From NCBI GenBank assembly GCA_035686305.1, contig DASRZP010000041.1:1-60434 (forward strand): a DNA stretch of 60,434 nucleotides. Reading direction: 5' to 3'. The notes below the pieces were generated by a model. It saw nothing but the letters and a program-made list of their open reading frames with translations. It made no database searches and had not been told where the DNA came from. How positions within the stretch are numbered: the stretch's first letter is position 1; each line of letters begins with the position of its first letter. The position numbers and the translations under genes are program-made. Positions 1-60,434 of the stretch are shown here, piece by piece. This DNA comes from Thermodesulfovibrionales bacterium. Lineage in GTDB: Bacteria > Nitrospirota > Thermodesulfovibrionia > Thermodesulfovibrionales > UBA9159.

Positions 1-131
1 CTATTTATATTTCTTGAATGACTTTCGGTTACTTTGGGTGCTTGTGGCTTCTCAGCGAACTTCTCTTGTGAGTCTCTTAACTTTTGAGCCTTCCACTTCT
101 CATATTCTTCTTTGTTATTGAATTCTGGCAT
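1..131 (-). CDS. Unrecognised hydrophilic protein, N-terminal part only (runs off left edge)
   Basis: Only the first 43 codons are inside the window; the frame is still open at base 1. The start is ATG at 129-131, preceded on the minus strand by GGAGG nine bases upstream. The protein begins MPEFNNKEEYEKWKAQKLRD and continues with a Lys/Glu-rich helical stretch without membrane segments. I recognise no domain in this part. It lies in the AT-richer DNA left of the tRNA fragment at 835-882 and probably belongs to the same integrated element as the gene at 291-650. The 160 bases between the two genes hold a short open frame ending near 158 that I do not call. Confidence 0.5.
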   Translation of the reverse strand, partial: MPEFNNKEEYEKWKAQKLRDSQEKFAEKPQAPKVTESHSRNIN

Positions 132-290
132 ATACCTATGCCTCCATATCTTCTCATCGTCCGGTTAAGTCGCAAACTTTAGCCTTTTACCCTTCTCAAT
201 GGCTGTGAGTGTCTTTTTCACATCTCCCTTCGATCTGCCGGGCTTCATACAGACAGCCCGGCAAATGTCACGATTACTTGCGCCGTCGCG

Positions 291-650
291 TTAGCTCGAT
301 CTTGTTCTTACTTTCTGCTTCTTCTCTACCAGTTCCATCGCGGCCTTCATCGCCTGCATACACTCCCTATAAGTGAAACCCTTCTTCGTGGATTCGAGCA
401 CGGGATCAAGAATCGTCTGTTCAATTGCTTCAGCCGCTTTCGCGTTTTTGCACATCTTCAGCATTGGATTCATTACGCTGGCAAAGGCTTTCATTGCTTT
501 CGGCTCTTCTCCCTGTTTAACCATGATCTCATCAATCGCTTCACACTTCTGCCTAACCCTTGAGAGGATATTCGCCGCTACCATGCTGTGAAGTACCTTC
601 TTGTTAACGTCTATACAGACGCCCTCTTTACTACAAAACCTGCTATTCAT
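291..650 (-). CDS. Hypothetical protein, 119 aa, probable mobile-element cargo
   Basis: I do not recognise this family. The protein is 119 residues, largely helical by inspection, with no signal peptide or membrane segment. It has five cysteines, two near the N-terminus (FCSKEGVC, residues 5-12), and ends in a basic tail. The ATG at 650 is preceded by AGGAG at ordinary spacing, so the start is well supported. It is followed downstream on the same strand by the partial gene at 1-131 and preceded by about 240 non-coding bases that end in the tRNA fragment. The base composition is AT-richer than the neighbouring dus gene, consistent with acquisition by transfer. Confidence 0.55.
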   Translation of the reverse strand: MNSRFCSKEGVCIDVNKKVLHSMVAANILSRVRQKCEAIDEIMVKQGEEPKAMKAFASVMNPMLKMCKNAKAAEAIEQTILDPVLESTKKGFTYRECMQAMKAAMELVEKKQKVRTRSS

Positions 651-834
651 AAACGTCTCCTTTTATTGTGCACTTTTTGTGTCAGTTCACATTCGTAAAG
701 ATCGGGAAAACGCATTCCCGACGTGATGAAAGTTTCCACACATTGTGGAAATAATATATGGGGAAACCCGCTCTGTGAGCCGTTCTACGGCACTAAACGG
801 AAGAATACGGAAAAGGTTCCGGTTCGTCTGGATA

Positions 835-882
835 GCCCTTACAAGGCATGGGTCACAGGTTCGATCCCTGTTCCGCCTACCA
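835..882 (+). pseudogene. 3' fragment of tRNA-Val(UAC), likely attachment-site duplicate
   Basis: The last 48 bases of a tRNA are intact: anticodon loop CTTACAA (anticodon UAC), 3' anticodon strand GGCAT, variable loop GGGTC, T-arm ACAGG-TTCGATC-CCTGT, acceptor strand TCCGCCT, discriminator A and encoded CCA at 880-882. The 5' anticodon strand should read ATGCC, but the sequence diverges just upstream of position 835, and no AGGCGGA 5' acceptor strand or D-arm exists upstream. It cannot form a tRNA. This is the usual product of element insertion into a tRNA 3' end; the intact copy should lie left of the window. Confidence 0.75.
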
Positions 883-889
883 TCAGGAA

Positions 890-1921
890 TCAAGAGGCTT
901 GCCATTCTATGGCTGCCTCTTTTTTTGTTCCTGAAGGATCGTCGCTGGAGGACGCCCGTTCACGGAACTCCCGGATATTCGCCACCATCTGTTCTCGTGT
1001 CTCTGCCCGGAATGCCTTGTCCCTGAGCGGCTTCATGTCTGAGATGCCTTTTGTGTACCAGGCAAAGAATTTGCGGAAGAGTATCGTACCGACCCTCTCT
1101 CCGTAGAAGTCCGTACACAGGTCGAGATGTCTTACCATGGTCTCGGCGATCTCCCCGATGTCAGGCCTTTCCGGCGCCACGCGCCGCTCAAGATATTCCT
1201 CTGTTTCTCTAAAGATCCACGGGTTGCCGAGTGCTCCCCGGGCTATGGCCACGCCGTCACAGGCTGTTTCCCTGAACATCCTCTCAACGAGGAGAGGCGA
1301 AAAAGCGTCCCCGCTCGCTATGACGGGTATCTTCAGGGCCTCCTTTACCTCTCTGATTACCCCGTAATCCACCCTCCCGCTGTATCTCTGGGACCTCGTC
1401 CTGCCATGGATGAAGAGGGCGCTGATCCCCGCATCCTGGGCATAAAGCGCGACGTCCCTCGCATTGATCGATGTCTCATCCCAGCCTGTCCGTATCTTGA
1501 CTGTTACAGGCGCATCAGAATTGTCAACAATAACCTTCAGCAAATCCCTCAATCTGGCCGGATCTTTCAGGAGGCCAGCGCCCTTCCCCTTTCCCGTCAC
1601 TTTGCTCGCCGGGCAGGCGGCATTAAAATCTATCATATCGAAGCGGTACGTCCTGACAATATCGAGTGCTCTCTTAATAACATCAGGGGCGTTCCCCAAG
1701 AGTTGTATTCCGAGAGGTCTGTCCGAAGGTGCCGTGGCAAGCATCCTCTCTGTGTTTCTGTTCCGATAGACAAGGGCACGGGCGCTTATCATTTCAACAA
1801 ATGCTAAACCGCAGCCGAAAGAACGACTTATGAGTCGGAAGGGAAGGTCCGTTATCCCCGCCATCGGCGCAAGGATGAGGGGGGAGACTGCAAGACTCCC
1901 TAACTTAACCGGCAGGGCCAT
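890..1921 (-). CDS. dus: tRNA-dihydrouridine synthase (DusB/NifR3 type)
   Basis: This FMN- and NADPH-dependent enzyme reduces specific uridines in tRNA D-loops to dihydrouridine in the cytoplasm. The protein has 343 residues, usual for the family. The N-terminal TIM-barrel strand reads LAPMAGITDLPFR, the catalytic cysteine is C103 in NAACPASKV, and the FMN phosphate-binding parts VIASGDAFS and ARGALGNPW are present. The C-terminal tRNA-binding helical domain is complete. Its 3' end is convergent with the tRNA-Val fragment and overlaps the tRNA terminator. The bacterial subfamily (DusB against DusA/C) is judged from the motif pattern only. It appears to be a single-gene unit; 378 bases separate it from the divergent small gene at 2300. 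Confidence 0.92.
   Translation of the reverse strand: MALPVKLGSLAVSPLILAPMAGITDLPFRLISRSFGCGLAFVEMISARALVYRNRNTERMLATAPSDRPLGIQLLGNAPDVIKRALDIVRTYRFDMIDFNAACPASKVTGKGKGAGLLKDPARLRDLLKVIVDNSDAPVTVKIRTGWDETSINARDVALYAQDAGISALFIHGRTRSQRYSGRVDYGVIREVKEALKIPVIASGDAFSPLLVERMFRETACDGVAIARGALGNPWIFRETEEYLERRVAPERPDIGEIAETMVRHLDLCTDFYGERVGTILFRKFFAWYTKGISDMKPLRDKAFRAETREQMVANIREFRERASSSDDPSGTKKEAAIEWQAS
892..927 (+). terminator. Rho-independent terminator of the former tRNA-Val gene
   Basis: The hairpin has an outer stem AGAGGC/GCCTCT and an inner stem GCCAT-tct-ATGGC, followed directly by a run of seven to eight T. It starts ten bases after the tRNA CCA end and overlaps the last codons of the convergent dus gene. 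It is most simply the original terminator of the tRNA gene, now left on the chromosomal side of the insertion. Confidence 0.75.
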
Positions 1922-2299
1922 CTTTAGATATCCCTATTATCGAAAACATTCTCTTCGATATCAGTCTCACTTTTTCCCACGGGAGAAGGTATTCTTCCTC
2001 TCCCCCCTTGTAGTATATAATTTCCTGTTTCCCTTTGAGAACCATCACCAACAAGGTCAAATATGAAGTGAAGGTCGGCAAGAATGTGCCCTGCCGGAGA
2101 AAAATCCCGAATGAAATGTAAGCCTTTTCTGGTATACTAATGAAGAAGATATTACAGAAGCACTGAACCCGCAAAGGTCAGAAGCGAAATGGAAAGATTT
2201 ATTCTCCTTTTCGTTGGGAGTTTCTTCATATTGGACGGCAGTCACCGTGCGGGGGTTCGAGGCGGGGGGACATGGTGAGGAAAAACCGAGGAGGACCCT
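1922..2299. other. Intergenic region between divergent dus and small Cys-rich gene
   Basis: These 378 bases contain the promoters of the two divergent genes. I see no tRNA, repeat, terminator or convincing open frame. A TATACT on the minus strand near 2015 is a possible -10 box for dus, but I found no matching -35 element at proper spacing. Confidence 0.4.
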
Positions 2300-2707
2300 A
2301 TGAAGACATGCAGAGATTGTGTATATTTCCTGGCTCACAGAGTCACCGGGTATAATTGCGGTTATCTCCTCAAAAGAGTGGCAAGCTGCAATGTCGTCTG
2401 CGGACATTTCAACCATACCGAATCGTACCGGACAATTGCGAGCAGTGAGGAGTTCACCTTTCATGAAGAAGAGCGCTTCCTGTCCGGAGGTGAGGGGTAT
2501 TCGGAGAGAATAGGCCGGATTTCAGGAGCCCCTTTTCAGCCCGATGTTTCCTCAGCCAGCCCCCCGGGCCTTCGGTGCAGGATTAGAGAATTGATCGGCC
2601 GATATCGGGATAAGAACCGCAAAAGGTATTTTTGGCTCAAAGACCTGTTTGAAGGGCGTAAAAGGGATAGCGAAACACGTCGCAGGAGGGAAAGGCGGAA
2701 TCATTGA
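2300..2707 (+). CDS. Small Cys-rich protein, possible metal or Fe-S site
   Basis: This 135-residue protein starts at an ATG preceded by AGGAGG seven bases upstream. The first 40 residues contain six cysteines (CRDC at 4-7, then C20, C30 and C35 among them), a spacing typical of small zinc or iron-sulfur proteins. The C-terminal third is very basic, ending in an Arg-rich tail, with no signal peptide or membrane segment. I do not recognise the family. It stands alone: dus lies divergent upstream and nupC converges downstream. The start and RBS are good; the function is unknown. Confidence 0.6.
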   Translation: MKTCRDCVYFLAHRVTGYNCGYLLKRVASCNVVCGHFNHTESYRTIASSEEFTFHEEERFLSGGEGYSERIGRISGAPFQPDVSSASPPGLRCRIRELIGRYRDKNRKRYFWLKDLFEGRKRDSETRRRRERRNH

Positions 2708-2770
2708 TTCCTGCATAACGAGGGGTCTTCGTACCTTTCCCCCAATCTGTCATTCCCACCGTCAGGAGTC

Positions 2771-4075
2771 CTATCTGCCGAGAAGTATCGACCCCTTTGT
2801 GAAGAACGTGCCGGCAATTGATGCGGTCATAAGGCAGGCGAGCGTTGCCGCAAGAAGGGCCCTGAATCCGACATTCGAAATGTCTTTCGTCCTCTTCGGG
2901 ACAAGAGCTGCGGTGCCACCCACAAAAATCGCGAGAGAGGCAAAATGGGCAAAACCGTTGAGGGCATAGGCGGCGAGGACCGCTGAGCGCTCGTATCTCA
3001 GACCGCCGGAAGAGAGGAGCGCGGCAAGGTCCTGATAGGACTTCACTTCCGTCAGCACGGCCCTCTCGCCAATGAGTTTTGATACCTCGAAAGCGTCCGG
3101 AGACGGAACGCCTATGGCGAGGACGAAGGGATAAAAGAGATACCCCAGGAGACCCTTTAAGGACCAGTCGACCTGAAGGCCGGTCAGGCTGTTCAGTCTG
3201 AGGCCGATTCCGGAGAGCAGAGAATCGACCAATGCCACAAGGCCAAGGAATGCCAGAAGAAGGGCCATGATCCCCGTCACCATCTTCACCCCTTCGCCTG
3301 CACCGTTGATAATCGCCTCCATGGCAGATGATTCCTTTTCATAGTGAGGCTCTATGTTGAGCCCAAGAGTTTCGGGTCTTTCGGTCTCGGGCATAATGAT
3401 CTTCGACATCACGATCGCCCCTATGGCCGAGAGGATAGAAGACGAGACGAGATGGCCTGCTATCGCCGGGAAAGGCCCCTGAAGAAGGAAGACGTACAGG
3501 GCCAGGACACTCGATGCTGTTGTGGACATCCCTGCCGCAAGTATGGTGCAGAACTCAGACCGCGTCATCCTCCCGAGGTAGGGGAGTATGGTCATGTTGG
3601 CTTCGACGCCCACAAAGATATTGCTCGACACGCTGAGAGACTCGGCCCCGCTGATTCCCATCAGTCTTGAGAAGACCTTCGAAAAGACCTTGATAATCCT
3701 CGGCATCACGCCCACGTTGTAGAGTAATGTCATGAGACTCGCAAAGAATATGATCGCCGGCAGGGCCTGGAAGGCAAGGAAAAAACCGAGGGACTCCTCT
3801 CCCATCTCGTTCTTCGTCCCCGGGGGAAGAGCGAGCCTGCCAAAGAGGAACCTCGTGCCTGCCGTTGCATTGTCGAGGACCCTCACCACCGCATCATTCA
3901 CCAAAAGGAAAAGCCGTGAGCCGGCCGGTATGACGAATATGAAGAGTGCGAAGATGAGTTGAAGGAGCGTCCCCCAGATGATGACCCTCCAGTGTATCAC
4001 CTTCCTGTTCTGAGAGAGCATCCAGGCAAGAGCCATGAGAACAAATATCCCGCCAAAGCTCACGAAGTTGTACAC
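2771..4075 (-). CDS. nupC: Concentrative nucleoside transporter (CNT/NupC family)
   Basis: This is an inner-membrane permease that imports nucleosides with protons or sodium. The 434-residue protein has the family layout: three N-terminal helices, the gate-type segment FFASLMTLLYNVGVMPRII, the conserved core with SSNIFVGVEANMTILPYL, and the C-terminal transport domain with GVPSPDAFEVSKLIGERAV and ALNGFAHFASLAIFVGG. Length is normal for bacterial NupC. The start is GTG at 4073-4075 with GGGAG nine bases upstream. It is a single gene, convergent with the small Cys-rich gene and divergent from the PAS kinase at 4430. Substrate choice (purine or pyrimidine) cannot be told from this reading. Confidence 0.9.
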   Translation of the reverse strand: MYNFVSFGGIFVLMALAWMLSQNRKVIHWRVIIWGTLLQLIFALFIFVIPAGSRLFLLVNDAVVRVLDNATAGTRFLFGRLALPPGTKNEMGEESLGFFLAFQALPAIIFFASLMTLLYNVGVMPRIIKVFSKVFSRLMGISGAESLSVSSNIFVGVEANMTILPYLGRMTRSEFCTILAAGMSTTASSVLALYVFLLQGPFPAIAGHLVSSSILSAIGAIVMSKIIMPETERPETLGLNIEPHYEKESSAMEAIINGAGEGVKMVTGIMALLLAFLGLVALVDSLLSGIGLRLNSLTGLQVDWSLKGLLGYLFYPFVLAIGVPSPDAFEVSKLIGERAVLTEVKSYQDLAALLSSGGLRYERSAVLAAYALNGFAHFASLAIFVGGTAALVPKRTKDISNVGFRALLAATLACLMTASIAGTFFTKGSILLGR

Positions 4076-4429
4076 TCTTTGCAGCTCCCTTAGCCCAAAT
4101 TCTTGATCCGTCTTCTCTTCGGCGTCGACATCCGCTTCTTAGCAAGAGCATAGCCCTTGGTGATTATTCCGACCACACAGTCCTCATAACGATCCGTCCT
4201 GAAGAGGCGTTTACGGTCCGCATGAGCGGACAGGCCAATAACCCCGACTCTTGCCTACAAACCGGACATCGACCCAGAAGTTTATAGGCCTGCTACACCC
4301 GGCGCTTGAATATACATAAATCCCGTCTCATTTTCAAGCAAGAGATGGCCCCTTAAGGGACGCCCGGGAGTATGACGCACCGGACGGGTATCTTGACTTA
4401 CCCGGCAGATCTGCATATTATGGTAGAGG
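4076..4429. other. Intergenic region upstream of nupC, with an open frame lacking a start
   Basis: These 354 bases separate nupC from the divergent kinase. On the minus strand, between about 4265 and 4100, a frame of some 54 codons is open (it contains YEDCVVGIITKGYALAKKRM and ends at TAA) but has no ATG, GTG or TTG start and is blocked by TAG upstream. It may be a gene remnant or chance. A 7-bp hairpin GTCCGC-atga-GCGGAC lies near 4214-4229. I found no known riboswitch pattern. The kinase promoter at 4393-4421 is listed separately. Confidence 0.35.
4393..4421 (+). promoter_or_regulatory. Sigma70-type promoter of the PAS kinase
   Basis: TTGACT at 4393-4398 and TATTAT at 4416-4421 are separated by 17 bases. 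The start codon at 4430 lies only eight bases after the -10 box, so the transcript would start at or within two bases of the ATG: either the mRNA is leaderless or translation begins at a later ATG (4508 or 4511). Confidence 0.6.
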
Positions 4430-5530
4430 ATGATTTTGAAGAAGAACAGCAGCCCTGAATCCGGGAAAGACCCCCTCTCATCGGTAGAAACTCCTCACGC
4501 CCCCTCCGATATGATGAAAGCCCTCATGGAGAGCATCCCCGATGCCATCTATTTCAAAGACCTCCAGGGCAATTTTGTCTTCGTCAGCAATGCATGTGCT
4601 GCCTATGCGAATGTCCCCGCCAGCGATATGATCGGCAAGAGGGAGACAGACTTCTTGTCCCCTGACCAGACCGAAGAGCTTCTTCTAGAGGAAAAGAAGA
4701 TCATCGAAACGGGAGAACCTCTCAAGGATAAGATTGAACGAAAAGTCTCTCCCCAGGGCTCGGAAATCTGGTTTTCGGTCACCAAAGCTCCCTGGACAAA
4801 TAGTCAGGGAGAGGTAATTGGCATTATCGGCATATACCGGGAGGTCACGGAAAGGATCGAAAAGGAACGACATGTTCTCGACATGCTCAGCATCGCCACC
4901 CATGATATCAGGGGCCCTCTCATTGCAATCGCAAGTACCGTGAAACTCCTCATTCGAGGCGCCTTTGGTATGATCGACGAAAGCGTTAAAGTCACCCTTT
5001 CCGATATCTCATCCAGACTAAATCACCTTGAGAAGATTCTCAGTGAATACCTCTGTAAGTCCTCTCTCATGAACGTGAAAAAAACGGACAGGGAGTACTT
5101 TGATCTCCGCCAGGACATCATCGATCCGATCCTTGATGAATATTCATCCGAAATAGAAGAAAACAGGATCCAGATAGACAATCGCCTCGGAGCAATCCCG
5201 GGCAACAGGATTATCATAAAGGCAAATGCCCATTGGATCAGGATTGTCTACAGGAACATTATTCGCAACGCGATTAAATACGCTGCTTCGGGATACATCG
5301 CCTTCGGTTTCGAAGACAAGGGTGACCACTACAGACTGAATGTCTTTAACAGCGGCCCGCCCATTCCGGAAGAGAATCGGACGAAGATATTTGAACAGTA
5401 TGAGAGTAAGGACAGCACGGGCCTTGGCCTTGCGATCAGCCGGAATCTTATTCTCAAACATGGCGGAGACATGTGGCATGAGAATACCTGGGACAACCAT
5501 CCTAATTTCATCTTCACCATTCCGAAATGA
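4430..5530 (+). CDS. Cytoplasmic PAS-domain sensor histidine kinase
   Basis: The protein has 366 residues and no membrane segment, so it is probably a soluble sensor. Residues about 28-140 form a PAS domain (SIPDAIYFKDLQGNFVFVSN, then IGIIGIYREVTERIEKE). The dimerisation domain follows, with phospho-acceptor H158 in ATHDIRGPL. The ATPase domain has the N-box RNAIKYA, a short G1 region near FNSGPPIPEENR and G2 as STGLGLAISRN. No receiver domain is fused and no response regulator is adjacent, so its partner is elsewhere. The signal is unknown. A strong promoter sits directly before the first ATG. The next gene starts 79 bases downstream. Confidence 0.9.
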   Translation: MILKKNSSPESGKDPLSSVETPHAPSDMMKALMESIPDAIYFKDLQGNFVFVSNACAAYANVPASDMIGKRETDFLSPDQTEELLLEEKKIIETGEPLKDKIERKVSPQGSEIWFSVTKAPWTNSQGEVIGIIGIYREVTERIEKERHVLDMLSIATHDIRGPLIAIASTVKLLIRGAFGMIDESVKVTLSDISSRLNHLEKILSEYLCKSSLMNVKKTDREYFDLRQDIIDPILDEYSSEIEENRIQIDNRLGAIPGNRIIIKANAHWIRIVYRNIIRNAIKYAASGYIAFGFEDKGDHYRLNVFNSGPPIPEENRTKIFEQYESKDSTGLGLAISRNLILKHGGDMWHENTWDNHPNFIFTIPK

Positions 5531-5609
5531 CCTTGTTGTTGCAAGCAAGGGAAGGCACGGATCGAAACCCGGAAGACAGAACCAGACAAGAACGCATTGA
5601 CGAGGCATA

Positions 5610-6149
5610 ATGGCAGAGGACATGCACAGTGATTTGAGAGGGGCACTCGGAGCATCCTGGGGACTGACCGGGGTCTTTTTGCTCCTCGGCAGTGCCGTGT
5701 ATCGGCTTTCCGTCATCGCAGCCGCCGCCTTTTCCTTCGAGCTCCTTTGGTACCATTGGTCGACCATGGTGCTCTTTGCCCTGTTCATGGCTTACGCCGA
5801 GGGCTACCGGGGATTCCAGCAGAGATTTTCTCCCCGGGTCGCCGCAAGAGCACGATATCTCAAGAACCACCCCAGGCTTTCCCATATCGTATTCGCACCC
5901 TTCTTTTGCATGGGCTTTTTCCATGCGACAAGGAGGAGAAGGATCACATCATTTTCAGTGACGACGGCTATTATTATTTTGATTGTGCTTGTTCGCCTTT
6001 TACCCCAGCCCTGGCGGGGCATCATCGATCTGGGGGTAGTCATCGGTCTGCTATGGGGTCTCATCTCTCTCGCAATATTCAGCTTTCTGGCCTTCACTTC
6101 GGACAGCTTTGATTATTCACCGGAAGTTCCCGAAGAGGGAAGAGGATGA
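5610..6149 (+). CDS. Integral membrane protein of unknown function
   Basis: This 179-residue protein has about four hydrophobic segments: WGLTGVFLLLGSAVYRL, the stretch around LWYHWSTMVLFALFMAYAEG, ITSFSVTTAIIILIVLVRLL, and LGVVIGLLWGLISLAIFSFL. Between the second and third is a basic cytoplasmic loop (ARARYLKNHPRLSH). I do not recognise a named family. Its stop codon overlaps the start of the next gene (ATGA at 6146-6149), so the two are co-translated and probably work together. It may share a transcript with the upstream kinase, but nothing in the sequence shows the function. Confidence 0.7.
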   Translation: MAEDMHSDLRGALGASWGLTGVFLLLGSAVYRLSVIAAAAFSFELLWYHWSTMVLFALFMAYAEGYRGFQQRFSPRVAARARYLKNHPRLSHIVFAPFFCMGFFHATRRRRITSFSVTTAIIILIVLVRLLPQPWRGIIDLGVVIGLLWGLISLAIFSFLAFTSDSFDYSPEVPEEGRG

Positions 6150-6607
6150 ACAATTCGACAGGAAGAAAGGAGAGGCGATCAGCCCCTGACAGAAGGCTGA
6201 AACCCTCGACGTTAAGCAAGCATTCTCTCCGCAACGGCCAGAGAAAAGCGGTCAGGAGAAAGTCCGATAGGAGAAGGCATATGTACGTGGACGTGTACGG
6301 CACCCGCCTCTGGATAACGCTTCTCTTGCTCATGGTCCTCAGTCTGACGGACGGTTACCTGACACTTCTCTTGATAGACAATGGCTTGGTGTATGAGGCA
6401 AATCCCATTATGGCCGCCTATGCAGATTTCGGCAGCCTATCCTTTATTGCGATGAAGACCCTGATGACCACGGCATCGATCCTTCTCTTATGCCTTTTTC
6501 ATAGCTTCCCTGCTGCAAGGATTTCTCTGTTTCTTTCTATCGTGATGTACACTCTCGTCATCGCCTTTGAGCTTCAGATTCTCTACAGACACTCTCTCTC
6601 ATGGTGA
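6146..6607 (+). CDS. DUF5658-like membrane protein with basic N-terminal tail
   Basis: This 153-residue protein has a strongly basic, Arg-rich soluble N-terminus of about 45 residues (RKERRSAPDRR, RRKSDRRR), then three to four membrane helices with the pattern LSLTDGYLTLLLIDNGLVYEANPIMA. That D-x-x-x-T...G...E-x-N-P pattern is typical of the small DUF5658-type membrane family, whose function is not known. Start and stop overlap the preceding membrane gene by ATGA, giving translational coupling. The gene converges with the DgkA-PAP2 fusion at 6678. Confidence 0.65.
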   Translation: MNNSTGRKERRSAPDRRLKPSTLSKHSLRNGQRKAVRRKSDRRRHMYVDVYGTRLWITLLLLMVLSLTDGYLTLLLIDNGLVYEANPIMAAYADFGSLSFIAMKTLMTTASILLLCLFHSFPAARISLFLSIVMYTLVIAFELQILYRHSLSW

Positions 6608-6677
6608 GAAGCTATCCTTTTTGTCTGTTGCGGACCCGGATCGTGGAGGCCGTTGCCGATCTGTATGAGGCGCGGGG

Positions 6678-7376
6678 TCAAAAGAAGAGCTGAAACATGA
6701 GGAAGGTCAAGGACGCTCCTATGATGCCTCCAAGGACAACTTCCCAGACCGTATGAATTCCAAGGCTGACCCTGCTCGCTGCCACGGCAGAGGCGAGGAA
6801 GAAGGCGATGAGGGAAACGGCCGTACTCGTTGTTAAATAGATGACCACGATCCATGCCGAAAAGGCGAGAGCGGCGTGGCCGCTCGGGATCCCTCCCCTG
6901 AGGGGGGCTCCTTTCCCGAAATAGGCCTTTGTTATGACAACAGTGATGAGCACAAGAACACATGACGCAAGGGCTATTTCCTCGGCAGAGTGTTTCGCTA
7001 TATGAAACTCTTCCCGGAAAGACCTGAAGATCGCCGGTGAAAGTATTATGTAGCCTATCATCGCAGCACCGAAGGCGGTTATGAGAACGGCGCCCGCCGC
7101 AACATCCTTTGCCACTCTTGCCTTCTCATGATGTTCAGGACAGACGAAATCAACGACGGTTTCGATGGCAGTATTAAAGAGCTCAGCAATGAGCACCGCA
7201 ATGGCGGCGAGGGCAATAATGAGAAAATCAGTCGATGATATGCCGAGGCCGAAACTCAGGAGGAGAACCGCTGCCGATGAATAGAAGTGGTACCTTACAT
7301 GCCGCTGGGTCTTTGCCGCGTAGAGTATACCCTCGATCGCAAAATTAGCGCTTCTTATCCATTGTCTTAAGGGCAT
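6678..7376 (-). CDS. Fusion of DgkA-type lipid kinase and PAP2 phosphatase
   Basis: Residues 1-110 match prokaryotic diacylglycerol/undecaprenol kinase, with the signature ELFNTAIE at 65-72 and KDVAAGAV at 90-97. Residues 125-232 form a PAP2 phosphatase with KGAPLR, PSGH at 164-167 and SRVSLGIH at 201-208; the usual Asp after the last His is Glu (E212). The kinase half phosphorylates diacylglycerol or undecaprenol, and the phosphatase half removes phosphate from lipid phosphates, so the two activities are opposed or sequential in one membrane protein. It overlaps ybeY by 32 bases and ends the phoH-HD-ybeY-dgkA minus-strand operon. This kinase position after ybeY is common in bacteria; the fused phosphatase is less common. 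Confidence 0.88.
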   Translation of the reverse strand: MPLRQWIRSANFAIEGILYAAKTQRHVRYHFYSSAAVLLLSFGLGISSTDFLIIALAAIAVLIAELFNTAIETVVDFVCPEHHEKARVAKDVAAGAVLITAFGAAMIGYIILSPAIFRSFREEFHIAKHSAEEIALASCVLVLITVVITKAYFGKGAPLRGGIPSGHAALAFSAWIVVIYLTTSTAVSLIAFFLASAVAASRVSLGIHTVWEVVLGGIIGASLTFLMFQLFF

Positions 7377-7857
7377 GGTGCAGATTGATCTCCTTTTTCC
7401 TCATTTTCCGCTCCTCGTAATCGCTCCTTTCATGGTCGTAACCCAGGAGATGGAGAAGGCCGTGGATGAGAAGACGCCGGACCTCTTCCTGAAACGTATT
7501 ACCATACCGTGAGGCCTGTCTTTGTGCGGCATGGAGGTTTATGACAACGTCACCGAGGAGCGCCGGCGGACAGGGCGCGGCAACCATGGCCTTCTTGCCT
7601 CTCTCTCTTCCCTGCCTCATTCTCCTCTCCAGGACCTTTCCTTCCTGCTGAGGGAATGAGAGGACGTCGGTGGTCCTGTCAATCCCCCGTGAAGAATTAT
7701 TGAGCCTTCTCATGCGTGCGTCACTGACGAGGAGGATACTGATTTCAGCCCCCTCAAGGTTGAGTGATCTAAGAAGCTTGAGCGAGTCCCTTCTTATCCT
7801 GCAAAGATCTATCGGTATCAGCCTTTGGCGGTTCCTTATCAAAACCATCATGCCCAT
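7345..7857 (-). CDS. ybeY: Endoribonuclease YbeY (16S rRNA maturation)
   Basis: YbeY is a zinc-dependent single-strand endoribonuclease that acts in 16S rRNA 3' maturation and ribosome quality control. The 170-residue protein has the family signature HGLLHLLGYDHE with metal ligands H132, H136 and H142, and the upstream DRTTDVLSFP motif. It contains an extra basic loop of about 20 residues (RRMRQGRERGKKAM) between the two motifs. Several ATG codons cluster at 7848-7857; the first is used here but MVLIRNRQR at 7848 is equally likely. The 5' end overlaps the HD phosphodiesterase gene by about 89 bases, an unusually long overlap discussed under findings. Confidence 0.92.
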   Translation of the reverse strand: MGMMVLIRNRQRLIPIDLCRIRRDSLKLLRSLNLEGAEISILLVSDARMRRLNNSSRGIDRTTDVLSFPQQEGKVLERRMRQGRERGKKAMVAAPCPPALLGDVVINLHAAQRQASRYGNTFQEEVRRLLIHGLLHLLGYDHERSDYEERKMRKKEINLHHALKTMDKKR

Positions 7858-9418
7858 GGGGGGTAAGGTGCGCCTCCCCCCCTACCCCCCTTTCACTCTC
7901 CCTCGGCGGGCTTTTCTTCCCTTCCGCTCTGAAATTAAACCCGGGGTAGTCAATCCTCCGATGAAGGATACCGGTGAGGATATAGGAGAAATGCTTCTTT
8001 ATCGCCGATATGTCCTTTAACGTCAATTCACATTCATCGAGCTGCCCTTCAAGGAATATGTGGTTGATGATCCGCTCAACGAGGTCCGATACCCTCGCCG
8101 GCGTGGGATCGGTAAGAACGCGAGAAGCTGCCTCAACAGCATCGGCCATCATCACAAGAGCGGCAACCCTCGTCTGCGGTTTTGGACCGGGATACCGGTA
8201 ATCGTCTTCCGACGGCCCGTGGCCGGCCTCATGCCTGTGCAGGTCATGAACCCTGTGCGCGTCAGTCCTGTAAGTCTCATACTGGTCCTTTGCCTTCCGG
8301 TAAAAAAAGGTTATCAGCCCGTTACCGTGGTGCTGCTGAATGATGTCAATGATCGATCCGGGCAACTTGTACTGCCGCGCAAGCTCGACACCTTCTTTGA
8401 CATGGGATACGATGGTTATACTGCTGAGGTGCGGCGTGAGTCTCTCGTGTTTACTGACCCCGCCGCCCTGATTCTCGACGAAGTAGTCGGGCATCTTGAT
8501 CTTGCCGATATCATGATAGTATGCGCTCACCTTCGCCAGGAGGGGATTTACGCCGACCGCCTCTGCCGCCGACTCCACAAGGGTCCCCACAATAACACTG
8601 TGGTGGTACGTCCCAGGGGCCGATATGATCAGGTTCTTCATGAGCGGCTGATTCAGGTCAAGGAGTTCAAGAAGGCTTATGTCCGTCGTGACGGTGAAGA
8701 TATGCTCCAGGATCGGGAGCATCACCGAGACGATTGCCGTGATGCTGATCACCGTCGAGAGGGCGAACACGATAGCCGACACGGCCTTCGCCATGAACAA
8801 TTCTCCCTGGAAGAGAAGGAGTATGGTCGCCGTCACCATGTTTGCCACACCTGCATAGAGCCCGCCCCTGAGGAGCGCAGACCTCTTCTTGCATCTTATG
8901 ACGCTGAAGGCAGCCGTTAGACTCCCCACAAAGGCATAGACCGGAAAGATGGTGTCACGAAGCCAGAGGCCGGAAAGGAGACTGACAATAAAGGAGAAGA
9001 CTATTGCCGTATGGAAATCGAAGAGGAGGGTCACGAGCATCGCCCCTGCAGCGATCGGCAAACCGAAGACAGTCCCTTCAACGGCAAGAGACCCAACACC
9101 TTTTGACAGGTTGAGCAGGACGTAGTGAAAAATCCTTCCGCCCACTACGGTACACACGATCATCACACCCAGCAGGACGAGCATGCCGTGCTTCTTCATA
9201 TACTGGGGCTTGTACCGCAGAATGTCACGGTAAAGGATCACGAGGAGAAGACAGGCGACGAAGAATCCCCCTGTGAGAGATTCAATCCCCACGTGACCAC
9301 GACCCTGAATGGCAACAGCAGAGAGCAAACCGAAGATGACAAGGATTGCGTATTTCCTTGTTTCCCGGTTTTCAGTCTGCTCTCGGATTATCTGTGTCCC
9401 GTTTTTCGTACCTTTCAT
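7769..9418 (-). CDS. 7TM-HD phosphodiesterase (PgpH/YqfF-like), short form
   Basis: This 549-residue membrane protein has about seven transmembrane segments (residues 24-235) followed by a cytoplasmic HD domain. H272/H273 in PGTYHHS, the H302-D303 pair in YYHDIGKIKMP and the later QQHHGN match the PgpH/YqfF family, which hydrolyses cyclic di-AMP. Typical members are 700 residues or more because of an extracellular N-terminal domain; here only about 20 residues precede the first helix, so that domain is missing. The last 50 residues run over the start of ybeY and look like a recent extension. The ATG at 9418 overlaps the end of phoH by 47 bases. Substrate is inferred from the family. Confidence 0.85.
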   Translation of the reverse strand: MKGTKNGTQIIREQTENRETRKYAILVIFGLLSAVAIQGRGHVGIESLTGGFFVACLLLVILYRDILRYKPQYMKKHGMLVLLGVMIVCTVVGGRIFHYVLLNLSKGVGSLAVEGTVFGLPIAAGAMLVTLLFDFHTAIVFSFIVSLLSGLWLRDTIFPVYAFVGSLTAAFSVIRCKKRSALLRGGLYAGVANMVTATILLLFQGELFMAKAVSAIVFALSTVISITAIVSVMLPILEHIFTVTTDISLLELLDLNQPLMKNLIISAPGTYHHSVIVGTLVESAAEAVGVNPLLAKVSAYYHDIGKIKMPDYFVENQGGGVSKHERLTPHLSSITIVSHVKEGVELARQYKLPGSIIDIIQQHHGNGLITFFYRKAKDQYETYRTDAHRVHDLHRHEAGHGPSEDDYRYPGPKPQTRVAALVMMADAVEAASRVLTDPTPARVSDLVERIINHIFLEGQLDECELTLKDISAIKKHFSYILTGILHRRIDYPGFNFRAEGKKSPPRESERGVGGEAHLTPHGHDGFDKEPPKADTDRSLQDKKGLAQAS

Positions 9419-10271
9419 ATGCCTTCACGATCTTCTGGACGAGTTTGTGCCGCACGACATCCAGTTCAGAAAAATACACAAACTGTATGCCCTCGATCCC
9501 CTTCAGAATGGTCTCAACCTCGATAAGGCCGGAGACTTTGCCGGACGGCAGGTCTATCTGCGTCTTATCTCCCGTCACTACCGTTTTCGAATTGAAGCCG
9601 AGCCTCGTAAGATACATCTTCATCTGCTCTGACGTGGTATTCTGTGCTTCATCGAGGATAATAAAAGACTCATTGAGCGTCCTCCCCCTCATAAAGGCAA
9701 GGGGAGCTATCTCGATAACCCCTCGTTCAATGAGTTTCCCTGCCTTCTCGGCATCGAGCATATCAAAGAGGGCGTCGTAGAGGGGCCGCAGATAAGGGTT
9801 CACCTTTTCGTATATGTCGCCGGGAAGGAAGCCCAGTTTCTCTCCTGCCTCCACCGCAGGCCTGGCAAGGACTATCCTGCTGACCTCCTTTTTCAGGAGG
9901 GCATTGATCGCCATTGCCATGGCAAGATAGGTCTTTCCGGTGCCGGCCGGACCGATGCCGATGACGATATCATTTGCCTTGATCGCCTCGATGTACTGCC
10001 TCTGGACCTCCGTTTTCGGGATAATAAACCGCTTCTTCGAGGCGACGGGTATGTTATTCATAAGCAGGTGTCTGAGGGATACATCAACGCCCGAGGAGAT
10101 GGACCGCAGGGCGTACAGGATATCCTCTGGCCTGAGGCTGAACCCTTCTGTGTTCAGAGTACGCAGCTCGTTGATAATGTCCCCGGCCTTTTCAGTCTTT
10201 TCCTCATCACCCTGGAGGAATATCTTATTTCCCCTCGTGCTTATCGTGATACCGAGAGACTCCTCGATCAC
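9372..10271 (-). CDS. phoH: PhoH-like ATPase (5' end uncertain)
   Basis: PhoH family proteins are cytoplasmic P-loop ATPases linked to RNA metabolism and often co-encoded with ybeY, as here. The Walker A motif is GPAGTGKT, Walker B is FIILDEAQN, and the RARPAVEAGEKLGFLPGD-like segment (VLARPAVEAGEKLGFLPGD) is typical. The listed start is GTG at 10269-10271, but family proteins carry about 25 more residues: the frame upstream is open and reads QIELDPEREVPLLSGSFSKN, matching the usual N-terminus. No ATG, GTG or TTG exists there; AGGAG at 10355-10359 precedes ATC, ACG or GTT codons. The real start may be a rare codon near 10344-10352. Confidence 0.88.
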   Translation of the reverse strand: MIEESLGITISTRGNKIFLQGDEEKTEKAGDIINELRTLNTEGFSLRPEDILYALRSISSGVDVSLRHLLMNNIPVASKKRFIIPKTEVQRQYIEAIKANDIVIGIGPAGTGKTYLAMAMAINALLKKEVSRIVLARPAVEAGEKLGFLPGDIYEKVNPYLRPLYDALFDMLDAEKAGKLIERGVIEIAPLAFMRGRTLNESFIILDEAQNTTSEQMKMYLTRLGFNSKTVVTGDKTQIDLPSGKVSGLIEVETILKGIEGIQFVYFSELDVVRHKLVQKIVKAYERYEKRDTDNPRAD

Positions 10272-10360
10272 CTTGAGGTTTTTGCTGAAACTGCCGGAAA
10301 GGAGCGGAACTTCCCTTTCAGGATCAAGCTCTATCTGTGAAGTAACCGTGATAGCTCCTC

Positions 10361-11017
10361 TTATGACTTCGTCGTGACAAAGGCCTTCAACCCTTCGGTC
10401 TTCTTCAGCTTCACTGCGAGCACTTCGGCCTCTTTCCTCTGACTGAACTCACCGACCGTAACCTTGAAGAGGTGCTTGCCTTTCAGCGTGACCTTCCTGA
10501 TATCAGCCTTATACTCTTTATCTGCAAGTCTGTTCTTGACCGTGTCCGCCTCTTTGCGGCTCTTGAACGCCCCTACCTGAACAGTGTACAAGACAGCATC
10601 ATCCCCGGTCCCATCCTCCTTGGCCTTGTTCGATGATCCCGCCGCCTCCGAGGGCACCCTTTTCTCCCTCATGGTCTGCTCGACGGTCTCGGTCTTCTGC
10701 GCTTTCTCGTTGCTCACGATCATATTCGCCGACCTCTGTTCCTGAGCCGGCGCCCCGCTCAGAGCGACTGCTGAAGGGTTTTCCTTACTTCCCATCTGTT
10801 CAGGAGCAACGAGTGCGGTCTCGACAGTCCGCGCTTCTCCTGAAAGAGGACGATTGTCACTCCCGCCGGCCTTCGCCTGTATGGTCTGCTCAATGACCGG
10901 TTGAGGGGCTGCCGAAGGGGTATTCCTGCCGACAAGATACCCCAACGTGAACCCTCCTGCCGCCGCTGTCACCGTAATAACAATAAGAAAAAGCCTGCCT
11001 AAAAGTCCGGCAGTCAC
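10361..11017 (-). CDS. Membrane-anchored SPOR-domain protein
   Basis: SPOR domains bind denuded peptidoglycan at division septa. The C-terminal 75 residues (VLYTVQVGAFKSRKEADTVK, then LFKVTVGEFSQRKEA) form one SPOR domain. A single membrane helix (LFLIVITVTAAAGGFTLGYL) lies near the N-terminus, followed by a low-complexity periplasmic linker rich in Ala, Glu, Ser and Pro. I place the start at GTG 11015-11017 with GGGGG nine bases upstream, giving 218 residues; upstream codons in this frame lie inside queA and encode nothing family-like. It follows queA by 16 bases and its TAA is followed by the RBS of phoH, so all are probably one transcript. Confidence 0.8.
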   Translation of the reverse strand: MTAGLLGRLFLIVITVTAAAGGFTLGYLVGRNTPSAAPQPVIEQTIQAKAGGSDNRPLSGEARTVETALVAPEQMGSKENPSAVALSGAPAQEQRSANMIVSNEKAQKTETVEQTMREKRVPSEAAGSSNKAKEDGTGDDAVLYTVQVGAFKSRKEADTVKNRLADKEYKADIRKVTLKGKHLFKVTVGEFSQRKEAEVLAVKLKKTEGLKAFVTTKS

Positions 11018-11033
11018 GGAAATAAGCCCCCAT

Positions 11034-12068
11034 TCATAAAATAAGCATAGCATCTCCATATGAGAAAAATCTATATCCGACAGACACTGCAGAACAGTAT
11101 GAATCCATGATTTTTTCCAGGCTTGAAAAGGCGGACGTGAGCATGAGGGGGGTCGATCTCGGCAGGTGAAAATTCGTGATGAGAGCGTCAACGACCTTGA
11201 ATTCATAGCCGGGATAGATAAATATGTCGGTATATCCGCACACTCTCTGCCGCCACTCCTCTTCACGGGAATCACTGTCCGCCCTTGTAAATACCCCGCT
11301 ACAATAACCCTCTATAGCCCGCGTCGTAGTTGTCCCCACAGCTATGACCCTTTTGCCCGATCGTTTAACCCCGGTTATGGTATCGATGAGACTGCGGTCG
11401 AATTCGACGTATTCGGCCTCCATAACGTGTTGTCTGACCGTCTCGGCCTTGACCGGTTTGAAAGTCCCCGTACCCACATGAAGCGTAAGGAAGCGAACCT
11501 CGACTCCCTTTTCTTCAAGACTGGCGATCAATTCCCCCGTGAAGTGAAGTCCCGCAGTCGGCGCTGCTATGGAGCCAACCTCATCAGCATAGACCGTCTG
11601 GTACCATTCCCTGTCTTCTTCGGTGGGGTTTCTCTTGATATAGGGCGGCAGCGGCATCTGTCCCGCGTTCCAGATCGCCCTGAAAAGAGGGTCGCCGCTC
11701 ATCTCAAACCTCATAATCTTCCCGTCAACGACCTCACCTGAAAGTTCATGGGATAACCTGAGCATCCCCGAGTACCGGCCCTTTGATAATACTTCCCAGA
11801 GGCCGGGTTCAAGCTCTCTCACAAGGAGGATATCGAGCTTTCCGCCCGTCCTCTTGGTACCTCTCATTCTCGCGGGGAAGACCTTGGTACTATTCAGGAG
11901 GAGGAGATCACCCGCAGAGACAAATTCAGGAAGGTCGGAGAATCTTCGGTGTTCGATGCTCCCGTCATCCCTGCGAAGGATCAGCAGTCTGCATCCATCT
12001 CTTGTGCTGCTTGGCTGGAGGGCGATGAGAGAATCGGGAAGGTCAAAATCAAAATCAGTCACCTTCAT
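11034..12068 (-). CDS. queA: S-adenosylmethionine:tRNA ribosyltransferase-isomerase
   Basis: QueA transfers and isomerises the ribosyl part of S-adenosylmethionine onto preQ1 in tRNA, making epoxyqueuosine. The protein has 344 residues, the normal length. The opening VTDFDFDLPDSLIALQP, the segment LLLLNSTKVFPARMRG and the core GSIAAPTAGLHFT are diagnostic, as is TNFHLPRSTPLMLTSAF near the C-terminus. I chose ATG 12066-12068, where homology begins, although the frame is open further upstream. It overlaps the spoIID-like gene by 14 bases. queH, the next enzyme in the pathway, is three genes upstream on the same strand. Confidence 0.95.
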   Translation of the reverse strand: MKVTDFDFDLPDSLIALQPSSTRDGCRLLILRRDDGSIEHRRFSDLPEFVSAGDLLLLNSTKVFPARMRGTKRTGGKLDILLVRELEPGLWEVLSKGRYSGMLRLSHELSGEVVDGKIMRFEMSGDPLFRAIWNAGQMPLPPYIKRNPTEEDREWYQTVYADEVGSIAAPTAGLHFTGELIASLEEKGVEVRFLTLHVGTGTFKPVKAETVRQHVMEAEYVEFDRSLIDTITGVKRSGKRVIAVGTTTTRAIEGYCSGVFTRADSDSREEEWRQRVCGYTDIFIYPGYEFKVVDALITNFHLPRSTPLMLTSAFSSLEKIMDSYCSAVSVGYRFFSYGDAMLIL

Positions 12069-13158
12069 AGTGTTGGATTTCAGTACCGGGATAGAAATAC
12101 GATAGGATCTCCCTGTAACTCTTGCCGTCCTTTGCCATCTGGAGGGCGCTCCACTGGCAGAGACCAACGCCGTGCCCATAGCCCTTTCCTTCAAAGATGA
12201 CGGAATCACCGTTCATCGTCATGTGGAAGTCGGTGCTCGGCAATCGGGACCAGCCGAGGAGTTTCCGGAACTGAGTCGCCTTCATGGTTATCCTGCCCGA
12301 CTGGGACTCAATGGAAAGGTCCCTCACCCTTCCCGTGGTAGTAAGGGAGGTCACCGATATTTCTTTTATCCCCGTTAGATTCAGGGCCTTATCGATCTCT
12401 TGAAACGGGATCTTTCTCTCCCACAGCCAATAGGGGGACTGCTCGCACTTCGTCTCAATAGGCTTCAGATAAGGAAAGCTCTTTCCAAAGACCTCCTTAG
12501 GGTCTTCCGTCATGCCGCCGGACGTGGAGTGGTAGAATGCCTCAATCGGTTTGCCGTCATAGGTGATGATCTCGCCCGCAGTCTCTTTAACGGCATAGGC
12601 GACCTGTATCTGGGCATTGTTGCCCTTATAGACCTGATGTAATACCGAAGATGTGATGTGGTATTTCGAGCTCCCGCTCGCGTTCATTCTGTAAGCCGCA
12701 TAGGTCCGTGCGATAACAGCCTGCGCCTTCAGCGCCTCCATCTCCCAGTTGGTGCCGACCTCGGAAGCCACGACACTCTCCACGTACTCTTCGAGGAGAA
12801 GCTCATTCACAATATAAAGACCCTTGTCGCCTTTCCAGACCTCAATGTTCCCGGTATAGTGCATTCCATTCATGAGGAGGTCCCCTTTCCTGCTCCCGAG
12901 GCGTATGATCTTTTCATCCTTATCGGGAACAACGGCGTGGGTCTCATCAAGGACGAGCACCTTTATCTTTGGTGTCGAATTCTCAGCATGACCTCGAGAG
13001 GGCATGCCGAGTACGCACGGGAACAGGGTCAGGCAGGCTACAATAAAAAAAAGCCGGCAAGGGGAAAAGCGTCTTCTCCTCTTCACGGCCCTCCTCGTGG
13101 TCTGTTCCACAGGCTTCCCGTTACGGACCTGAGATGCTGCAGCGGGGCTTTCTTCCAT
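12055..13158 (-). CDS. SpoIID/LytB-domain protein (peptidoglycan glycosidase type)
   Basis: SpoIID-type proteins are lytic transglycosylases acting on denuded glycan strands; in non-sporulating bacteria related proteins occur in cell-wall remodelling. The 367-residue form has an Arg-rich cytoplasmic N-terminus and a hydrophobic export segment (LFFIVACLTLFPCVLGM). The SpoIID core follows: LLLEEYVESVVASEVG, LKAQAVIARTYAAYR, FYHSTSGGMTED and the C-terminal GYGHGVGLCQWSA. I start at ATG 13158, nine bases after the DUF2905 gene; an upstream ATG at 13188 has no RBS. The SPOR protein downstream in the same run also targets denuded glycan, so a joint role at septal peptidoglycan is plausible. Confidence 0.85.
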   Translation of the reverse strand: MEESPAAASQVRNGKPVEQTTRRAVKRRRRFSPCRLFFIVACLTLFPCVLGMPSRGHAENSTPKIKVLVLDETHAVVPDKDEKIIRLGSRKGDLLMNGMHYTGNIEVWKGDKGLYIVNELLLEEYVESVVASEVGTNWEMEALKAQAVIARTYAAYRMNASGSSKYHITSSVLHQVYKGNNAQIQVAYAVKETAGEIITYDGKPIEAFYHSTSGGMTEDPKEVFGKSFPYLKPIETKCEQSPYWLWERKIPFQEIDKALNLTGIKEISVTSLTTTGRVRDLSIESQSGRITMKATQFRKLLGWSRLPSTDFHMTMNGDSVIFEGKGYGHGVGLCQWSALQMAKDGKSYREILSYFYPGTEIQHYEGD

Positions 13159-13166
13159 GTTCTCCT

Positions 13167-13394
13167 TCACCGCCTTCCCAGCAACCATAGGAGGAACGTG
13201 ATGATGACGCTCAGGAGTATGCTCGTCACAACCGGAAAATAGAGGGTGAAGTTTTTCTTCTGGATAATAATGTCTCCCGGAAGTCTGCCGAGCCATGATA
13301 TCCTGCCTGACAGAAGGAGCAACCCGCCAAGTGCAGCAGAAATGATGCCCACAAGAATAAGGACCTTCCCTATATGCTGGATTCCATCAGCCAT
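13167..13394 (-). CDS. DUF2905 small membrane protein
   Basis: This 75-residue protein has two membrane helices (VLILVGIISAALGGLLLLSG and a C-terminal one ending LLWLLGRR) with the family's linking motif GRLPGDIIIQKKNFTLYFPV. DUF2905 proteins are common in bacteria and have no established function. The start ATG at 13392-13394 overlaps the end of queH by eight bases. Upstream codons in this frame lie inside queH and are not part of the family. Confidence 0.85.
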   Translation of the reverse strand: MADGIQHIGKVLILVGIISAALGGLLLLSGRISWLGRLPGDIIIQKKNFTLYFPVVTSILLSVIITFLLWLLGRR

Positions 13395-13926
13395 GGCTTT
13401 TCCTTCCGGCCCTCTCTGCCACGGAGTAGACGCACCCGCAATACTTTTGGCGGTAAAGACCGAGTTCCCGGGAGAGCGGAATACTTTCGCGGTATCCAAC
13501 CCTGAAATCCTCGAGGTAAAAGGGAAGAGCATACCGTTTCCCCAACTCTTTTCCCATCTCGGCGATAGCATCGAACTGCTGGTAAGGACTGACGAGGAGA
13601 GACGTGGTGAACCCGTCAAGATTCATCTTCCTGGCAGCCTTTGCAGTCTCCTCCAGCCTCATCGCGTAGCAGCGGAGGCAGCGATTGTCGCCGGGACCGC
13701 CGATCCTTCCGAGAAAATCTTCAAACCCGTAATGCTCTTCATACTCGATGTCGAGGCCCCAGAATTTCTCAAGACTCCCGAGCGAATTCAGTCTCTCCTC
13801 ATACTCGGGAAGGGGATATATATTAGGATTGAACCAGAAACCCTTCACATCGATCCCCCTTTTCAGGAGGCTCTTCATCGGATAGAGCGCACAATTTGAG
13901 CAGCACATGTGCATTAAGAGCCTCAT
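13387..13926 (-). CDS. queH: Epoxyqueuosine reductase QueH
   Basis: QueH catalyses the last step of queuosine synthesis, reducing epoxyqueuosine in tRNA, and replaces the cobalamin-dependent QueG. The 179-residue protein has the N-terminal MCCSNCALYP, the middle CLRCYAMRLEETA and the C-terminal YCGCVYS cysteine motifs that hold the iron-sulfur cluster and second metal site, and the segment TTSLLVSPYQQFDAI. All key cysteines are present and the length is normal. It heads the minus-strand run that includes queA, so the last two steps of the pathway are co-encoded. The divergent LysR gene starts 75 bases away, so a shared control region is possible. Confidence 0.93.
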   Translation of the reverse strand: MRLLMHMCCSNCALYPMKSLLKRGIDVKGFWFNPNIYPLPEYEERLNSLGSLEKFWGLDIEYEEHYGFEDFLGRIGGPGDNRCLRCYAMRLEETAKAARKMNLDGFTTSLLVSPYQQFDAIAEMGKELGKRYALPFYLEDFRVGYRESIPLSRELGLYRQKYCGCVYSVAERAGRKSHG

Positions 13927-14000
13927 GGACTATTGTACCAGAAATGCGAGAGACAATGATGCCGGTTCGGCGGTTATGATATACTTCAATCATTCACGCT

Positions 14001-14894
14001 ATGGATATCCACCACCTCAAGGTCTTCGCATCGGTCTTCAGAAACAGGAGCTTTTCACGGGCCTCGGAAGAACTCCACCTTACGCAACCCACAGTCAGCG
14101 ACCATATCAGAACTCTCGAAGAGGAGCTTACCTGCAGCCTCTTTGACCGGCTCGGCAGGACGATCATACCGACGAGGGAGGCAGAGCTTCTCTACAGCCA
14201 TGCCGTCGAAATTATCGAAAAGGCCGCCGCGTTGAAGGAAGTCATCGGAGAATATAAGAAGGAAGTTCAGGGGGAACTCGTTCTCGGCGCAAGTTCTATC
14301 CCCGGCACCTATCTCCTACCGGGCATCATGGCCGAGTTCAAGAAGCGCCATCCTGCCGTCTCTTTTCAGATCATCGTATCAGATTCAAAATGGATCGTGG
14401 AGAAGGTATCAGGTCATGAACTGCTCATGGGAGTCGTCGGGGCAAGATTGAGCAACAACCGGATACAGTACACTCCATGGATAGATGACGAACTCGTCGC
14501 AGTCGCCCACCCTTCGCTGACAAAGACCTTCTCTATGCCTCTGAAGGATCTCATAAAGTTTCCGATGGTAGTGAGGGAAGAGGGATCGGGGACGAGAAGG
14601 GAGGTCGAGAGGATTCTTGACGGCAGGGGCATCCCTCGGGAGGAGGTCAAGATCGCAGGCATCTTTGGATCGACAGACGCGATCAAACAAGCGGTTAAGA
14701 CAGGGCTTGGCATTTCGATCGTATCAAGACTTTCTGTAACCGATGAACTGAGCCGCGGGATACTGAAGGAAATAAGGATTAAGGATACCTCAATGAGACG
14801 TCATTTCTACATTATCACCCACAGGAAACGGACTTTACCCCTGGCCTACACGCTCCTGTTGCAGTACATCAAGACCGGCTCGCAGTCTCTGTGA
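14001..14894 (+). CDS. LysR-family transcriptional regulator
   Basis: The 297-residue protein has the LysR winged helix-turn-helix (MDIHHLKVFASVFRNRSFSR, then HLTQPTVSDHIRTLEEEL) and a periplasmic-binding-type effector domain from about residue 90. The effector start GELVLGASSIPGTYLLPGIM resembles the CysB/CysL group and the LysR subfamily annotated as selenium-metabolism-associated; the latter assignment is from memory of the pattern and is tentative. It would fit the selenocysteine codon in mvhD in this window. TATACT at 13980-13985 is a possible -10 box. It is divergent from queH and in the same direction as the activase gene 245 bases downstream, which it may control. Confidence 0.88.
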   Translation: MDIHHLKVFASVFRNRSFSRASEELHLTQPTVSDHIRTLEEELTCSLFDRLGRTIIPTREAELLYSHAVEIIEKAAALKEVIGEYKKEVQGELVLGASSIPGTYLLPGIMAEFKKRHPAVSFQIIVSDSKWIVEKVSGHELLMGVVGARLSNNRIQYTPWIDDELVAVAHPSLTKTFSMPLKDLIKFPMVVREEGSGTRREVERILDGRGIPREEVKIAGIFGSTDAIKQAVKTGLGISIVSRLSVTDELSRGILKEIRIKDTSMRRHFYIITHRKRTLPLAYTLLLQYIKTGSQSL

Positions 14895-15139
14895 TCCCGG
14901 GCTTGCGGCTGTTGCTCACGTGCGTTTGCCGCCTGCAGCTTGAAGCAAGTGACAGATCGGTTTCCTGAGACAGTATCGCGCATCTCACAAATCACTGGAA
15001 CTTTCATTCTTTTTGTGATACCTTTTATTTATAAAATATAAAAATCGATTCGCGCTCTTCGTTTTGCCGATGGCAGACGCCGTTTCTGAGACAGAGGAAA
15101 CAGGAGGCCCGGGGTCTCTCTTATGGCAAGGAGAAATCT

Positions 15140-18100
15140 ATGTACTATATCGGTCTTGACGCAGGATCTGTCAGCGTAAAAGTCGTCCTCCTCGACGGTG
15201 AGGGAGTGCGGCTTGAGGGCCATTACGAAAGGCACAAAGGGCACCCTCTCACGGTTGCTCTTGAACTCCTCAAGAAGGTGACCGGGTGCGGTAACCCCTC
15301 GCTTCCCGGAAACTTCTCCCTATCCGTCACAGGCTCAGCAGGCAGACTGATAGCGTCAGTCCTCGGCACAGGGTTTACGAATGAAGTCGTTGCCCAGGCA
15401 TTTTCAGCAAGAAAAAGGTATCCTCACATCAGGACCATATTCGAACTCGGCGGCGAGGACTCGAAACTCATTCTTCTTGGAGAAGAAGGGATAAGGGATT
15501 TTTCGATGAATTCCGTCTGCGCAGCCGGCACGGGGTCCTTCCTCGACCAGCAGGCAGAACGTCTCATACTCTCTCTTGACGAGTTCAGCAGGCTGGCCAC
15601 CCTGGCCGAAAGCCCCTCGCGTGTGGCGGGCAGATGCAGCGTCTTTGCAAAGTCGGACATGATACATCTTCAGCAGATAGCAACGCCCCTTGAAAACATC
15701 GTTGCCGGCCTCTGCTTTGCCGTGGCACGGAATTTCAAAGGCTCCATCGTGAGGGGAAGGGTCCTGGAAGAACCGGTGGCCTTCCATGGAGGCGTTGCCG
15801 CTAATACGGGGATGGTCAGGGCCTTCCGCGAGGTCTTTCAGTTCAGAGAATTCTTTGTCCCTGAGGACCATGCCTTTATGGGCGCCATCGGCGCCGCCTT
15901 GAAAGACAGGGAAGAGGGTACCGTAAACGGATTTGATTTGGAGGCCCTGAGGGAATTCATCGAATCGTCCCGTTACTCTGAACAGGGGCATCTCCCACTC
16001 ATAACAACCGGTGATGACTTTCTTGAAAGACATATGAAGCAGAAGGATGAGGACGTCCCATCGCCTCCTGCCCACAACCGCATGCCAAGGATCAAAGCCT
16101 ACCTCGGGATTGATATCGGCTCGATAAGCACCAACCTGGCTCTCATCGATGAGAAGGGCTCTCTCCTCGCCAAGCGATACCTGATGACAGCGGGCAGGCC
16201 GATAGACGCGGTAAGGCAGGGCCTGTCAGAAATCGCTGACGAAATAGGCGAAAGGGTCGAAATCGCGGGTGTCGGGACAACGGGTTCCGGAAGGTATATG
16301 ATCGCCGATTACGTGGGCGCCGATATCGTGAAGAACGAAATAACCGCCCAGGCCAGGGCCGCTGCCTTTATTGATAGGAGCGTGGATACGGTATTCGAGA
16401 TCGGCGGGCAGGACTCGAAGTACATAGCGCTCAGGGACGGCGTGATCATGGACTTCGAGATGAACAAGGCCTGCGCCGCCGGCACCGGCTCGTTCATCGA
16501 AGAGCAGGCGGAAAAGCTCAATGTCCCGGTGAAAGAGGAATTTGCCCGGTGCGCCTTTTCTGCGGAGAACCCCTGCAGACTTGGAGAGCGATGTACGGTC
16601 TTCATGGAGAACTCACTCGTGGCAAACCTCCAGAAGGGCGCCGACAGGAATGCCCTCCTTGCAGGCCTCGCCTATTCCATTGTCCAGAACTATATCAATA
16701 AGGTCGTTGCGGGCAGGCCCATCGGGAAGAACATCTTTTTCCAGGGAGGGGTCGCCTTCAACAAATCGATTGTGGCTGCCTTTGAAAAATATCTCGGTAA
16801 GAAGATAACCGTTCCTCCCCATCACGACGTCACAGGCGCAATCGGCATGGCCATGATAGCGATGGAACATATGAAAGAGCGCGAAGCGCTCACTGCAGCG
16901 GGTGAAGAGATGAGCGGAAAAGACTCGAATCACTTTAGCGGCCACCCGCCGCGCATGACGACCTTTAAGGGTTTTGAACTCTCGCAACGCCCCTATGATG
17001 TTTCTTCCTTCGAATGCAGGGGATGTTCCAACGTCTGTGAGATTAACAGGGTGAAAATCGCCGGGGAAGAGGGCCATCTCTTTTATGGGGGCAGATGTGA
17101 AAAGTATGATGTCAGGAGAAAGCGGGAGGCCTCGGCTGTCCCTGACCTCTTCGCCTTCAGGGAGGAGCGGCTCTGGAAGGAACAGAACGACCGGAAAGCG
17201 CTGTTTGTGAGGCATGGAGAGCAAAAGGGAAAGAACGCACGTCGAAAGATAGGTATTCCCTATGTCTTCTTCTTCCATGACTATCTGCCCTTCTGGACGA
17301 CCCTCCTCTGGAAATTGGGCTTCGACGTGGAAGTGTCTCCAAAAACCGACAGGGAAATAATCCGTCTCGGTATCGAGGGCATCCTTGCCGACACCTGTTT
17401 TCCCGTGAAGGTGGCCCATGGCCATATCCGGCATCTCGCTGAGAAAGGCATCGGGACCCTCTTCATCCCGAGCTTTATCAACATGAACGCCGGGCATGAG
17501 GAATTTGAGAGAGGGTTCGCCTGTCCCCTGACCCAGACCATTCCCTATGCTGCAAGGGTGGCCCATCGGGATGCGACAATCATAGCGCCCGTTGTTAACC
17601 TCCAGGCAGACAGGAAGTCTTTTGTTAACGAGCTCACAAAGTCTTTTGAACCCTTCGGCGTCAAGAGGGCGCAAATGTCCGAGGCGATGAGGTCGGCAGA
17701 GAAGACACAGGAGGAGTTCTTTCGGTCTGTGAGGGAGAAGGGCTCGGAAGTCCTTTCGACCTTGAAAGAGAGGGCCATCGTGATCGTTGGGAGGCCTTAC
17801 AACGCCTTTGATGGGGGCATGAACCTCACCATACCAAAAAAATTGGCTGATCTCGGCGTGCTCTCGGTGCCGATGGATTTCCTGCCCCTCGAAGGATTGA
17901 GCATACAAGACAGATGGTCGAACATGTACTGGAGATCGGGCCAGAGGATACTCAAGGCTGCGCGGTTTATCAGCGAGAACCCCAACCTGTTCCCGATCTT
18001 TATCGGCAACTTCTCCTGCGGACCCGATTCTTTCATCCAGAAGTATTTTGAAGAGGAGATGAAGGACAAGCCCTTCCTCCACATCGAGATCGATGAGCAT

Positions 18101-19471
18101 AGCGCCGATGCCGGGGCGATAACAAGGTGCGAGGCCTTCCTTGACAGCATCAGGAACCGAATGTCGGTATGTCCGTCGACGGCTCATGCGGAGGAGAGGG
18201 ATAACGAAAGCGCCGGCGCAGGAGAAAACCCTCCGTCTGACGGCTTAAGGCCCGCCTCCTTCACCTTCGCCAGCCGTCGGGCAAGAAGGAGCATATTCAT
18301 CCCCCGAATGTCCGACCACGCCTTCGCTATTGCAGCAGCCTTCGAAGGATGCGGTATTCCCGCTGAGGTGCTACCTGAATCCGACAGAGAATCGGTCGAT
18401 ATCGGAAGGAGACATGTCTCAGGCAAGGAATGTTTCCCCTGCACGGTTACGACAGGAGATATGCTCAAAAAGGTATTCTCCTCCGATTTCAGGGAAGATG
18501 AATCGGCCTTCTTCATGCCGTCGGGCTCAGGACCCTGCAGGTTCGGCCAGTACAATGTCTTCCACCGCATGGTGCTTGACGATCTTGGATACCGGAATGT
18601 CCCGATATTCTCTCCGAATCAGGACGTAGGGTTTTACCGTGAACTCGGGATGGTGGGCAAAGGCTATCCTCTCAAGATATGGAGGGGCGTAGTAGCCATT
18701 GAGCTCCTGAACAAGTCTCTTCATGAAACGAGGCCCTATGAGAAAGAAAAGGGGTCGGCCGACCAATTGCATGCTAAACACTTAGAGGGAATCTATCGTT
18801 CCCTGAAAGGCGCTGACGGAAGGATTGAGACGGCCCTTGAGAAGATGAGACGTGACTTTGAAGACCTTCCGAAGGTGAAAGGCAAGAGGCCGCTCATCGG
18901 AATTGTGGGAGAGATCTTTGTCAGAAGCCACACATTCTCGAATGAAAACCTCATCAGAAAGATCGAGGCCCTCGGTGGTGAGGCATGGCTCGCCCCCGTG
19001 GAAGAATGGATCTACTATGTGAATCATATGGGCCTGAGAAAGGCATTGATAAAAAAAGACGGGTCTGCTATTATTGACTTTCTTCTGAAGACCTTTCTTC
19101 AGAGGAGGATAGAACACCGGTTCGGGAGATACTCCAGAGGCTTCCTGAAGACACTGAAGGAGCCGGACACAAGAGAGATCCTGAAGAAGGCTTCGCCTTA
19201 TCTCCATGACTCCTTTGAAGGCGAGGCGATCCTCAGCATCGGAAAGAGTATCGATCTCATCGAGAGAGGGATCTCTGGTATAATAAACGCCATGCCCTTT
19301 GGCTGTATGCCAGGAACGATCGTCACCACGCTCATGCGCGGGGTCAGCAGGGACTATGGAGTGCCGTGCATAAGTATTCCCTATGACGGTTCTGAATCGT
19401 CGGCGACCGAGATACAGATCGAGGCATTCATGAACCAGGCGGCTGTGTACAGCCGGTCAAGAAGCGGTTAG
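15140..19471 (+). CDS. Giant tandem BadF/BcrA-type acyl-CoA dehydratase activase
   Basis: This 1443-residue protein combines two ASKHA-fold activase domains with a long C-terminal region related to DUF2229/HgdB-like Fe-S proteins. Domain one begins YYIGLDAGSVSVKV and has CAAGTGSF with C127; domain two begins YLGIDIGSISTNLA near residue 318 and has CAAGTGSF with C445. In 2-hydroxyacyl-CoA dehydratase activases such a cysteine binds the inter-subunit [4Fe-4S] cluster and ATP hydrolysis drives low-potential electron transfer. A CRGC...C motif starts at C626, and further conserved cysteines are in DTCFPVK, GNFSCGPDS, KECFPCT and FGCMPG. No separate dehydratase subunit gene is adjacent. The ATG is well defined; an AT-rich tract lies just upstream. 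Confidence 0.9.
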   Translation: MYYIGLDAGSVSVKVVLLDGEGVRLEGHYERHKGHPLTVALELLKKVTGCGNPSLPGNFSLSVTGSAGRLIASVLGTGFTNEVVAQAFSARKRYPHIRTIFELGGEDSKLILLGEEGIRDFSMNSVCAAGTGSFLDQQAERLILSLDEFSRLATLAESPSRVAGRCSVFAKSDMIHLQQIATPLENIVAGLCFAVARNFKGSIVRGRVLEEPVAFHGGVAANTGMVRAFREVFQFREFFVPEDHAFMGAIGAALKDREEGTVNGFDLEALREFIESSRYSEQGHLPLITTGDDFLERHMKQKDEDVPSPPAHNRMPRIKAYLGIDIGSISTNLALIDEKGSLLAKRYLMTAGRPIDAVRQGLSEIADEIGERVEIAGVGTTGSGRYMIADYVGADIVKNEITAQARAAAFIDRSVDTVFEIGGQDSKYIALRDGVIMDFEMNKACAAGTGSFIEEQAEKLNVPVKEEFARCAFSAENPCRLGERCTVFMENSLVANLQKGADRNALLAGLAYSIVQNYINKVVAGRPIGKNIFFQGGVAFNKSIVAAFEKYLGKKITVPPHHDVTGAIGMAMIAMEHMKEREALTAAGEEMSGKDSNHFSGHPPRMTTFKGFELSQRPYDVSSFECRGCSNVCEINRVKIAGEEGHLFYGGRCEKYDVRRKREASAVPDLFAFREERLWKEQNDRKALFVRHGEQKGKNARRKIGIPYVFFFHDYLPFWTTLLWKLGFDVEVSPKTDREIIRLGIEGILADTCFPVKVAHGHIRHLAEKGIGTLFIPSFINMNAGHEEFERGFACPLTQTIPYAARVAHRDATIIAPVVNLQADRKSFVNELTKSFEPFGVKRAQMSEAMRSAEKTQEEFFRSVREKGSEVLSTLKERAIVIVGRPYNAFDGGMNLTIPKKLADLGVLSVPMDFLPLEGLSIQDRWSNMYWRSGQRILKAARFISENPNLFPIFIGNFSCGPDSFIQKYFEEEMKDKPFLHIEIDEHSADAGAITRCEAFLDSIRNRMSVCPSTAHAEERDNESAGAGENPPSDGLRPASFTFASRRARRSIFIPRMSDHAFAIAAAFEGCGIPAEVLPESDRESVDIGRRHVSGKECFPCTVTTGDMLKKVFSSDFREDESAFFMPSGSGPCRFGQYNVFHRMVLDDLGYRNVPIFSPNQDVGFYRELGMVGKGYPLKIWRGVVAIELLNKSLHETRPYEKEKGSADQLHAKHLEGIYRSLKGADGRIETALEKMRRDFEDLPKVKGKRPLIGIVGEIFVRSHTFSNENLIRKIEALGGEAWLAPVEEWIYYVNHMGLRKALIKKDGSAIIDFLLKTFLQRRIEHRFGRYSRGFLKTLKEPDTREILKKASPYLHDSFEGEAILSIGKSIDLIERGISGIINAMPFGCMPGTIVTTLMRGVSRDYGVPCISIPYDGSESSATEIQIEAFMNQAAVYSRSRSG

Positions 19472-19524
19472 GGCGGGACCTGAGCTTCAGCCATGGTTAT
19501 TCCGATGTATAAGGAGGTGAGTGT

Positions 19525-19620
19525 GTGGGAAGTGTTGTAAAATGGCGCAAGAAGAAGATGAGCAAGCACAAGCACAAGAAACTGCTCAGAAAAACAAAAC
19601 ATCAGAGAAGAAGCAAGTAA
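19525..19620 (+). CDS. Ribosomal microprotein of the bS22/mS38 (AURKAIP1/COX24) type
   Basis: The 31-codon frame starts with GTG at 19525, seven bases after a perfect AGGAGG (19512-19517), and ends with TAA at 19618-19620. It encodes MGSVVKWRKKKMSKHKHKKL followed by LRKTKHQRRSK. This very basic sequence, with G-S-V-V-K, K-K-K-M-x-K-x-K-H-K-K-L and R-x-x-R-R parts, is the signature of the small-subunit protein called bS22 in mycobacteria and mS38 in mitochondria, which binds rRNA near the decoding site. It lies 53 bases after the activase gene and 60 before a coiled-coil gene. Short length hides it from usual gene callers, but the RBS and motif make it convincing. Confidence 0.88.
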   Translation: MGSVVKWRKKKMSKHKHKKLLRKTKHQRRSK

Positions 19621-19680
19621 GTGAGAGAAGTTGGTCTTCTTTACTGGATCTGAACATATATCATTAGGGAATGAGGGATT

Positions 19681-19872
19681 ATGAAAGAAAAGCCCGGTCT
19701 CATAGAGAAGGAACTCGAAACCCTGACCCAGAGGATTGAGGGAATTTCTGCTGTACGGAAAGAGCTCGACGAGCTCAAGCTCGAAATAAAAGGATTAAAG
19801 CTTTTTCTCGGTAGGGTGCACCCGGATTTTAAGAGTCAATTCCCCGAGATCATGAAGAAGATTAAGGGCTAG
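19681..19872 (+). CDS. Small coiled-coil protein
   Basis: The 63-residue protein is charged and heptad-like through residues 5-45 (IEKELETLTQRIEGISAVRK, then ELDELKLEIKGLK), predicting a coiled coil, and has no cysteines or membrane segment. I recognise no named family. It follows the bS22-type gene by 60 bases and may share its transcript. Its TAG stop overlaps the stop of the convergent gene at 19869 by four bases (CTAG). Confidence 0.6.
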   Translation: MKEKPGLIEKELETLTQRIEGISAVRKELDELKLEIKGLKLFLGRVHPDFKSQFPEIMKKIKG

Positions 19873-20663
19873 TCAAATCTGCTCACTCTCATGCCGATGA
19901 AGGGCATGGAGCTTATGTAGTCGTACAAGAACACCTTTTTCACGATACCCCCCTTTCTCTTCCTGCCGCTCGCATGGATAAGATAGAGGCCTGTCTGTTC
20001 TTTCTTGATGATACCGAGATGGCCTACAATCTCTTCCATCACCCTCTTTTCAGGTGATTTGATAAAGAAGACGATATCTCCGCTTCTGAAGCCGGCAGCA
20101 TTTTTCGGTTCTTTCAGGAGAGAAAGGACCTCTTCCTTTGAGAGCATCTCAACCTTTTCCCTTCCCCGTGCTCCCCGCACGTTTGTTACCGCTCCGATCT
20201 CTCCGGTAATCTCCTTGCCCCATTTACCACTGTCGATCATGTCTTCACCATATTCGAACCTGTCTTCATAGTTCGTCACGACGTCGCCATCAAGAACGCC
20301 CCTTCCCCGAAAACGCTTATCAAGGGCGATCGCGACGGCGTCTTCAGGTTTTTGGCTCAGTGCAAGCTCAAGGGCCCTGAAACTGAGGTACATGCAGTCG
20401 ACACGCTCATCGGCAATGATGACCTTTTTCGTGACGTACTCACCGTCAGGGTCAGGATCATAGGGAGTTTCCACAAACTTTTCGGCCCATAAGGCGATCC
20501 TTTCGCCGAGGGACAGACGTGACATGTCCTTCAGATAGGCCTGTATGTCAGCTGCAACAAAGGCAGAGGCATGGGAGGAGATGAGAAGGATCGTATATGA
20601 AAAACTAAGAAGAGTGACGGCTCGCAGAAGCGGTCTTACGAGACAAGCACGAATAATGGCCAT
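19869..20663 (-). CDS. Secreted DUF1460-like cell-wall amidase (NlpC/P60-type fold)
   Basis: The 264-residue protein has an N-terminal signal segment (AVTLLSFSYTILLISSHASA) and then a domain that resembles DUF1460, a family of N-acetylmuramoyl-L-alanine amidase-like proteins with an NlpC/P60-type Cys-His centre. The candidate catalytic pair is the Cys in DERVDCMYLSFRALEL and the His in GHLGIIKK; FRSGDIVFF precedes the latter as expected, and IHASGRKRKGGIVKK follows. It probably acts in the periplasm on peptidoglycan fragments. TAGAAT (minus strand, 20669-20674) lies five bases before the ATG and no Shine-Dalgarno is visible, which suggests a leaderless message. Confidence 0.72.
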   Translation of the reverse strand: MAIIRACLVRPLLRAVTLLSFSYTILLISSHASAFVAADIQAYLKDMSRLSLGERIALWAEKFVETPYDPDPDGEYVTKKVIIADERVDCMYLSFRALELALSQKPEDAVAIALDKRFRGRGVLDGDVVTNYEDRFEYGEDMIDSGKWGKEITGEIGAVTNVRGARGREKVEMLSKEEVLSLLKEPKNAAGFRSGDIVFFIKSPEKRVMEEIVGHLGIIKKEQTGLYLIHASGRKRKGGIVKKVFLYDYISSMPFIGMRVSRFD

Positions 20664-20767
20664 GATCTATTCTATCAGTATCCTGGCACAAAAGAGAATA
20701 CCGACGGCAACTGGACAACTATCCTGACGTTGCAAACTACGGTAAGGCAAGCACATCCTATGTTCAG

Positions 20768-20943
20768 CAGTTGGAAGAACAGACTTGAACGACTTTGCTC
20801 GTATTTCGTTGCCGTTCTTCGTGAAATGAAGCGTCCGCACCCGTGAGTGTCCGAACCCGGAGGGTGAGTTTCACGGGTGCAGCGGAATGAACTTAGAACG
20901 GCAGAAATCGGGCTTCCGAAGTGAAAGTGTGTTCTTCCAACTG
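20768..20943. repeat. 176-bp palindromic element with 14-bp perfect terminal inverted repeats
   Basis: CAGTTGGAAGAACA at 20768-20781 is perfectly repeated in inverse orientation at 20930-20943. Inside, GCCGTTCT and a central GCACCCGTGA/TCACGGGTGC pair are also inverted, so the whole stretch folds into one long imperfect hairpin with a short apical loop containing ACCC-gga-GGGT. It encodes no protein. It fills the gap between the divergently placed ends of the DUF1460-like gene promoter region and the acylphosphatase stop. The form is that of a MITE or other non-autonomous palindromic repeat; I see no clear target-site duplication. Confidence 0.65.
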
Positions 20944-20954
20944 AATCTGCAGGT

Positions 20955-21236
20955 TCAGAAGTATCGTATCTGGAAGCCTTTCAAGTCGCCCTGATAGTCT
21001 TCCCATCTTACATGAACACCGTCGACCCTTGCGCCGGGAGGGCCTGCCTGGCAACGGGTCACGGCCTCTTCAATGAGCTTCTTGTCACCTTCGAAAACCG
21101 CCTCGACGCTGCCGTCATAGAGATTCTTCGCCCATCCCCTGAGTCCCAGCTGATTTGCCAGATCACGGGTAAAGGCACGGTAAGATACGCCCTGAACTCT
21201 TCCGGTAATATAGAGATGCGCCCGCGCCAGATTCAT
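20955..21236 (-). CDS. acyP: Acylphosphatase
   Basis: This small cytoplasmic enzyme hydrolyses carboxyl-phosphate bonds such as acetyl or carbamoyl phosphate. The 93 residues include both signature regions: GRVQGVSYRAFT with the phosphate-binding loop and catalytic Arg, and GLRGWAKNLYDGSVEAVFEG with the catalytic Asn. Length is normal. It follows the GroES-like gene on the same strand by 71 bases. The 176-bp palindrome begins 12 bases after its stop and could terminate transcription. Confidence 0.95.
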   Translation of the reverse strand: MNLARAHLYITGRVQGVSYRAFTRDLANQLGLRGWAKNLYDGSVEAVFEGDKKLIEEAVTRCQAGPPGARVDGVHVRWEDYQGDLKGFQIRYF

Positions 21237-21307
21237 ACGATGATTATATCAAACAGGATGCCCTGTGACTCCTGCGAGTGGGCCTGTCAGAACTCTCGCA
21301 TGCCTCT

Positions 21308-21694
21308 TCAGGTCTCGGCGTAGCCTTCTGTGATCTCTGTCCTTACAAGGGTGAGGATTGCCGAATGAGGCACGATAAGGTATTTCTTACTTTCAAACTC
21401 GATCTCTATGGCAGCGTCTTTGAGGAAGATTGCATAATCCCCTTCCGCTGCCTGAAGGGGGACATATTTCAGCTCGGGTCTCTTCTTTGAGGACCACGGT
21501 TCTTCGATGACAACGTTGGGGTCGTGAACAGGATATCCCGGTCCGACCCTAACGACGTATCCGGCAGAAACCTTCTCTTTCTCCTTGACAGTCGGGGGGA
21601 GGTAGAGCCCTGCACCTGTCGTCTTCTCCATCCTCTCATCAGGGTCCAGGAGAACCCTGTCACCGACGATGATAAGATTTTTCTTTGCCTTCAT
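21308..21694 (-). CDS. GroES-like (Cpn10) co-chaperonin domain protein
   Basis: The protein has 128 residues against about 95 for GroES. It shows the Cpn10 pattern: GDRVLLDPDERMEKTTGAGL near the N-terminus, a mobile-loop region LYLPPTVKEKEKVSAGYVVR, VGPGYP, and a C-terminal strand with EFESKKYLIVPHSAILTLV. The extra length comes from an insert (DPNVVIEEPWSSKKRPELKY) in the middle. No groEL is adjacent, so this is probably an additional Cpn10-fold protein and not the main GroES. It is divergent from the DUF362 gene, 95 bases away. Confidence 0.75.
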   Translation of the reverse strand: MKAKKNLIIVGDRVLLDPDERMEKTTGAGLYLPPTVKEKEKVSAGYVVRVGPGYPVHDPNVVIEEPWSSKKRPELKYVPLQAAEGDYAIFLKDAAIEIEFESKKYLIVPHSAILTLVRTEITEGYAET

Positions 21695-21789
21695 GGAGAT
21701 ATTGTAAACTATTTGTTCCTCTTTTTGTCCTGCCAGAAGAGCTCTGGCAATGGCCCATTTTTTCGGTTATCATATCACAGAGGGATTTT

Positions 21790-22908
21790 ATGGCAAAGGT
21801 CTATTTCTCATCGGCACGACCAGGAAAATGGCGGTATGAGGAGAGCATGCCGGGAAAACTTGAGAGGCTCCTGAAGGAGGCCGGCCTCTCGAACTACTTC
21901 AGCCCAAAGGAATGGGTCGCTGTAAAGACCCACTTCGGTTCTGAAGGCGCACACCGAATCATAAGGCCGGTGTTTCTTCGGAAAGTTGTTGAAGCGCTCA
22001 AGACACTGGGCGCCAAACCTTTTGTCACAGATACGGTGCGAATAAAGGGCCTTGATTACCTCGAAGTCGCAAACCAAAACGGCTTAAACCATCTCTCCGT
22101 CGGTGCTCCTGTGGTCATCGCGGACGGTCTCTACGGGAAAGATAATATCATGGTGAGGGCAGGTGATATCCTCGGTGATATAGCCGTTGCATCGCTCATA
22201 CACGATGTTCCTGCCATGGTCGTCTGCAGTCATCTCAAGGGACACATAAACGCCGGGTATGGAGGGGCCATAAAGAATGTTGCCATGGGAGGAGTCAGCT
22301 CGGCCCACAGGGATTGCGGGTGGAAATGCGGCAGGGGCTCCATGCACACCATAGGCGAAGGCAGGCTCACCTGGGACAGTGAGAAATGCGAGCTCTGTTA
22401 CCAGTGTGCCGAGATCTGCCCTCTCGATGCCATTGTCTTTGACGAGAAGGATGAACTTGTATGGGACGGTGATACCTGCTGGAGATGCGGGCGGTGCGAA
22501 CGGGTCTGCCAGTCAGAGGCGATCGCCCTGCCGGGAGATGACGAACGTTTTATGCGGTCCCTTGCCGAGGCTGCCAAGGCTGTCTTGAGCACCTTTGAGC
22601 CACAGAAGGTTCTCTACGTAAACTTTCTCACCGAGATACAGCCTGAATGTGATTGCATGCCTGCAGCGGACGTCCCGGTGATTCAGGACAAGGGTATTAT
22701 GATATCCGACGATATCGTCTCGATCGAGCAGGCAAGTATAGATTTGTTACGGAATGTGTCGCCTTTGCCTGACTCTGCAGTAGACCAGGAAGAGGGACTA
22801 CCGGCAGATATACTCTACTCCCTGAGCAAGAAGCCCTATATGATTCAGGTGGAGGAGGCAGAAAAAATCGGTCTCGGGTCGAGGGCGTACGAATTGATCG
22901 AGCTGTAA
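21790..22908 (+). CDS. DUF362 protein with two [4Fe-4S] ferredoxin motifs
   Basis: The 372-residue protein combines a DUF362 domain (residues about 1-185, with AVKTHFGSEGAHRIIRPVF and SHLKGHINAGYGGAIKNVAM) with a ferredoxin domain carrying CELCYQCAEICP and CWRCGRCERVCQ, each a CxxCxxCxxxC motif for one [4Fe-4S] cluster. The tail again contains DUF362-like sequence, with a CDC motif in QPECDCMPAADVP. Such proteins are common in anaerobes, and their electron-transfer role is not established. I use ATG 21790, where homology begins; the open frame extends further upstream without an RBS. Confidence 0.85.
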   Translation: MAKVYFSSARPGKWRYEESMPGKLERLLKEAGLSNYFSPKEWVAVKTHFGSEGAHRIIRPVFLRKVVEALKTLGAKPFVTDTVRIKGLDYLEVANQNGLNHLSVGAPVVIADGLYGKDNIMVRAGDILGDIAVASLIHDVPAMVVCSHLKGHINAGYGGAIKNVAMGGVSSAHRDCGWKCGRGSMHTIGEGRLTWDSEKCELCYQCAEICPLDAIVFDEKDELVWDGDTCWRCGRCERVCQSEAIALPGDDERFMRSLAEAAKAVLSTFEPQKVLYVNFLTEIQPECDCMPAADVPVIQDKGIMISDDIVSIEQASIDLLRNVSPLPDSAVDQEEGLPADILYSLSKKPYMIQVEEAEKIGLGSRAYELIEL

Positions 22909-22986
22909 CCCTTTGGAATATCCTACTTTCCCATTCAGGCGTCCTGCGATCCACGTGAATATCACATGTCACAGATTTTTCGCTTC

Positions 22987-23026
22987 AAAAAAAAGAGCTG
23001 CTGTCCGCATGAACGGAACAGCAGCT
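22987..23026 (-). terminator. Rho-independent terminator on the minus strand
   Basis: AGCTGCTGTCC (22996-23006) pairs with GGAACAGCAGCT (23015-23026), leaving one bulged base. On the minus strand the hairpin is followed by eight T (A-run at 22987-22994). No annotated minus-strand gene precedes it: the next 300 bases are non-coding. On the plus strand the hairpin is followed only by CTTTGG, so it would be a weak terminator for the DUF362 gene. Confidence 0.6.
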
Positions 23027-23301
23027 TTGGGGAGGTAACGAGGCGATATATCTTTTAGTATACAGATATGGTTATTTTTGTCAAGAAGAAAATATTATGC
23101 AGCCTATTAATTATACTTTTAGATTGATCCGCCCCTTCCTCTCGGGAGACCTTTCTTGACCAAGGAGGCGAGTTAAAGAAGGATAAAAGAGCTCTCCGGC
23201 TATTTTAGGAGGGGTGGCAACAGGCCGGGGTGATAAATAAATTATCTCTTGGTTCTTTCGTTAACTGAGGACGGGAGCTCCGGCAAAAAAACTGTTGAGA
23301 A

Positions 23302-23310
23302 TGGTATAAT
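23302..23310 (+). promoter_or_regulatory. Extended -10 promoter of the CheB-CheR gene
   Basis: TGGTATAAT is a consensus TATAAT with an upstream TG extension. No good -35 box is present at 17 bases. The start codon is at 23333, leaving a leader of roughly 16 bases. Confidence 0.5.
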
Positions 23311-23332
23311 TAGAAACATTTATTGAAACCAT

Positions 23333-26300
23333 ATGGAGCCAAATTCAACATCGCAAGATAGTGATTTGAGCAGCCTTTTCCCGATTATAGCCATCGGTGC
23401 ATCTGCAGGCGGTCTGAATGCCTTTCAGTGTTTTCTTGCAGCCCTCCCAAGAGAGTTCGCTTTTGCCGTTGTCTTCATGCAGCACCTGTCGCCAAAGCAC
23501 GAGAACCATCTTCCCGACCTCGTCCGCAAAGGCAGGCCCGACCTTGATAGCCGGGAGATATCCAATGGTCTGGAGGTCCTTCCGGGAAAGATCTATCTTT
23601 GCCCGCCGGGAAAAGAGATAAAAATTTTGAAGGAATCCTTTCTTGTGTCCGATCCTCCAGAGGACCATGTCCATCTTCCCATCGATGAATTTTTCATTTC
23701 CCTCGCCGAGGTGATTGGAGAGCGCGCCGTCGCCGTGATCTTTTCCGGAGCCGGCACAGACGGGGCAAGGGGAGTAAAGGCCATAAGAAACGCAGGGGGG
23801 ACGGTCTTTGTCCAGGACCCTGAGACCGCCGAGTTTCCCGAAATGCCGGCTGCTGTGATTAATGCCGGTCAGGCGGACGCAGCGCTCCCGCCGGACGAAA
23901 TTGCGCGGGAGATACAGAAGCTCTACGGATCAGGCGTCGTCGCGGCCCCCGGGATCGTCATTGCGCCCGAGGAGTTCGACGCCCTATACAGGCTGATCCA
24001 GGATAAAACGGGACTCCGGTTTCATCACTACAAACAGAATGTCGTCAGCCGGAGGATCAGGAGACGGATGTATCTTCGCGCAGTCTCTTCGGTGCAGGAC
24101 TATATCGCGATGGTCGACAAGAACGACCTTGAGGCGGCCCATCTCGTCTCAGACCTTATGATAGGGGTAACCTCCTTTTTCCGTGACCGCCTAGCCTGGA
24201 AGGCTCTCAGGATAGGCGTGATACGGAAGCTTGCTGCGGAGGATGAGGATCAACCGGTCCGCGTATGGTGCCCTGCCTGCGCAACAGGAGAAGAAGCGTA
24301 TTCCATCGCTATGATGCTCAGGTACGAATTCGAACTCCTGGGCAGGAGACGCGAGATACAGATCTTTGCCACAGACGTAAACGACCGGGCCCTCGAGAAG
24401 GCCCGGGAAGGCAAATATCCCGCCACCATAGCAGCCGACCTCCCGCCTGACTGTATGAAGAGGTTCTTCACCTGTTCGAAAGACGGGCTCTCGGTGAGCA
24501 TCGGCAAGGAGATACGGGAGTCAGTGGTCTTCGCCCGGCAGGACCTCCTCACCGACCCTCCCTTTTCGCGCCTCGACCTAATAATCTGTCGCAACTTCAT
24601 GATCTATCTGGAACCCGAGGCCCAGGAGAAGTGCATCACTCTTTTCCATTATGCCCTGAAGGACGGGGGATATCTCTTCCTCGGCAACGCCGAGTCCGTC
24701 GGCAGGAGCAAGACGCTCTTCAGGACGCTCCCTCATAAGAAATGCCGGATCTACCAGAAGGTCGAGACAAAGGCGCCTTCGAGGTTGATGCTCTCAGTTC
24801 CCTTTGCCTCGGAACGAGTCGCTTCTGCGCCCGGCAGACGGACTGCCATCGAGCATCAGCAGTCGGCGAACGAATTCATTCAGGAGGCCCTTCTCGAAAA
24901 ATATGCCCCGGCTGCCGTGGCTATTGATCAACACTACAATATCGTCTACCATAACGGACCTACGAACAGATACCTGATCCAGCCCCGGGGAACGCCCACG
25001 CAGAACATCCTTGAACTTTTCCCGGAGGGCCTCAGGAACAAGATAAGGGGAGCCATTTATAGGGTCACGCAGGAGACGAAACCGATCTCGATACGAGCGG
25101 TGCTCTCCTCGGACGATGGACTGAAGAGGCAGGTTATCCTTCGCATATCAAAGGCACGGGAAAACCTTTTCCTTGTTGTTTTTCGCGAGAAGGCGGGCAT
25201 TCCCGAAGAGACAGAGGTCTTTTCTTTAGAGGCCGGTCAGGTCGATGAGACCGCGGTCCGTCAGATCGAAAGCGAGCTTTCTTCCACACGGGCCGAGCTT
25301 CAGAGCAACATCGAACAGCTCAAGGGCCTCAATGAGGAGCTTCAGTCTTCAAATGAGGAACTCCAGGCCGCCAACGAAGAGCTCGAAACCTCGCGCGAGG
25401 AACTCCAGTCCCTGAACGAAGAGCTTATCACCGTAAATTCGCAGCTCCAGTGCAAGATCGAGGAACAGGAAGAGACGAACAACGACCTGAACAACTTCCT
25501 CTTCAGCACAAACATTCCTACCGTCTTCCTTGATCAGCAGTTCAGGGTAAAACGTTTCACCCCTGCCATGTCCAGACTGTTGAAGCTCATTCCCTCCGAT
25601 GTCGGACGTCCGATCATAGATATGTCACAGGAAAATCTCGGTCCCGACCTCATCGCCGATGCACAGGCTGTCCTCGACAATCTCGCGCCCGTAAAGAATG
25701 AATTCGCGGTCAACGGCAACTGGTATATCCGCGCTGCTCTGCCTTATCGTACTTCCGATAACCGCATCGAGGGCGTAGTCATAACATACACCGATGTATC
25801 TGATCTCAAGCGGGCTGAGGAGCGAACGAGACACCTTGCCTCCTTCCCGCAGCTCAATCCCAACCCGGTTATAGAGGTGGATTCCTCCGGCGGCATCACT
25901 TTCAGCAACGCGGCGACTCAGAGGGTCCTTGAAGACCTCTCACTGGACAGGGAAGACGCGAGCGTCTTTCTCCCCTATGATATGGACGGTATACTCGGTG
26001 TGCTGAAAAAGAATGAGGAGATTGCCCTGTACCGCGAGGTCGCGATCAAAGACAGGGTCTTCGGCGAAACCATTTATGTCGCTCCGCTGTTCTCTGCGGT
26101 TCGCATCTATACCTTCGACGTCACCGAGCGAAAGTGGACGGAGCGCGCCATGGAGGCGCGGCTTCGGATCGCAGAGGCTGCATATAAGGGCGCATTGTCT
26201 GCGGACGATGTCCTCCGTCTCACGCTCGACGAACTGGAACTCCAGACCGGCAGCAAGATCGGTTTCTACCATTTTCTGGAAGAGGACCAGGAAACCCTCT

Positions 26301-27793
26301 CCCTCCGGAACTGGTCAACGAACACCGTAGCGAAGATGTGTAATGCGGAAGGCTCGGGCAGTCATTACAACATATCTCAGGCAGGCGTGTGGGTGGACTG
26401 CGTGCGCGAGCGGAGGCCGGTCATCCATAATGACTATGCATCACTGTCACACAAAAAGGGGATGCCCACCGGCCACGCTCCTGTTATACGCGAGATGGTC
26501 GTTCCCATCTTCCGGGGAGGCCTTATCGTTGCGATCATAGGCGTCGGCAATAAGGAAACGGACTATACCGACGCGGACATCGAGATGGCAAAGCTCCTGG
26601 GCGATTTCTCCTGGGAGATCGTCGAACGCAAGCGTGCGGAAGAGGAGATTCTCCACGCCAAGGAGGAATGGGAACGGACCTTCGCAAGCGTACCGGATAT
26701 GATCGCGATCATCGATAACAACCACAGGGTCGTCAGGGTGAATGAGTCCATGGCGAAGCGCCTGGGGTGCAGACCCGAAGACTGCGTCGGACTGAAGTGC
26801 TATGAGGCATTGCATGGTACTTCTGCTCCGCCTTCATTCTGTCCTCATACCCAAACCTTGAAGGACGGCGGCGAGCATGTCCAGGAGGTGCATGAAGAGC
26901 GTCTCGGAATGGATTTGCTGATAACCACTACCCCCCTGTTCGATGATCAAGGAAAGATGGTCGGCTCGGTCCATGTCGCGCATGACATCACCGAACGAAA
27001 GCGGGCCGAGCAGGAGCGCGAGGTTTCGCTGAAATTCCTCCATCTCATAAACATGAGCACCAGGACTCCCGACCTTATCGAATCGGCCGCGACCTTCTTT
27101 CAGGAACAATCGGGCTGCGAGGCTGTCGGCATCAGGTTGAAAGAAGGCGACGATTATCCCTATTGTGAGGCACGGGGCTTCCCGAAGGAGTTCGTGAAGA
27201 TGGAAAGCTCTCTCTGCTCCTGCGATGAATCCGGCAATGTCGTTAGGGATGACTGGGGAAATCCCGTTCTTGCCTGCATGTGCGGAAATGTTATCTGCGG
27301 GAGGTTCGACCCGTCGAGGAAGTTCTTCAGCAAAGGCGGAAGTTTCTGGACCAACTCCACGACGGAGTTATTGGCGAGCACCACCGAGACAGACCGCCGG
27401 GCCCGCACACGCAACAGATGCAACGGTGAGGGTTACGAGTCCGTTGCCCTCATGCCTCTTCGCATGGGAGCGGAGCCGTTGGGACTCGTCCAGTTGAACG
27501 ACAAGAGAAAAGGGATGTTCTCGCCGGAGGTCATTGCCCTTTGGGAGAGACTCTCCGGATATCTGTCGGTTGCTCTCGCAAAGACCCGTGCAGAAGAAGA
27601 GCTTCGTCGACGCGTCGAAGAACTGCGGCTGGCGAATGAAGAGTTGACGCGCTTCAATAGCGCCGCAGTAGGGCGTGAACTCCGCATGATCGAGCTGAAA
27701 AAAGAAATAAACGAACTGAGCGCCAGGGCCGATAAACCTCAGAGGTATCGGGTGGATTTCGAAGAGGAAGAGAGGGGGGAAGGTTCTCCTTAA
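23333..27793 (+). CDS. CheB-CheR fusion with PAS and GAF sensor domains, no kinase
   Basis: This 1486-residue cytoplasmic protein carries, in order: a CheB methylesterase (15-200; GASAGGLNAF, MQHLSP, GAGTDGARG) without a receiver domain; a CheR methyltransferase (215-480; RVWCPACATGEEAYSIAM, LIICRNFMIYL); a PAS; a long coiled coil (LQSSNEELQAANEELETS); two more PAS; a GAF-type domain (IGFYHFLEEDQ, PVIREMVVPIF); a PAS; and a Cys-containing GAF ending in a helix (VGRELRMIELKKEINEL). There is no histidine kinase or output domain after it. The histidine kinase gene begins 21 bases downstream, so kinase output may be supplied in trans. No chemoreceptor genes are present. Confidence 0.92.
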   Translation: MEPNSTSQDSDLSSLFPIIAIGASAGGLNAFQCFLAALPREFAFAVVFMQHLSPKHENHLPDLVRKGRPDLDSREISNGLEVLPGKIYLCPPGKEIKILKESFLVSDPPEDHVHLPIDEFFISLAEVIGERAVAVIFSGAGTDGARGVKAIRNAGGTVFVQDPETAEFPEMPAAVINAGQADAALPPDEIAREIQKLYGSGVVAAPGIVIAPEEFDALYRLIQDKTGLRFHHYKQNVVSRRIRRRMYLRAVSSVQDYIAMVDKNDLEAAHLVSDLMIGVTSFFRDRLAWKALRIGVIRKLAAEDEDQPVRVWCPACATGEEAYSIAMMLRYEFELLGRRREIQIFATDVNDRALEKAREGKYPATIAADLPPDCMKRFFTCSKDGLSVSIGKEIRESVVFARQDLLTDPPFSRLDLIICRNFMIYLEPEAQEKCITLFHYALKDGGYLFLGNAESVGRSKTLFRTLPHKKCRIYQKVETKAPSRLMLSVPFASERVASAPGRRTAIEHQQSANEFIQEALLEKYAPAAVAIDQHYNIVYHNGPTNRYLIQPRGTPTQNILELFPEGLRNKIRGAIYRVTQETKPISIRAVLSSDDGLKRQVILRISKARENLFLVVFREKAGIPEETEVFSLEAGQVDETAVRQIESELSSTRAELQSNIEQLKGLNEELQSSNEELQAANEELETSREELQSLNEELITVNSQLQCKIEEQEETNNDLNNFLFSTNIPTVFLDQQFRVKRFTPAMSRLLKLIPSDVGRPIIDMSQENLGPDLIADAQAVLDNLAPVKNEFAVNGNWYIRAALPYRTSDNRIEGVVITYTDVSDLKRAEERTRHLASFPQLNPNPVIEVDSSGGITFSNAATQRVLEDLSLDREDASVFLPYDMDGILGVLKKNEEIALYREVAIKDRVFGETIYVAPLFSAVRIYTFDVTERKWTERAMEARLRIAEAAYKGALSADDVLRLTLDELELQTGSKIGFYHFLEEDQETLSLRNWSTNTVAKMCNAEGSGSHYNISQAGVWVDCVRERRPVIHNDYASLSHKKGMPTGHAPVIREMVVPIFRGGLIVAIIGVGNKETDYTDADIEMAKLLGDFSWEIVERKRAEEEILHAKEEWERTFASVPDMIAIIDNNHRVVRVNESMAKRLGCRPEDCVGLKCYEALHGTSAPPSFCPHTQTLKDGGEHVQEVHEERLGMDLLITTTPLFDDQGKMVGSVHVAHDITERKRAEQEREVSLKFLHLINMSTRTPDLIESAATFFQEQSGCEAVGIRLKEGDDYPYCEARGFPKEFVKMESSLCSCDESGNVVRDDWGNPVLACMCGNVICGRFDPSRKFFSKGGSFWTNSTTELLASTTETDRRARTRNRCNGEGYESVALMPLRMGAEPLGLVQLNDKRKGMFSPEVIALWERLSGYLSVALAKTRAEEELRRRVEELRLANEELTRFNSAAVGRELRMIELKKEINELSARADKPQRYRVDFEEEERGEGSP

Positions 27794-27814
27794 CCGAGGA
27801 GGGAAGCTCCGTAG

Positions 27815-30520
27815 ATGATGGAAAAGATTGCTAACATAGAGAATCTGAAGGCATCGCGGCACGATCCGCTCTCCGTCCTGGCGCGCTACGGGGTGGCAGT
27901 GGTGGCGACGGGCCTGTCCGCGCTGATACGATGGATGGCGCCTTGGACGCTTGCTCCGACTCCCTATCTCCCCTTCTATCCGGCGGTGGTGGCGTCGGCG
28001 GCGCTGGGAGGCGTAGGGCCGGGGCTGGCATCCACCTTCGGCTCTCTCCTGCTCGTGAACTTCGTGTTCGGCCGGTTCAATGTCTACGACCACGCCGCAA
28101 TTGCGCGGCAGGTCATCTGGGTGGCGGCCAATGTCAGCGTGAGTCTTTTGGCCGGGATGCAGCGCACGGCGCGGATGCGCGAACGCCATCAGACAGAGGA
28201 ACTGCGCCATCTGAACATGGAGCTGGATGACTCCCGACGCTCGGCGATCAATCTGATGGATGATGCTATCAACGCACGCAGACAGGCCGAGGAAGCCGCC
28301 GCTGCGCTGAGCGAGAGCGAGCTGCGGCTTCGCACTTTGAGCGATCAGATTCCCGGCGGGGCTATCTATCAGCATATACAGAAGCCTGACGGACGGGTGC
28401 GGTACGCCTATATGAGCGCCGGTATCGAGAGCCTCTTCGGGATGCCGCCCAAAGAGATAATAGCCGATTCGACGCCATTTCTGAGCCTCATCGTCGAAGA
28501 AGACCGGCAGCGCGTCGCCGCTGCCGCTGAGCAGTCGGCCAGAGATCTGTCGCCATTCGATTGCGAGTTCCGGCAGCGCACGGTCACGGGGGAGGTCAAG
28601 TGGGTCCAGTGCCGCTCTATGCCACGCCGCATGGAGGACGGCTCGACCCTGTGGGACGGCGTTGTGATGGATATCACGGGGCGCAAGCAGGCCGAGGAGG
28701 CGCTGCGTGAGAGTGAGGTGCGCGTGCGCCGGAAGCTGGAGAGCGTACTCTCGCCCGGGGGAGACCTGGGCGTCCTCGAACTGGCCGACATCATCGACGC
28801 GCCTGCCCTCCAGAAGCTGATGGACGATTTCTTCGCTGTGGCCGGCTTCCCCATGAGCATTATCGACCTCAGAGGTCGGGTGCTGGTGGGGGTTGGGTGG
28901 CAGGAGATCTGCACCCGATTCCACCGCGTAGAGCCTGACACTTCCCGGCTTTGCCTGGAGAGCGATACCGAGCTTTCCGCGGGCCTGGCGCAGGGTGAAT
29001 TTCGGCTGTACAAGTGCAAGAACAACCTGTGGGACATTGCTACGCCGATTATTGTAGGGGGCCGGCATATCGGCAACGTATTCTCTGGGCAGTTCTTCTT
29101 CGATGACGAGACCGTTGACCGCGAGATGTTCCGTGCCCAGGCCAGGGAATACGGCTTCAATGAGGAGGAATACCTGGCTGCCTTGGACCGCGTTCCCCGC
29201 CTGAGCCGCCAGACCGTCGATCACGGAATGGCATTCCTCCTCAAACTGTCCGATACGCTCTCCCAACTGGGATACAGCAACGTCAAGCTGGCCCGGCTGC
29301 TCACGGAGCGCGACCGTTTGACCGCTTCGCTGCGCGATTCCCGTCGTGCAGCCCTGAACATGATGGAGGACGCCCTTGCCGCCCGTCGACAGACCGAAGA
29401 GAAGGAGAAGGAGCTCAAGGAGAGCGAAGAGCGGCTGCGGCTCTTCATTCGACACGCGCCCGCGGCCCTCGCCATGTTCGACCGCGATATGCGCTACCTC
29501 AGTTTCAGCCGCCGCTGGCTGAGCGACTACGGCCTGGGCGAGCGCGATCTGCGAGGACTCTCCCATTACGAGATCTTCCCTGAGATTTCGGAACGCTGGA
29601 AGGAAATCCACCGCCGCGCGCTCGCGGGCGAGGTCGTGCAGAATGACGACGACTGCTTCAAGCGGGCAGACGGATCGGAGCAGCGGCTGCGGTGGGAAGT
29701 GCGGCCCTGGTTCGATGTGACTGGCAAGGTCGCCGGCATTGTGGTCTTCAGCGAAGACATCACCGAACGCAAGCGTGCCGAAGAGGCCTTGCAAAGGACA
29801 AACGAGAAGCTTGAAGAGGCGAACAGAGAGCTTGAGAGCTTCAGCTATTCGGTCTCCCATGACCTTCGCGCCCCACTGCGGCATATGGCTGGATTTGTCG
29901 AACTCCTTCAGAAGAGACTTCAGGAACACCCGGATAAGAGAATCCACCATTATATGGCTGTGATAGCCGGCGCCGCAAAAAAGATGGGGACGCTCATCGA
30001 TGATCTCCTCGCCTTCTCTCGCATGGGGCGTACGGAGATGCAGATGAAAAGAATAAACCTTAATAACCTGACAAGGGGGGTTCTCCGTGAACTGCAGCAC
30101 GAAGTGAAGGGACGGGACATTGAATGGAAGATCGATGACCTGCCCGAGGTGTCCGGCGATCGGTCATTGCTGAGACTCGCCCTTGTCAATCTCGTCTCCA
30201 ACGCAGTTAAATACACCCGTACGCGTCCCCGGACCGAGATCAGCATAGGGTGCGAAGACAGGGGAGACGAATTCGTCTTTTTCGTCAAGGATAACGGTGT
30301 GGGGTTTGACATGGAATATGCCAATAAGCTCTTCGGGGTATTTCAGCGGCTCCACAGCCACGAAGAATTTGAAGGAACAGGCATCGGGCTTGCTAATGTC
30401 CGGCGCATCATTTTACGTCATGGTGGGAGGACGTGGGCCGAAGGCGCTGAGGGACAGGGCGCGACATTTTACTTTAGCCTTCCAAGAGAGAGAGGAGGTG
30501 CAGTAGCATGCAAGAATTGA
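27815..30520 (+). CDS. DUF4118-PAS-PocR-PAS sensor histidine kinase
   Basis: The 901-residue kinase has N-terminal membrane helices of DUF4118/KdpD-like type (residues 18-115), a PAS domain (about 175-300), a PocR sensory domain (about 325-490; IIDAPALQKLMDDFFAV, CKNNLWDIATPIIVGGRHIG), a second PAS (about 545-660), then HisKA with SHDLRAPLRHMAGF and an ATPase domain with NLVSNAVKYT and GTGIGLANVRRI. A helical linker, DSRRSAINLMDDAINARRQ, occurs before each PAS with small changes, suggesting internal duplication. The first two thirds are markedly richer in GCG/CGC/CTG codons than the last third. It overlaps the response regulator by 13 bases. Confidence 0.93.
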   Translation: MMEKIANIENLKASRHDPLSVLARYGVAVVATGLSALIRWMAPWTLAPTPYLPFYPAVVASAALGGVGPGLASTFGSLLLVNFVFGRFNVYDHAAIARQVIWVAANVSVSLLAGMQRTARMRERHQTEELRHLNMELDDSRRSAINLMDDAINARRQAEEAAAALSESELRLRTLSDQIPGGAIYQHIQKPDGRVRYAYMSAGIESLFGMPPKEIIADSTPFLSLIVEEDRQRVAAAAEQSARDLSPFDCEFRQRTVTGEVKWVQCRSMPRRMEDGSTLWDGVVMDITGRKQAEEALRESEVRVRRKLESVLSPGGDLGVLELADIIDAPALQKLMDDFFAVAGFPMSIIDLRGRVLVGVGWQEICTRFHRVEPDTSRLCLESDTELSAGLAQGEFRLYKCKNNLWDIATPIIVGGRHIGNVFSGQFFFDDETVDREMFRAQAREYGFNEEEYLAALDRVPRLSRQTVDHGMAFLLKLSDTLSQLGYSNVKLARLLTERDRLTASLRDSRRAALNMMEDALAARRQTEEKEKELKESEERLRLFIRHAPAALAMFDRDMRYLSFSRRWLSDYGLGERDLRGLSHYEIFPEISERWKEIHRRALAGEVVQNDDDCFKRADGSEQRLRWEVRPWFDVTGKVAGIVVFSEDITERKRAEEALQRTNEKLEEANRELESFSYSVSHDLRAPLRHMAGFVELLQKRLQEHPDKRIHHYMAVIAGAAKKMGTLIDDLLAFSRMGRTEMQMKRINLNNLTRGVLRELQHEVKGRDIEWKIDDLPEVSGDRSLLRLALVNLVSNAVKYTRTRPRTEISIGCEDRGDEFVFFVKDNGVGFDMEYANKLFGVFQRLHSHEEFEGTGIGLANVRRIILRHGGRTWAEGAEGQGATFYFSLPRERGGAVACKN

Positions 30521-30954
30521 AATGTATTTTACTCGTCGAAGATGATCCACACGATGCCGAACTCATAATGACCGGCTTTGCCGAAAACAATCTGGCGAAC
30601 GAGGTCGTATCGGCCCGGGACGGGAAAGAAGCGATCGATTACCTCAGCTACAATGGCAAGTTCGCCCACAGGACAGGCGACAATCCCGCTGTTGTCCTCC
30701 TTGACCTCAAGCTTCCAAAGCTAAGCGGCTTTGAGGTACTCAAAAGGATCAGGTCAGACGAAAGACTCAAGCTCACGCCGGTGATAATCCTCACCTCATC
30801 CAAAGAAGACAAAGATATTCTTGAAGGGTACCGGCTTGGTGCAAATGGTTACGTCGTGAAGCCTGTCGATTTCCATGAATTTATCGACGTCGTCAAACAG
30901 ATCAGGGGATTCTGGATGATTGTTAACGAACCGCCGCCACCGGTCGAGTGCTAA
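30508..30954 (+). CDS. Single-domain response regulator (RcpA-like)
   Basis: The 148-residue protein is a lone receiver domain of the Rcp1/RcpA type found beside PAS/GAF kinases. The acidic pair is in LLVEDDPHDAELI, the phospho-acceptor Asp in VVLLDLKLPKLSG, the switch Thr/Ser in ILTSSKEDKDI and the Lys in VVKPVDFHEF. It has no output domain, so it acts by protein contact or as a phosphate relay. It overlaps the kinase gene by 13 bases and is almost certainly its partner. The stop overlaps that of the convergent hybrid kinase. Confidence 0.95.
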   Translation: MQELKCILLVEDDPHDAELIMTGFAENNLANEVVSARDGKEAIDYLSYNGKFAHRTGDNPAVVLLDLKLPKLSGFEVLKRIRSDERLKLTPVIILTSSKEDKDILEGYRLGANGYVVKPVDFHEFIDVVKQIRGFWMIVNEPPPPVEC

Positions 30955-32996
30955 TCTTTGCCAATCACCGCATGGAGAGCTTCCCATAGCTGCTGCATTC
31001 TGTATGGCTTTGGTATGGAGCCGGCAAACCCGTACTGACGGTAATTCAGCATTACCGGATCATCGGTATATCCGCTCGAGACAATGCCCTTAACGCGGGG
31101 ATCTATTTCAAGGAGCTTCCTCATGGCATCCTCTCCGCCTCTGCCTCCGGCCACGGTCAAGTCGAGAATTACTGCATGGATGACGCGGCCGTCTTCTCTT
31201 GCGCCCCCGTATATCTTAACCGCCTCGTCGCCATCCTCTGCGAACCAGACTTCGCATCCGATGTAGTTCAGCATTGCGCCGGCAACAGCTCGCACCCTCT
31301 CCTCATCGTCCATGAGAAGAATCCTTGCCGACATGCCTCCCTTTGTGACCTCCCTGACGAAGCGTTTTTCTTCTGTCCTTTCTTCTTCAACCATCTGCTT
31401 TCGGGATGCAGGGAGATAGACATGAAAGGTGGTTCCGAACCCGAGCCTGGATTCGACCGTAATCAGGCCACCATGCCTTTTTATGATCGAATGGCAGATG
31501 GCAAGCCCCAATCCCCTTCCTTTCTCAGCACCCATTTCCTTGGTAGAAAAATAGGGATCGAAAATCCTCGTCAGGTCATCCTCGGTTATCCCCCTTCCGC
31601 TGTCTTCAAAAGATATCCTCACGTAGTTCCCTTCCTTCAGCGGAAGTTTCTCCCTCTCGCCTTCAGCAACAGCAACATCCTTCGCAGAAATGGTGAGAAC
31701 TCCTCCTTCCGGCATGGCCTCCCGTGCATTGACAACGAGGTTGCTGATCACCTGATTCATCTGACCCTCGTCAACTTCAACAGCACTGATGTCCTCAGGA
31801 ATGATAAATCGGGGAGAAATGTTGGAGCCGCGCATCGAAAAGATAACCGAGTCCTTCAGCAATCTGGACATTGAGACGGTCTTCTTAACAGGGAATCCGC
31901 CTTTCGAGAAGGTGAGCAGTCGGTTGCTTAATTCTTCGGCGCTTTCGCACGCCCTTTCGGCCGCTTCGAGACTCTCGAATGTTGCGTCCTCGGGCTCAAA
32001 CGCCATCTTTGCAAGAGAGATATTCCCCACGATCACCTGCAATAAATTATTGAAGTCATGGGCAATACCACCGGCGAGGATCCCCATCGATTCCAGTCTC
32101 TGGACTTTCTGCCGTTCTTCTTCCAGCTTCTGCCGCTCCGTGACATCGTGCAAAACCCCGACGATCCGGATCGCCTGACCTGCCATATTTCGATAAACCA
32201 CTCCTCTTTCTTCGACAAAACCTTCGCTCCCATTGTGACGGACAATACGATGTTCAACAGCAAAGGGTGTCTTCATGTCCAGAGAGCCTTTGATTACTGT
32301 CTCGACCCTCTCACGGTCCTCGGGATGGATCCTCTCAAGAAATCTTTCATGTGTCGGCAGAAACGCCTGGGGACGGAAACCGAAAATCCGGTATGTTTCA
32401 TCAGACCAAATGACCCAATTCCCCACGATGTCCCAATCCCATGTGCCGACGTGTGCTATCTGTTGCGAAATAAGGAGACGCTCTTCGCTCTCCTCCAGCG
32501 CCTTATTTACCCTCTGGAGTTCTGCCGTGCGTTCCGTTACCCTTCTTTCGAGTTCTTCGTGGGACCGCTTCAGCGCCTCCTCAGCTTTCTTGCGGTTGGC
32601 CCTGTCCTCTGCCTCTTTCAGTGCCCTCTTAACGGCAACGGGGAGCTTCGCCAGTCTGTCTTTCAGAATATAATCTGTTGCACCTCTCTTGAGCGTCTCG
32701 ATGGCGAACTCTTCTCCGATTTGACCGGAGACAAAGATAAACGGGGTCTCAGGACACTCTTCCCGTGCGATATCGAGCGCAGAAAGACCATCGAAAGACG
32801 GCAACGCATAGTCTGAAAGAATAAGGTCAAACCGGTATGTCTTGAGTGCTGCGACGAAATCTTCTCTCTTTTCGACGCGGGTCATGGAGCATTCAACGCA
32901 ATCCTGGGCAAGGTGTGCCCTGATGAGTTCAAAATCGGCCTCATCATCCTCGAGGTTGAGGACTTGCAGCCCTTTCCTTAGTAACGTCTCGACCAT
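30951..32996 (-). CDS. REC-PAS-HisKA-HATPase-REC hybrid histidine kinase
   Basis: The 681-residue soluble protein has an N-terminal receiver (LNLEDDEADFELI, phospho-acceptor in LILSDYALPSFDG), a coiled coil, a PAS domain (HVGTWDWDIVGNWVIWSDET), HisKA with GGIAHDFNNLLQ, ATPase with NLVVNAREAMPEGG and GRGLGLAICHSII, and a C-terminal receiver (LLMDDEERVRAVAG, AVILDLTVAGGRGG). It can both receive phosphate at its N-terminus and pass it to its own C-terminus. I choose ATG 32996 because AGGAGG lies six bases upstream; the longer ATG at 33023 has no RBS. It converges with the response regulator gene and could take part in the same relay. Confidence 0.93.
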   Translation of the reverse strand: MVETLLRKGLQVLNLEDDEADFELIRAHLAQDCVECSMTRVEKREDFVAALKTYRFDLILSDYALPSFDGLSALDIAREECPETPFIFVSGQIGEEFAIETLKRGATDYILKDRLAKLPVAVKRALKEAEDRANRKKAEEALKRSHEELERRVTERTAELQRVNKALEESEERLLISQQIAHVGTWDWDIVGNWVIWSDETYRIFGFRPQAFLPTHERFLERIHPEDRERVETVIKGSLDMKTPFAVEHRIVRHNGSEGFVEERGVVYRNMAGQAIRIVGVLHDVTERQKLEEERQKVQRLESMGILAGGIAHDFNNLLQVIVGNISLAKMAFEPEDATFESLEAAERACESAEELSNRLLTFSKGGFPVKKTVSMSRLLKDSVIFSMRGSNISPRFIIPEDISAVEVDEGQMNQVISNLVVNAREAMPEGGVLTISAKDVAVAEGEREKLPLKEGNYVRISFEDSGRGITEDDLTRIFDPYFSTKEMGAEKGRGLGLAICHSIIKRHGGLITVESRLGFGTTFHVYLPASRKQMVEEERTEEKRFVREVTKGGMSARILLMDDEERVRAVAGAMLNYIGCEVWFAEDGDEAVKIYGGAREDGRVIHAVILDLTVAGGRGGEDAMRKLLEIDPRVKGIVSSGYTDDPVMLNYRQYGFAGSIPKPYRMQQLWEALHAVIGKD

Positions 32997-33061
32997 CTCC
33001 CGCCTCCTCGCCCGATGCAGCATAGGGCATTTTCACTGTCTTCCAAGACTATCATGCCCGA

Positions 33062-34255
33062 TCAAGACCGGTACCCGGCGTTTATCCTCACATACTCTTC
33101 GGTAAGGTCACAGGTGAGCACCTTTGCAAAAGCAGTTCCGAGGTGCAGGTCAACGGTAAGAGACACCTCTTTGGATCTCAGCGCAGCTCCGGCTTCCCGG
33201 TCACTCCCGGTTGAGAGGCCCTTATTGGTTATCTTAACCCTGCCGACGTAAATGTCGGTCCTTTCCTCTCTCATCGTGATACCCGAATATCCGAGGGCAG
33301 CGATTATCCTGCCCCAGTTTGCGTCATTGCCATACAGTGCCGTCTTCACAAGGAGAGAATTCGCTATGGCATAGGCGCCCTTTTCAGCGTCTGCCTTTGT
33401 CACGGCATTCTTTACGGTGATCTCCACGAGTTTTGTCGCACCTTCACCGTCTTTCACGATCAGTCTGCTTAACGCCCCGGCAACATCTGAAAGGCCCTTC
33501 GAAAACAGACTGAAGGAACGGGACCTCTCATCTACGAGATCATTTTCTGCAAGTCCGTTAGCCATCATGAGGATCGTGTCGTTCGTCGACATATCACCGT
33601 CAACGGTTACCCTGTTGAACGACCCCTGCACAGCATCCCTGAAAGCCCTGTCGAGAGCCCGACCCGAAATGTTGATATCAGTAATGAGAAAGGAGAGCAT
33701 GGTAGCCATATTCGGGCATATCATCCCTGCCCCCTTGCAGACGCCGGCGATCGTGCCCTTCCTCTTTCCTATCTTCATGACCCTGGAGACAACCTTTGGG
33801 AAGGAGTCTGTCGTCATTATGGCGGCAGCCACATCATCAAGCGTCGACGCTCCAAGGGATTTCGCAAGTCCGTCAATCTTTGAAGCAATCCTCTTCATGG
33901 GCAGGGGCTGCCCTATGACACCGGTAGAGCAGACATAAACGCTCTTCTCCTTCAGCCTTAATGCAGCAGCCACCAGCTTCGTCATGGCAAGGGCATCTTC
34001 CTCTCCCTGCCTACCGGTGCACGCGTTCGCATTTCCGCTGTTGACGATAATCGCCTGTCCCTTTCCAGACGCAATCCTCTTCATGTCGAGTCGGACAGGG
34101 GCCGCTTTCACCTTGTTTGTGGTGAACATGCCGGACATCAGGGCCTCTTTCTCGGAATAGATGAGGGCGAGGTCTCTTCTCCCCGGCTTCTTGATCGCTG
34201 CTCCTGCAGTCGAAAAAAGGAACCCCTTCGGAGTCGCCAGGTCTCGTGAACCCAT
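33062..34255 (-). CDS. argJ: Glutamate N-acetyltransferase / amino-acid acetyltransferase ArgJ
   Basis: ArgJ transfers the acetyl group from N-acetylornithine to glutamate in the cyclic arginine pathway. It is an Ntn hydrolase-like protein that cleaves itself before the nucleophilic Thr in KGAGMICPNMATMLSF (Thr of MATML). Other family parts are KVKAAPVRLD, NSGNANACTG, DGDMSTNDTI and LYGNDANWGRI. With ATG 34255 the length is 397 residues, as usual; an upstream ATG at 34333 would add 26 residues without an RBS or homology. Other arginine genes are not adjacent. A 225-base gap separates it from the divergent ilvE. Confidence 0.95.
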   Translation of the reverse strand: MGSRDLATPKGFLFSTAGAAIKKPGRRDLALIYSEKEALMSGMFTTNKVKAAPVRLDMKRIASGKGQAIIVNSGNANACTGRQGEEDALAMTKLVAAALRLKEKSVYVCSTGVIGQPLPMKRIASKIDGLAKSLGASTLDDVAAAIMTTDSFPKVVSRVMKIGKRKGTIAGVCKGAGMICPNMATMLSFLITDINISGRALDRAFRDAVQGSFNRVTVDGDMSTNDTILMMANGLAENDLVDERSRSFSLFSKGLSDVAGALSRLIVKDGEGATKLVEITVKNAVTKADAEKGAYAIANSLLVKTALYGNDANWGRIIAALGYSGITMREERTDIYVGRVKITNKGLSTGSDREAGAALRSKEVSLTVDLHLGTAFAKVLTCDLTEEYVRINAGYRS

Positions 34256-34442
34256 GTTCGGTTCGTCTCTTCCCAAAGCATCTATACCATACCATACTCT
34301 CACCAGCCCTGCAATGGTTTCTCTGAAATCCATAAACGAGGAAGTCGCTTTTCTTCAAGTTGCACAGAACTATGACGTACCGTCAATCAACCAGAGACGC
34401 GCTTCGTAAGGCATGAGAACAGCGGATCAACAACTATTTCTG

Positions 34443-34472
34443 TTGACAGGGGAACGGATATATTGCTATAAC
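34443..34472 (+). promoter_or_regulatory. Sigma70 promoter of ilvE
   Basis: TTGACA at 34443-34448 and TATAAC at 34467-34472 are separated by 18 bases. The ATG at 34481 lies only eight bases after the -10 box, so the mRNA would start at about the start codon. AAGGAG sits directly before the ATG with a one-base gap, too close for normal use as a Shine-Dalgarno. Confidence 0.65.
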
Positions 34473-34480
34473 TAAGGAGC

Positions 34481-35395
34481 ATGATTCATAAAACGTCCAA
34501 AATATGGATGGACGGGGAGTTTGTCGACTGGGACAAGGCGCAGGTCCATGTCCTCACCCACTCGCTCCATTACGGCCTCGGTGTTTTTGAAGGCATCAGG
34601 TGTTATGAGACCGGGAAAGGTCCTGCCATATTCAGGCTGAAAGAGCACGTAGAGAGACTTTTCAGCTCCGCTCATATCTTCCTCCTCGAGATCCCTTTTT
34701 CGAGGCAAGAGATAGAACAGGCGATAATCGACACGATCAGGGTAAATGGCGTGAAGGAATGCTATATCAGGCCCCTCGTATATATCGGTGACGGCGCTAT
34801 GGGACTCTATCCGAGAGGGAATCCCACAAGGGTTTCAATTGCGGCGTGGCCCTGGGGAACCTATCTCGGAGAGGACGGGATCACAAAGGGGATAAGGATT
34901 AAAGTTTCGTCCTTCATAAGAAGCCACGTAAACTCAAACATGGCAAGGGGAAAAGTCTCGGGATATTATGTGAATTCCCAACTCGCAAGAAAGGAGGCCA
35001 TCTCATGCGGCTACGACGAGGCCCTTCTCCTTGACACAGAGGGATACGTCTCCGAGGGAAGCGGAGAGAACATCTTTCTCGTAAGGAACGGCAAGCTCAA
35101 GACCACGCCCCTCACCTCGATACTCGAGGGCATCACGAGGGACAGCATCATGGAAATGGCCGTGAATGAAGGGATTCAGGTTTCGGAAGAGCGGTTTACG
35201 AGAGACGAGATCTACATCGCTGAAGAGGCGTTCTTTACCGGCACGGCTGCCGAGGTTACTCCAATACGAGAAGTTGACGGAAGGATCGTAGGAGACGGGA
35301 AGCCCGGTCCGGTGACGAAGAGATTGCAGTCGATCTTCTTCGATACGGTCAAAGGAAAGAATAGGAACTATGAATCATGGCTGACATACATCTAG
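34481..35395 (+). CDS. ilvE: Branched-chain amino acid aminotransferase
   Basis: IlvE is a PLP-dependent fold-IV enzyme that makes leucine, isoleucine and valine from their 2-keto acids with glutamate as donor. The 304-residue protein begins WMDGEFVDWDKAQVHVLTHS and has HYGLGVFEGIRCYE, the catalytic Lys in ARGKVSGYYVNSQLA, the EGYVSEGSGENIF signature and the phosphate-binding GTAAEVTPI. Length is normal. It is transcribed alone, with a strong promoter upstream and a bidirectional terminator 22 bases downstream. Confidence 0.95.
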   Translation: MIHKTSKIWMDGEFVDWDKAQVHVLTHSLHYGLGVFEGIRCYETGKGPAIFRLKEHVERLFSSAHIFLLEIPFSRQEIEQAIIDTIRVNGVKECYIRPLVYIGDGAMGLYPRGNPTRVSIAAWPWGTYLGEDGITKGIRIKVSSFIRSHVNSNMARGKVSGYYVNSQLARKEAISCGYDEALLLDTEGYVSEGSGENIFLVRNGKLKTTPLTSILEGITRDSIMEMAVNEGIQVSEERFTRDEIYIAEEAFFTGTAAEVTPIREVDGRIVGDGKPGPVTKRLQSIFFDTVKGKNRNYESWLTYI

Positions 35396-35416
35396 GCGCT
35401 TCTTGCTCATGCGTTT

Positions 35417-35457
35417 ATGACAAAAAAGGCCCGTCTTCTCCGGGCCTTTTTTGTCAT
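35417..35457. terminator. Bidirectional Rho-independent terminator between ilvE and a cytochrome gene
   Basis: ATGACAAAAAAGGCCCG (35417-35433) and its exact complement (35441-35457) form a 17-bp stem around a 7-base loop. The GC core is flanked by A6 on one side and T6 on the other, so it can terminate in both directions and serves the convergent ilvE and cytochrome genes. Confidence 0.85.
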
Positions 35458-35466
35458 GCTCTTCGC

Positions 35467-35778
35467 CTATTTCTTGTGACACTTGCCGCAAGACGCCTTG
35501 TCTGACTGAGCAAATGCAGTCTTACCATTGTGGCAAGCTCCGCATCCTTTGTCGCTCTCATGGTCCTTCTTCGTCATCTTGAACGCGCCCTTCTTCATCT
35601 GGAACAACTTCGGATGGCAGTCGTTGCATTTCGACTTTTCATGCACCTTTCCATCAAAGACAACCTTGCCCTCGCCTCCTCCTGCGTACTCGACGCTCTT
35701 TCCCGGCGCCACCGCAAAAGCGCTGCCGACGAAGACCACAGAGATGGCGATTGTTAACAGAACCGTGAATGTCCTCAT
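35467..35778 (-). CDS. Small periplasmic triheme c-type cytochrome (copy 1)
   Basis: The 103-residue precursor has a signal peptide (FTVLLTIAISVVFVGSAFA) and three CxxCH haem sites: CNDCH, CGACH and CGKCH, the last almost at the C-terminus. Extra histidines (DGKVHEK, KKDHESD) can serve as second axial ligands, so this is a bis-His cytochrome of the c3/c7 type, carrying low-potential electrons in the periplasm. I start at ATG 35778, preceded by AAAGGAGGTG; the frame extends upstream without signal sequence. It is a clear paralogue of the gene at 36101 (shared FDGKVH, KCNDCH, FQMKKG, CGKCHKK). Confidence 0.92.
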   Translation of the reverse strand: MRTFTVLLTIAISVVFVGSAFAVAPGKSVEYAGGGEGKVVFDGKVHEKSKCNDCHPKLFQMKKGAFKMTKKDHESDKGCGACHNGKTAFAQSDKASCGKCHKK

Positions 35779-36100
35779 GCTCTCTTCACCTCCTTTCCTA
35801 AAAAATTTTACGTCCGGCAACACCACCAAAAAAGAAAAAGACAGATGATCCCTCTTTATGTCCTTATGAGGCAATCTGTTAATCATAATTATACACCTTA
35901 TCATGAATTCCCGGTTTTGCATAGGGGGCAGCCATTATGAAACACTTGCAGCGGGCGAGATGTCAGCCAGGGCCCCTCTGCGATAAGGACGGACAATCAC
36001 CCTCCTTACAATGACGATCAGACTTCAGAAGAGACTGAAACCACCTTCGCAAAAAAAGGCCCGAAAAAATCGGGCCGCGTTTATTTCCCGCTGCTTGTCC
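35779..36100. other. Intergenic region between the two cytochrome genes
   Basis: These 322 bases hold the terminator of the upstream cytochrome gene (36051-36076) and the promoter region of the downstream one. TATAAT on the minus strand (35888-35893) is a candidate -10 box about 110 bases before the ATG; I found no clear -35. Nothing else is recognisable. Confidence 0.4.
36051..36076 (-). terminator. Rho-independent terminator of the upstream cytochrome gene
   Basis: GGCCCGA (36058-36064) and TCGGGCC (36070-36076) form a 7-bp stem with a five-base loop, followed on the minus strand by seven T. It lies 25 bases after the stop of the gene at 36101, so the two cytochrome genes are separately terminated. 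Confidence 0.8.
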
Positions 36101-36418
36101 TTATTTCTTATGGCACTTTCCGCAGTTTGCAGCGTCCTTCGTTGCGAATGCCTTTGTACCGTTATGGCACTCTCCGCAGAGCTTGCCCGCGTTCAACTCT
36201 GCCATCGTGATCTTTGCTGTGCCTTTCTTCATCTGAAATATTTTCGTGTGGCAATCGTTGCATTTCAGACCCTTGTCAGCATGAACCTTGCCGTCAAAGG
36301 TTACCTTTCCCATGCCCTTTCCTTCCCACTCCACGGTCTTCCCAGGGTTCACAGCCATGGCGCTGCCGACGAACATAATAGCCACCGCGATTGTCAACAG
36401 GATCGTAAGTATTTTCAT
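36101..36418 (-). CDS. Small periplasmic triheme c-type cytochrome (copy 2)
   Basis: The 105-residue precursor has a signal peptide (ILTILLTIAVAIMFVGSAMA) and three CxxCH haem motifs (CNDCH, CGECH, CGKCH) with bis-His type spacing. It is paralogous to the copy at 35467 over the whole length, with the conserved FDGKVH, KCNDCH, FQMKKG and terminal CGKCHKK. The expected role is electron carriage between inner-membrane donors and periplasmic or extracellular acceptors. The RBS is AAAGGGGGTG. It has its own promoter, possible operator and terminator, so each copy may be expressed under different conditions. Confidence 0.92.
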   Translation of the reverse strand: MKILTILLTIAVAIMFVGSAMAVNPGKTVEWEGKGMGKVTFDGKVHADKGLKCNDCHTKIFQMKKGTAKITMAELNAGKLCGECHNGTKAFATKDAANCGKCHKK

Positions 36419-36479
36419 TCTCTCTTCACCCCCTTTCGGTGCGGTTTTGGTCTCCTTAATAGTATCTTAAGAAGCAAGA

Positions 36480-36519
36480 AGTATACCATCCTGCAACTGA
36501 TCAGAACCTATCAGGTTCT
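36480..36519 (-). promoter_or_regulatory. Extended -10 promoter with palindromic operator, upstream of cytochrome copy 2
   Basis: On the minus strand TGGTATACT gives an extended -10 (TATACT at 36480-36485). The palindrome AGAACC-TATCA-GGTTCT at 36503-36519 is centred near -38 relative to the expected start, where a repressor would cover the -35 region. The binding protein is unknown. Confidence 0.4.
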
Positions 36520-36732
36520 CTCTGTTCTTTGTTCGTAGATTCTCGCGTACCGACCATTTTCGGGAACCTTTTTCCCTTTTGGGGAATGAAGGACGATGAA
36601 AATGTAATCCATTTCCCCTCTGCAATCAAGCCGCCGTTGGGCAGGGTTAGGACATAGAGTCCATGAAACAGATAAAGGAGCAGGTATCAGATGTGGTAGG
36701 CAAGACTGACCGAAAGGAAGTGCGTTTCCTGG
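36520..36732. other. Remainder of the gap before the second hybrid kinase gene
   Basis: Together with the promoter above, the gap between cytochrome copy 2 and the 3' end of the hybrid kinase gene is 314 bases. It contains no terminator with a T-run that I can see. A 39-codon plus-strand frame from 36664 runs antisense into the kinase gene and is not called. Confidence 0.3.
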
Positions 36733-38976
36733 TCAAAGGGAAAGGACCCTGCGGAGAGTCTCATGAAGTTCCGTCATTCTGAAGGGCTTCTTCACAGCGC
36801 CAAGGAACCCGTATTTCTCGTAATTCGCCATGATCGGTTCATCGGAATATCCGCTTGCAACAATCGCCTTGACACCCGGGTCGAATTCGATCAGCCTCTC
36901 AACAGCATCCCTTCCACCCATGCCGCCCGGGATGGTCAAGTCCATGAGAACCGTGTCAAAGGGCTGTCCCGATTCCTTAGCCTGCTTATAAAGCTCTATG
37001 GCTTCTCCTCCGTCCTTCGCAAAATCAACATCGCATCCGAAATGTCTCGCCATCTCACCGGCGACATTCCTGACGTTCTCTTCGTCATCCATGATGAGGA
37101 TCTTCCCATGGAGCGTTGTGATCTGCTCTTCCTTCATCCTCTTCGCCGATCTCCTCTCTTTAGAAGCAGGCAGATAGACATGGAACGTGGTCCCCACCCC
37201 TATCGTGGATTCAACGGCGATATGACCGTTATGCTTCCTGACAATAGAGTAACTCGTGGCCAGGCCGAGACCGCTCCCTTTCTGCTTGGTGGTGAAATAG
37301 GGGTCAAAGATCTCCTGAACATTTTTTTCCGGTATGCCGATGCCCTCGTCGTGAATTGAGATCCTTATGTATTCCCCGTTCTCAATCGGCAGATAATGGC
37401 GGTCGGTGATACTCAGGCGTTCGCAAGTCACCGTGACCGTCCCGCCCCCTGGCATCGCCTGCTGGGCGTTCAAAACAATGTTCTGGACCACTTGACTGAT
37501 CTGTCCCTCGTCTACGGCTGCCAGCAATGGTTCGGCAGGAAGATGAAACTCGCACCTCACATTGGACCCCCGTAAGGCAAAAGTGGCAATCTCCTTCACG
37601 AGTTCTCCAAGGGACTTCACTCTCATGACAGGCTCACCCCCCTTCGAAAACGTGAGCAACTGCTGGGCCAGGTCGCGCGCCCTGAGAGAAGCCCTTTCTG
37701 CCTCGACCAGTCTTTCATTGAACTTTTCTTCGGATTTGGCATAGGCCTTTGCGAGAGTGATATTTCCGAGAATAGCCGTCAGAATGTTATTGAAATCATG
37801 GGCTATCCCGGCCGCAAGGACTCCCACGGATTCGAGTTTCTGCTCCCGTATCAGTTCCCCTTCGAGCTTCCCGCTCTCCGTTAGGTCACGAAAGACGAGC
37901 ACAACTCCAATCATCTTACCAAGACGGTCGAGCACGGGATTGCCTCTCATGGCGACAAGCCTTTCCATTCCGTCCCTGGCAACAAGGACGGTATTCCTCG
38001 TGAGACTGACCATATCTCCTGTCCTGAGCACCTCTGTCACAGGATTTTCACGTGCCCGGCGGCTCTCTTTGTCGACGATACGGAAGACATCCGTAAGACT
38101 CCTGCCCACGATCTCCTCTTTCCACCCAGTCAGTTCTTCAGCAGCCTTATTGACCATGATGATCTTCTCCTCGGTATCGGTCGTAATGAGGCCGTCGCCG
38201 ATAGAACAGAGGGTCAGGGCAAGACGTTCCTTTTCCGTGACCAGGGTTCTCAGGACTTCATTCCACGTCGCTATCTTACTGTGGAGTCTCGTCAGCGTAA
38301 TCATCTGTCCGACATAGTTCGAAAGAACGACCATGAGCCCTATCATATTCTCCTCGAAGGCCTCGAGCAGGGGATGGCTGAAATTCATGACGCCGATGAC
38401 TCCCTCATCATTCTTCAGGGGAATCGAAAGGAGCGACGTAATCGGCACCCGGACATCGAAAGGACTAAAACGCGCGTCACGGCACACATCAGGTACGAAG
38501 ATGTACTTTCCGGTCTCCGCTGCAGAGCCGGCTATCCCTTCTCCGACACGTATTCGTGTCGTCTTTTCAGTCATCCTTACGTCAGAAAAGACGTCTCCTT
38601 TGCCTTTCCCTGCTACGAGGCTGAGGTGCTCGCCGTCCTCGTCCCTCAGCATGATCGAACAATTTTCAAACTGAAGTTCCTGTGAAAAGATCTCGAGTAT
38701 CCTCTTGCAAAGAACATCGATTTGGGTTATCTCGTCCCCAAGCCTGCCGACTCTGATCAATGCAGAAAGGGCCCTTATCGACAGTTCATAAAACCTTTCC
38801 ATACCCTGGAGCGCCTGGTAGTACACGCGTGAGTATTTCATATGTCTTCCAAACTCATTCTGAATTCGCGCCGCTAGGATGAGCTCTTCCTCAGAAAGGC
38901 CGTTGAAGGGGGCCGGCGCGTACCCTTCCTCAGTGAAGCTTCTCTGCAACCATTCCATGAAGACCGTGTCGATCAT
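36733..38976 (-). CDS. GAF-PAS-HisKA-HATPase-REC hybrid histidine kinase
   Basis: The 747-residue soluble kinase has a helical N-terminus, a GAF domain (about 85-235; CSIMLRDEDGEHLSLVAGKG, PITSLLSIPLKN), a PAS domain (about 255-370; GDGLITTDTEEKIIMVNKAA), HisKA with AAGIAHDFNNILTA, ATPase with NIVLNAQQAMPGGG and GSGLGLATSYSI, and a C-terminal receiver (LIMDDEENVRNVAG, TVLMDLTIPGGMGG). Its kinase-receiver half is strongly similar to that of the hybrid kinase at 30951, so the two are paralogues with different sensors. The start overlaps the HDOD gene by four bases (ATGA), implying co-translation and a joint pathway. Confidence 0.93.
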   Translation of the reverse strand: MIDTVFMEWLQRSFTEEGYAPAPFNGLSEEELILAARIQNEFGRHMKYSRVYYQALQGMERFYELSIRALSALIRVGRLGDEITQIDVLCKRILEIFSQELQFENCSIMLRDEDGEHLSLVAGKGKGDVFSDVRMTEKTTRIRVGEGIAGSAAETGKYIFVPDVCRDARFSPFDVRVPITSLLSIPLKNDEGVIGVMNFSHPLLEAFEENMIGLMVVLSNYVGQMITLTRLHSKIATWNEVLRTLVTEKERLALTLCSIGDGLITTDTEEKIIMVNKAAEELTGWKEEIVGRSLTDVFRIVDKESRRARENPVTEVLRTGDMVSLTRNTVLVARDGMERLVAMRGNPVLDRLGKMIGVVLVFRDLTESGKLEGELIREQKLESVGVLAAGIAHDFNNILTAILGNITLAKAYAKSEEKFNERLVEAERASLRARDLAQQLLTFSKGGEPVMRVKSLGELVKEIATFALRGSNVRCEFHLPAEPLLAAVDEGQISQVVQNIVLNAQQAMPGGGTVTVTCERLSITDRHYLPIENGEYIRISIHDEGIGIPEKNVQEIFDPYFTTKQKGSGLGLATSYSIVRKHNGHIAVESTIGVGTTFHVYLPASKERRSAKRMKEEQITTLHGKILIMDDEENVRNVAGEMARHFGCDVDFAKDGGEAIELYKQAKESGQPFDTVLMDLTIPGGMGGRDAVERLIEFDPGVKAIVASGYSDEPIMANYEKYGFLGAVKKPFRMTELHETLRRVLSL

Positions 38977-39818
38977 AGATCAAAGAGACCGCGGGAGAAG
39001 ATGTTCCTGTCGATCCCCCTTTCGATATCAGCCAGATCCTTCTTTCCTATGCCGAGGAGTGTGAGAGATGAAGGTTCCAAAGGATAAGATGGTCCCTTCT
39101 CCGTAACATTGAAGGGACTCCTGCTCGTAATCCAGTCTGCCACGTGGACGAGTGCCGTGAGTTTCCGTGCTTCATCATGGGCAAGGGCCGGAGCATGGTG
39201 ATAGCGTATCGCCGCCGATACCGCTCCCGGCAGATTCCACTGGTAGGCAAGCCATGCGCCTACGTCTGCATGGGAGCAGGCCAGGACCTTCTTCTCTGCT
39301 TCAATGAGCGAGGTCTCGCCGGCAAACTCATCCATTACCCTTCGGTAGTGGTCGGGGAAAAAATTATTCATGACGAGAAACCCGAGATCGTGGAGCATGC
39401 CGTAGACAAAGACCTCGTCCCGGTTGCCGAACTTGAGATCATCGGACAGAAGCTTTGAGACCATAGCCACAGCAACGGAATGTCTGAAGATCCGCCTGCC
39501 ATCGAGCGGCTGCTCATGCCGCTCCCTGTCGAGGACCGTCATGAGCGCTACTCCAAGGGCAATATTCCTGACATTGTTAAACCCTATCCTCATGATTGCG
39601 CCGGAGACGGAGGTGTTCGGGGTTTCAAGCCCAAAGAACGCCGAGTTCGATACGCTCAGGATCTTCGCCGACATCGCCGGGTCATTCTCTATGACCTCTT
39701 CCAGCCTTCTGACGGACACCATATCATCACTCATACGGTCCAGCATTTCCCGTGCGATATGGGGAAGGGTAGGAAGCTTCGGGATCTTCTGTACGAGGAG
39801 TCTCAAGGGCTCAGTCAC
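38973..39818 (-). CDS. HDOD-domain signalling protein
   Basis: The 281-residue protein is an HDOD domain, an HD-related fold that usually lacks full catalytic metal ligands and acts in signal transduction. Family parts are KLPTLPHIAREML, IENDPAMSAKILSVSNSAFF, the helix RIGFNNVRNIALGVAL, VYGMLHDLGFLVM, HADVGAWLAYQWNLP and IRYHHAPA. It has no membrane segment. It is translated first and coupled to the hybrid kinase, which suggests it is a partner or target of that kinase. Confidence 0.9.
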   Translation of the reverse strand: MTEPLRLLVQKIPKLPTLPHIAREMLDRMSDDMVSVRRLEEVIENDPAMSAKILSVSNSAFFGLETPNTSVSGAIMRIGFNNVRNIALGVALMTVLDRERHEQPLDGRRIFRHSVAVAMVSKLLSDDLKFGNRDEVFVYGMLHDLGFLVMNNFFPDHYRRVMDEFAGETSLIEAEKKVLACSHADVGAWLAYQWNLPGAVSAAIRYHHAPALAHDEARKLTALVHVADWITSRSPFNVTEKGPSYPLEPSSLTLLGIGKKDLADIERGIDRNIFSRGLFDL

Positions 39819-39930
39819 CGCATGTCACCTCACGCTCATCGGCTCACCATACCACCATAAGATACCATAATATCCTGACTTAAGTGTATCGGCATACCGT
39901 TTCGAAATCAAGAGGATTCTAAACGAAAGA

Positions 39931-40662
39931 CTAATAATCTACCCCCCTGCGCGTTTCGATCCTGTCAAGAATTTCGGCGACTGCCTCTGCCATTACCTTC
40001 ACGGCCTTTTCCCCCTTTTTCACTGTGGCCTTTCCGGGATCTCCCCATACGCCGCCAGGCCAGTACCTCACCTTGTTCTTTACAATAAAGGGCTTGGGAA
40101 TCTTTGGATATTCCTTAGGCGCCCTGCCCTTGACGAGCCCCTGCGAAAAGTAAAGGACTATCGACGTCTCAAGTTCTCCTGCGTGAGAATCGTCAGGCGT
40201 CTCGGCGATCTTCGATAACTCCTTCCACAAAAGCTCGTAGGGAGTAAAGGCCGCTATCCTTATGCCCTCAAATTCATCGACGAGAATCTCTGCGGTCTCT
40301 TTCAATGCGGCCATATGAAGACTTCCACCGTGGCCCGATATGAGGAGGAAATTTCTCAAACCCTTCTCGTAGGCCTCACTCACAAGATCAAGGGAGAGTT
40401 TCCTGAGAGTCTCCGGCGCAATGCTGAGGGTGCCTGGATGGTCCTTTGTGGAGGTACATACGCCATAGGGGATCACGGGGGCGAGAAAAAACGTTCTCTT
40501 TTTCGCCACGACATTCAGGACTTCCCTGATGATAAGAGAGTCGGTGTTCAGGGGCAGATGGGTTCCGTGTTCTTCAATCGTTCCAAAGGGGAAAACGATC
40601 GTCTTAGTCCTTCTCAGTCCTTTCTGAAACTCCTTCATCGTAATGTTTTCGAGTATGATCAT
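39931..40662 (-). CDS. Creatininase-family amidohydrolase
   Basis: Creatininase-family enzymes are metal-dependent amidohydrolases; members act on creatinine, in riboflavin/F420-related pathways, or on mycofactocin precursors, so the substrate here is open. The 243-residue protein has the metal-binding motif GTIEEHGTHLPLNTD, the glycine-rich ISGHGGSLHM, and DDSHAGELETSIVL with the later ligands. I choose ATG 40662 because GGAGG lies six bases upstream; an ATG at 40695 has none. It is not in an obvious operon: HDOD lies 112 bases downstream and folE is divergent. Confidence 0.88.
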   Translation of the reverse strand: MIILENITMKEFQKGLRRTKTIVFPFGTIEEHGTHLPLNTDSLIIREVLNVVAKKRTFFLAPVIPYGVCTSTKDHPGTLSIAPETLRKLSLDLVSEAYEKGLRNFLLISGHGGSLHMAALKETAEILVDEFEGIRIAAFTPYELLWKELSKIAETPDDSHAGELETSIVLYFSQGLVKGRAPKEYPKIPKPFIVKNKVRYWPGGVWGDPGKATVKKGEKAVKVMAEAVAEILDRIETRRGVDY

Positions 40663-40839
40663 GCTGTCCCTCCGAGAAAGTATTCGTGTCTCCACAATCT
40701 CCTGATGTGGTCATGCCAGACGGCCTTCCCTGCTATGACACCATTATCAGGAAGAAGGCGGACCATGTCAAGGCGTTCTCCGTGCGTCATTTCTTGAATG
40801 AGACGAGGCAGACGCCGGCCTCGCTAAGCACTCAGCTCA

Positions 40840-40868
40840 TTGCTAAAGCGGATTCAAAATGTTAGAAT
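40840..40868 (+). promoter_or_regulatory. Promoter of folE
   Basis: TTGCTA at 40840-40845 and TAGAAT at 40863-40868 are 17 bases apart, giving a normal sigma70 spacing and a leader of about 22 bases before ATG 40898. Confidence 0.5.
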
Positions 40869-40897
40869 AGGCAGCTCTTGCAGATCTCTTGGCGGGC

Positions 40898-41461
40898 ATG
40901 GACAAAAAGAAGATAGAGGAAGGCGTCAGGCTTATTATCGAAGGCATCGGTGAAGACCCCGGGAGGCCCGGCCTCAGGCGTACACCGGAAAGGGTCTTCA
41001 CGATGTTTACGGAGATCTTCTCGGGTCTTGGCGAATCACCGCAGGACCTCCTTACTCCCATGGAAGGAGAAAAGCACGATGAGATGGTGCTTCTCAAGGA
41101 CATCCCCTTTTATTCAATGTGCGAACACCATCTCCTCCCCTTTTCCGGAAGCGCTCACATCGCCTATATCCCTGAGGGCGGCAGGATCGTCGGCATCAGC
41201 GCCCTTGCGAGGGCTCTGGAGGTATTTGCGAAGAGGCCTCAGGTACAGGAACGGTTGACGACCCAGCTCGCAGATCTCATCATGAAGAGGCTCCAGCCCA
41301 AGGGGTGCATGGTTATTCTCAACGCTGAGCATCTCTGCATGAGCATGCGGGGGATCAAGAAACCCGGTTCGACAGTTGTCACCTCTGCTGTCAGGGGCAT
41401 TTTCAGGACAAAACAGAGCACACGGGAAGAGATGCTCGAACTCTTAAACAGAAGGGACTAG
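40898..41461 (+). CDS. folE: GTP cyclohydrolase I
   Basis: FolE converts GTP to 7,8-dihydroneopterin triphosphate, the first step of folate synthesis, and also feeds queuosine precursors. The 187-residue protein has the zinc site CEHHLLPF, followed by [34 protein letters not shown] and the second zinc Cys in EHLCMSMRG. Length is typical. ATG 40898 is chosen over an in-frame TTG at 40889; neither has a strong RBS. folD begins 81 bases downstream, so the two tetrahydrofolate genes probably form an operon with the PpiC gene. Confidence 0.95.
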
Positions 41462-41542
41462 CTATCAGGGGTCATGGACCTTTTTTTGAGGCACCGCCCA
41501 GGTCATCATATCGAATATTACCGAGAGACGAGGAGGAAGAAG

Positions 41543-42454
41543 ATGGCAGCAAAGATCATCAGCGGCACAGAGATCGCCGCACAGATACGGGAAGAGCTCA
41601 AGAAGGAAGTCGTGGATCTGAAGGAAAAACATGGGGTAGTGCCCGGACTGGTCACGATCCTCGTCGGCAAGAATCCGGCATCTGTCAGCTATGTCACGGC
41701 CAAACAGAAGACCGCCCACGACCTTGGTTTCAATTCTTTCCAGGACGACCAGCCGGAGACCATATCAGAGGCTGACCTGCTCAAGCTCGTCGACAAATAC
41801 AACAAGGATCCAAAGATACACGGCATCCTTGTTCAGCTACCCCTACCGAAGCATATCGATGAAAAGAAGGTCCTCAACGCCATAGACCCTGACAAGGACG
41901 TAGACTGCTTTCACCCGGTCAATGTCGGGCGGTTGATGATCGGCGGCGACGAGGCGAGGTTCCTTCCCTGCACACCCGCGGGCATCCAGGAACTCATTGT
42001 CCGCTCAGGGTTCGAGACTTCCGGAGCCGAGGTCGTCGTCGTGGGCCGCTCCAACATCGTCGGCAAACCCATTGCGAACATTATGCTCCAGAAAGGCAGG
42101 GGGGCCAACGCCACGGTCACCATCGTCCATACCGGTACGAAGAACCTCGAGGCTCACTGCAAGCGCGCAGACATCCTCATCGTTGCTGCAGGAGTTCCGC
42201 ATCTCGTGAAGCCTGAATGGATCAAGCCTGGTGCCTGCGTCATAGACGTCGGCGTCAACCGTGTTGGTGAGAAGATGAGCGAGAAGACCGGCAAGATGGT
42301 TCCGATCCTCAAGGGCGACGTTGACTTTGACGCAGCCAAGGAGATCGCCGGCGCCATCACTCCTGTGCCGGGCGGTGTCGGACCGATGACCATCACCATG
42401 CTCATGAAGAATACCGTCAGTGCCGCGAGACAGGCGGCAGGCGTTAAGGGATGA
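41543..42454 (+). CDS. folD: Methylenetetrahydrofolate dehydrogenase/cyclohydrolase
   Basis: FolD interconverts formyl-, methenyl- and methylene-tetrahydrofolate with NADP. The 303-residue protein has the signature regions ILVGKNPASVSYVTAKQKTA (catalytic Lys in YVTAKQK), GILVQLPLPKHID, DVDCFHP, the nucleotide-binding GRSNIVGKPIA, and PVPGGVGPMTITML at the end. I start at ATG 41543 with GAGGAGGAA just upstream; an in-frame ATG at 41474 adds unrelated residues. It supplies methylene-tetrahydrofolate, the substrate of the MetVF reductase encoded 2-3 kb to the right. Confidence 0.95.
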   Translation: MAAKIISGTEIAAQIREELKKEVVDLKEKHGVVPGLVTILVGKNPASVSYVTAKQKTAHDLGFNSFQDDQPETISEADLLKLVDKYNKDPKIHGILVQLPLPKHIDEKKVLNAIDPDKDVDCFHPVNVGRLMIGGDEARFLPCTPAGIQELIVRSGFETSGAEVVVVGRSNIVGKPIANIMLQKGRGANATVTIVHTGTKNLEAHCKRADILIVAAGVPHLVKPEWIKPGACVIDVGVNRVGEKMSEKTGKMVPILKGDVDFDAAKEIAGAITPVPGGVGPMTITMLMKNTVSAARQAAGVKG

Positions 42455-42485
42455 ACGTAGCGTGAATAACAGGAACGGAGGAGAA

Positions 42486-43403
42486 ATGAAAAAGATCTTG
42501 TGTCTCATCATGGTGATGTCCATGGCCCTTTTCTTTGCATGCGCGAAGAAGGGTGAACAGAAGATATCAGGTACAGGGGGAGCGTACGTAGCAAAGGTAG
42601 GCTCGGCCACGATAACAGAGGAAGATGTGAAAAAAGAGCTGAAGGCCCTTCCGGAACAGATCCAGAAGATGTTCGAGGGACCCGAGGGTATGCAGAGATT
42701 CGTGGATGAGCTCGTAAAAAAGGAGGTCCTCTATCAGGAAGCAAAGAAGAAGGGTCTCGAAAACAGCGCCGAATACAAGAAGAAGCTTGAAGACTTCAAG
42801 AAACTCACCCTCATCAGTCTGCTCCTCCAACAGGAGATCGAGGAAAAGGCCAAACCGAGCGAAAAAGAGGTCAAGGATTATTACGAGGCCCACAAGGCAG
42901 AACTCACCTCCAACAGCCAGATAAGGGCAAGCCATATCCTCGTAAAATCAGAGGATGAGGCTAAGAAGATCCTTGAACAGATCAAAAAGGGCGCAGATTT
43001 TGCGAAGCTCGCAAGAGAGAAGTCCATAGACACCGGTTCAGCGCAGAACGGTGGGGACCTCGGGTTCTTCTCGAAAGGTCAAATGGTGCCTGAATTCGAA
43101 AAGGCAGCCATATCACTCAAGAAGGGTGAAGTCAGCGGACCGGTCAAGACCCAGTACGGCTACCACATCATAAAGGTGACTGACAAGAAGGAAGGGAAGA
43201 TCCTTGAATTCGACAAGATAAAGGAAGCACTGACCCAGAAGGTGACTGCAGAAAAACAGAAAGAGCTCTTCGACTCTTACATGAACAATCTGAAGAATTC
43301 ATACAAGCCCGAGATCAATCAAGAGGCCCTCGCGAAGATCGCACCTGCTGTGAAGCCGGGGAGTGAAGAGGGCAAAGAGAAGGAAGCGAAGGAAAAGAAA
43401 TAA
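42486..43403 (+). CDS. Exported parvulin-type peptidyl-prolyl isomerase (SurA/PrsA-like)
   Basis: The 305-residue precursor has a hydrophobic signal ending ALFFACAKK, a likely lipobox cysteine at C19, so it may be a lipoprotein. A SurA-like N-terminal helical domain is followed by a parvulin/PpiC domain (IRASHILVKSEDEAKKILEQ, NGGDLGFFSKGQMVPEFEKA, GYHIIKVTDKK). The C-terminus is Lys/Glu-rich. It is expected to help fold exported proteins in the periplasm. ATG 42486 has GGAGG five to six bases upstream. It follows folD by 31 bases and probably ends that transcript. Confidence 0.9.
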   Translation: MKKILCLIMVMSMALFFACAKKGEQKISGTGGAYVAKVGSATITEEDVKKELKALPEQIQKMFEGPEGMQRFVDELVKKEVLYQEAKKKGLENSAEYKKKLEDFKKLTLISLLLQQEIEEKAKPSEKEVKDYYEAHKAELTSNSQIRASHILVKSEDEAKKILEQIKKGADFAKLAREKSIDTGSAQNGGDLGFFSKGQMVPEFEKAAISLKKGEVSGPVKTQYGYHIIKVTDKKEGKILEFDKIKEALTQKVTAEKQKELFDSYMNNLKNSYKPEINQEALAKIAPAVKPGSEEGKEKEAKEKK

Positions 43404-43466
43404 CCTTAGTGTTCGGCGACCGGGTAGGTAAGCCGGGATTGTCTGCAGACGAAGGGGAAACCGCTT

Positions 43467-44108
43467 CTATGTCTCTTTTGGTATCAGGTAGAGGCAATGG
43501 AGGGCGCCATCGGCAAGGGTCTGTTGCTGCTGAATCGGAACGCCCTCCCCGACGAGTGCCTGCAAGAGCCTGAAATCACAGGCACAGGCTTCTCTGAAAC
43601 GTGATGCCACCTTTGGCAGCGGACAGTTGAATTGTTTCAGCTTAAAGTCCTTGTCGTCCTCCTCCAGTTCGACGATCCCTCCCTCACTGCTAAGCATCTC
43701 CGCAAGGGCGGAAACCCGTTGGGAAAGAACGGATTTCTCGGAAAAAGTCTTTATCTTCTCGCTGACGATCCTCTCCGTTCTCCTCCTGAAAAGCTCATCA
43801 ACCTTCTCCCTTCCCTCATACTTTTCGATATCTTTCAGGATGTCGAGGGAGAAATCCGCATAACCATTCGGGAAGAGACCACCAGCCTTTTCAGTCAGTC
43901 GATAAAGGTAACCGGGACGTCCGACTCCCCGTCTCTTCGTGATATATTCGACGATGCCGTTCCTCTCAAGGACAAGGAGGTGCTGCCGGACGCCCATTGG
44001 AGTGATACGTACCACCTTGCTGAGTTCCTCTACAGAAAGGCTGCCCCGCTTCTTGAGAGCAAGGGTGATAGCCTTTCTCGTCGGATTATCAATAAGTTCC
44101 ATGAACAT
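43467..44108 (-). CDS. Winged-helix regulator with SufR-like cysteine set
   Basis: The protein has an ArsR/SufR-type winged helix at residues about 5-75 (NPTRKAITLALKKRGSLSVE, RITPMGVRQHLLVLERNGIV, RRGVGRPGYLYRLTEKA), a helical middle, and a C-terminal part with cysteines spaced C-x12-C-x-C-x27-C (FNCPLPK, ACAC, HCLYL), as expected for a labile Fe-S sensor. SufR proteins regulate Fe-S assembly genes; the target here is unknown. I use ATG 44108. TTTACA (44138-44143) and TACTTT (44115-44120) form a promoter with 17-base spacing only six bases before the ATG, and no Shine-Dalgarno is seen, so it may be leaderless. Confidence 0.82.
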   Translation of the reverse strand: MFMELIDNPTRKAITLALKKRGSLSVEELSKVVRITPMGVRQHLLVLERNGIVEYITKRRGVGRPGYLYRLTEKAGGLFPNGYADFSLDILKDIEKYEGREKVDELFRRRTERIVSEKIKTFSEKSVLSQRVSALAEMLSSEGGIVELEEDDKDFKLKQFNCPLPKVASRFREACACDFRLLQALVGEGVPIQQQQTLADGALHCLYLIPKET

Positions 44109-44235
44109 GCATTCAAAGTACCACATTTTTGAATATTTGTAAAGCCTAATATCAAAGAATCCGGAACGATTCGGTTCTTGGGGCATGAGTTTCTGGAGAA
44201 CGCGTCAGTTCGAGAGAAAGATTCCTGAAAGGACG

Positions 44236-44265
44236 CTCAAAAAGGGACGCAGGTGTCTGCGTCCC
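44236..44265 (-). terminator. Rho-independent terminator of the hdr-met operon
   Basis: GGGACGCAG (44244-44252) and CTGCGTCCC (44257-44265) make a perfect 9-bp stem around a GTGT loop, followed on the minus strand by five T. It lies 34 bases after the metF stop and separates the operon from the SufR-like regulator gene. Confidence 0.82.
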
Positions 44266-44298
44266 ATAGAAAGGAGAAACTCTATGTTTGGACCGCTT

Positions 44299-45279
44299 CT
44301 ATGCCTGGGGAAAAATGGGACGAGGGTACAAGCCTGCAGCCTTCACGATCTTTTCGATGGCCTCTTCCCATTCAATGGCCTGGATGTGGACTCCCTTGAC
44401 CCCGGGTATTTCAAGGGCATGATGAATGAGCTCAACAGTGATCCTGATCCCCTCCTCCTCCTGCAGCTCTTTGGCTTTCTTCTTATCGTCACCTGCAGCG
44501 CTTTTTGCCTTGTTCATCCGGTCAATCAGGGCCTTCGGCACAGTCACACCCGCTACTGAAGAGTCCATGTATTTCAGCATCATTGCGCTCTTGGGAACGA
44601 TAATGCCTGCCAGAAGGGCGGTCTTTTCAAGGATACCGAGGTTCCTCGCCTTTTCCATCTGTGATTTAAAGAGTTCCATGTCGTAGATGCCCTGGGTCTG
44701 GATAAAGTCCGCGCCGGCATCGACCTTTTTCTTCAGGTTGTATGGTCGGAAGTCCATAGGATCACCCATGGGTGTCCAGCTCGCGCCGATAAAGAACTGC
44801 GGCGGCACTTCGATCTTGTCGCCTCCCTGCTGCAGTCCCTCATCTCTCATCTTCTTGAGGATGCCTACAAGTTGTGTGGTATCAACGTCGTAGACGTTCT
44901 TCGCACCGGGATGGCCCTTCAGTTTCCCGGCAGCGCCGAACTTCTGGTGGTCACCGGCTATACAGAGGCAGTTCTTGAGGCCGAGGGCAGCAGCGCCCAA
45001 AAGATCGGCCTGCATGGCGATGCGGTTCCTGTCACGGCAGGTCATCTGCATGACCGGCTCAAGGCCTTCGCGAAAAGCTATGAAGGCTGCGGCAATGCTC
45101 GATATACGCACAATCGCAGTCTGGCAGTCCGTGATGTTTGCCGCATCGCAAAAGCCCTTCAGCCTGTGGGCCTTATGGACCACCTCGTCCGGGGAAGCGC
45201 TCATGGGAGGACCGAGTTCGGCTGTTACGGCGGGCTGTCCGCTCAGGATCACGCGTTCAAGATTGCTTCCGGATTTCAT
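44299..45279 (-). CDS. metF: Methylenetetrahydrofolate reductase, MetF subunit
   Basis: MetF reduces methylene-tetrahydrofolate to methyl-tetrahydrofolate using FAD, a step of the methyl branch of the reductive acetyl-CoA pathway. The 326-residue protein has the MTHFR TIM-barrel pattern: AVTAELGPPMSASPDEV, ANITDCQ, PVMQMTCRDRNRIAMQADLL, CLCIAGDH, and GADFIQTQGIYDME. A Lys/Glu-rich insert (NKAKSAAGDDKKKAKELQEE) precedes the last helices. The start overlaps metV by four bases. It is the last gene of the operon, so here the reductase is expected to receive electrons through MetV and the Hdr-Mvh proteins, not from NADH directly. Confidence 0.93.
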   Translation of the reverse strand: MKSGSNLERVILSGQPAVTAELGPPMSASPDEVVHKAHRLKGFCDAANITDCQTAIVRISSIAAAFIAFREGLEPVMQMTCRDRNRIAMQADLLGAAALGLKNCLCIAGDHQKFGAAGKLKGHPGAKNVYDVDTTQLVGILKKMRDEGLQQGGDKIEVPPQFFIGASWTPMGDPMDFRPYNLKKKVDAGADFIQTQGIYDMELFKSQMEKARNLGILEKTALLAGIIVPKSAMMLKYMDSSVAGVTVPKALIDRMNKAKSAAGDDKKKAKELQEEEGIRITVELIHHALEIPGVKGVHIQAIEWEEAIEKIVKAAGLYPRPIFPQA

Positions 45280-45989
45280 TTCTTGACCTCCCCCTTGGCT
45301 TTCTCCTCCTCCTTCTCTTCAAGTTCGGCGATATGCTCCAAAACAACTCTGCGGGGACCGCCGTGAGTGCCCGTTGACCAGTCCTTTGGAGGCTGTATCT
45401 CGAGGAGTTTTTCAAGTCTTCCCAATTTCTTCATCCTTTCGACGATCAGGTACCACGCGCAGTCCACCTGATCGCTGACCTCGCACTTCCCCTTGTTGGT
45501 GCCGCCGCAGGGGCCGTTCAAGAGCGACTTGGAGCAGCGGACGACCGGGCATATGCCGCCTGTAAGATGGAGAATGCAGTTTCCGCAGCCTCCGCAGAGT
45601 TCCGTAAAGACGCCGACCTGGGGAACGCCGCCGTAGAAAGAGGTGTTAATCCCCGGGTAGACCGGTATCTCGCCGATCCTCTCGGTCAGGAAGTTGACCC
45701 CCACGCCGCAGGCCGTCGAAAGCACGAGGTCATAGGTCTTCACGTCTTCCATCACCGGATCGAAAAACTCAGGCTCGCAGTGGCGCTCAACAGCGGCGTG
45801 CTTCACCTCCATGTCCCTTCCCTCTTCGATAACCTTCATCCTGATCATCGAGGCGATGATCTCCGCCTCTTTGCCGCCGCCCGCATGACAGATGGCAACG
45901 CAGGTATTGCATCCGAAAACAAGGACCTTCTTGAAGTCCTTGACCATTTCCCAAATTTCCTCAATCGGTTTCTGTGTCCCAACAATCAT
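45276..45989 (-). CDS. metV: MetV: Fe-S/zinc subunit of methylenetetrahydrofolate reductase
   Basis: The 237-residue protein is the partner subunit that carries iron-sulfur clusters and probably zinc in acetogen-type reductases. Visible cysteine motifs are CNTCVAICHAGG, ERHCEPEF, CGGCGNCILH, GGICPVVRCSKS and LNGPCGGTNKGKCE. A basic-acidic tail ends the protein. The MetVF pair is known from acetogens such as Moorella, where it is joined with HdrABC and MvhD in one complex; the gene order here reproduces that set. metF is translationally coupled by ATGA and mvhD ends seven bases upstream. Confidence 0.92.
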   Translation of the reverse strand: MIVGTQKPIEEIWEMVKDFKKVLVFGCNTCVAICHAGGGKEAEIIASMIRMKVIEEGRDMEVKHAAVERHCEPEFFDPVMEDVKTYDLVLSTACGVGVNFLTERIGEIPVYPGINTSFYGGVPQVGVFTELCGGCGNCILHLTGGICPVVRCSKSLLNGPCGGTNKGKCEVSDQVDCAWYLIVERMKKLGRLEKLLEIQPPKDWSTGTHGGPRRVVLEHIAELEEKEEEKAKGEVKK

Positions 45990-45996
45990 CGGTCTA

Positions 45997-46500
45997 TCAC
46001 TCCTTTATCTTACGCTTGGCGAGGGCAAGCCCTATGGGCGAAGGCCCGAGCCTGCGGATCTTTTCAGTGAACTGTGTGCAGATCTCTGCCCACCTCGGCC
46101 CCATGGCAGCAGACAGGTTGTACATCTCGAGACGGGCCGGATCGATGTTCAGCTTTGCGAGCAGATTCTTCACGTACGCTATGCGCCGGGCTGCGAATGT
46201 ATTACCCTCCAGGTAATGACACTGGCCCTTCAGTCAGCCTGCAACGAAGACGCCGTCCACGCCCCGCTCAAAGGCCCTGAGAATATGGATGTGGTCCAGT
46301 TTTCCCGTACACGGGAGCCTTATGATCTTCACGTTGGGTGGATAAGAGAGCCTCATCACCCCGGCCAGATCAGCCGCAGCAAAGGCGCAGTAGTGGCATG
46401 CGAAGGCCAGTATGTTCGGCTCCCAGCCCGGCAGGCCTTCATGAGGCTTTTCAATGGTGAATATGTCCTGCTCAACTGCTGGTTCTGCAACTGTTGTCAT
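45997..46500 (-). CDS. mvhD: MvhD-type [2Fe-2S] electron-transfer subunit, selenocysteine-containing
   Basis: This subunit passes electrons to HdrA in Hdr complexes. The frame from ATG 46500 (GGAGG eight bases upstream) has one internal TGA at 46234-46236, codon 89, and then continues for 78 more codons of clear MvhD sequence to TGA at 45997. Before the TGA is FERGVDGVFVAG; after it is LKGQCHYLEGNTFAARRIAY. In the family this position is the conserved Cys of VxGC, so UGA is best read as selenocysteine, giving 167 residues. Other cysteines (ACHYC, LPCTG, GQC) are conserved. A hairpin fitting a bacterial SECIS element starts 12 bases after the UGA. A gene caller would wrongly end it at 88 residues. 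Confidence 0.9.
46198..46221 (-). promoter_or_regulatory. Candidate SECIS hairpin for the mvhD UGA codon
   Basis: Reading the minus strand, TGT-(C bulge)-ATTACC pairs with GGTAAT-ACA around the loop TGGAG: nine pairs with one bulged base, starting 12 bases after the UGA at 46234-46236. Bacterial SECIS elements lie at this distance inside the coding sequence and have a short stem with a G-containing apical loop and a bulge, as here. Confidence 0.6.
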
Positions 46501-46621
46501 TCTTCAATCCTCCAACGGCTCATATCTGCTTACTCGATCAATAGCAAAGTCACATGAGGATTCCCGATGAGTTCGCTTGCGGGAATGACGAGTGAGGCCC
46601 TGCTTGTAACCTCCTCGCTTC

Positions 46622-49600
46622 CTACGCGCCGATGACCCCGGCTTCAGACTCCACCGCCGCATCGATCATCGCAACAATCTGGTCATCACGGAAATTGTTC
46701 ACCTGAAATGCCTTGGCAGGGCAGATGCCTGCACAGATGCCGCAACCCATGCATTTCACCTCGTTATGGGAGATCTTCCCGTCCTCGGCGATGTAGGGAG
46801 AGCCGAAGGGGCAGACCCTTAGGCAGCTCAGGCACGACATGCAGAGGTCGCGTTTGTGCTTTGCGATGATTCCCGAGACCGCGAGGCTCTCATGGGAGAG
46901 GATGACCCCTGCCCTTCCCGCCGCAGCCAGCGCCTGGCTGATGGTCTCATCGAGGTTCTTCGGGGCATGGCCGAGTCCCGCAACAAAGAGCCCCTCACTC
47001 GGGAAATCCACAGGACGGAGCTTTACATGGGCCTCGAGGAAGTACCCGTCTGGGTTCCTTGTGACTTTGTACATCTCTCCAACCCTGTCCGTTGTCGGAT
47101 GCGGTCTGAGGCCCGTCGAAAGGACGAGCCAGTCGGCATCCACAACGAGTTCCCTGTTCAGCATATAATCCCAGGTCTTGATCTTTACCTTATTATTGCC
47201 TGCTGCCCCGACAGAGGGTTTCCTGTCCACGTCATATCTGACAAAGAGGACACCGAGATCACGGGCCTTAGCATAATAGTCTTCGCGGAGTCCATAGTTG
47301 CGCATGTCCCGATAAATGATAACGACCTGGGCCTTCGGGTTCCGCTCTTTTATAGCTATGGCGTTCTTCACAGCGTCCTGGCAGCATACGCGGGAGCAAT
47401 ACTGGTTAGGCTCCTCCCGCGATCCGACGCACTGGATCATCACGAATCTCTCGCTGTTCTTCGGTGTTTCGCCCTCGGCAAGCCTCTTTTCGAGCCTGCG
47501 CTGCGTGATGACTCTATCATTCTGTCCGTAAAGGTATTCCGTAGGCTCATACTCCACCCCGCCCGTGGCAAGGATGACCGCGCCGTGGTCAATGGTCGTA
47601 CCGTCGGTGAGCGCTGTCTTGAAGTTTCCCACAAAACCTTCGGTCTTCTTCACCTCAACCCCGGTATAGACATTTATCCGTGGATGGGTCACGACCTCCC
47701 CGATCTTTGTCTTAAGAAACTGCTGTACGTCGTCTCCTTCGAGGGTACGGTAGACGTTCTTTAAGAGACCGCCGAGCAAAGTTTCGCGCTCGACAATGCT
47801 GACCTGAAAGCCCTGGTCAGCAAGGGCGAGGGCTGCAATCATCCCGGCAATCCCCCCTCCGATCACCAGGCATGCCGGCGTGACTCCTACGGTGTCGGTC
47901 TTGAGCGGCTCCTGGAGCCTTGACTTCGCAACGGACATCTTCACGATCTGGATCGCCTTCTTTGTGGCCACCTCGTTCTGACCTTTGTGGCACCAGGAAC
48001 ACTGCTCTCTGATGTCGGCGAGATCGAAGAGGTACTTGTTGAGACCCGCCTCGCGGATCGTCTCCTGGAAGAGTTTCTCATGGGTCCTTGGTGTGCACGA
48101 AGCGATAACGACGCGGTTTAGGTTCTGCTCCTTAATGGTCTGCTTGATCATCTCCTGGTTGTCCTGTGCGCAGGCATAGATCGTATTCGTAACATAGGTG
48201 ACGCCGGGAAGGTCTTTTGCGGCACTCACCACCTGGTCGATCTCGACGGTTGAGGAGATGTTCGTCCCGCAGTGGCAGACAAAGACGCCTATCCTCGGCT
48301 CCTCACCCTTCACGTCCTTTTCCGGAGGCAACTCCTTTGTCACTGTCTCGGTACCGCGGGCCTCCGCAAGGAGCGCCATGGTCCTTCCCGCGACTGCGCT
48401 CCCCTGCATCACGGTCTCGGGGATGTCCTTCGGACCCTGGTAGATGCCGGTCACGTAGATCCCTCCACGGGTTGTCTCGATGGGCTTCAGGGGAGAGGTC
48501 TTCGCAAAGCGATAGGGGTTCATCTCGATGCCGAATTTCTCGGCAAACTCAGATGCGTCCTTGTGGGGCTGGATCCCGATGGAGAGGACCACCATGTCAA
48601 AGGTCTCATCGATGAGCCTGCCGTCTTCAGTCGCATAGCGGAGGATGAGATCATAGCTGGCGGGATCCTCCCTCACCGCTGAGATCATGGCCCGCTGGTA
48701 GCGGACACTGTATTCATTCTTCGCCCGTTCGACGTACTTGTCGAAGTCCTTTCCAAAGGCCCTCATCTCCATATAGAAGATCGTCGGCTCTATATGGGCG
48801 TCGTGTTCCTTGGCGATGATCGACTGCTTTGTCGCATACATACAGCAGACCGACGAGCACCAGGGATTCGCGTTACGACGGTCCCTTGAGCCGACGCACT
48901 GGATCCAGGCAACCTTCCTCGGATGTCTTCCATCAGAAGGCCGCTTCACCTCTCCCTTGTAAGGACCTGAAGCAGAGAGAATGCGCTCGAACTGTATGGA
49001 GGTCACGACGTTCTTCCATCTGCCGAGACCGAATTCTCCCCTCACCGTTGCGTCATAACGGTCGAGGCCGGGACTCAGGATGATCGATCCGATATTGAGC
49101 TCTATTTCCCTTCCCTTGTCTTCATAATTGATTGCCCCTGCCTTGCACGCCTTTTCGCAGGCGCGGCATTTCCCGGTGGTGAGGTAGATGCACTTTGAGG
49201 CATCGATGGCCCGCGTGTTCGGTACGGCCTGGGGGAACAGGGAATAAATCGCCTTGCGGACACCCAGTCCCTGATCGAACTCACTCGACACCTTCTTCGG
49301 ACACTTCACCTCGCAGTCGCCGCACCCCGTGCACTTGCCGGAGTCAACATACCGGGGCGCGAGCCTCACCTTGACCCTAAAGTCGCCCTCTGCGCCCTCC
49401 ACCGAAACGACTTCAGCCAGGGTGTGGATATCGATATTCAGGTGGCGGCCTGCCTCGACCATCTTCGGAGAAATCATGCACATCGAGCAGTCACCCGTCG
49501 GAAAGGTCTTATCCAGCATGACCATGGTACCTCCGATGGAGGGGTCCCTCTGGACCATGTGAACTCTGAATCCGCTGTCGGCAAGGTCGAGAGCCGCCTG

Positions 49601-49669
49601 CATCCCGCCGATGCCGCCGCCGACGATGAGCACCGACCCGATCTTCTTTGATGAACCGTTGTTGCTCAT
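46622..49669 (-). CDS. hdrA: HdrA, double-length flavin/Fe-S subunit of a heterodisulfide reductase-like complex
   Basis: HdrA is the FAD subunit where electron bifurcation takes place. This 1015-residue form is a tandem of two HdrA-like units. The first has VLIVGGGIGGMQAALDLADS (13-32), CTGCGDCEVKCP near 113-124 and a CIYLTTGKCRACEKACK cluster. The junction carries FVCHCGTN and CSWCHKG. The second unit has CLVIGGGIAGMIAALALADQ near 600 and ends with two ferredoxin motifs, CMSCLSCLRVCP and CMGCGICAGICP. All positions are Cys; no Sec codon is present. It overlaps hdrB by four bases and lies 121 bases before mvhD. Confidence 0.94.
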   Translation of the reverse strand: MSNNGSSKKIGSVLIVGGGIGGMQAALDLADSGFRVHMVQRDPSIGGTMVMLDKTFPTGDCSMCMISPKMVEAGRHLNIDIHTLAEVVSVEGAEGDFRVKVRLAPRYVDSGKCTGCGDCEVKCPKKVSSEFDQGLGVRKAIYSLFPQAVPNTRAIDASKCIYLTTGKCRACEKACKAGAINYEDKGREIELNIGSIILSPGLDRYDATVRGEFGLGRWKNVVTSIQFERILSASGPYKGEVKRPSDGRHPRKVAWIQCVGSRDRRNANPWCSSVCCMYATKQSIIAKEHDAHIEPTIFYMEMRAFGKDFDKYVERAKNEYSVRYQRAMISAVREDPASYDLILRYATEDGRLIDETFDMVVLSIGIQPHKDASEFAEKFGIEMNPYRFAKTSPLKPIETTRGGIYVTGIYQGPKDIPETVMQGSAVAGRTMALLAEARGTETVTKELPPEKDVKGEEPRIGVFVCHCGTNISSTVEIDQVVSAAKDLPGVTYVTNTIYACAQDNQEMIKQTIKEQNLNRVVIASCTPRTHEKLFQETIREAGLNKYLFDLADIREQCSWCHKGQNEVATKKAIQIVKMSVAKSRLQEPLKTDTVGVTPACLVIGGGIAGMIAALALADQGFQVSIVERETLLGGLLKNVYRTLEGDDVQQFLKTKIGEVVTHPRINVYTGVEVKKTEGFVGNFKTALTDGTTIDHGAVILATGGVEYEPTEYLYGQNDRVITQRRLEKRLAEGETPKNSERFVMIQCVGSREEPNQYCSRVCCQDAVKNAIAIKERNPKAQVVIIYRDMRNYGLREDYYAKARDLGVLFVRYDVDRKPSVGAAGNNKVKIKTWDYMLNRELVVDADWLVLSTGLRPHPTTDRVGEMYKVTRNPDGYFLEAHVKLRPVDFPSEGLFVAGLGHAPKNLDETISQALAAAGRAGVILSHESLAVSGIIAKHKRDLCMSCLSCLRVCPFGSPYIAEDGKISHNEVKCMGCGICAGICPAKAFQVNNFRDDQIVAMIDAAVESEAGVIGA

Positions 49670-50541
49670 ATCAGTTTCAACTCCTTGAGAAGTTCCATTG
49701 CGTCAGTAAAATGCCTGTCCACGTGCATCTCATGGGGACTGATTCCCATGGAGATACCGATGAGCTCGGTGATGAAGTAAACAGGGAGTCTCTCCTTTAT
49801 CCCGTATTTTTCTGCGATCCTTTCCTGATAGGCGTCCATATTGAACTGGCACATAGGGCAGGTCGTGACAAGACAGTTTGCGCCTCTGGCGATGGCGTCC
49901 CTTAATATCCTTGACATGAGGAGGAGCGACTGGTCCATATCCACCACCGATGCCGTTGCACCGCAGCAATCCGTTTTATAGCTCCAGTCAAGGGGCTGGG
50001 TCCCGAGTGCCTTGCAGACGGTCTCCATCCCCTGGGGGTTTTCGACATTGTCCGGCACGTCCACATCACAGGGGAAACGGGTGAGAAGGCATCCGTAATA
50101 GCAGGCGGGCTTCAGCCCCTCCAGTTTCTTCGTCGCCTTTTCCGCGATCTCGCCTGACCAAACCTTAGGTGCGAGTACTTCGAGGATGCTAGAAATCTTC
50201 ACTCCTTTCCCGACCTTCTTTTCGAGCTCGTCATTAATCGATTCCTTAAGCTCTGCGTCGCAGGAGAGGCGCTTCTGGGAGACGCGCATCCTGCTGTAAC
50301 AGGATGAACAGGGGATGAAGATCTCGGGAAGACCGCTTGCGTCGGCAATGCCAAGATTCCTGGCAGGCAGTGCCACGGCCAGGAAATCATCCGTCTTGCT
50401 CGCCGAGGTTGCGCCGCAACAGTTCCAGTCCTCAAGTTCCTTCAGTTCGATTCCCAACTGCCCGAGGACCTTCTTGCACTGGACGTCATAGAGCTCTGAA
50501 GAAGCGTGAAGGGAGCATCCGGGATAATATGCTATTTCCAT
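49666..50541 (-). CDS. hdrB: HdrB, CCG-domain catalytic subunit
   Basis: HdrB holds noncubane [4Fe-4S] clusters in two CCG domains and is the site of disulfide or substrate reduction. The 291-residue protein begins EIAYYPGCSLHASS and has EDWNCCGATSA (first CCG) with PCSSCYSR, then CYYGCLLTR and TDCCGATAS (second CCG) with TTCPMCQFNMD. All expected cysteines are present. In complexes with MetVF the natural partner may be methylene-tetrahydrofolate reductase and not a heterodisulfide. It is coupled to hdrA by ATGA and follows hdrC by 48 bases. Confidence 0.95.
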   Translation of the reverse strand: MEIAYYPGCSLHASSELYDVQCKKVLGQLGIELKELEDWNCCGATSASKTDDFLAVALPARNLGIADASGLPEIFIPCSSCYSRMRVSQKRLSCDAELKESINDELEKKVGKGVKISSILEVLAPKVWSGEIAEKATKKLEGLKPACYYGCLLTRFPCDVDVPDNVENPQGMETVCKALGTQPLDWSYKTDCCGATASVVDMDQSLLLMSRILRDAIARGANCLVTTCPMCQFNMDAYQERIAEKYGIKERLPVYFITELIGISMGISPHEMHVDRHFTDAMELLKELKLI

Positions 50542-50589
50542 AGTCTACCTCTGCAATCCGTCACTCGGTCATCTTCCTTCTCAGCCGGC

Positions 50590-51201
50590 TCAGCCCTTCT
50601 TCTCGTCTTTAGCCTTTTTATAGAGGCGCTTCACCTCAGGAAGTCCTTTCACCTTCTCGAAGGAAAGGTGCATCCTTTTCTTCTTCATCATGTCAGCGCC
50701 GAGCCTGGCCTGGTTCTTCATCTCCTCAACAATCGCCTTCAATCCTCCCCGCTTTACCTCAGCGATTGCGGTCTTTGCCTCGTACATACCCATGCACTCG
50801 AGTTCGTTGAAACGGCCGAAGTGGGACGTCGAGACCATAAAGGCGTTGTGGAACTCGGCGATCTTCGGTCTGAGCGGTGTGAGGTGGGCTTCCTTTGCCA
50901 TCTGCTTGAGGACTTCGTTGATCCTCGCCGTCTGGATATTATTCGGGCAGCGCGTACCGCAAGTATAACAGGCTAGGCACTTCCATACAAGGAGGTTATT
51001 GAGGGCTTCCTCTTTTTCCCCGAGGAGGATCATGCGTATGAGGCGATCAGGCGTGACGCCGGTTTCGTCGCCCACCGGACAACCGGCAGCGCAGCGACGG
51101 CATTGGTAACAGGCCAGGACGTTTTGACCCGACCGCTCCATGACCTCTTGGACAAGGGACTGAGAAACTTCAGGTTCAAACGTACAGACGGGTGACGACA
51201 T
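50590..51201 (-). CDS. hdrC: HdrC, two-cluster ferredoxin-like subunit
   Basis: HdrC carries two cubane [4Fe-4S] clusters that link HdrA and HdrB. The 203-residue protein has CYQCRRCAAGCPVGDE and CLACYTCGTRCPNNI, each CxxCxxCxxxC, in the usual alpha-helical ferredoxin fold (TPDRLIRMILLGEKEEALNN). The C-terminal half, MHLSFEKVKGLPEVKRLYKK, is longer than in methanogen HdrC. I start at ATG 51201; an in-frame TTG at 51258 adds residues with no homology. It is the first gene of the hdrCBA-mvhD-metVF operon. Confidence 0.93.
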   Translation of the reverse strand: MSSPVCTFEPEVSQSLVQEVMERSGQNVLACYQCRRCAAGCPVGDETGVTPDRLIRMILLGEKEEALNNLLVWKCLACYTCGTRCPNNIQTARINEVLKQMAKEAHLTPLRPKIAEFHNAFMVSTSHFGRFNELECMGMYEAKTAIAEVKRGGLKAIVEEMKNQARLGADMMKKKRMHLSFEKVKGLPEVKRLYKKAKDEKKG

Positions 51202-51280
51202 GTTCTCCAACTCCTTCCATTCTTTCCCGACTCTTCCTTCGTAATGAGGAACTTCCAAAGAAGTCTAGAAGATCTTTTTT

Positions 51281-51310
51281 ATTATAACCAATCGGTCATT
51301 GAAAATCCAA
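51281..51310 (-). promoter_or_regulatory. Promoter of the hdrCBA-mvhD-metVF operon
   Basis: On the minus strand TTGGAT (51305-51310) and TATAAT (51281-51286) are 18 bases apart. The -10 box is a perfect match and the -35 weak, which suggests activator control. The leader before ATG 51201 would be about 73 bases. Confidence 0.5.
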
Positions 51311-51613
51311 CGGCAGTGATCTCCCATTCACGCATCCAACGAGAGGCAACCGGTGAAGGGCATCTCTCTGTTTGGTGGTAAGTCATGGGATCTGCTCTTT
51401 TCAGGTCCCATCGGCTATAATGGGAATGTCGAAACCATGACGGAGACCGTATATATTAACAGACTCATAATAGTATGAACTCTCTTTGTAAAATTCCTCC
51501 TAACCTCCCTTTTCCAAGGGGAGGGAAATCCCCTCTTCGGCAAAGAGGGGCGAGGGGAGATTTTCTGATTATGTCTATTCTATTTTGAAACTCTTTATAT
51601 ATATAATTATTTC
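51311..51613. other. Intergenic region between the hdr promoter and the nuclease gene
   Basis: About 300 non-coding bases. They contain ATGGGA/TCCCAT around a 15-base loop near 51387-51412, a TATAAT at about 51415 and the palindromic repeat at 51490-51564. The last 15 bases hold the -10 box of the nuclease gene (TATAAT 51602-51607). Confidence 0.4.
51490..51564. repeat. 75-bp intergenic palindromic repeat (two nested hairpins)
   Basis: The stretch begins AAAATTCCTCC and ends GGGGAGATTTT, so its ends are inverted. Inside are CCTCCC...GGGAGG and CCCCTC-ttcggcaaa-GAGGGG hairpins. This C-rich/G-rich double-hairpin form with AAATT/AATTT ends is a known type of dispersed intergenic repeat in environmental bacterial genomes. 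Only one copy is complete in this window. Confidence 0.55.
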
Positions 51614-52159
51614 ATGAGACTTCGGGGTCCATCGCTCTTTACCATCATCTTCATCCTTGCAGGGCTCTGCATCGGTGATAGTTCGCGCGCAAGCAGGGAC
51701 CATGGGAGCAATACGGCGTTTCAGGATGGGGTAGCCGCCCAGGTCATGAAGATCCATGACGGAGATACGCTCAGTGTCAGGATTGGCGGCAAGACCGAGA
51801 AGATCAGATTGATAGGAATCGATGCTCCTGAGGTCGGCCAGAGACCTTGGGGAGAAAAGGCGAAGAGGCACCTCGCCGATCTCATAGGCGCCTCTGACAT
51901 AACCATTGTGACCGATGTCAGAAAGAGAGACAGATATGGCCGTCTCCTTGCATATGTCTGGTCAACTGCAGGAAGATTGGTGAATCTTGAGATGGTAAGG
52001 GACGGCTATGCTGTCATCTATACTGTTCCACCGAATGTCAGGCATGTTGACCAGCTGAGGGCCGCGCAGAGGGAGGCAAGAGAGAAGAAGAGGGGCATAT
52101 GGGCAGCAGGAGGACTCCTGGAGTCGCCCCGGGATTACAGGGCGGGACATCCCAGATGA
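51614..52159 (+). CDS. Secreted thermonuclease-family nuclease (SNase domain)
   Basis: Staphylococcal-nuclease-like proteins cut DNA and RNA with calcium. The 181-residue precursor has a signal segment (LFTIIFILAGLCIGDSSRAS) and an SNase domain with the catalytic regions VMKIHDGDTLSVRI (Asp ligands), KIRLIGIDAPEVGQ (Arg and Asp), the second Arg in RDRYGRLLAYVW, and NLEMVRDGYAVIY. All family catalytic residues appear present. TATAAT ends six bases before the ATG and no Shine-Dalgarno is seen, so the mRNA may be leaderless. It stands alone between the hdr operon (divergent) and lysA. Confidence 0.9.
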   Translation: MRLRGPSLFTIIFILAGLCIGDSSRASRDHGSNTAFQDGVAAQVMKIHDGDTLSVRIGGKTEKIRLIGIDAPEVGQRPWGEKAKRHLADLIGASDITIVTDVRKRDRYGRLLAYVWSTAGRLVNLEMVRDGYAVIYTVPPNVRHVDQLRAAQREAREKKRGIWAAGGLLESPRDYRAGHPR

Positions 52160-52271
52160 TTATGAAACCTGCTCTCAGGACCCGATTCCTCAGCGATAGA
52201 GACAATGATCCAGTTTGCCGCAAGGAAGCTGGGGATGCAGGAGAGCAGTCGCCTTAAGGATTTCCTCCCTG

Positions 52272-52300
52272 TTGCCGCCGATAATCATTTATTCTATAAT
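52272..52300 (+). promoter_or_regulatory. Promoter of the lysA-dapF-dapA operon
   Basis: TTGCCG at 52272-52277 and TATAAT at 52295-52300 are 17 bases apart. The leader before ATG 52346 is about 38 bases and contains GGAGAG as the RBS. No lysine riboswitch structure fits in so short a leader. Confidence 0.6.
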
Positions 52301-52345
52301 ATTTCATTCTTCTTGATGCCACAATGACACCTATGGAGAGCATCC

Positions 52346-53608
52346 ATGCACCTTTTTAGATACCGGAACGGAGAACTCTATGCCGAAGAAGTGGCGGTGA
52401 GGGAGCTTGCCGAAACGTATGGCACCCCTCTTTACGTCTATAGTTACAATACCCTTATAAGACATTTTCAGGCCTATCGTGATGCCTTTGATCATCTGCC
52501 CAATCTCATCTGCTTTGCGCTCAAGGCAAATTCGAATTCCGCGATACTCCGTACCATCGCCCGGCTGGGAGGTGGCGCGGACGTTGTATCAGGTGGAGAG
52601 TTATTCAGGGCCCTCAAGGCAGGGATACCGCCGAAGAAGATTGTCTATGCCGGCGTAGGCAAGAGAGAAGACGAGATACGGTATGCCCTCAAGTCCGGAA
52701 TCTTGATGTTTAATGTGGAGTCCGGCAACGAACTCGCCGAGATCGACAGGATTGCGGGGATTATGAGGCTCAAGGCGCCTATCGCCCTCAGGGTCAATCC
52801 CGACATCGATCCTCAGACTCATCCCTATATATCCACGGGTCTCAAGAAACATAAATTCGGGATACCGCTTGAAGAAGCTCTTGAATACTATAAGCTTGCC
52901 GACAGCCTCAAGAATATTGACGTTGTCGGCATCCATAAACATATCGGGTCACAGATTACCAAGGTCTCTCCCTTTGTTGAGGCCCTGAAGAAGACCCTCC
53001 TCCTCGTTGATGAACTGCAGGAACATGGCATCCGGATATCCTCCGTTGACATCGGCGGAGGACTCGGTATCACATACAAGGATGAAGCCCCGCCGGTCCC
53101 CAGGGACCTCGCGAAGAGTCTTGTCCCCCTGCTCAAGGGCAGGAAACTCACGGTCATCGTGGAACCCGGCAGGTCGATCGTCGGCAATACAGGGATCCTT
53201 GTCTCCAAAGTGCTCTATCTGAAAGAGCGGCCTGATAAGACCTTTGTTATTGTCGATGCCGGGATGAACGATCTCATGAGACCTTCCCTCTATGACGCCT
53301 ATCACCATATAGAGCCCGTTGTGAGGAAGAGGAGGAAGACCTTTTTCGCCGATGTCGTGGGGCCGATCTGCGAATCCGGCGATTTCCTCGCAAAGGAGCG
53401 GGAGATGCCCGAAATGAAACAGGGAGAATACCTTGCGGTGATGTCGGCCGGGGCCTATGGATTTTCGATGAGCTCACAGTATAACAGCAGGCCCCGTGCA
53501 GCAGAGGTGATGGTCAATGGCAAGGGACACTCCGTAATCCGCAGGCGAGAAACGCACGAGGACCTTATAAAGGGTGAGGTCGTCCCTGCCTTTTTGGAAG
53601 AACGATGA
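52346..53608 (+). CDS. lysA: Diaminopimelate decarboxylase
   Basis: LysA removes CO2 from meso-diaminopimelate to make lysine, with PLP. The 420-residue protein has the PLP lysine in ICFALKANSN, GGGADVVSGGELFRAL, the HIGSQ motif, VDIGGGLG, the phosphate loop EPGRSIVGN, and the CESGD motif (GPICESGDFLAKER) from the partner subunit. Length is normal. It is the first gene of a three-gene operon and overlaps dapF by four bases. Confidence 0.96.
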   Translation: MHLFRYRNGELYAEEVAVRELAETYGTPLYVYSYNTLIRHFQAYRDAFDHLPNLICFALKANSNSAILRTIARLGGGADVVSGGELFRALKAGIPPKKIVYAGVGKREDEIRYALKSGILMFNVESGNELAEIDRIAGIMRLKAPIALRVNPDIDPQTHPYISTGLKKHKFGIPLEEALEYYKLADSLKNIDVVGIHKHIGSQITKVSPFVEALKKTLLLVDELQEHGIRISSVDIGGGLGITYKDEAPPVPRDLAKSLVPLLKGRKLTVIVEPGRSIVGNTGILVSKVLYLKERPDKTFVIVDAGMNDLMRPSLYDAYHHIEPVVRKRRKTFFADVVGPICESGDFLAKEREMPEMKQGEYLAVMSAGAYGFSMSSQYNSRPRAAEVMVNGKGHSVIRRRETHEDLIKGEVVPAFLEER

Positions 53609-54477
53609 AACTGCCCTTCACAAAGATGGAGGGGCTGGGAAATGACTTCATCCTTGTCGATTGCAGGGAGTTCAATCCTCCGGATATCTCTGCCCTTGCA
53701 CAGAAGCTCTGCCACAGAAGGTTCGGCATTGGTGCAGATCAACTCCTCCTCCTCTACCCGTCAGAGCGGGCCGATTTCAGGATGGTCATTGTCAACGCCG
53801 ACGGCAGCGAGGTCGAGATGTGCGGCAACGGGATCAGATGCTTTGCGAAATACGTCTGGGACAAAGGACTGTCTGACAAGAGGGCGATCAGGGTCGAGAC
53901 ACTTGCGGGCATCATCATTCCCGAACAGAGGGATAGTCTCATAAGAGTCGATATGGGTGAACCCGTGCTCGAACCCTCAAAGGTACCGGTGGAGATACCC
54001 GATTATCAGCCTGAAACCCTTCATTCGGGAGAGAGACCGATGATCATCGATTACCCTCTCTTCATCGATGACGCCCTTTTCAAGATCACCTGCGTTTCGA
54101 TGGGCAACCCCCATGCCGTTATAGTCGTGGACAATGTGACCACCTTTCCTGTGGCATACTACGGTCCGATGATAGAAAATCATCACTTCTTTCCGAAGAG
54201 GACCAATGTGGAGTTTATCGAAATCATGAGTCCCTCTGAGATAAAGATGCGTGTTTGGGAGAGGGGAGCCGGCGAAACGATGGCCTGCGGCACCGGAGCG
54301 TCTGCCGTTGTTGTAGCAGCCAGCCTCAAGGGTCTCACTGCCAGAAGTGTCACCGTTCACCTCATGGGAGGGGACCTGTTCATTGAGTGGTCTGCTGACA
54401 ATCGCGTCTCCATGTCAGGACCTGCTGTGGAGGTCTTCACGGGGGTCTTCAACTTTGAGACGAGGACTGAATCTTGA
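53605..54477 (+). CDS. dapF: Diaminopimelate epimerase
   Basis: DapF converts LL- to meso-diaminopimelate without a cofactor, using two cysteines. Both are present: the first in MCGNGIRCFAKY and the second in MACGTGASAVV. The N-terminus KMEGLGNDFILVD is typical, as are RFGIGADQLLLL and GNPHAVIVVDN. The protein has 290 residues. It is coupled to lysA by ATGA and followed by dapA after 33 bases, so epimerase and decarboxylase act in sequence from one transcript. Confidence 0.96.
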   Translation: MKLPFTKMEGLGNDFILVDCREFNPPDISALAQKLCHRRFGIGADQLLLLYPSERADFRMVIVNADGSEVEMCGNGIRCFAKYVWDKGLSDKRAIRVETLAGIIIPEQRDSLIRVDMGEPVLEPSKVPVEIPDYQPETLHSGERPMIIDYPLFIDDALFKITCVSMGNPHAVIVVDNVTTFPVAYYGPMIENHHFFPKRTNVEFIEIMSPSEIKMRVWERGAGETMACGTGASAVVVAASLKGLTARSVTVHLMGGDLFIEWSADNRVSMSGPAVEVFTGVFNFETRTES

Positions 54478-54510
54478 TACCGTCACCACAAGTCGAGTGA
54501 GGAGGAGCAT

Positions 54511-55383
54511 ATGTTCAAAGGATCTATCGTAGCAATCGTCACACCGTTCAGGAACGGAAAGATCGATGAGAGGGCCCTGGGAGAACTTATCGATTGGCAT
54601 ATCTCGAGCGGTACGAACGCCATCGTTCCCTGCGGCACAACCGGTGAATCTGCGACCCTTGATTACGAAGAGCATTACCGGGTCATCGAAATGACGGTCA
54701 ACGCCGTGAACAGGCGCGTGCCTGTCATAGCCGGTACCGGTGCGAATGGCACTGACGAAACAATCATGATTACGAGAAAGGCGAAGGAACTTGGCGCCGA
54801 TGCCGCCCTCCTTGTCTCTCCCTATTACAACAAACCCACGCAGGAGGGACTTTACCGTCATTACAAGGCCGTTGCTCAGGCGGTCGATATCCCGATCGTG
54901 CTTTACAATGTGCCGGGAAGAACGGCAGTGAACATACTGCCGCCTACGGTAGCCCGTCTCAGAGAGATACCGAATATCGTCGCCATAAAAGAGGCCACCG
55001 GCGATATGAAGCAGGTCAGCGAGGTCATAAGACTCTGCGGTGAGAGCATGACCGTCCTGTCGGGAGATGACTTCACCACCCTGCCGCTCATGGCGCTCGG
55101 CGGCAAAGGGGTCATCTCCGTCTCTGCAAACGTCGCACCCCGTGAGGTCTCAGAGATGTGCAGGCTCTGGGCAGGAGGTAGACACGAAGAAGCAAGGGCA
55201 TTGCATTACCGTCTTGAGCCGGTCAATGGCGCAATGTTCATCGAAACCAATCCTATCCCTGCAAAGACAGCCCTGGCGATGATGGGAAAGATACAGGAAG
55301 AGTTTCGCCTTCCCCTCTGCGAGATGTCCGACGCCAACAAGGAAAAGCTCAGGAAGACGCTGAAAGATTTCGGACTCCTCTGA
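54511..55383 (+). CDS. dapA: 4-Hydroxy-tetrahydrodipicolinate synthase
   Basis: DapA condenses pyruvate with aspartate semialdehyde, the first committed step to diaminopimelate and lysine. The 290-residue protein has the Schiff-base Lys in NIVAIKEATGD, the active-site Thr pair and GCGTTGES-like loop (VPCGTTGESATL), the Tyr in VSPYYNKPTQEGLYRHY, and NVPGRTAVN. AGGAGGA lies before the ATG. It is the third gene of the operon; the region downstream contains structured RNA-like sequence. Confidence 0.96.
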   Translation: MFKGSIVAIVTPFRNGKIDERALGELIDWHISSGTNAIVPCGTTGESATLDYEEHYRVIEMTVNAVNRRVPVIAGTGANGTDETIMITRKAKELGADAALLVSPYYNKPTQEGLYRHYKAVAQAVDIPIVLYNVPGRTAVNILPPTVARLREIPNIVAIKEATGDMKQVSEVIRLCGESMTVLSGDDFTTLPLMALGGKGVISVSANVAPREVSEMCRLWAGGRHEEARALHYRLEPVNGAMFIETNPIPAKTALAMMGKIQEEFRLPLCEMSDANKEKLRKTLKDFGLL

Positions 55384-55453
55384 GAAAGCATTCTTTACCT
55401 GTCCTGTCGAAGATGAACTTTTTTTCATTGTAGTTGCGTAATTTAGATACGCC

Positions 55454-55483
55454 TTGACTCTCGGCGCCCTGCCGATATACAAT
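55454..55483 (+). promoter_or_regulatory. Promoter preceding the multi-hairpin region
   Basis: TTGACT (55454-55459) and TACAAT (55478-55483) are 18 bases apart, with an expected start near 55490. The next gene on this strand is far away, so the likely product is the structured RNA that follows. Confidence 0.5.
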
Positions 55484-55489
55484 ATTATC

Positions 55490-55625
55490 GTTGACTGAAA
55501 TACATCCTGTGCAGGGAGAAACCCTCCCACCTGCACAGTTTCGCGGGAACACACCTTCCCCGCATTCCCGCGATTTCCGGGCCCTCTACCCCCATAGGGG
55601 GCCCTTCATTTATTCTCTCATAGTT
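55490..55625 (+). ncRNA. Candidate small RNA with three consecutive hairpins
   Basis: After the promoter come three hairpins: CTGTGCAGG/CCTGCACAG (55507-55515 with 55530-55538, with inner GGG/CCC), CGCGGGAA/TTCCCGCG (55542-55549 with 55565-55572), and GGGCCC/GGGCCC with an alternative CCCCC-ata-GGGGG (55579-55604). A T-rich tract (TTCATTTATT) follows. There is no open frame with an RBS. It fits no known RNA class that I can recognise. The 3' end is uncertain. It could instead be terminator-like sequence between dapA and mlaD. Confidence 0.4.
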
Positions 55626-55631
55626 TTCATT

Positions 55632-56633
55632 TCATTCCCCTTTAGCGGGGCTCTTCCCTCGAAGCAATGCCTCGGGGTGGCGTTCAAGGTAATCGGCCAG
55701 AACACGGATGGAGCGGGAGAGCTCGGCGATCTGCTCAAGTGTCCTGTTTATCTCGTATCCGACGTTTGCATTCTGCAGGGCGACTGCGTTGACATTTTTG
55801 ACCGCTGTGTGTGTTTGTTTCAGAGTATCTTGGGCTGCAGAGAGGGTCTCTTTGATGCTCGATGCGACCTGCCCGGGTACACCTTCATCGAATCTGAGTG
55901 TTTTTTCGGCCTGTGCAAAGGCTGTACGGGAGGCATCCGCTGTCCCCTTGATTTGCGAAACGAGAGGCCCGATCTCGGTATTGAGAGTTTTCACGAGCAC
56001 ATCTGCGTCTTTGAGCAACTGATTCAGCGAGCCGATGCTTGCCTGAAGGTCGCGGGAATTGACGAGCCCGGTTATTCCTGCAAGGGTTTCATTTAATCTG
56101 TCGGCGATCTCCCTGAGCGGCAACTCCTCCAATCTTTTTGTCAGTTGCTCCAGACCCGAAGGGATTGTCGGGATCTCAGGATACCGCTTTTCGAGGCCCA
56201 CAAGCCTGATCGGCGTATTCGGGTAGAAATCGAGATTGACCACGAGCTGGCCGGTGACAAAGCTCTGCAACTGAAGCTGAGCTCTCAGTCCTTTCTCTAT
56301 CAGCGCCTGAAGAAACCGTTGGTCATAGCCATGATCGTCCCCTAGCGGCACGATTTTTTGCGGATAGACTTCTATGTAAACCGGGACGAAAGCGGTGAGG
56401 TCTCTTGCATTGAGTTCCACGACGATATCGGTCACGTGCCCTATCTGTGCGCCATGAAACACAACCGGCCCCCCCACCGTGAGCCCTTTCACCGAACCCT
56501 CAAAGAACATCACACTCCTATCGGCCTTTGTGAAGAATTTGCCTGAACCGAAAATGAGTATGCCTGCAACGAAGAGGGAAATAGCGGCAAGAACGAAGAG
56601 CCCGATGAGACTCTTGCTTGCCTTCTTGCTCAT
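55632..56633 (-). CDS. mlaD: MlaD-like MCE-domain lipid-transport protein
   Basis: MlaD-type proteins are anchored in the inner membrane and form hexameric rings through which phospholipids pass between the membranes. The 333-residue protein has one N-terminal helix (LIGLFVLAAISLFVAGILIF), an MCE domain (MFFEGSVKGLTVGGPVVFHG, HVTDIVVE, then GLRAQLQLQSFVTGQLVVNL) and a long helical C-terminal region as in PqiB/YebT-type needles. It overlaps mlaF by four bases. mlaE and mlaF precede it in the operon; mlaA, mlaB and mlaC are not adjacent, but mlaE has an N-terminal STAS-like region. Confidence 0.9.
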   Translation of the reverse strand: MSKKASKSLIGLFVLAAISLFVAGILIFGSGKFFTKADRSVMFFEGSVKGLTVGGPVVFHGAQIGHVTDIVVELNARDLTAFVPVYIEVYPQKIVPLGDDHGYDQRFLQALIEKGLRAQLQLQSFVTGQLVVNLDFYPNTPIRLVGLEKRYPEIPTIPSGLEQLTKRLEELPLREIADRLNETLAGITGLVNSRDLQASIGSLNQLLKDADVLVKTLNTEIGPLVSQIKGTADASRTAFAQAEKTLRFDEGVPGQVASSIKETLSAAQDTLKQTHTAVKNVNAVALQNANVGYEINRTLEQIAELSRSIRVLADYLERHPEALLRGKSPAKGE

Positions 56634-57409
56634 TTGCGCCCTCCTTCACGGATATTTTCCCCACCGCTTGTCAAAAAATTCCTGACCCTTGGATCTCTGG
56701 AGGTTGCAAGAAGTTCCTTAGGGTTCCCGCCTGCGATCATGGTCTTCGTCTCTGCGTCAAGGAATACCGAATTATTGCCAACAGAAAAAATGCTTTGAAG
56801 GTCATGGGTTACAATCACTACGGTGGCACCGAGGCTGTTCCTCAGTTCCAAAATAAGCCTGTCGAGCAATCGGGCGCTGACAGGGTCAAGTCCGGCAGAG
56901 GGCTCATCAAAGAAGAGGATTTCAGGGTCCAATGCCATCGCGCGGGCCAGTCCGGCGCGCTTTTGCATTCCTCCACTAAGTTCGGAAGGATAATATTCCT
57001 CAAAACCCGCAAGACCGACCAGGGAGAGTTTGAACGAAACGATCTCGGCGATTCTGGCAGGGCTAAGGTCGGTGCACTCCTGAAGGGGTAGAGCCACATT
57101 TTCGGCCAGGGTCATGGAAGTCCATAGTGCTCCGCTCTGATAGAGCACCCCGAAGTTTTCAAAGAGCCGACGGCGCTCTTGCTCTTCTGCATTCCAGAAG
57201 CTTATCCCTTCGTACAGCACCTGTCCTTTCACCGGCTCCAAGAGTCCAACCAAGCCGCGCATAAGGGTACTCTTTCCACAGCCGCTTCCGCCCATGATGA
57301 TAAAGATGTCCCCCTTGGTCACCGTGAAGGTAAGGTCTTGCTGGATCACTACATCCCCGTAGGCCAATGTGAGGTCCTGTACCACAATCTGGGGCTCCCG
57401 TTTCTCCAT
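56630..57409 (-). CDS. mlaF: MlaF-like ABC transporter ATPase
   Basis: MlaF powers inter-membrane phospholipid transport with MlaE. The 259-residue protein has Walker A GGSGCGKST, Q-loop VLYQSGALW, signature LSGGMQKRAGLARAMA, Walker B ILFFDEPSAGLDP, and switch His VTHDLQSIF, all complete. The segment QSGALWTSMTLAENVALPL is typical of the MlaF/Ttg2A group. Translation of mlaD is coupled by ATGA; mlaE ends 18 bases upstream. Confidence 0.94.
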   Translation of the reverse strand: MEKREPQIVVQDLTLAYGDVVIQQDLTFTVTKGDIFIIMGGSGCGKSTLMRGLVGLLEPVKGQVLYEGISFWNAEEQERRRLFENFGVLYQSGALWTSMTLAENVALPLQECTDLSPARIAEIVSFKLSLVGLAGFEEYYPSELSGGMQKRAGLARAMALDPEILFFDEPSAGLDPVSARLLDRLILELRNSLGATVVIVTHDLQSIFSVGNNSVFLDAETKTMIAGGNPKELLATSRDPRVRNFLTSGGENIREGGRK

Positions 57410-57427
57410 ATTTTCTGTTCCAGGTGA

Positions 57428-58558
57428 TTAAATGTCAAGTGTGTTACATATGACCGTGATCACCGCCATCGCCACGACGATGCTGACGATACCGGTTACC
57501 ACTGAAGAGGTTGTCGCGTCACCCACGTCAGCGGCGCTCCTGCCGCACTGCATGCCCCTCATACACCCGGAAAGTGCAACAAGGACGCCGAAGACAGCGG
57601 CGCTGAAGAGTCCCACCCAGAAGTCGTTCAGGTGCACGGATGTGCGAGTCTTCGTGTAGTATTCCAAGAAATTCAGGTCCAGCATCGAGACACCAATGAT
57701 CAGGCCGCCGAGTATGCCCATGAAGTCTGCAAAAAGGCTCAGGAGAGGCATCATAAGGAAAAGGGCGAGCATCCTGGGCAGAACGAGGAACTCCATGGGC
57801 GATATGCCAAGGGTCTTCAAGGCGTCTATCTCCTCGTTCACCTGCATCGTGCCGAGCTGAGCGGCGAATGATGCCCCCGTACGGCCGGCCATGATGATAG
57901 CCGTCATGACAGGGGCGAGGAAGCGGACCATGCCGATGCCTACAATGCTTGCGACATAGATCTGAGCACCGAAGATCTTAAGCTCGATTGCGCCGATAAA
58001 CGCCAGGATAAGCCCAACCAGGATACTGATAAGGGAAACTATCGGAAGGGCCTGAGCGCCGCATTGCTGGATAATGAGAAGCAGGTCGGACCGTCGAAAT
58101 CGAGCTTTCCCGGTAACGAGACGCAGAAAAGCAATAAAGGCATTCCCGACAAAGTCTGTTACGTCGAGAAGTGACCGCCGGAATACCAGCGCTGGTTCTC
58201 CGAACCGCTCAAGGATAGGGATTCGCGCCGGTTCCTTTTCCTTCACCTTTCTCTCCGGCACTGCGGAAGCAAGGGCGAGGAGCCGTTGCACGCCCTCAGG
58301 AAGGCTGTTCTCTTCCACCGTTATATTCCTCCTTGAAGCCAAAGTACGAACCCTGATCACAAATGTCGGAAGCGTACTGTCCCAGTCCCTCAGGTTCTCC
58401 GCCATAAACAATATACGTTCTACCCGAGGCCCCATTTCGAGTTGCTTCTCTACCTCACGTGCAGCCGGGACTCTACTCTTCCTTTTCCAGCTTCCCGCAA
58501 GACTGATAAGGAGTGTATCTGAATCCTTCCTGCTGAAACGAAGAGATAACGGTTCCAT
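57428..58558 (-). CDS. mlaE: MlaE-like permease with N-terminal STAS-type region
   Basis: MlaE is the membrane subunit of the phospholipid ABC transporter. Residues about 120-376 are the permease (FRRSDLLLIIQQCGAQALPI, SILVGLILAFIGAIEL, IIMAGRTGASFAAQLGTMQV, NEEIDALKTLGISPMEFLV). Residues 1-110 resemble a STAS domain (LRFSRKDSDTLLISLAGSWK), the MlaB role, fused to the permease as in many diderms. ATG 58558 is chosen with AGAGGA seven bases upstream. It is the first gene of mlaEFD; the DAC-domain gene lies 130 bases upstream on the same strand. Confidence 0.93.
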   Translation of the reverse strand: MEPLSLRFSRKDSDTLLISLAGSWKRKSRVPAAREVEKQLEMGPRVERILFMAENLRDWDSTLPTFVIRVRTLASRRNITVEENSLPEGVQRLLALASAVPERKVKEKEPARIPILERFGEPALVFRRSLLDVTDFVGNAFIAFLRLVTGKARFRRSDLLLIIQQCGAQALPIVSLISILVGLILAFIGAIELKIFGAQIYVASIVGIGMVRFLAPVMTAIIMAGRTGASFAAQLGTMQVNEEIDALKTLGISPMEFLVLPRMLALFLMMPLLSLFADFMGILGGLIIGVSMLDLNFLEYYTKTRTSVHLNDFWVGLFSAAVFGVLVALSGCMRGMQCGRSAADVGDATTSSVVTGIVSIVVAMAVITVICNTLDI

Positions 58559-58688
58559 CAACGAATCCTCTTCTTGTTTCTCGTGCCCTGCGAGGTGACA
58601 CGTCCAAGACGAAAATGTCTATCACCGGCGAACCGCTTCATGCCATTGTTCACGGGGCTTTCGAAAACTGACTCTTGCGTACATACTA

Positions 58689-60014
58689 TCACAAGAGTTC
58701 CGGACCCGCAACGGTTATGGGCAGGAAATCCCAGTATGTGACAGAGTCCTTCATCCACGTGACAAGGCTCGTATTGCCGTCCTGGGATATCACGATGGCG
58801 AGCACATCAGGAATCTCTTTGCAGAGGTGATAGGCCGCAAGATGGCGGGTACCGACACCTTCAGCCCGCTCATACACCCTCTGTTCTCCTTCTGCGTCCA
58901 TGGCGCGTGCAATGAAGTCTTCTTTGCTGAAGGCGCCCTTTACCACTCCTCCAAAGCCGACGAGATCAAGACCCCTTGTCAAAATGACTGCTCCGTCAAC
59001 CGTAGCCAAATTGGCGATGAAACGTGCGCATTCGAAGAGGGCCTCATCAAGTTCCAGGAGAGTTTTGTTCGTGGCGGCAACATATTCGCTCCATCCGACA
59101 ACGTTGCCGGGTCCTCCCGATGACCCGTAGTGCTTTGCGAGTTCGTTCATTATGCCGATTGTCAGCCAGTGCAACCGTCGCACGGGCTTTTCGTCCCGGA
59201 ACATATACTTTATGAAGACGTACGGATTGGGAGAAGTTATCCTCTGAATCAGGCCCGGAGGGAAAAAAATGATGGTCCCTCCATGCTTCATGTTTCTGAT
59301 GCTGCTGATTATCCGCTTGACGACCTGCTCATAAAGTCTCGGAACGAAATCCTCCCTTACAGTCGCCCAGGCTTCGTCCGCGACCGGCCGGCTCTTGATA
59401 TGCATCTCCACAATTTCTTTATTGAAACTCGCCGTCCGTTTTGCTAACCATCGTGAGTGCAGAACGTTCGTAGAAGGCATTATTATCCGTCCTGCGCTTA
59501 ATTGCGCGAGTATGTGTGGCCCGCGGTAAGCCCTTATGCTCCCCGGTCCCGTAATATCAAGGACAAGAGAATCAGGCATCGGCATGACTACTTTGCTGCC
59601 ACCCTGGAACGCCTGTATCCAGCGGGTTCCCGAGTTGATCAATCCCCATATCCGCAGACCTTCCTCAGGATCGTGACGGATGCCGATGAGCGAGCTTTCG
59701 AATTCAGAGGCGGGGCTCAGTTTCAGCAATTCGTATTCATGAAAAGCACGTGGCTCCTCAAAAACAATTCTGAGAAATCCGTAAGGAGGACCGAGTTCAG
59801 AAGGAAACTCTGAGGGATCACAGAGGGCTATCCTGAAGCGCTGAGACCTCAGTTCCTCGCTCATCATGCTCACCTGATAACAGGTTGATATGAGATACTC
59901 GAGAACCTCGCGATCAGGCAGCTTGCCGTATCCTTCAGAGGGTTCCCTCTCCGGAAAGGCGCCCCAGAGTCTCAGGATCTCTTCAGATAAGTGATGCGGA
60001 TACGCATGTTTCAT
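58689..60014 (-). CDS. DAC (diadenylate cyclase)-domain protein with long unknown N-terminus
   Basis: The C-terminal part (about 310-441) resembles the DisA_N/DAC domain that makes cyclic di-AMP: NLATVDGAVILTRGLDLVGF with DGA at 340-342, and GTRHLAAYHL at 388-394. The canonical second motif is RHR; here it is RHL, so activity is not certain. The first 300 residues hold no membrane segment and I recognise no domain, though such N-terminal regions are usual in DAC proteins with putative sensor domains. No cdaR or glmM is nearby. Its role may be c-di-AMP synthesis or sensing. The RBS is weak. Neighbours are mlaEFD downstream and an ABC-2 permease upstream. Confidence 0.75.
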   Translation of the reverse strand: MKHAYPHHLSEEILRLWGAFPEREPSEGYGKLPDREVLEYLISTCYQVSMMSEELRSQRFRIALCDPSEFPSELGPPYGFLRIVFEEPRAFHEYELLKLSPASEFESSLIGIRHDPEEGLRIWGLINSGTRWIQAFQGGSKVVMPMPDSLVLDITGPGSIRAYRGPHILAQLSAGRIIMPSTNVLHSRWLAKRTASFNKEIVEMHIKSRPVADEAWATVREDFVPRLYEQVVKRIISSIRNMKHGGTIIFFPPGLIQRITSPNPYVFIKYMFRDEKPVRRLHWLTIGIMNELAKHYGSSGGPGNVVGWSEYVAATNKTLLELDEALFECARFIANLATVDGAVILTRGLDLVGFGGVVKGAFSKEDFIARAMDAEGEQRVYERAEGVGTRHLAAYHLCKEIPDVLAIVISQDGNTSLVTWMKDSVTYWDFLPITVAGPELL

Positions 60015-60155
60015 AAAGAATGACCTATTCGCCCGATTGAGGATCAGGGTAGCCGTTTGAGAAAAATCGTTTCAAGCACCCCTCGCCCCGCTTGTACCGG
60101 TCCACACTTAGCCTTGACGGCCTATCCCGGTTCTGTCGTCGATGATCACATGGGA

Positions 60156-60434
60156 TCATGCCATCGTCCCGATGGTCTTGCGAAAACGCCCCAGTGCGAT
60201 ACTGAACAAGACCGTGCCGATCAGGGCAAGGGCCGCGAATTGTTTCCACACAACCTCCAGGCCTGCACCTCGGTATAAAATCGCCTGGGCCATCATGACG
60301 AAATGGGTGTCGGGCGCCGCCAGCATGAGATACTGCACCAGCGTGGGCATGCTCTCCCGCGGCGTTGTTGCTCCCGAGAGCATTTGAAAGCACAGCAGAA
60401 CCAGCATCGCCAGCAGTCCGAACTGGGGCATCGA
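60156..60434 (-). CDS. ABC-2 type permease, C-terminal part (starts beyond right edge)
   Basis: Only the last 92 codons are in the window; the gene begins to the right of base 60434. The end resembles ABC-2 family permeases of the YhhJ/YbhR type: hydrophobic FGLLAMLVLLCFQMLSGATT, then PRESMPTLVQYLMLAAPDTH, FVMMAQAILYRGAGLEVVW and a final helix LALIGTVLFSIALGRFRKTI. These proteins export drugs or lipids with an ATPase partner. The 141 bases to the DAC gene hold no gene. Confidence 0.85.
   Translation of the reverse strand, partial: SMPQFGLLAMLVLLCFQMLSGATTPRESMPTLVQYLMLAAPDTHFVMMAQAILYRGAGLEVVWKQFAALALIGTVLFSIALGRFRKTIGTMA

Follow-up and report, generated by a model that had tools for sequence, protein, structure and literature searches.

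Does the single in-frame UGA of the mvhD gene at this locus end a short protein, or does it encode selenocysteine (Sec)? Within the window, by which we mean the whole 60,434-nucleotide stretch of DNA analysed, the mvhD frame runs on the minus strand from an ATG at 46500, with a GGAGG ribosome-binding site 5' of it, to 45997 (168 codons, corresponding to 167 residues and the stop). The one in-frame UGA is codon 89 (TGA at 46236-46234), past which the frame reads LKGQCHYLEGNTFAARRIAY. The preliminary description had this exactly right, giving the frame as 46500-45997 with one TGA at 46234-46236 and an open course onward to the TGA at 45997. When the UGA was taken as a residue, residues 30-152 matched PF02662 (FlpD/MvhD) at E 2.1e-48, scoring 163.8 bits against a curated cut-off of 22.3 and covering profile positions 1-123 of 123, across the UGA. 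The NCBIfam VhuD model NF045873 scored 138.3 bits on MvhD, under its cut-off of 215, so the protein is not filed as methanogen VhuD itself. The terminal stop (TGA, 45999-45997) is followed directly by TAG; in a cell that decodes Sec, this tandem TGA TAG (window 45994-45999) would serve as a safeguard should the terminal UGA be read through. The gene stands in a contiguous minus-strand run, hdrC-hdrB-hdrA-mvhD-metV-metF, the features of which are as follows.

50590..51258, minus strand: hdrC-like Fe-S protein (PF13534/PF13183)
49666..50541, minus strand: hdrB-like protein with two CCG domains (PF02754, E 1.2e-19)
46622..49669, minus strand: hdrA-like flavoprotein of 1015 aa, the upstream operon partner (NF040770; ferredoxin and FAD domains)
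45997..46500, minus strand: mvhD, with putative Sec at codon 89 (PF02662 domain spans the UGA)
46234..46236, minus strand: in-frame UGA, the putative Sec codon 89 (TGA or a Cys codon here in all relatives)
46201..46217, minus strand: SECIS-type hairpin core ATTACCT-GGA-GGGTAAT, 7 pairs with a GGA loop (pairs kept in UGA genes)
45276..45989, minus strand: metV, second subunit of a MetVF-type methylene-tetrahydrofolate (methylene-THF) reductase (PF12225, E 3.7e-36)
44299..45279, minus strand: metF, methylene-THF reductase (PF02219, E 9e-35)

The hdrA-like protein scored 976 bits with the NF040770 HdrA2 model, below the 1100-bit cut-off. Synteny was assessed on the genome contigs of 80 relatives, in all of which hdrA lies directly upstream of mvhD. 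Of the 72 relatives whose contig extends far enough, 71 have metV as the next gene downstream; the position of mvhD between hdrA and metV-metF is thus that of nearly all Sec relatives examined. From this context, together with the evidence set out below, we conclude that mvhD, its UGA decoded via the hairpin, almost certainly encodes a selenocysteine-containing MvhD, which would be a subunit of a Moorella-type HdrCBA-MvhD-MetVF complex.

Codon 89 was compared across 124 non-redundant mvhD sequences, a set that included the present gene and from which loci with identical sequence around this codon had been dropped. The codon was TGA in 87, TGC in 18 and TGT in 19, and neither another codon nor a Trp or a gap occurred at this position among the 124, a degree of conservation far beyond chance. 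The alignment proposed in the preliminary description, in which codon 89 matches the Cys position of the family, was therefore confirmed, every relative carrying Cys or UGA. On a tree of the relatives at least three changes between Sec and Cys are needed, the exact number being unsure on account of long branches, and this agrees with the repeated Sec/Cys conversions of FrhD reported in 2006 (PMC1794560). Relatives above about 65% identity all carry TGA, the Cys genes falling in subfamilies farther removed (under about 50% identity). Because every retrieved relative in the closer range has UGA and none has Cys, Sec in MvhD may be obligatory and lineage-specific in the MetVF-linked Hdr complex of this Nitrospirota/Desulfobacterota branch, tuned to its electron path, a suggestion that we advance tentatively and consider rather doubtful. 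UGA likewise stands at this codon in two distant mvhD genes, L179 (44% identity) and L180 (41%), but their hairpin has another loop (ATTACC-GGTCA-GGTAAT), which suggests a separate Sec branch of mvhD.

A sequencing or assembly error that turned TGC or TGT into TGA would make this an ordinary Cys mvhD gene, and Cys homologues do exist in the family. One occurs in the same genome, where a second MvhD domain (L002, G000:C93:5167-5544), probably fused to HdrA, lies within a 768-codon frame; its corresponding codon is TGC (Cys). However, a further 86 non-redundant loci, drawn from independent assemblies, carry the same TGA, accompanied by a hairpin that the Cys genes lack, and an error is accordingly very improbable.

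The hairpin provides the second comparison between UGA and Cys genes. Its core spans positions +20 to +36, with the T of the UGA numbered +1, and takes the form ATT(A/T)CC-T-GGA-A-GG(T/A)AAT across UGA relatives. Six or seven of the seven pairs are kept in 87 of 87 UGA genes, compared with at most five in 37 of 37 Cys genes. A conserved hairpin just 3' of the UGA with a G in the apical loop, one criterion for bacterial selenoproteins, is hence found here. The longer hairpin of the preliminary description, which has nine pairs and a bulge and begins 12 bases past the UGA, is indeed present (TGT-(C bulge)-ATTACC / GGTAAT-ACA), but its three outer TGT/ACA pairs are without conservation in relatives and only the inner seven pairs are conserved; the minimum free energy fold adds one extra U-G pair at the loop.

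Codon choice within the hairpin is also constrained. Mean normalised synonymous entropy was 0.31 at hairpin codons 94-100 compared with 0.87 at 78 other conserved codons, in a set of 88 sequences that still included a few duplicate loci, with His95 encoded by CAT (88/88), Leu97 by CTG (87/87) and Asn100 by AAT (86/88). Codon 96 and Gly99 are matched in 87 of 87 genes, TAC (Tyr) occurring with GGT and TTC (Phe) with GGA, such that the base pair is preserved. This covariation is real but counts once, since it represents a single change on the tree; the nearly frozen codon choice, set against almost free use of synonymous codons in the rest of the gene, speaks more strongly for an RNA element.

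Viewed alone the hairpin is weak evidence, since its folding energy did not exceed what chance would give (z about -0.6 to -0.7) and loose SECIS-like rules find a hairpin at about 12% of all the window's TGA triplets. As single-sequence folding energy is not significant, the case for selenocysteine rests on comparison. Searches of Rfam, at the gathering score and at lax E-values, matched no family to the mvhD hairpin, leaving no ready bacterial SECIS model to apply. A crude SECIS-like scan of the other TGAs in the window returned 14 further candidates flanked on either side by an open frame. Among these, the candidate whose frame runs on farthest past the TGA (13389, minus strand) was rejected, as its translation gives two adjacent proteins that seem unrelated.

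Formally UGA is a stop codon, and mvhD might on that basis be a pseudogene or be truncated to a functional protein of 88 residues. Yet the sequence behind the UGA is conserved as protein. Relative to its nearest relative (L025), mvhD has a dN/dS of about 0.04 before the UGA and about 0.08 after it (dN 0.07, dS 0.95 downstream), values that are approximate with dS near or above 1. Because dN/dS against L025 is low, the part behind the UGA is, judged by its substitution pattern, functional protein under purifying selection rather than decayed sequence. Moreover, no relative has a break in the frame past the UGA, and this stretch supplies the rest of the PF02662 domain. Decay or truncation is consequently most unlikely, and the dismissal of a pseudogene in the preliminary description was well founded. 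Reading of the UGA as tryptophan or through non-specific readthrough is scarcely credible, given that Cys codons are the sole alternatives at codon 89, with Trp in no relative, that tRNA-Sec and SelB are present in the genome, and that UGA is not generally reassigned, since mvhD itself terminates with TGA in 51 of 88 relatives.

Selenocysteine, in turn, finds its full machinery in the host. The genome is 97.7% complete and carries selA and selB on contig C63, selD on C57 and tRNA-Sec (anticodon UCA; TCA in DNA) on C131, such that all four components that the preliminary description proposed to look for are present in the same genome. The host selD (L020 1501-2424) has its own in-frame UGA at the usual place (TCGUAAKIGP) and is a Sec-containing selenophosphate synthetase. 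Two formate dehydrogenase-type (FdhA-type) genes of the host, L140 and L134, likewise carry the Sec motif UHxP (UHSP, UHAP) at an in-frame UGA. The host is an established Sec-decoding organism. With Cys or UGA only at codon 89, a hairpin that accompanies UGA and not Cys, and the Sec machinery in place, every computational check suggested in the preliminary description spoke for its selenocysteine reading, which is well supported.

By this reading, SelB and Sec-tRNA(UCA) would decode the codon-89 UGA under the direction of the SECIS hairpin with its GGA loop at about +27 from the UGA, to give a full 167-residue [2Fe-2S] MvhD. In the homologous subunits a [2Fe-2S] cluster is bound close to the bifurcating FAD that HdrA carries (PMC12350162), and residue 89 would probably act at or near this site. 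Within a predicted Moorella-type HdrCBA-MvhD-MetVF methylene-tetrahydrofolate reductase complex, MvhD would connect HdrABC with a donor or acceptor of electrons. By analogy with homologous structures, the Sec residue itself may pass electrons to HdrA. The operon serves the methylene-THF reductase step of the Wood-Ljungdahl pathway, and a Nitrospirota example is hereby added to the bacteria whose methylene-THF reductase operon depends on selenium. Automated annotation may label mvhD truncated or pseudogenic, though it is intact within its operon.

Sec-containing FrhD, MvhD and VhuD have long been catalogued (PMC1794560, PMC2702500, PMC13188914), and mvhD is for this reason one more ordinary representative of an already known selenoprotein family, less novel than was initially supposed. 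As far as the cited literature shows, only the present member and its explicit description in Nitrospirota are new, and the understanding of Sec decoding is unchanged. Among bacteria, Sec FrhD/MvhD has been catalogued in Syntrophobacter, Syntrophus, Moorella and Desulfotomaculum (PMC1794560), and Desulfobacterium autotrophicum has four mvhD genes with Sec (PMC2702500). These proteins of Deltaproteobacteria, Moorella and other bacteria share with ours the Pfam family, an adjoining hdrA, a recoded UGA and a Sec-decoding bacterial host, and a relative from Desulforapulum autotrophicum (L100) has UGA at the same codon. This UGA is also present in genes of the cultured relatives Desulfoprunum benzoelyticum (L123) and Desulfoluna butyratoxydans (L133). 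They differ in that the present gene comes from Nitrospirota and in the hairpin pairing, which is Tyr-TAC/GGT here and Phe-TTC/GGA there.

Sec FrhD/MvhD/VhuD also occurs in methanogens and Asgard archaea (PMC2933860, PMC11227280, PMC13188914), and archaeal SECIS elements differ in kind. A solved archaeal homologue, 9sfi_K (chain K of PDB 9sfi; by sequence, VhuD of Sec-using methanogens), has a non-standard residue X exactly where codon 89 aligns and a second X where the present protein has Cys38 of CxxC. We read X as Sec, consistent with a review that lists VhuD with two Sec residues and a CxxU motif (PMC13188914). A further close parallel is a methylene-THF reductase of the HdrCBA-MvhD-MetVF type, which has been put forward for Moorella thermoacetica and investigated in Sporomusa ovata (PMC9430772, PMC5736913). 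Its biochemistry comes from acetogens; the gene set, hdrC-hdrB-hdrA-mvhD-metV-metF, is identical.
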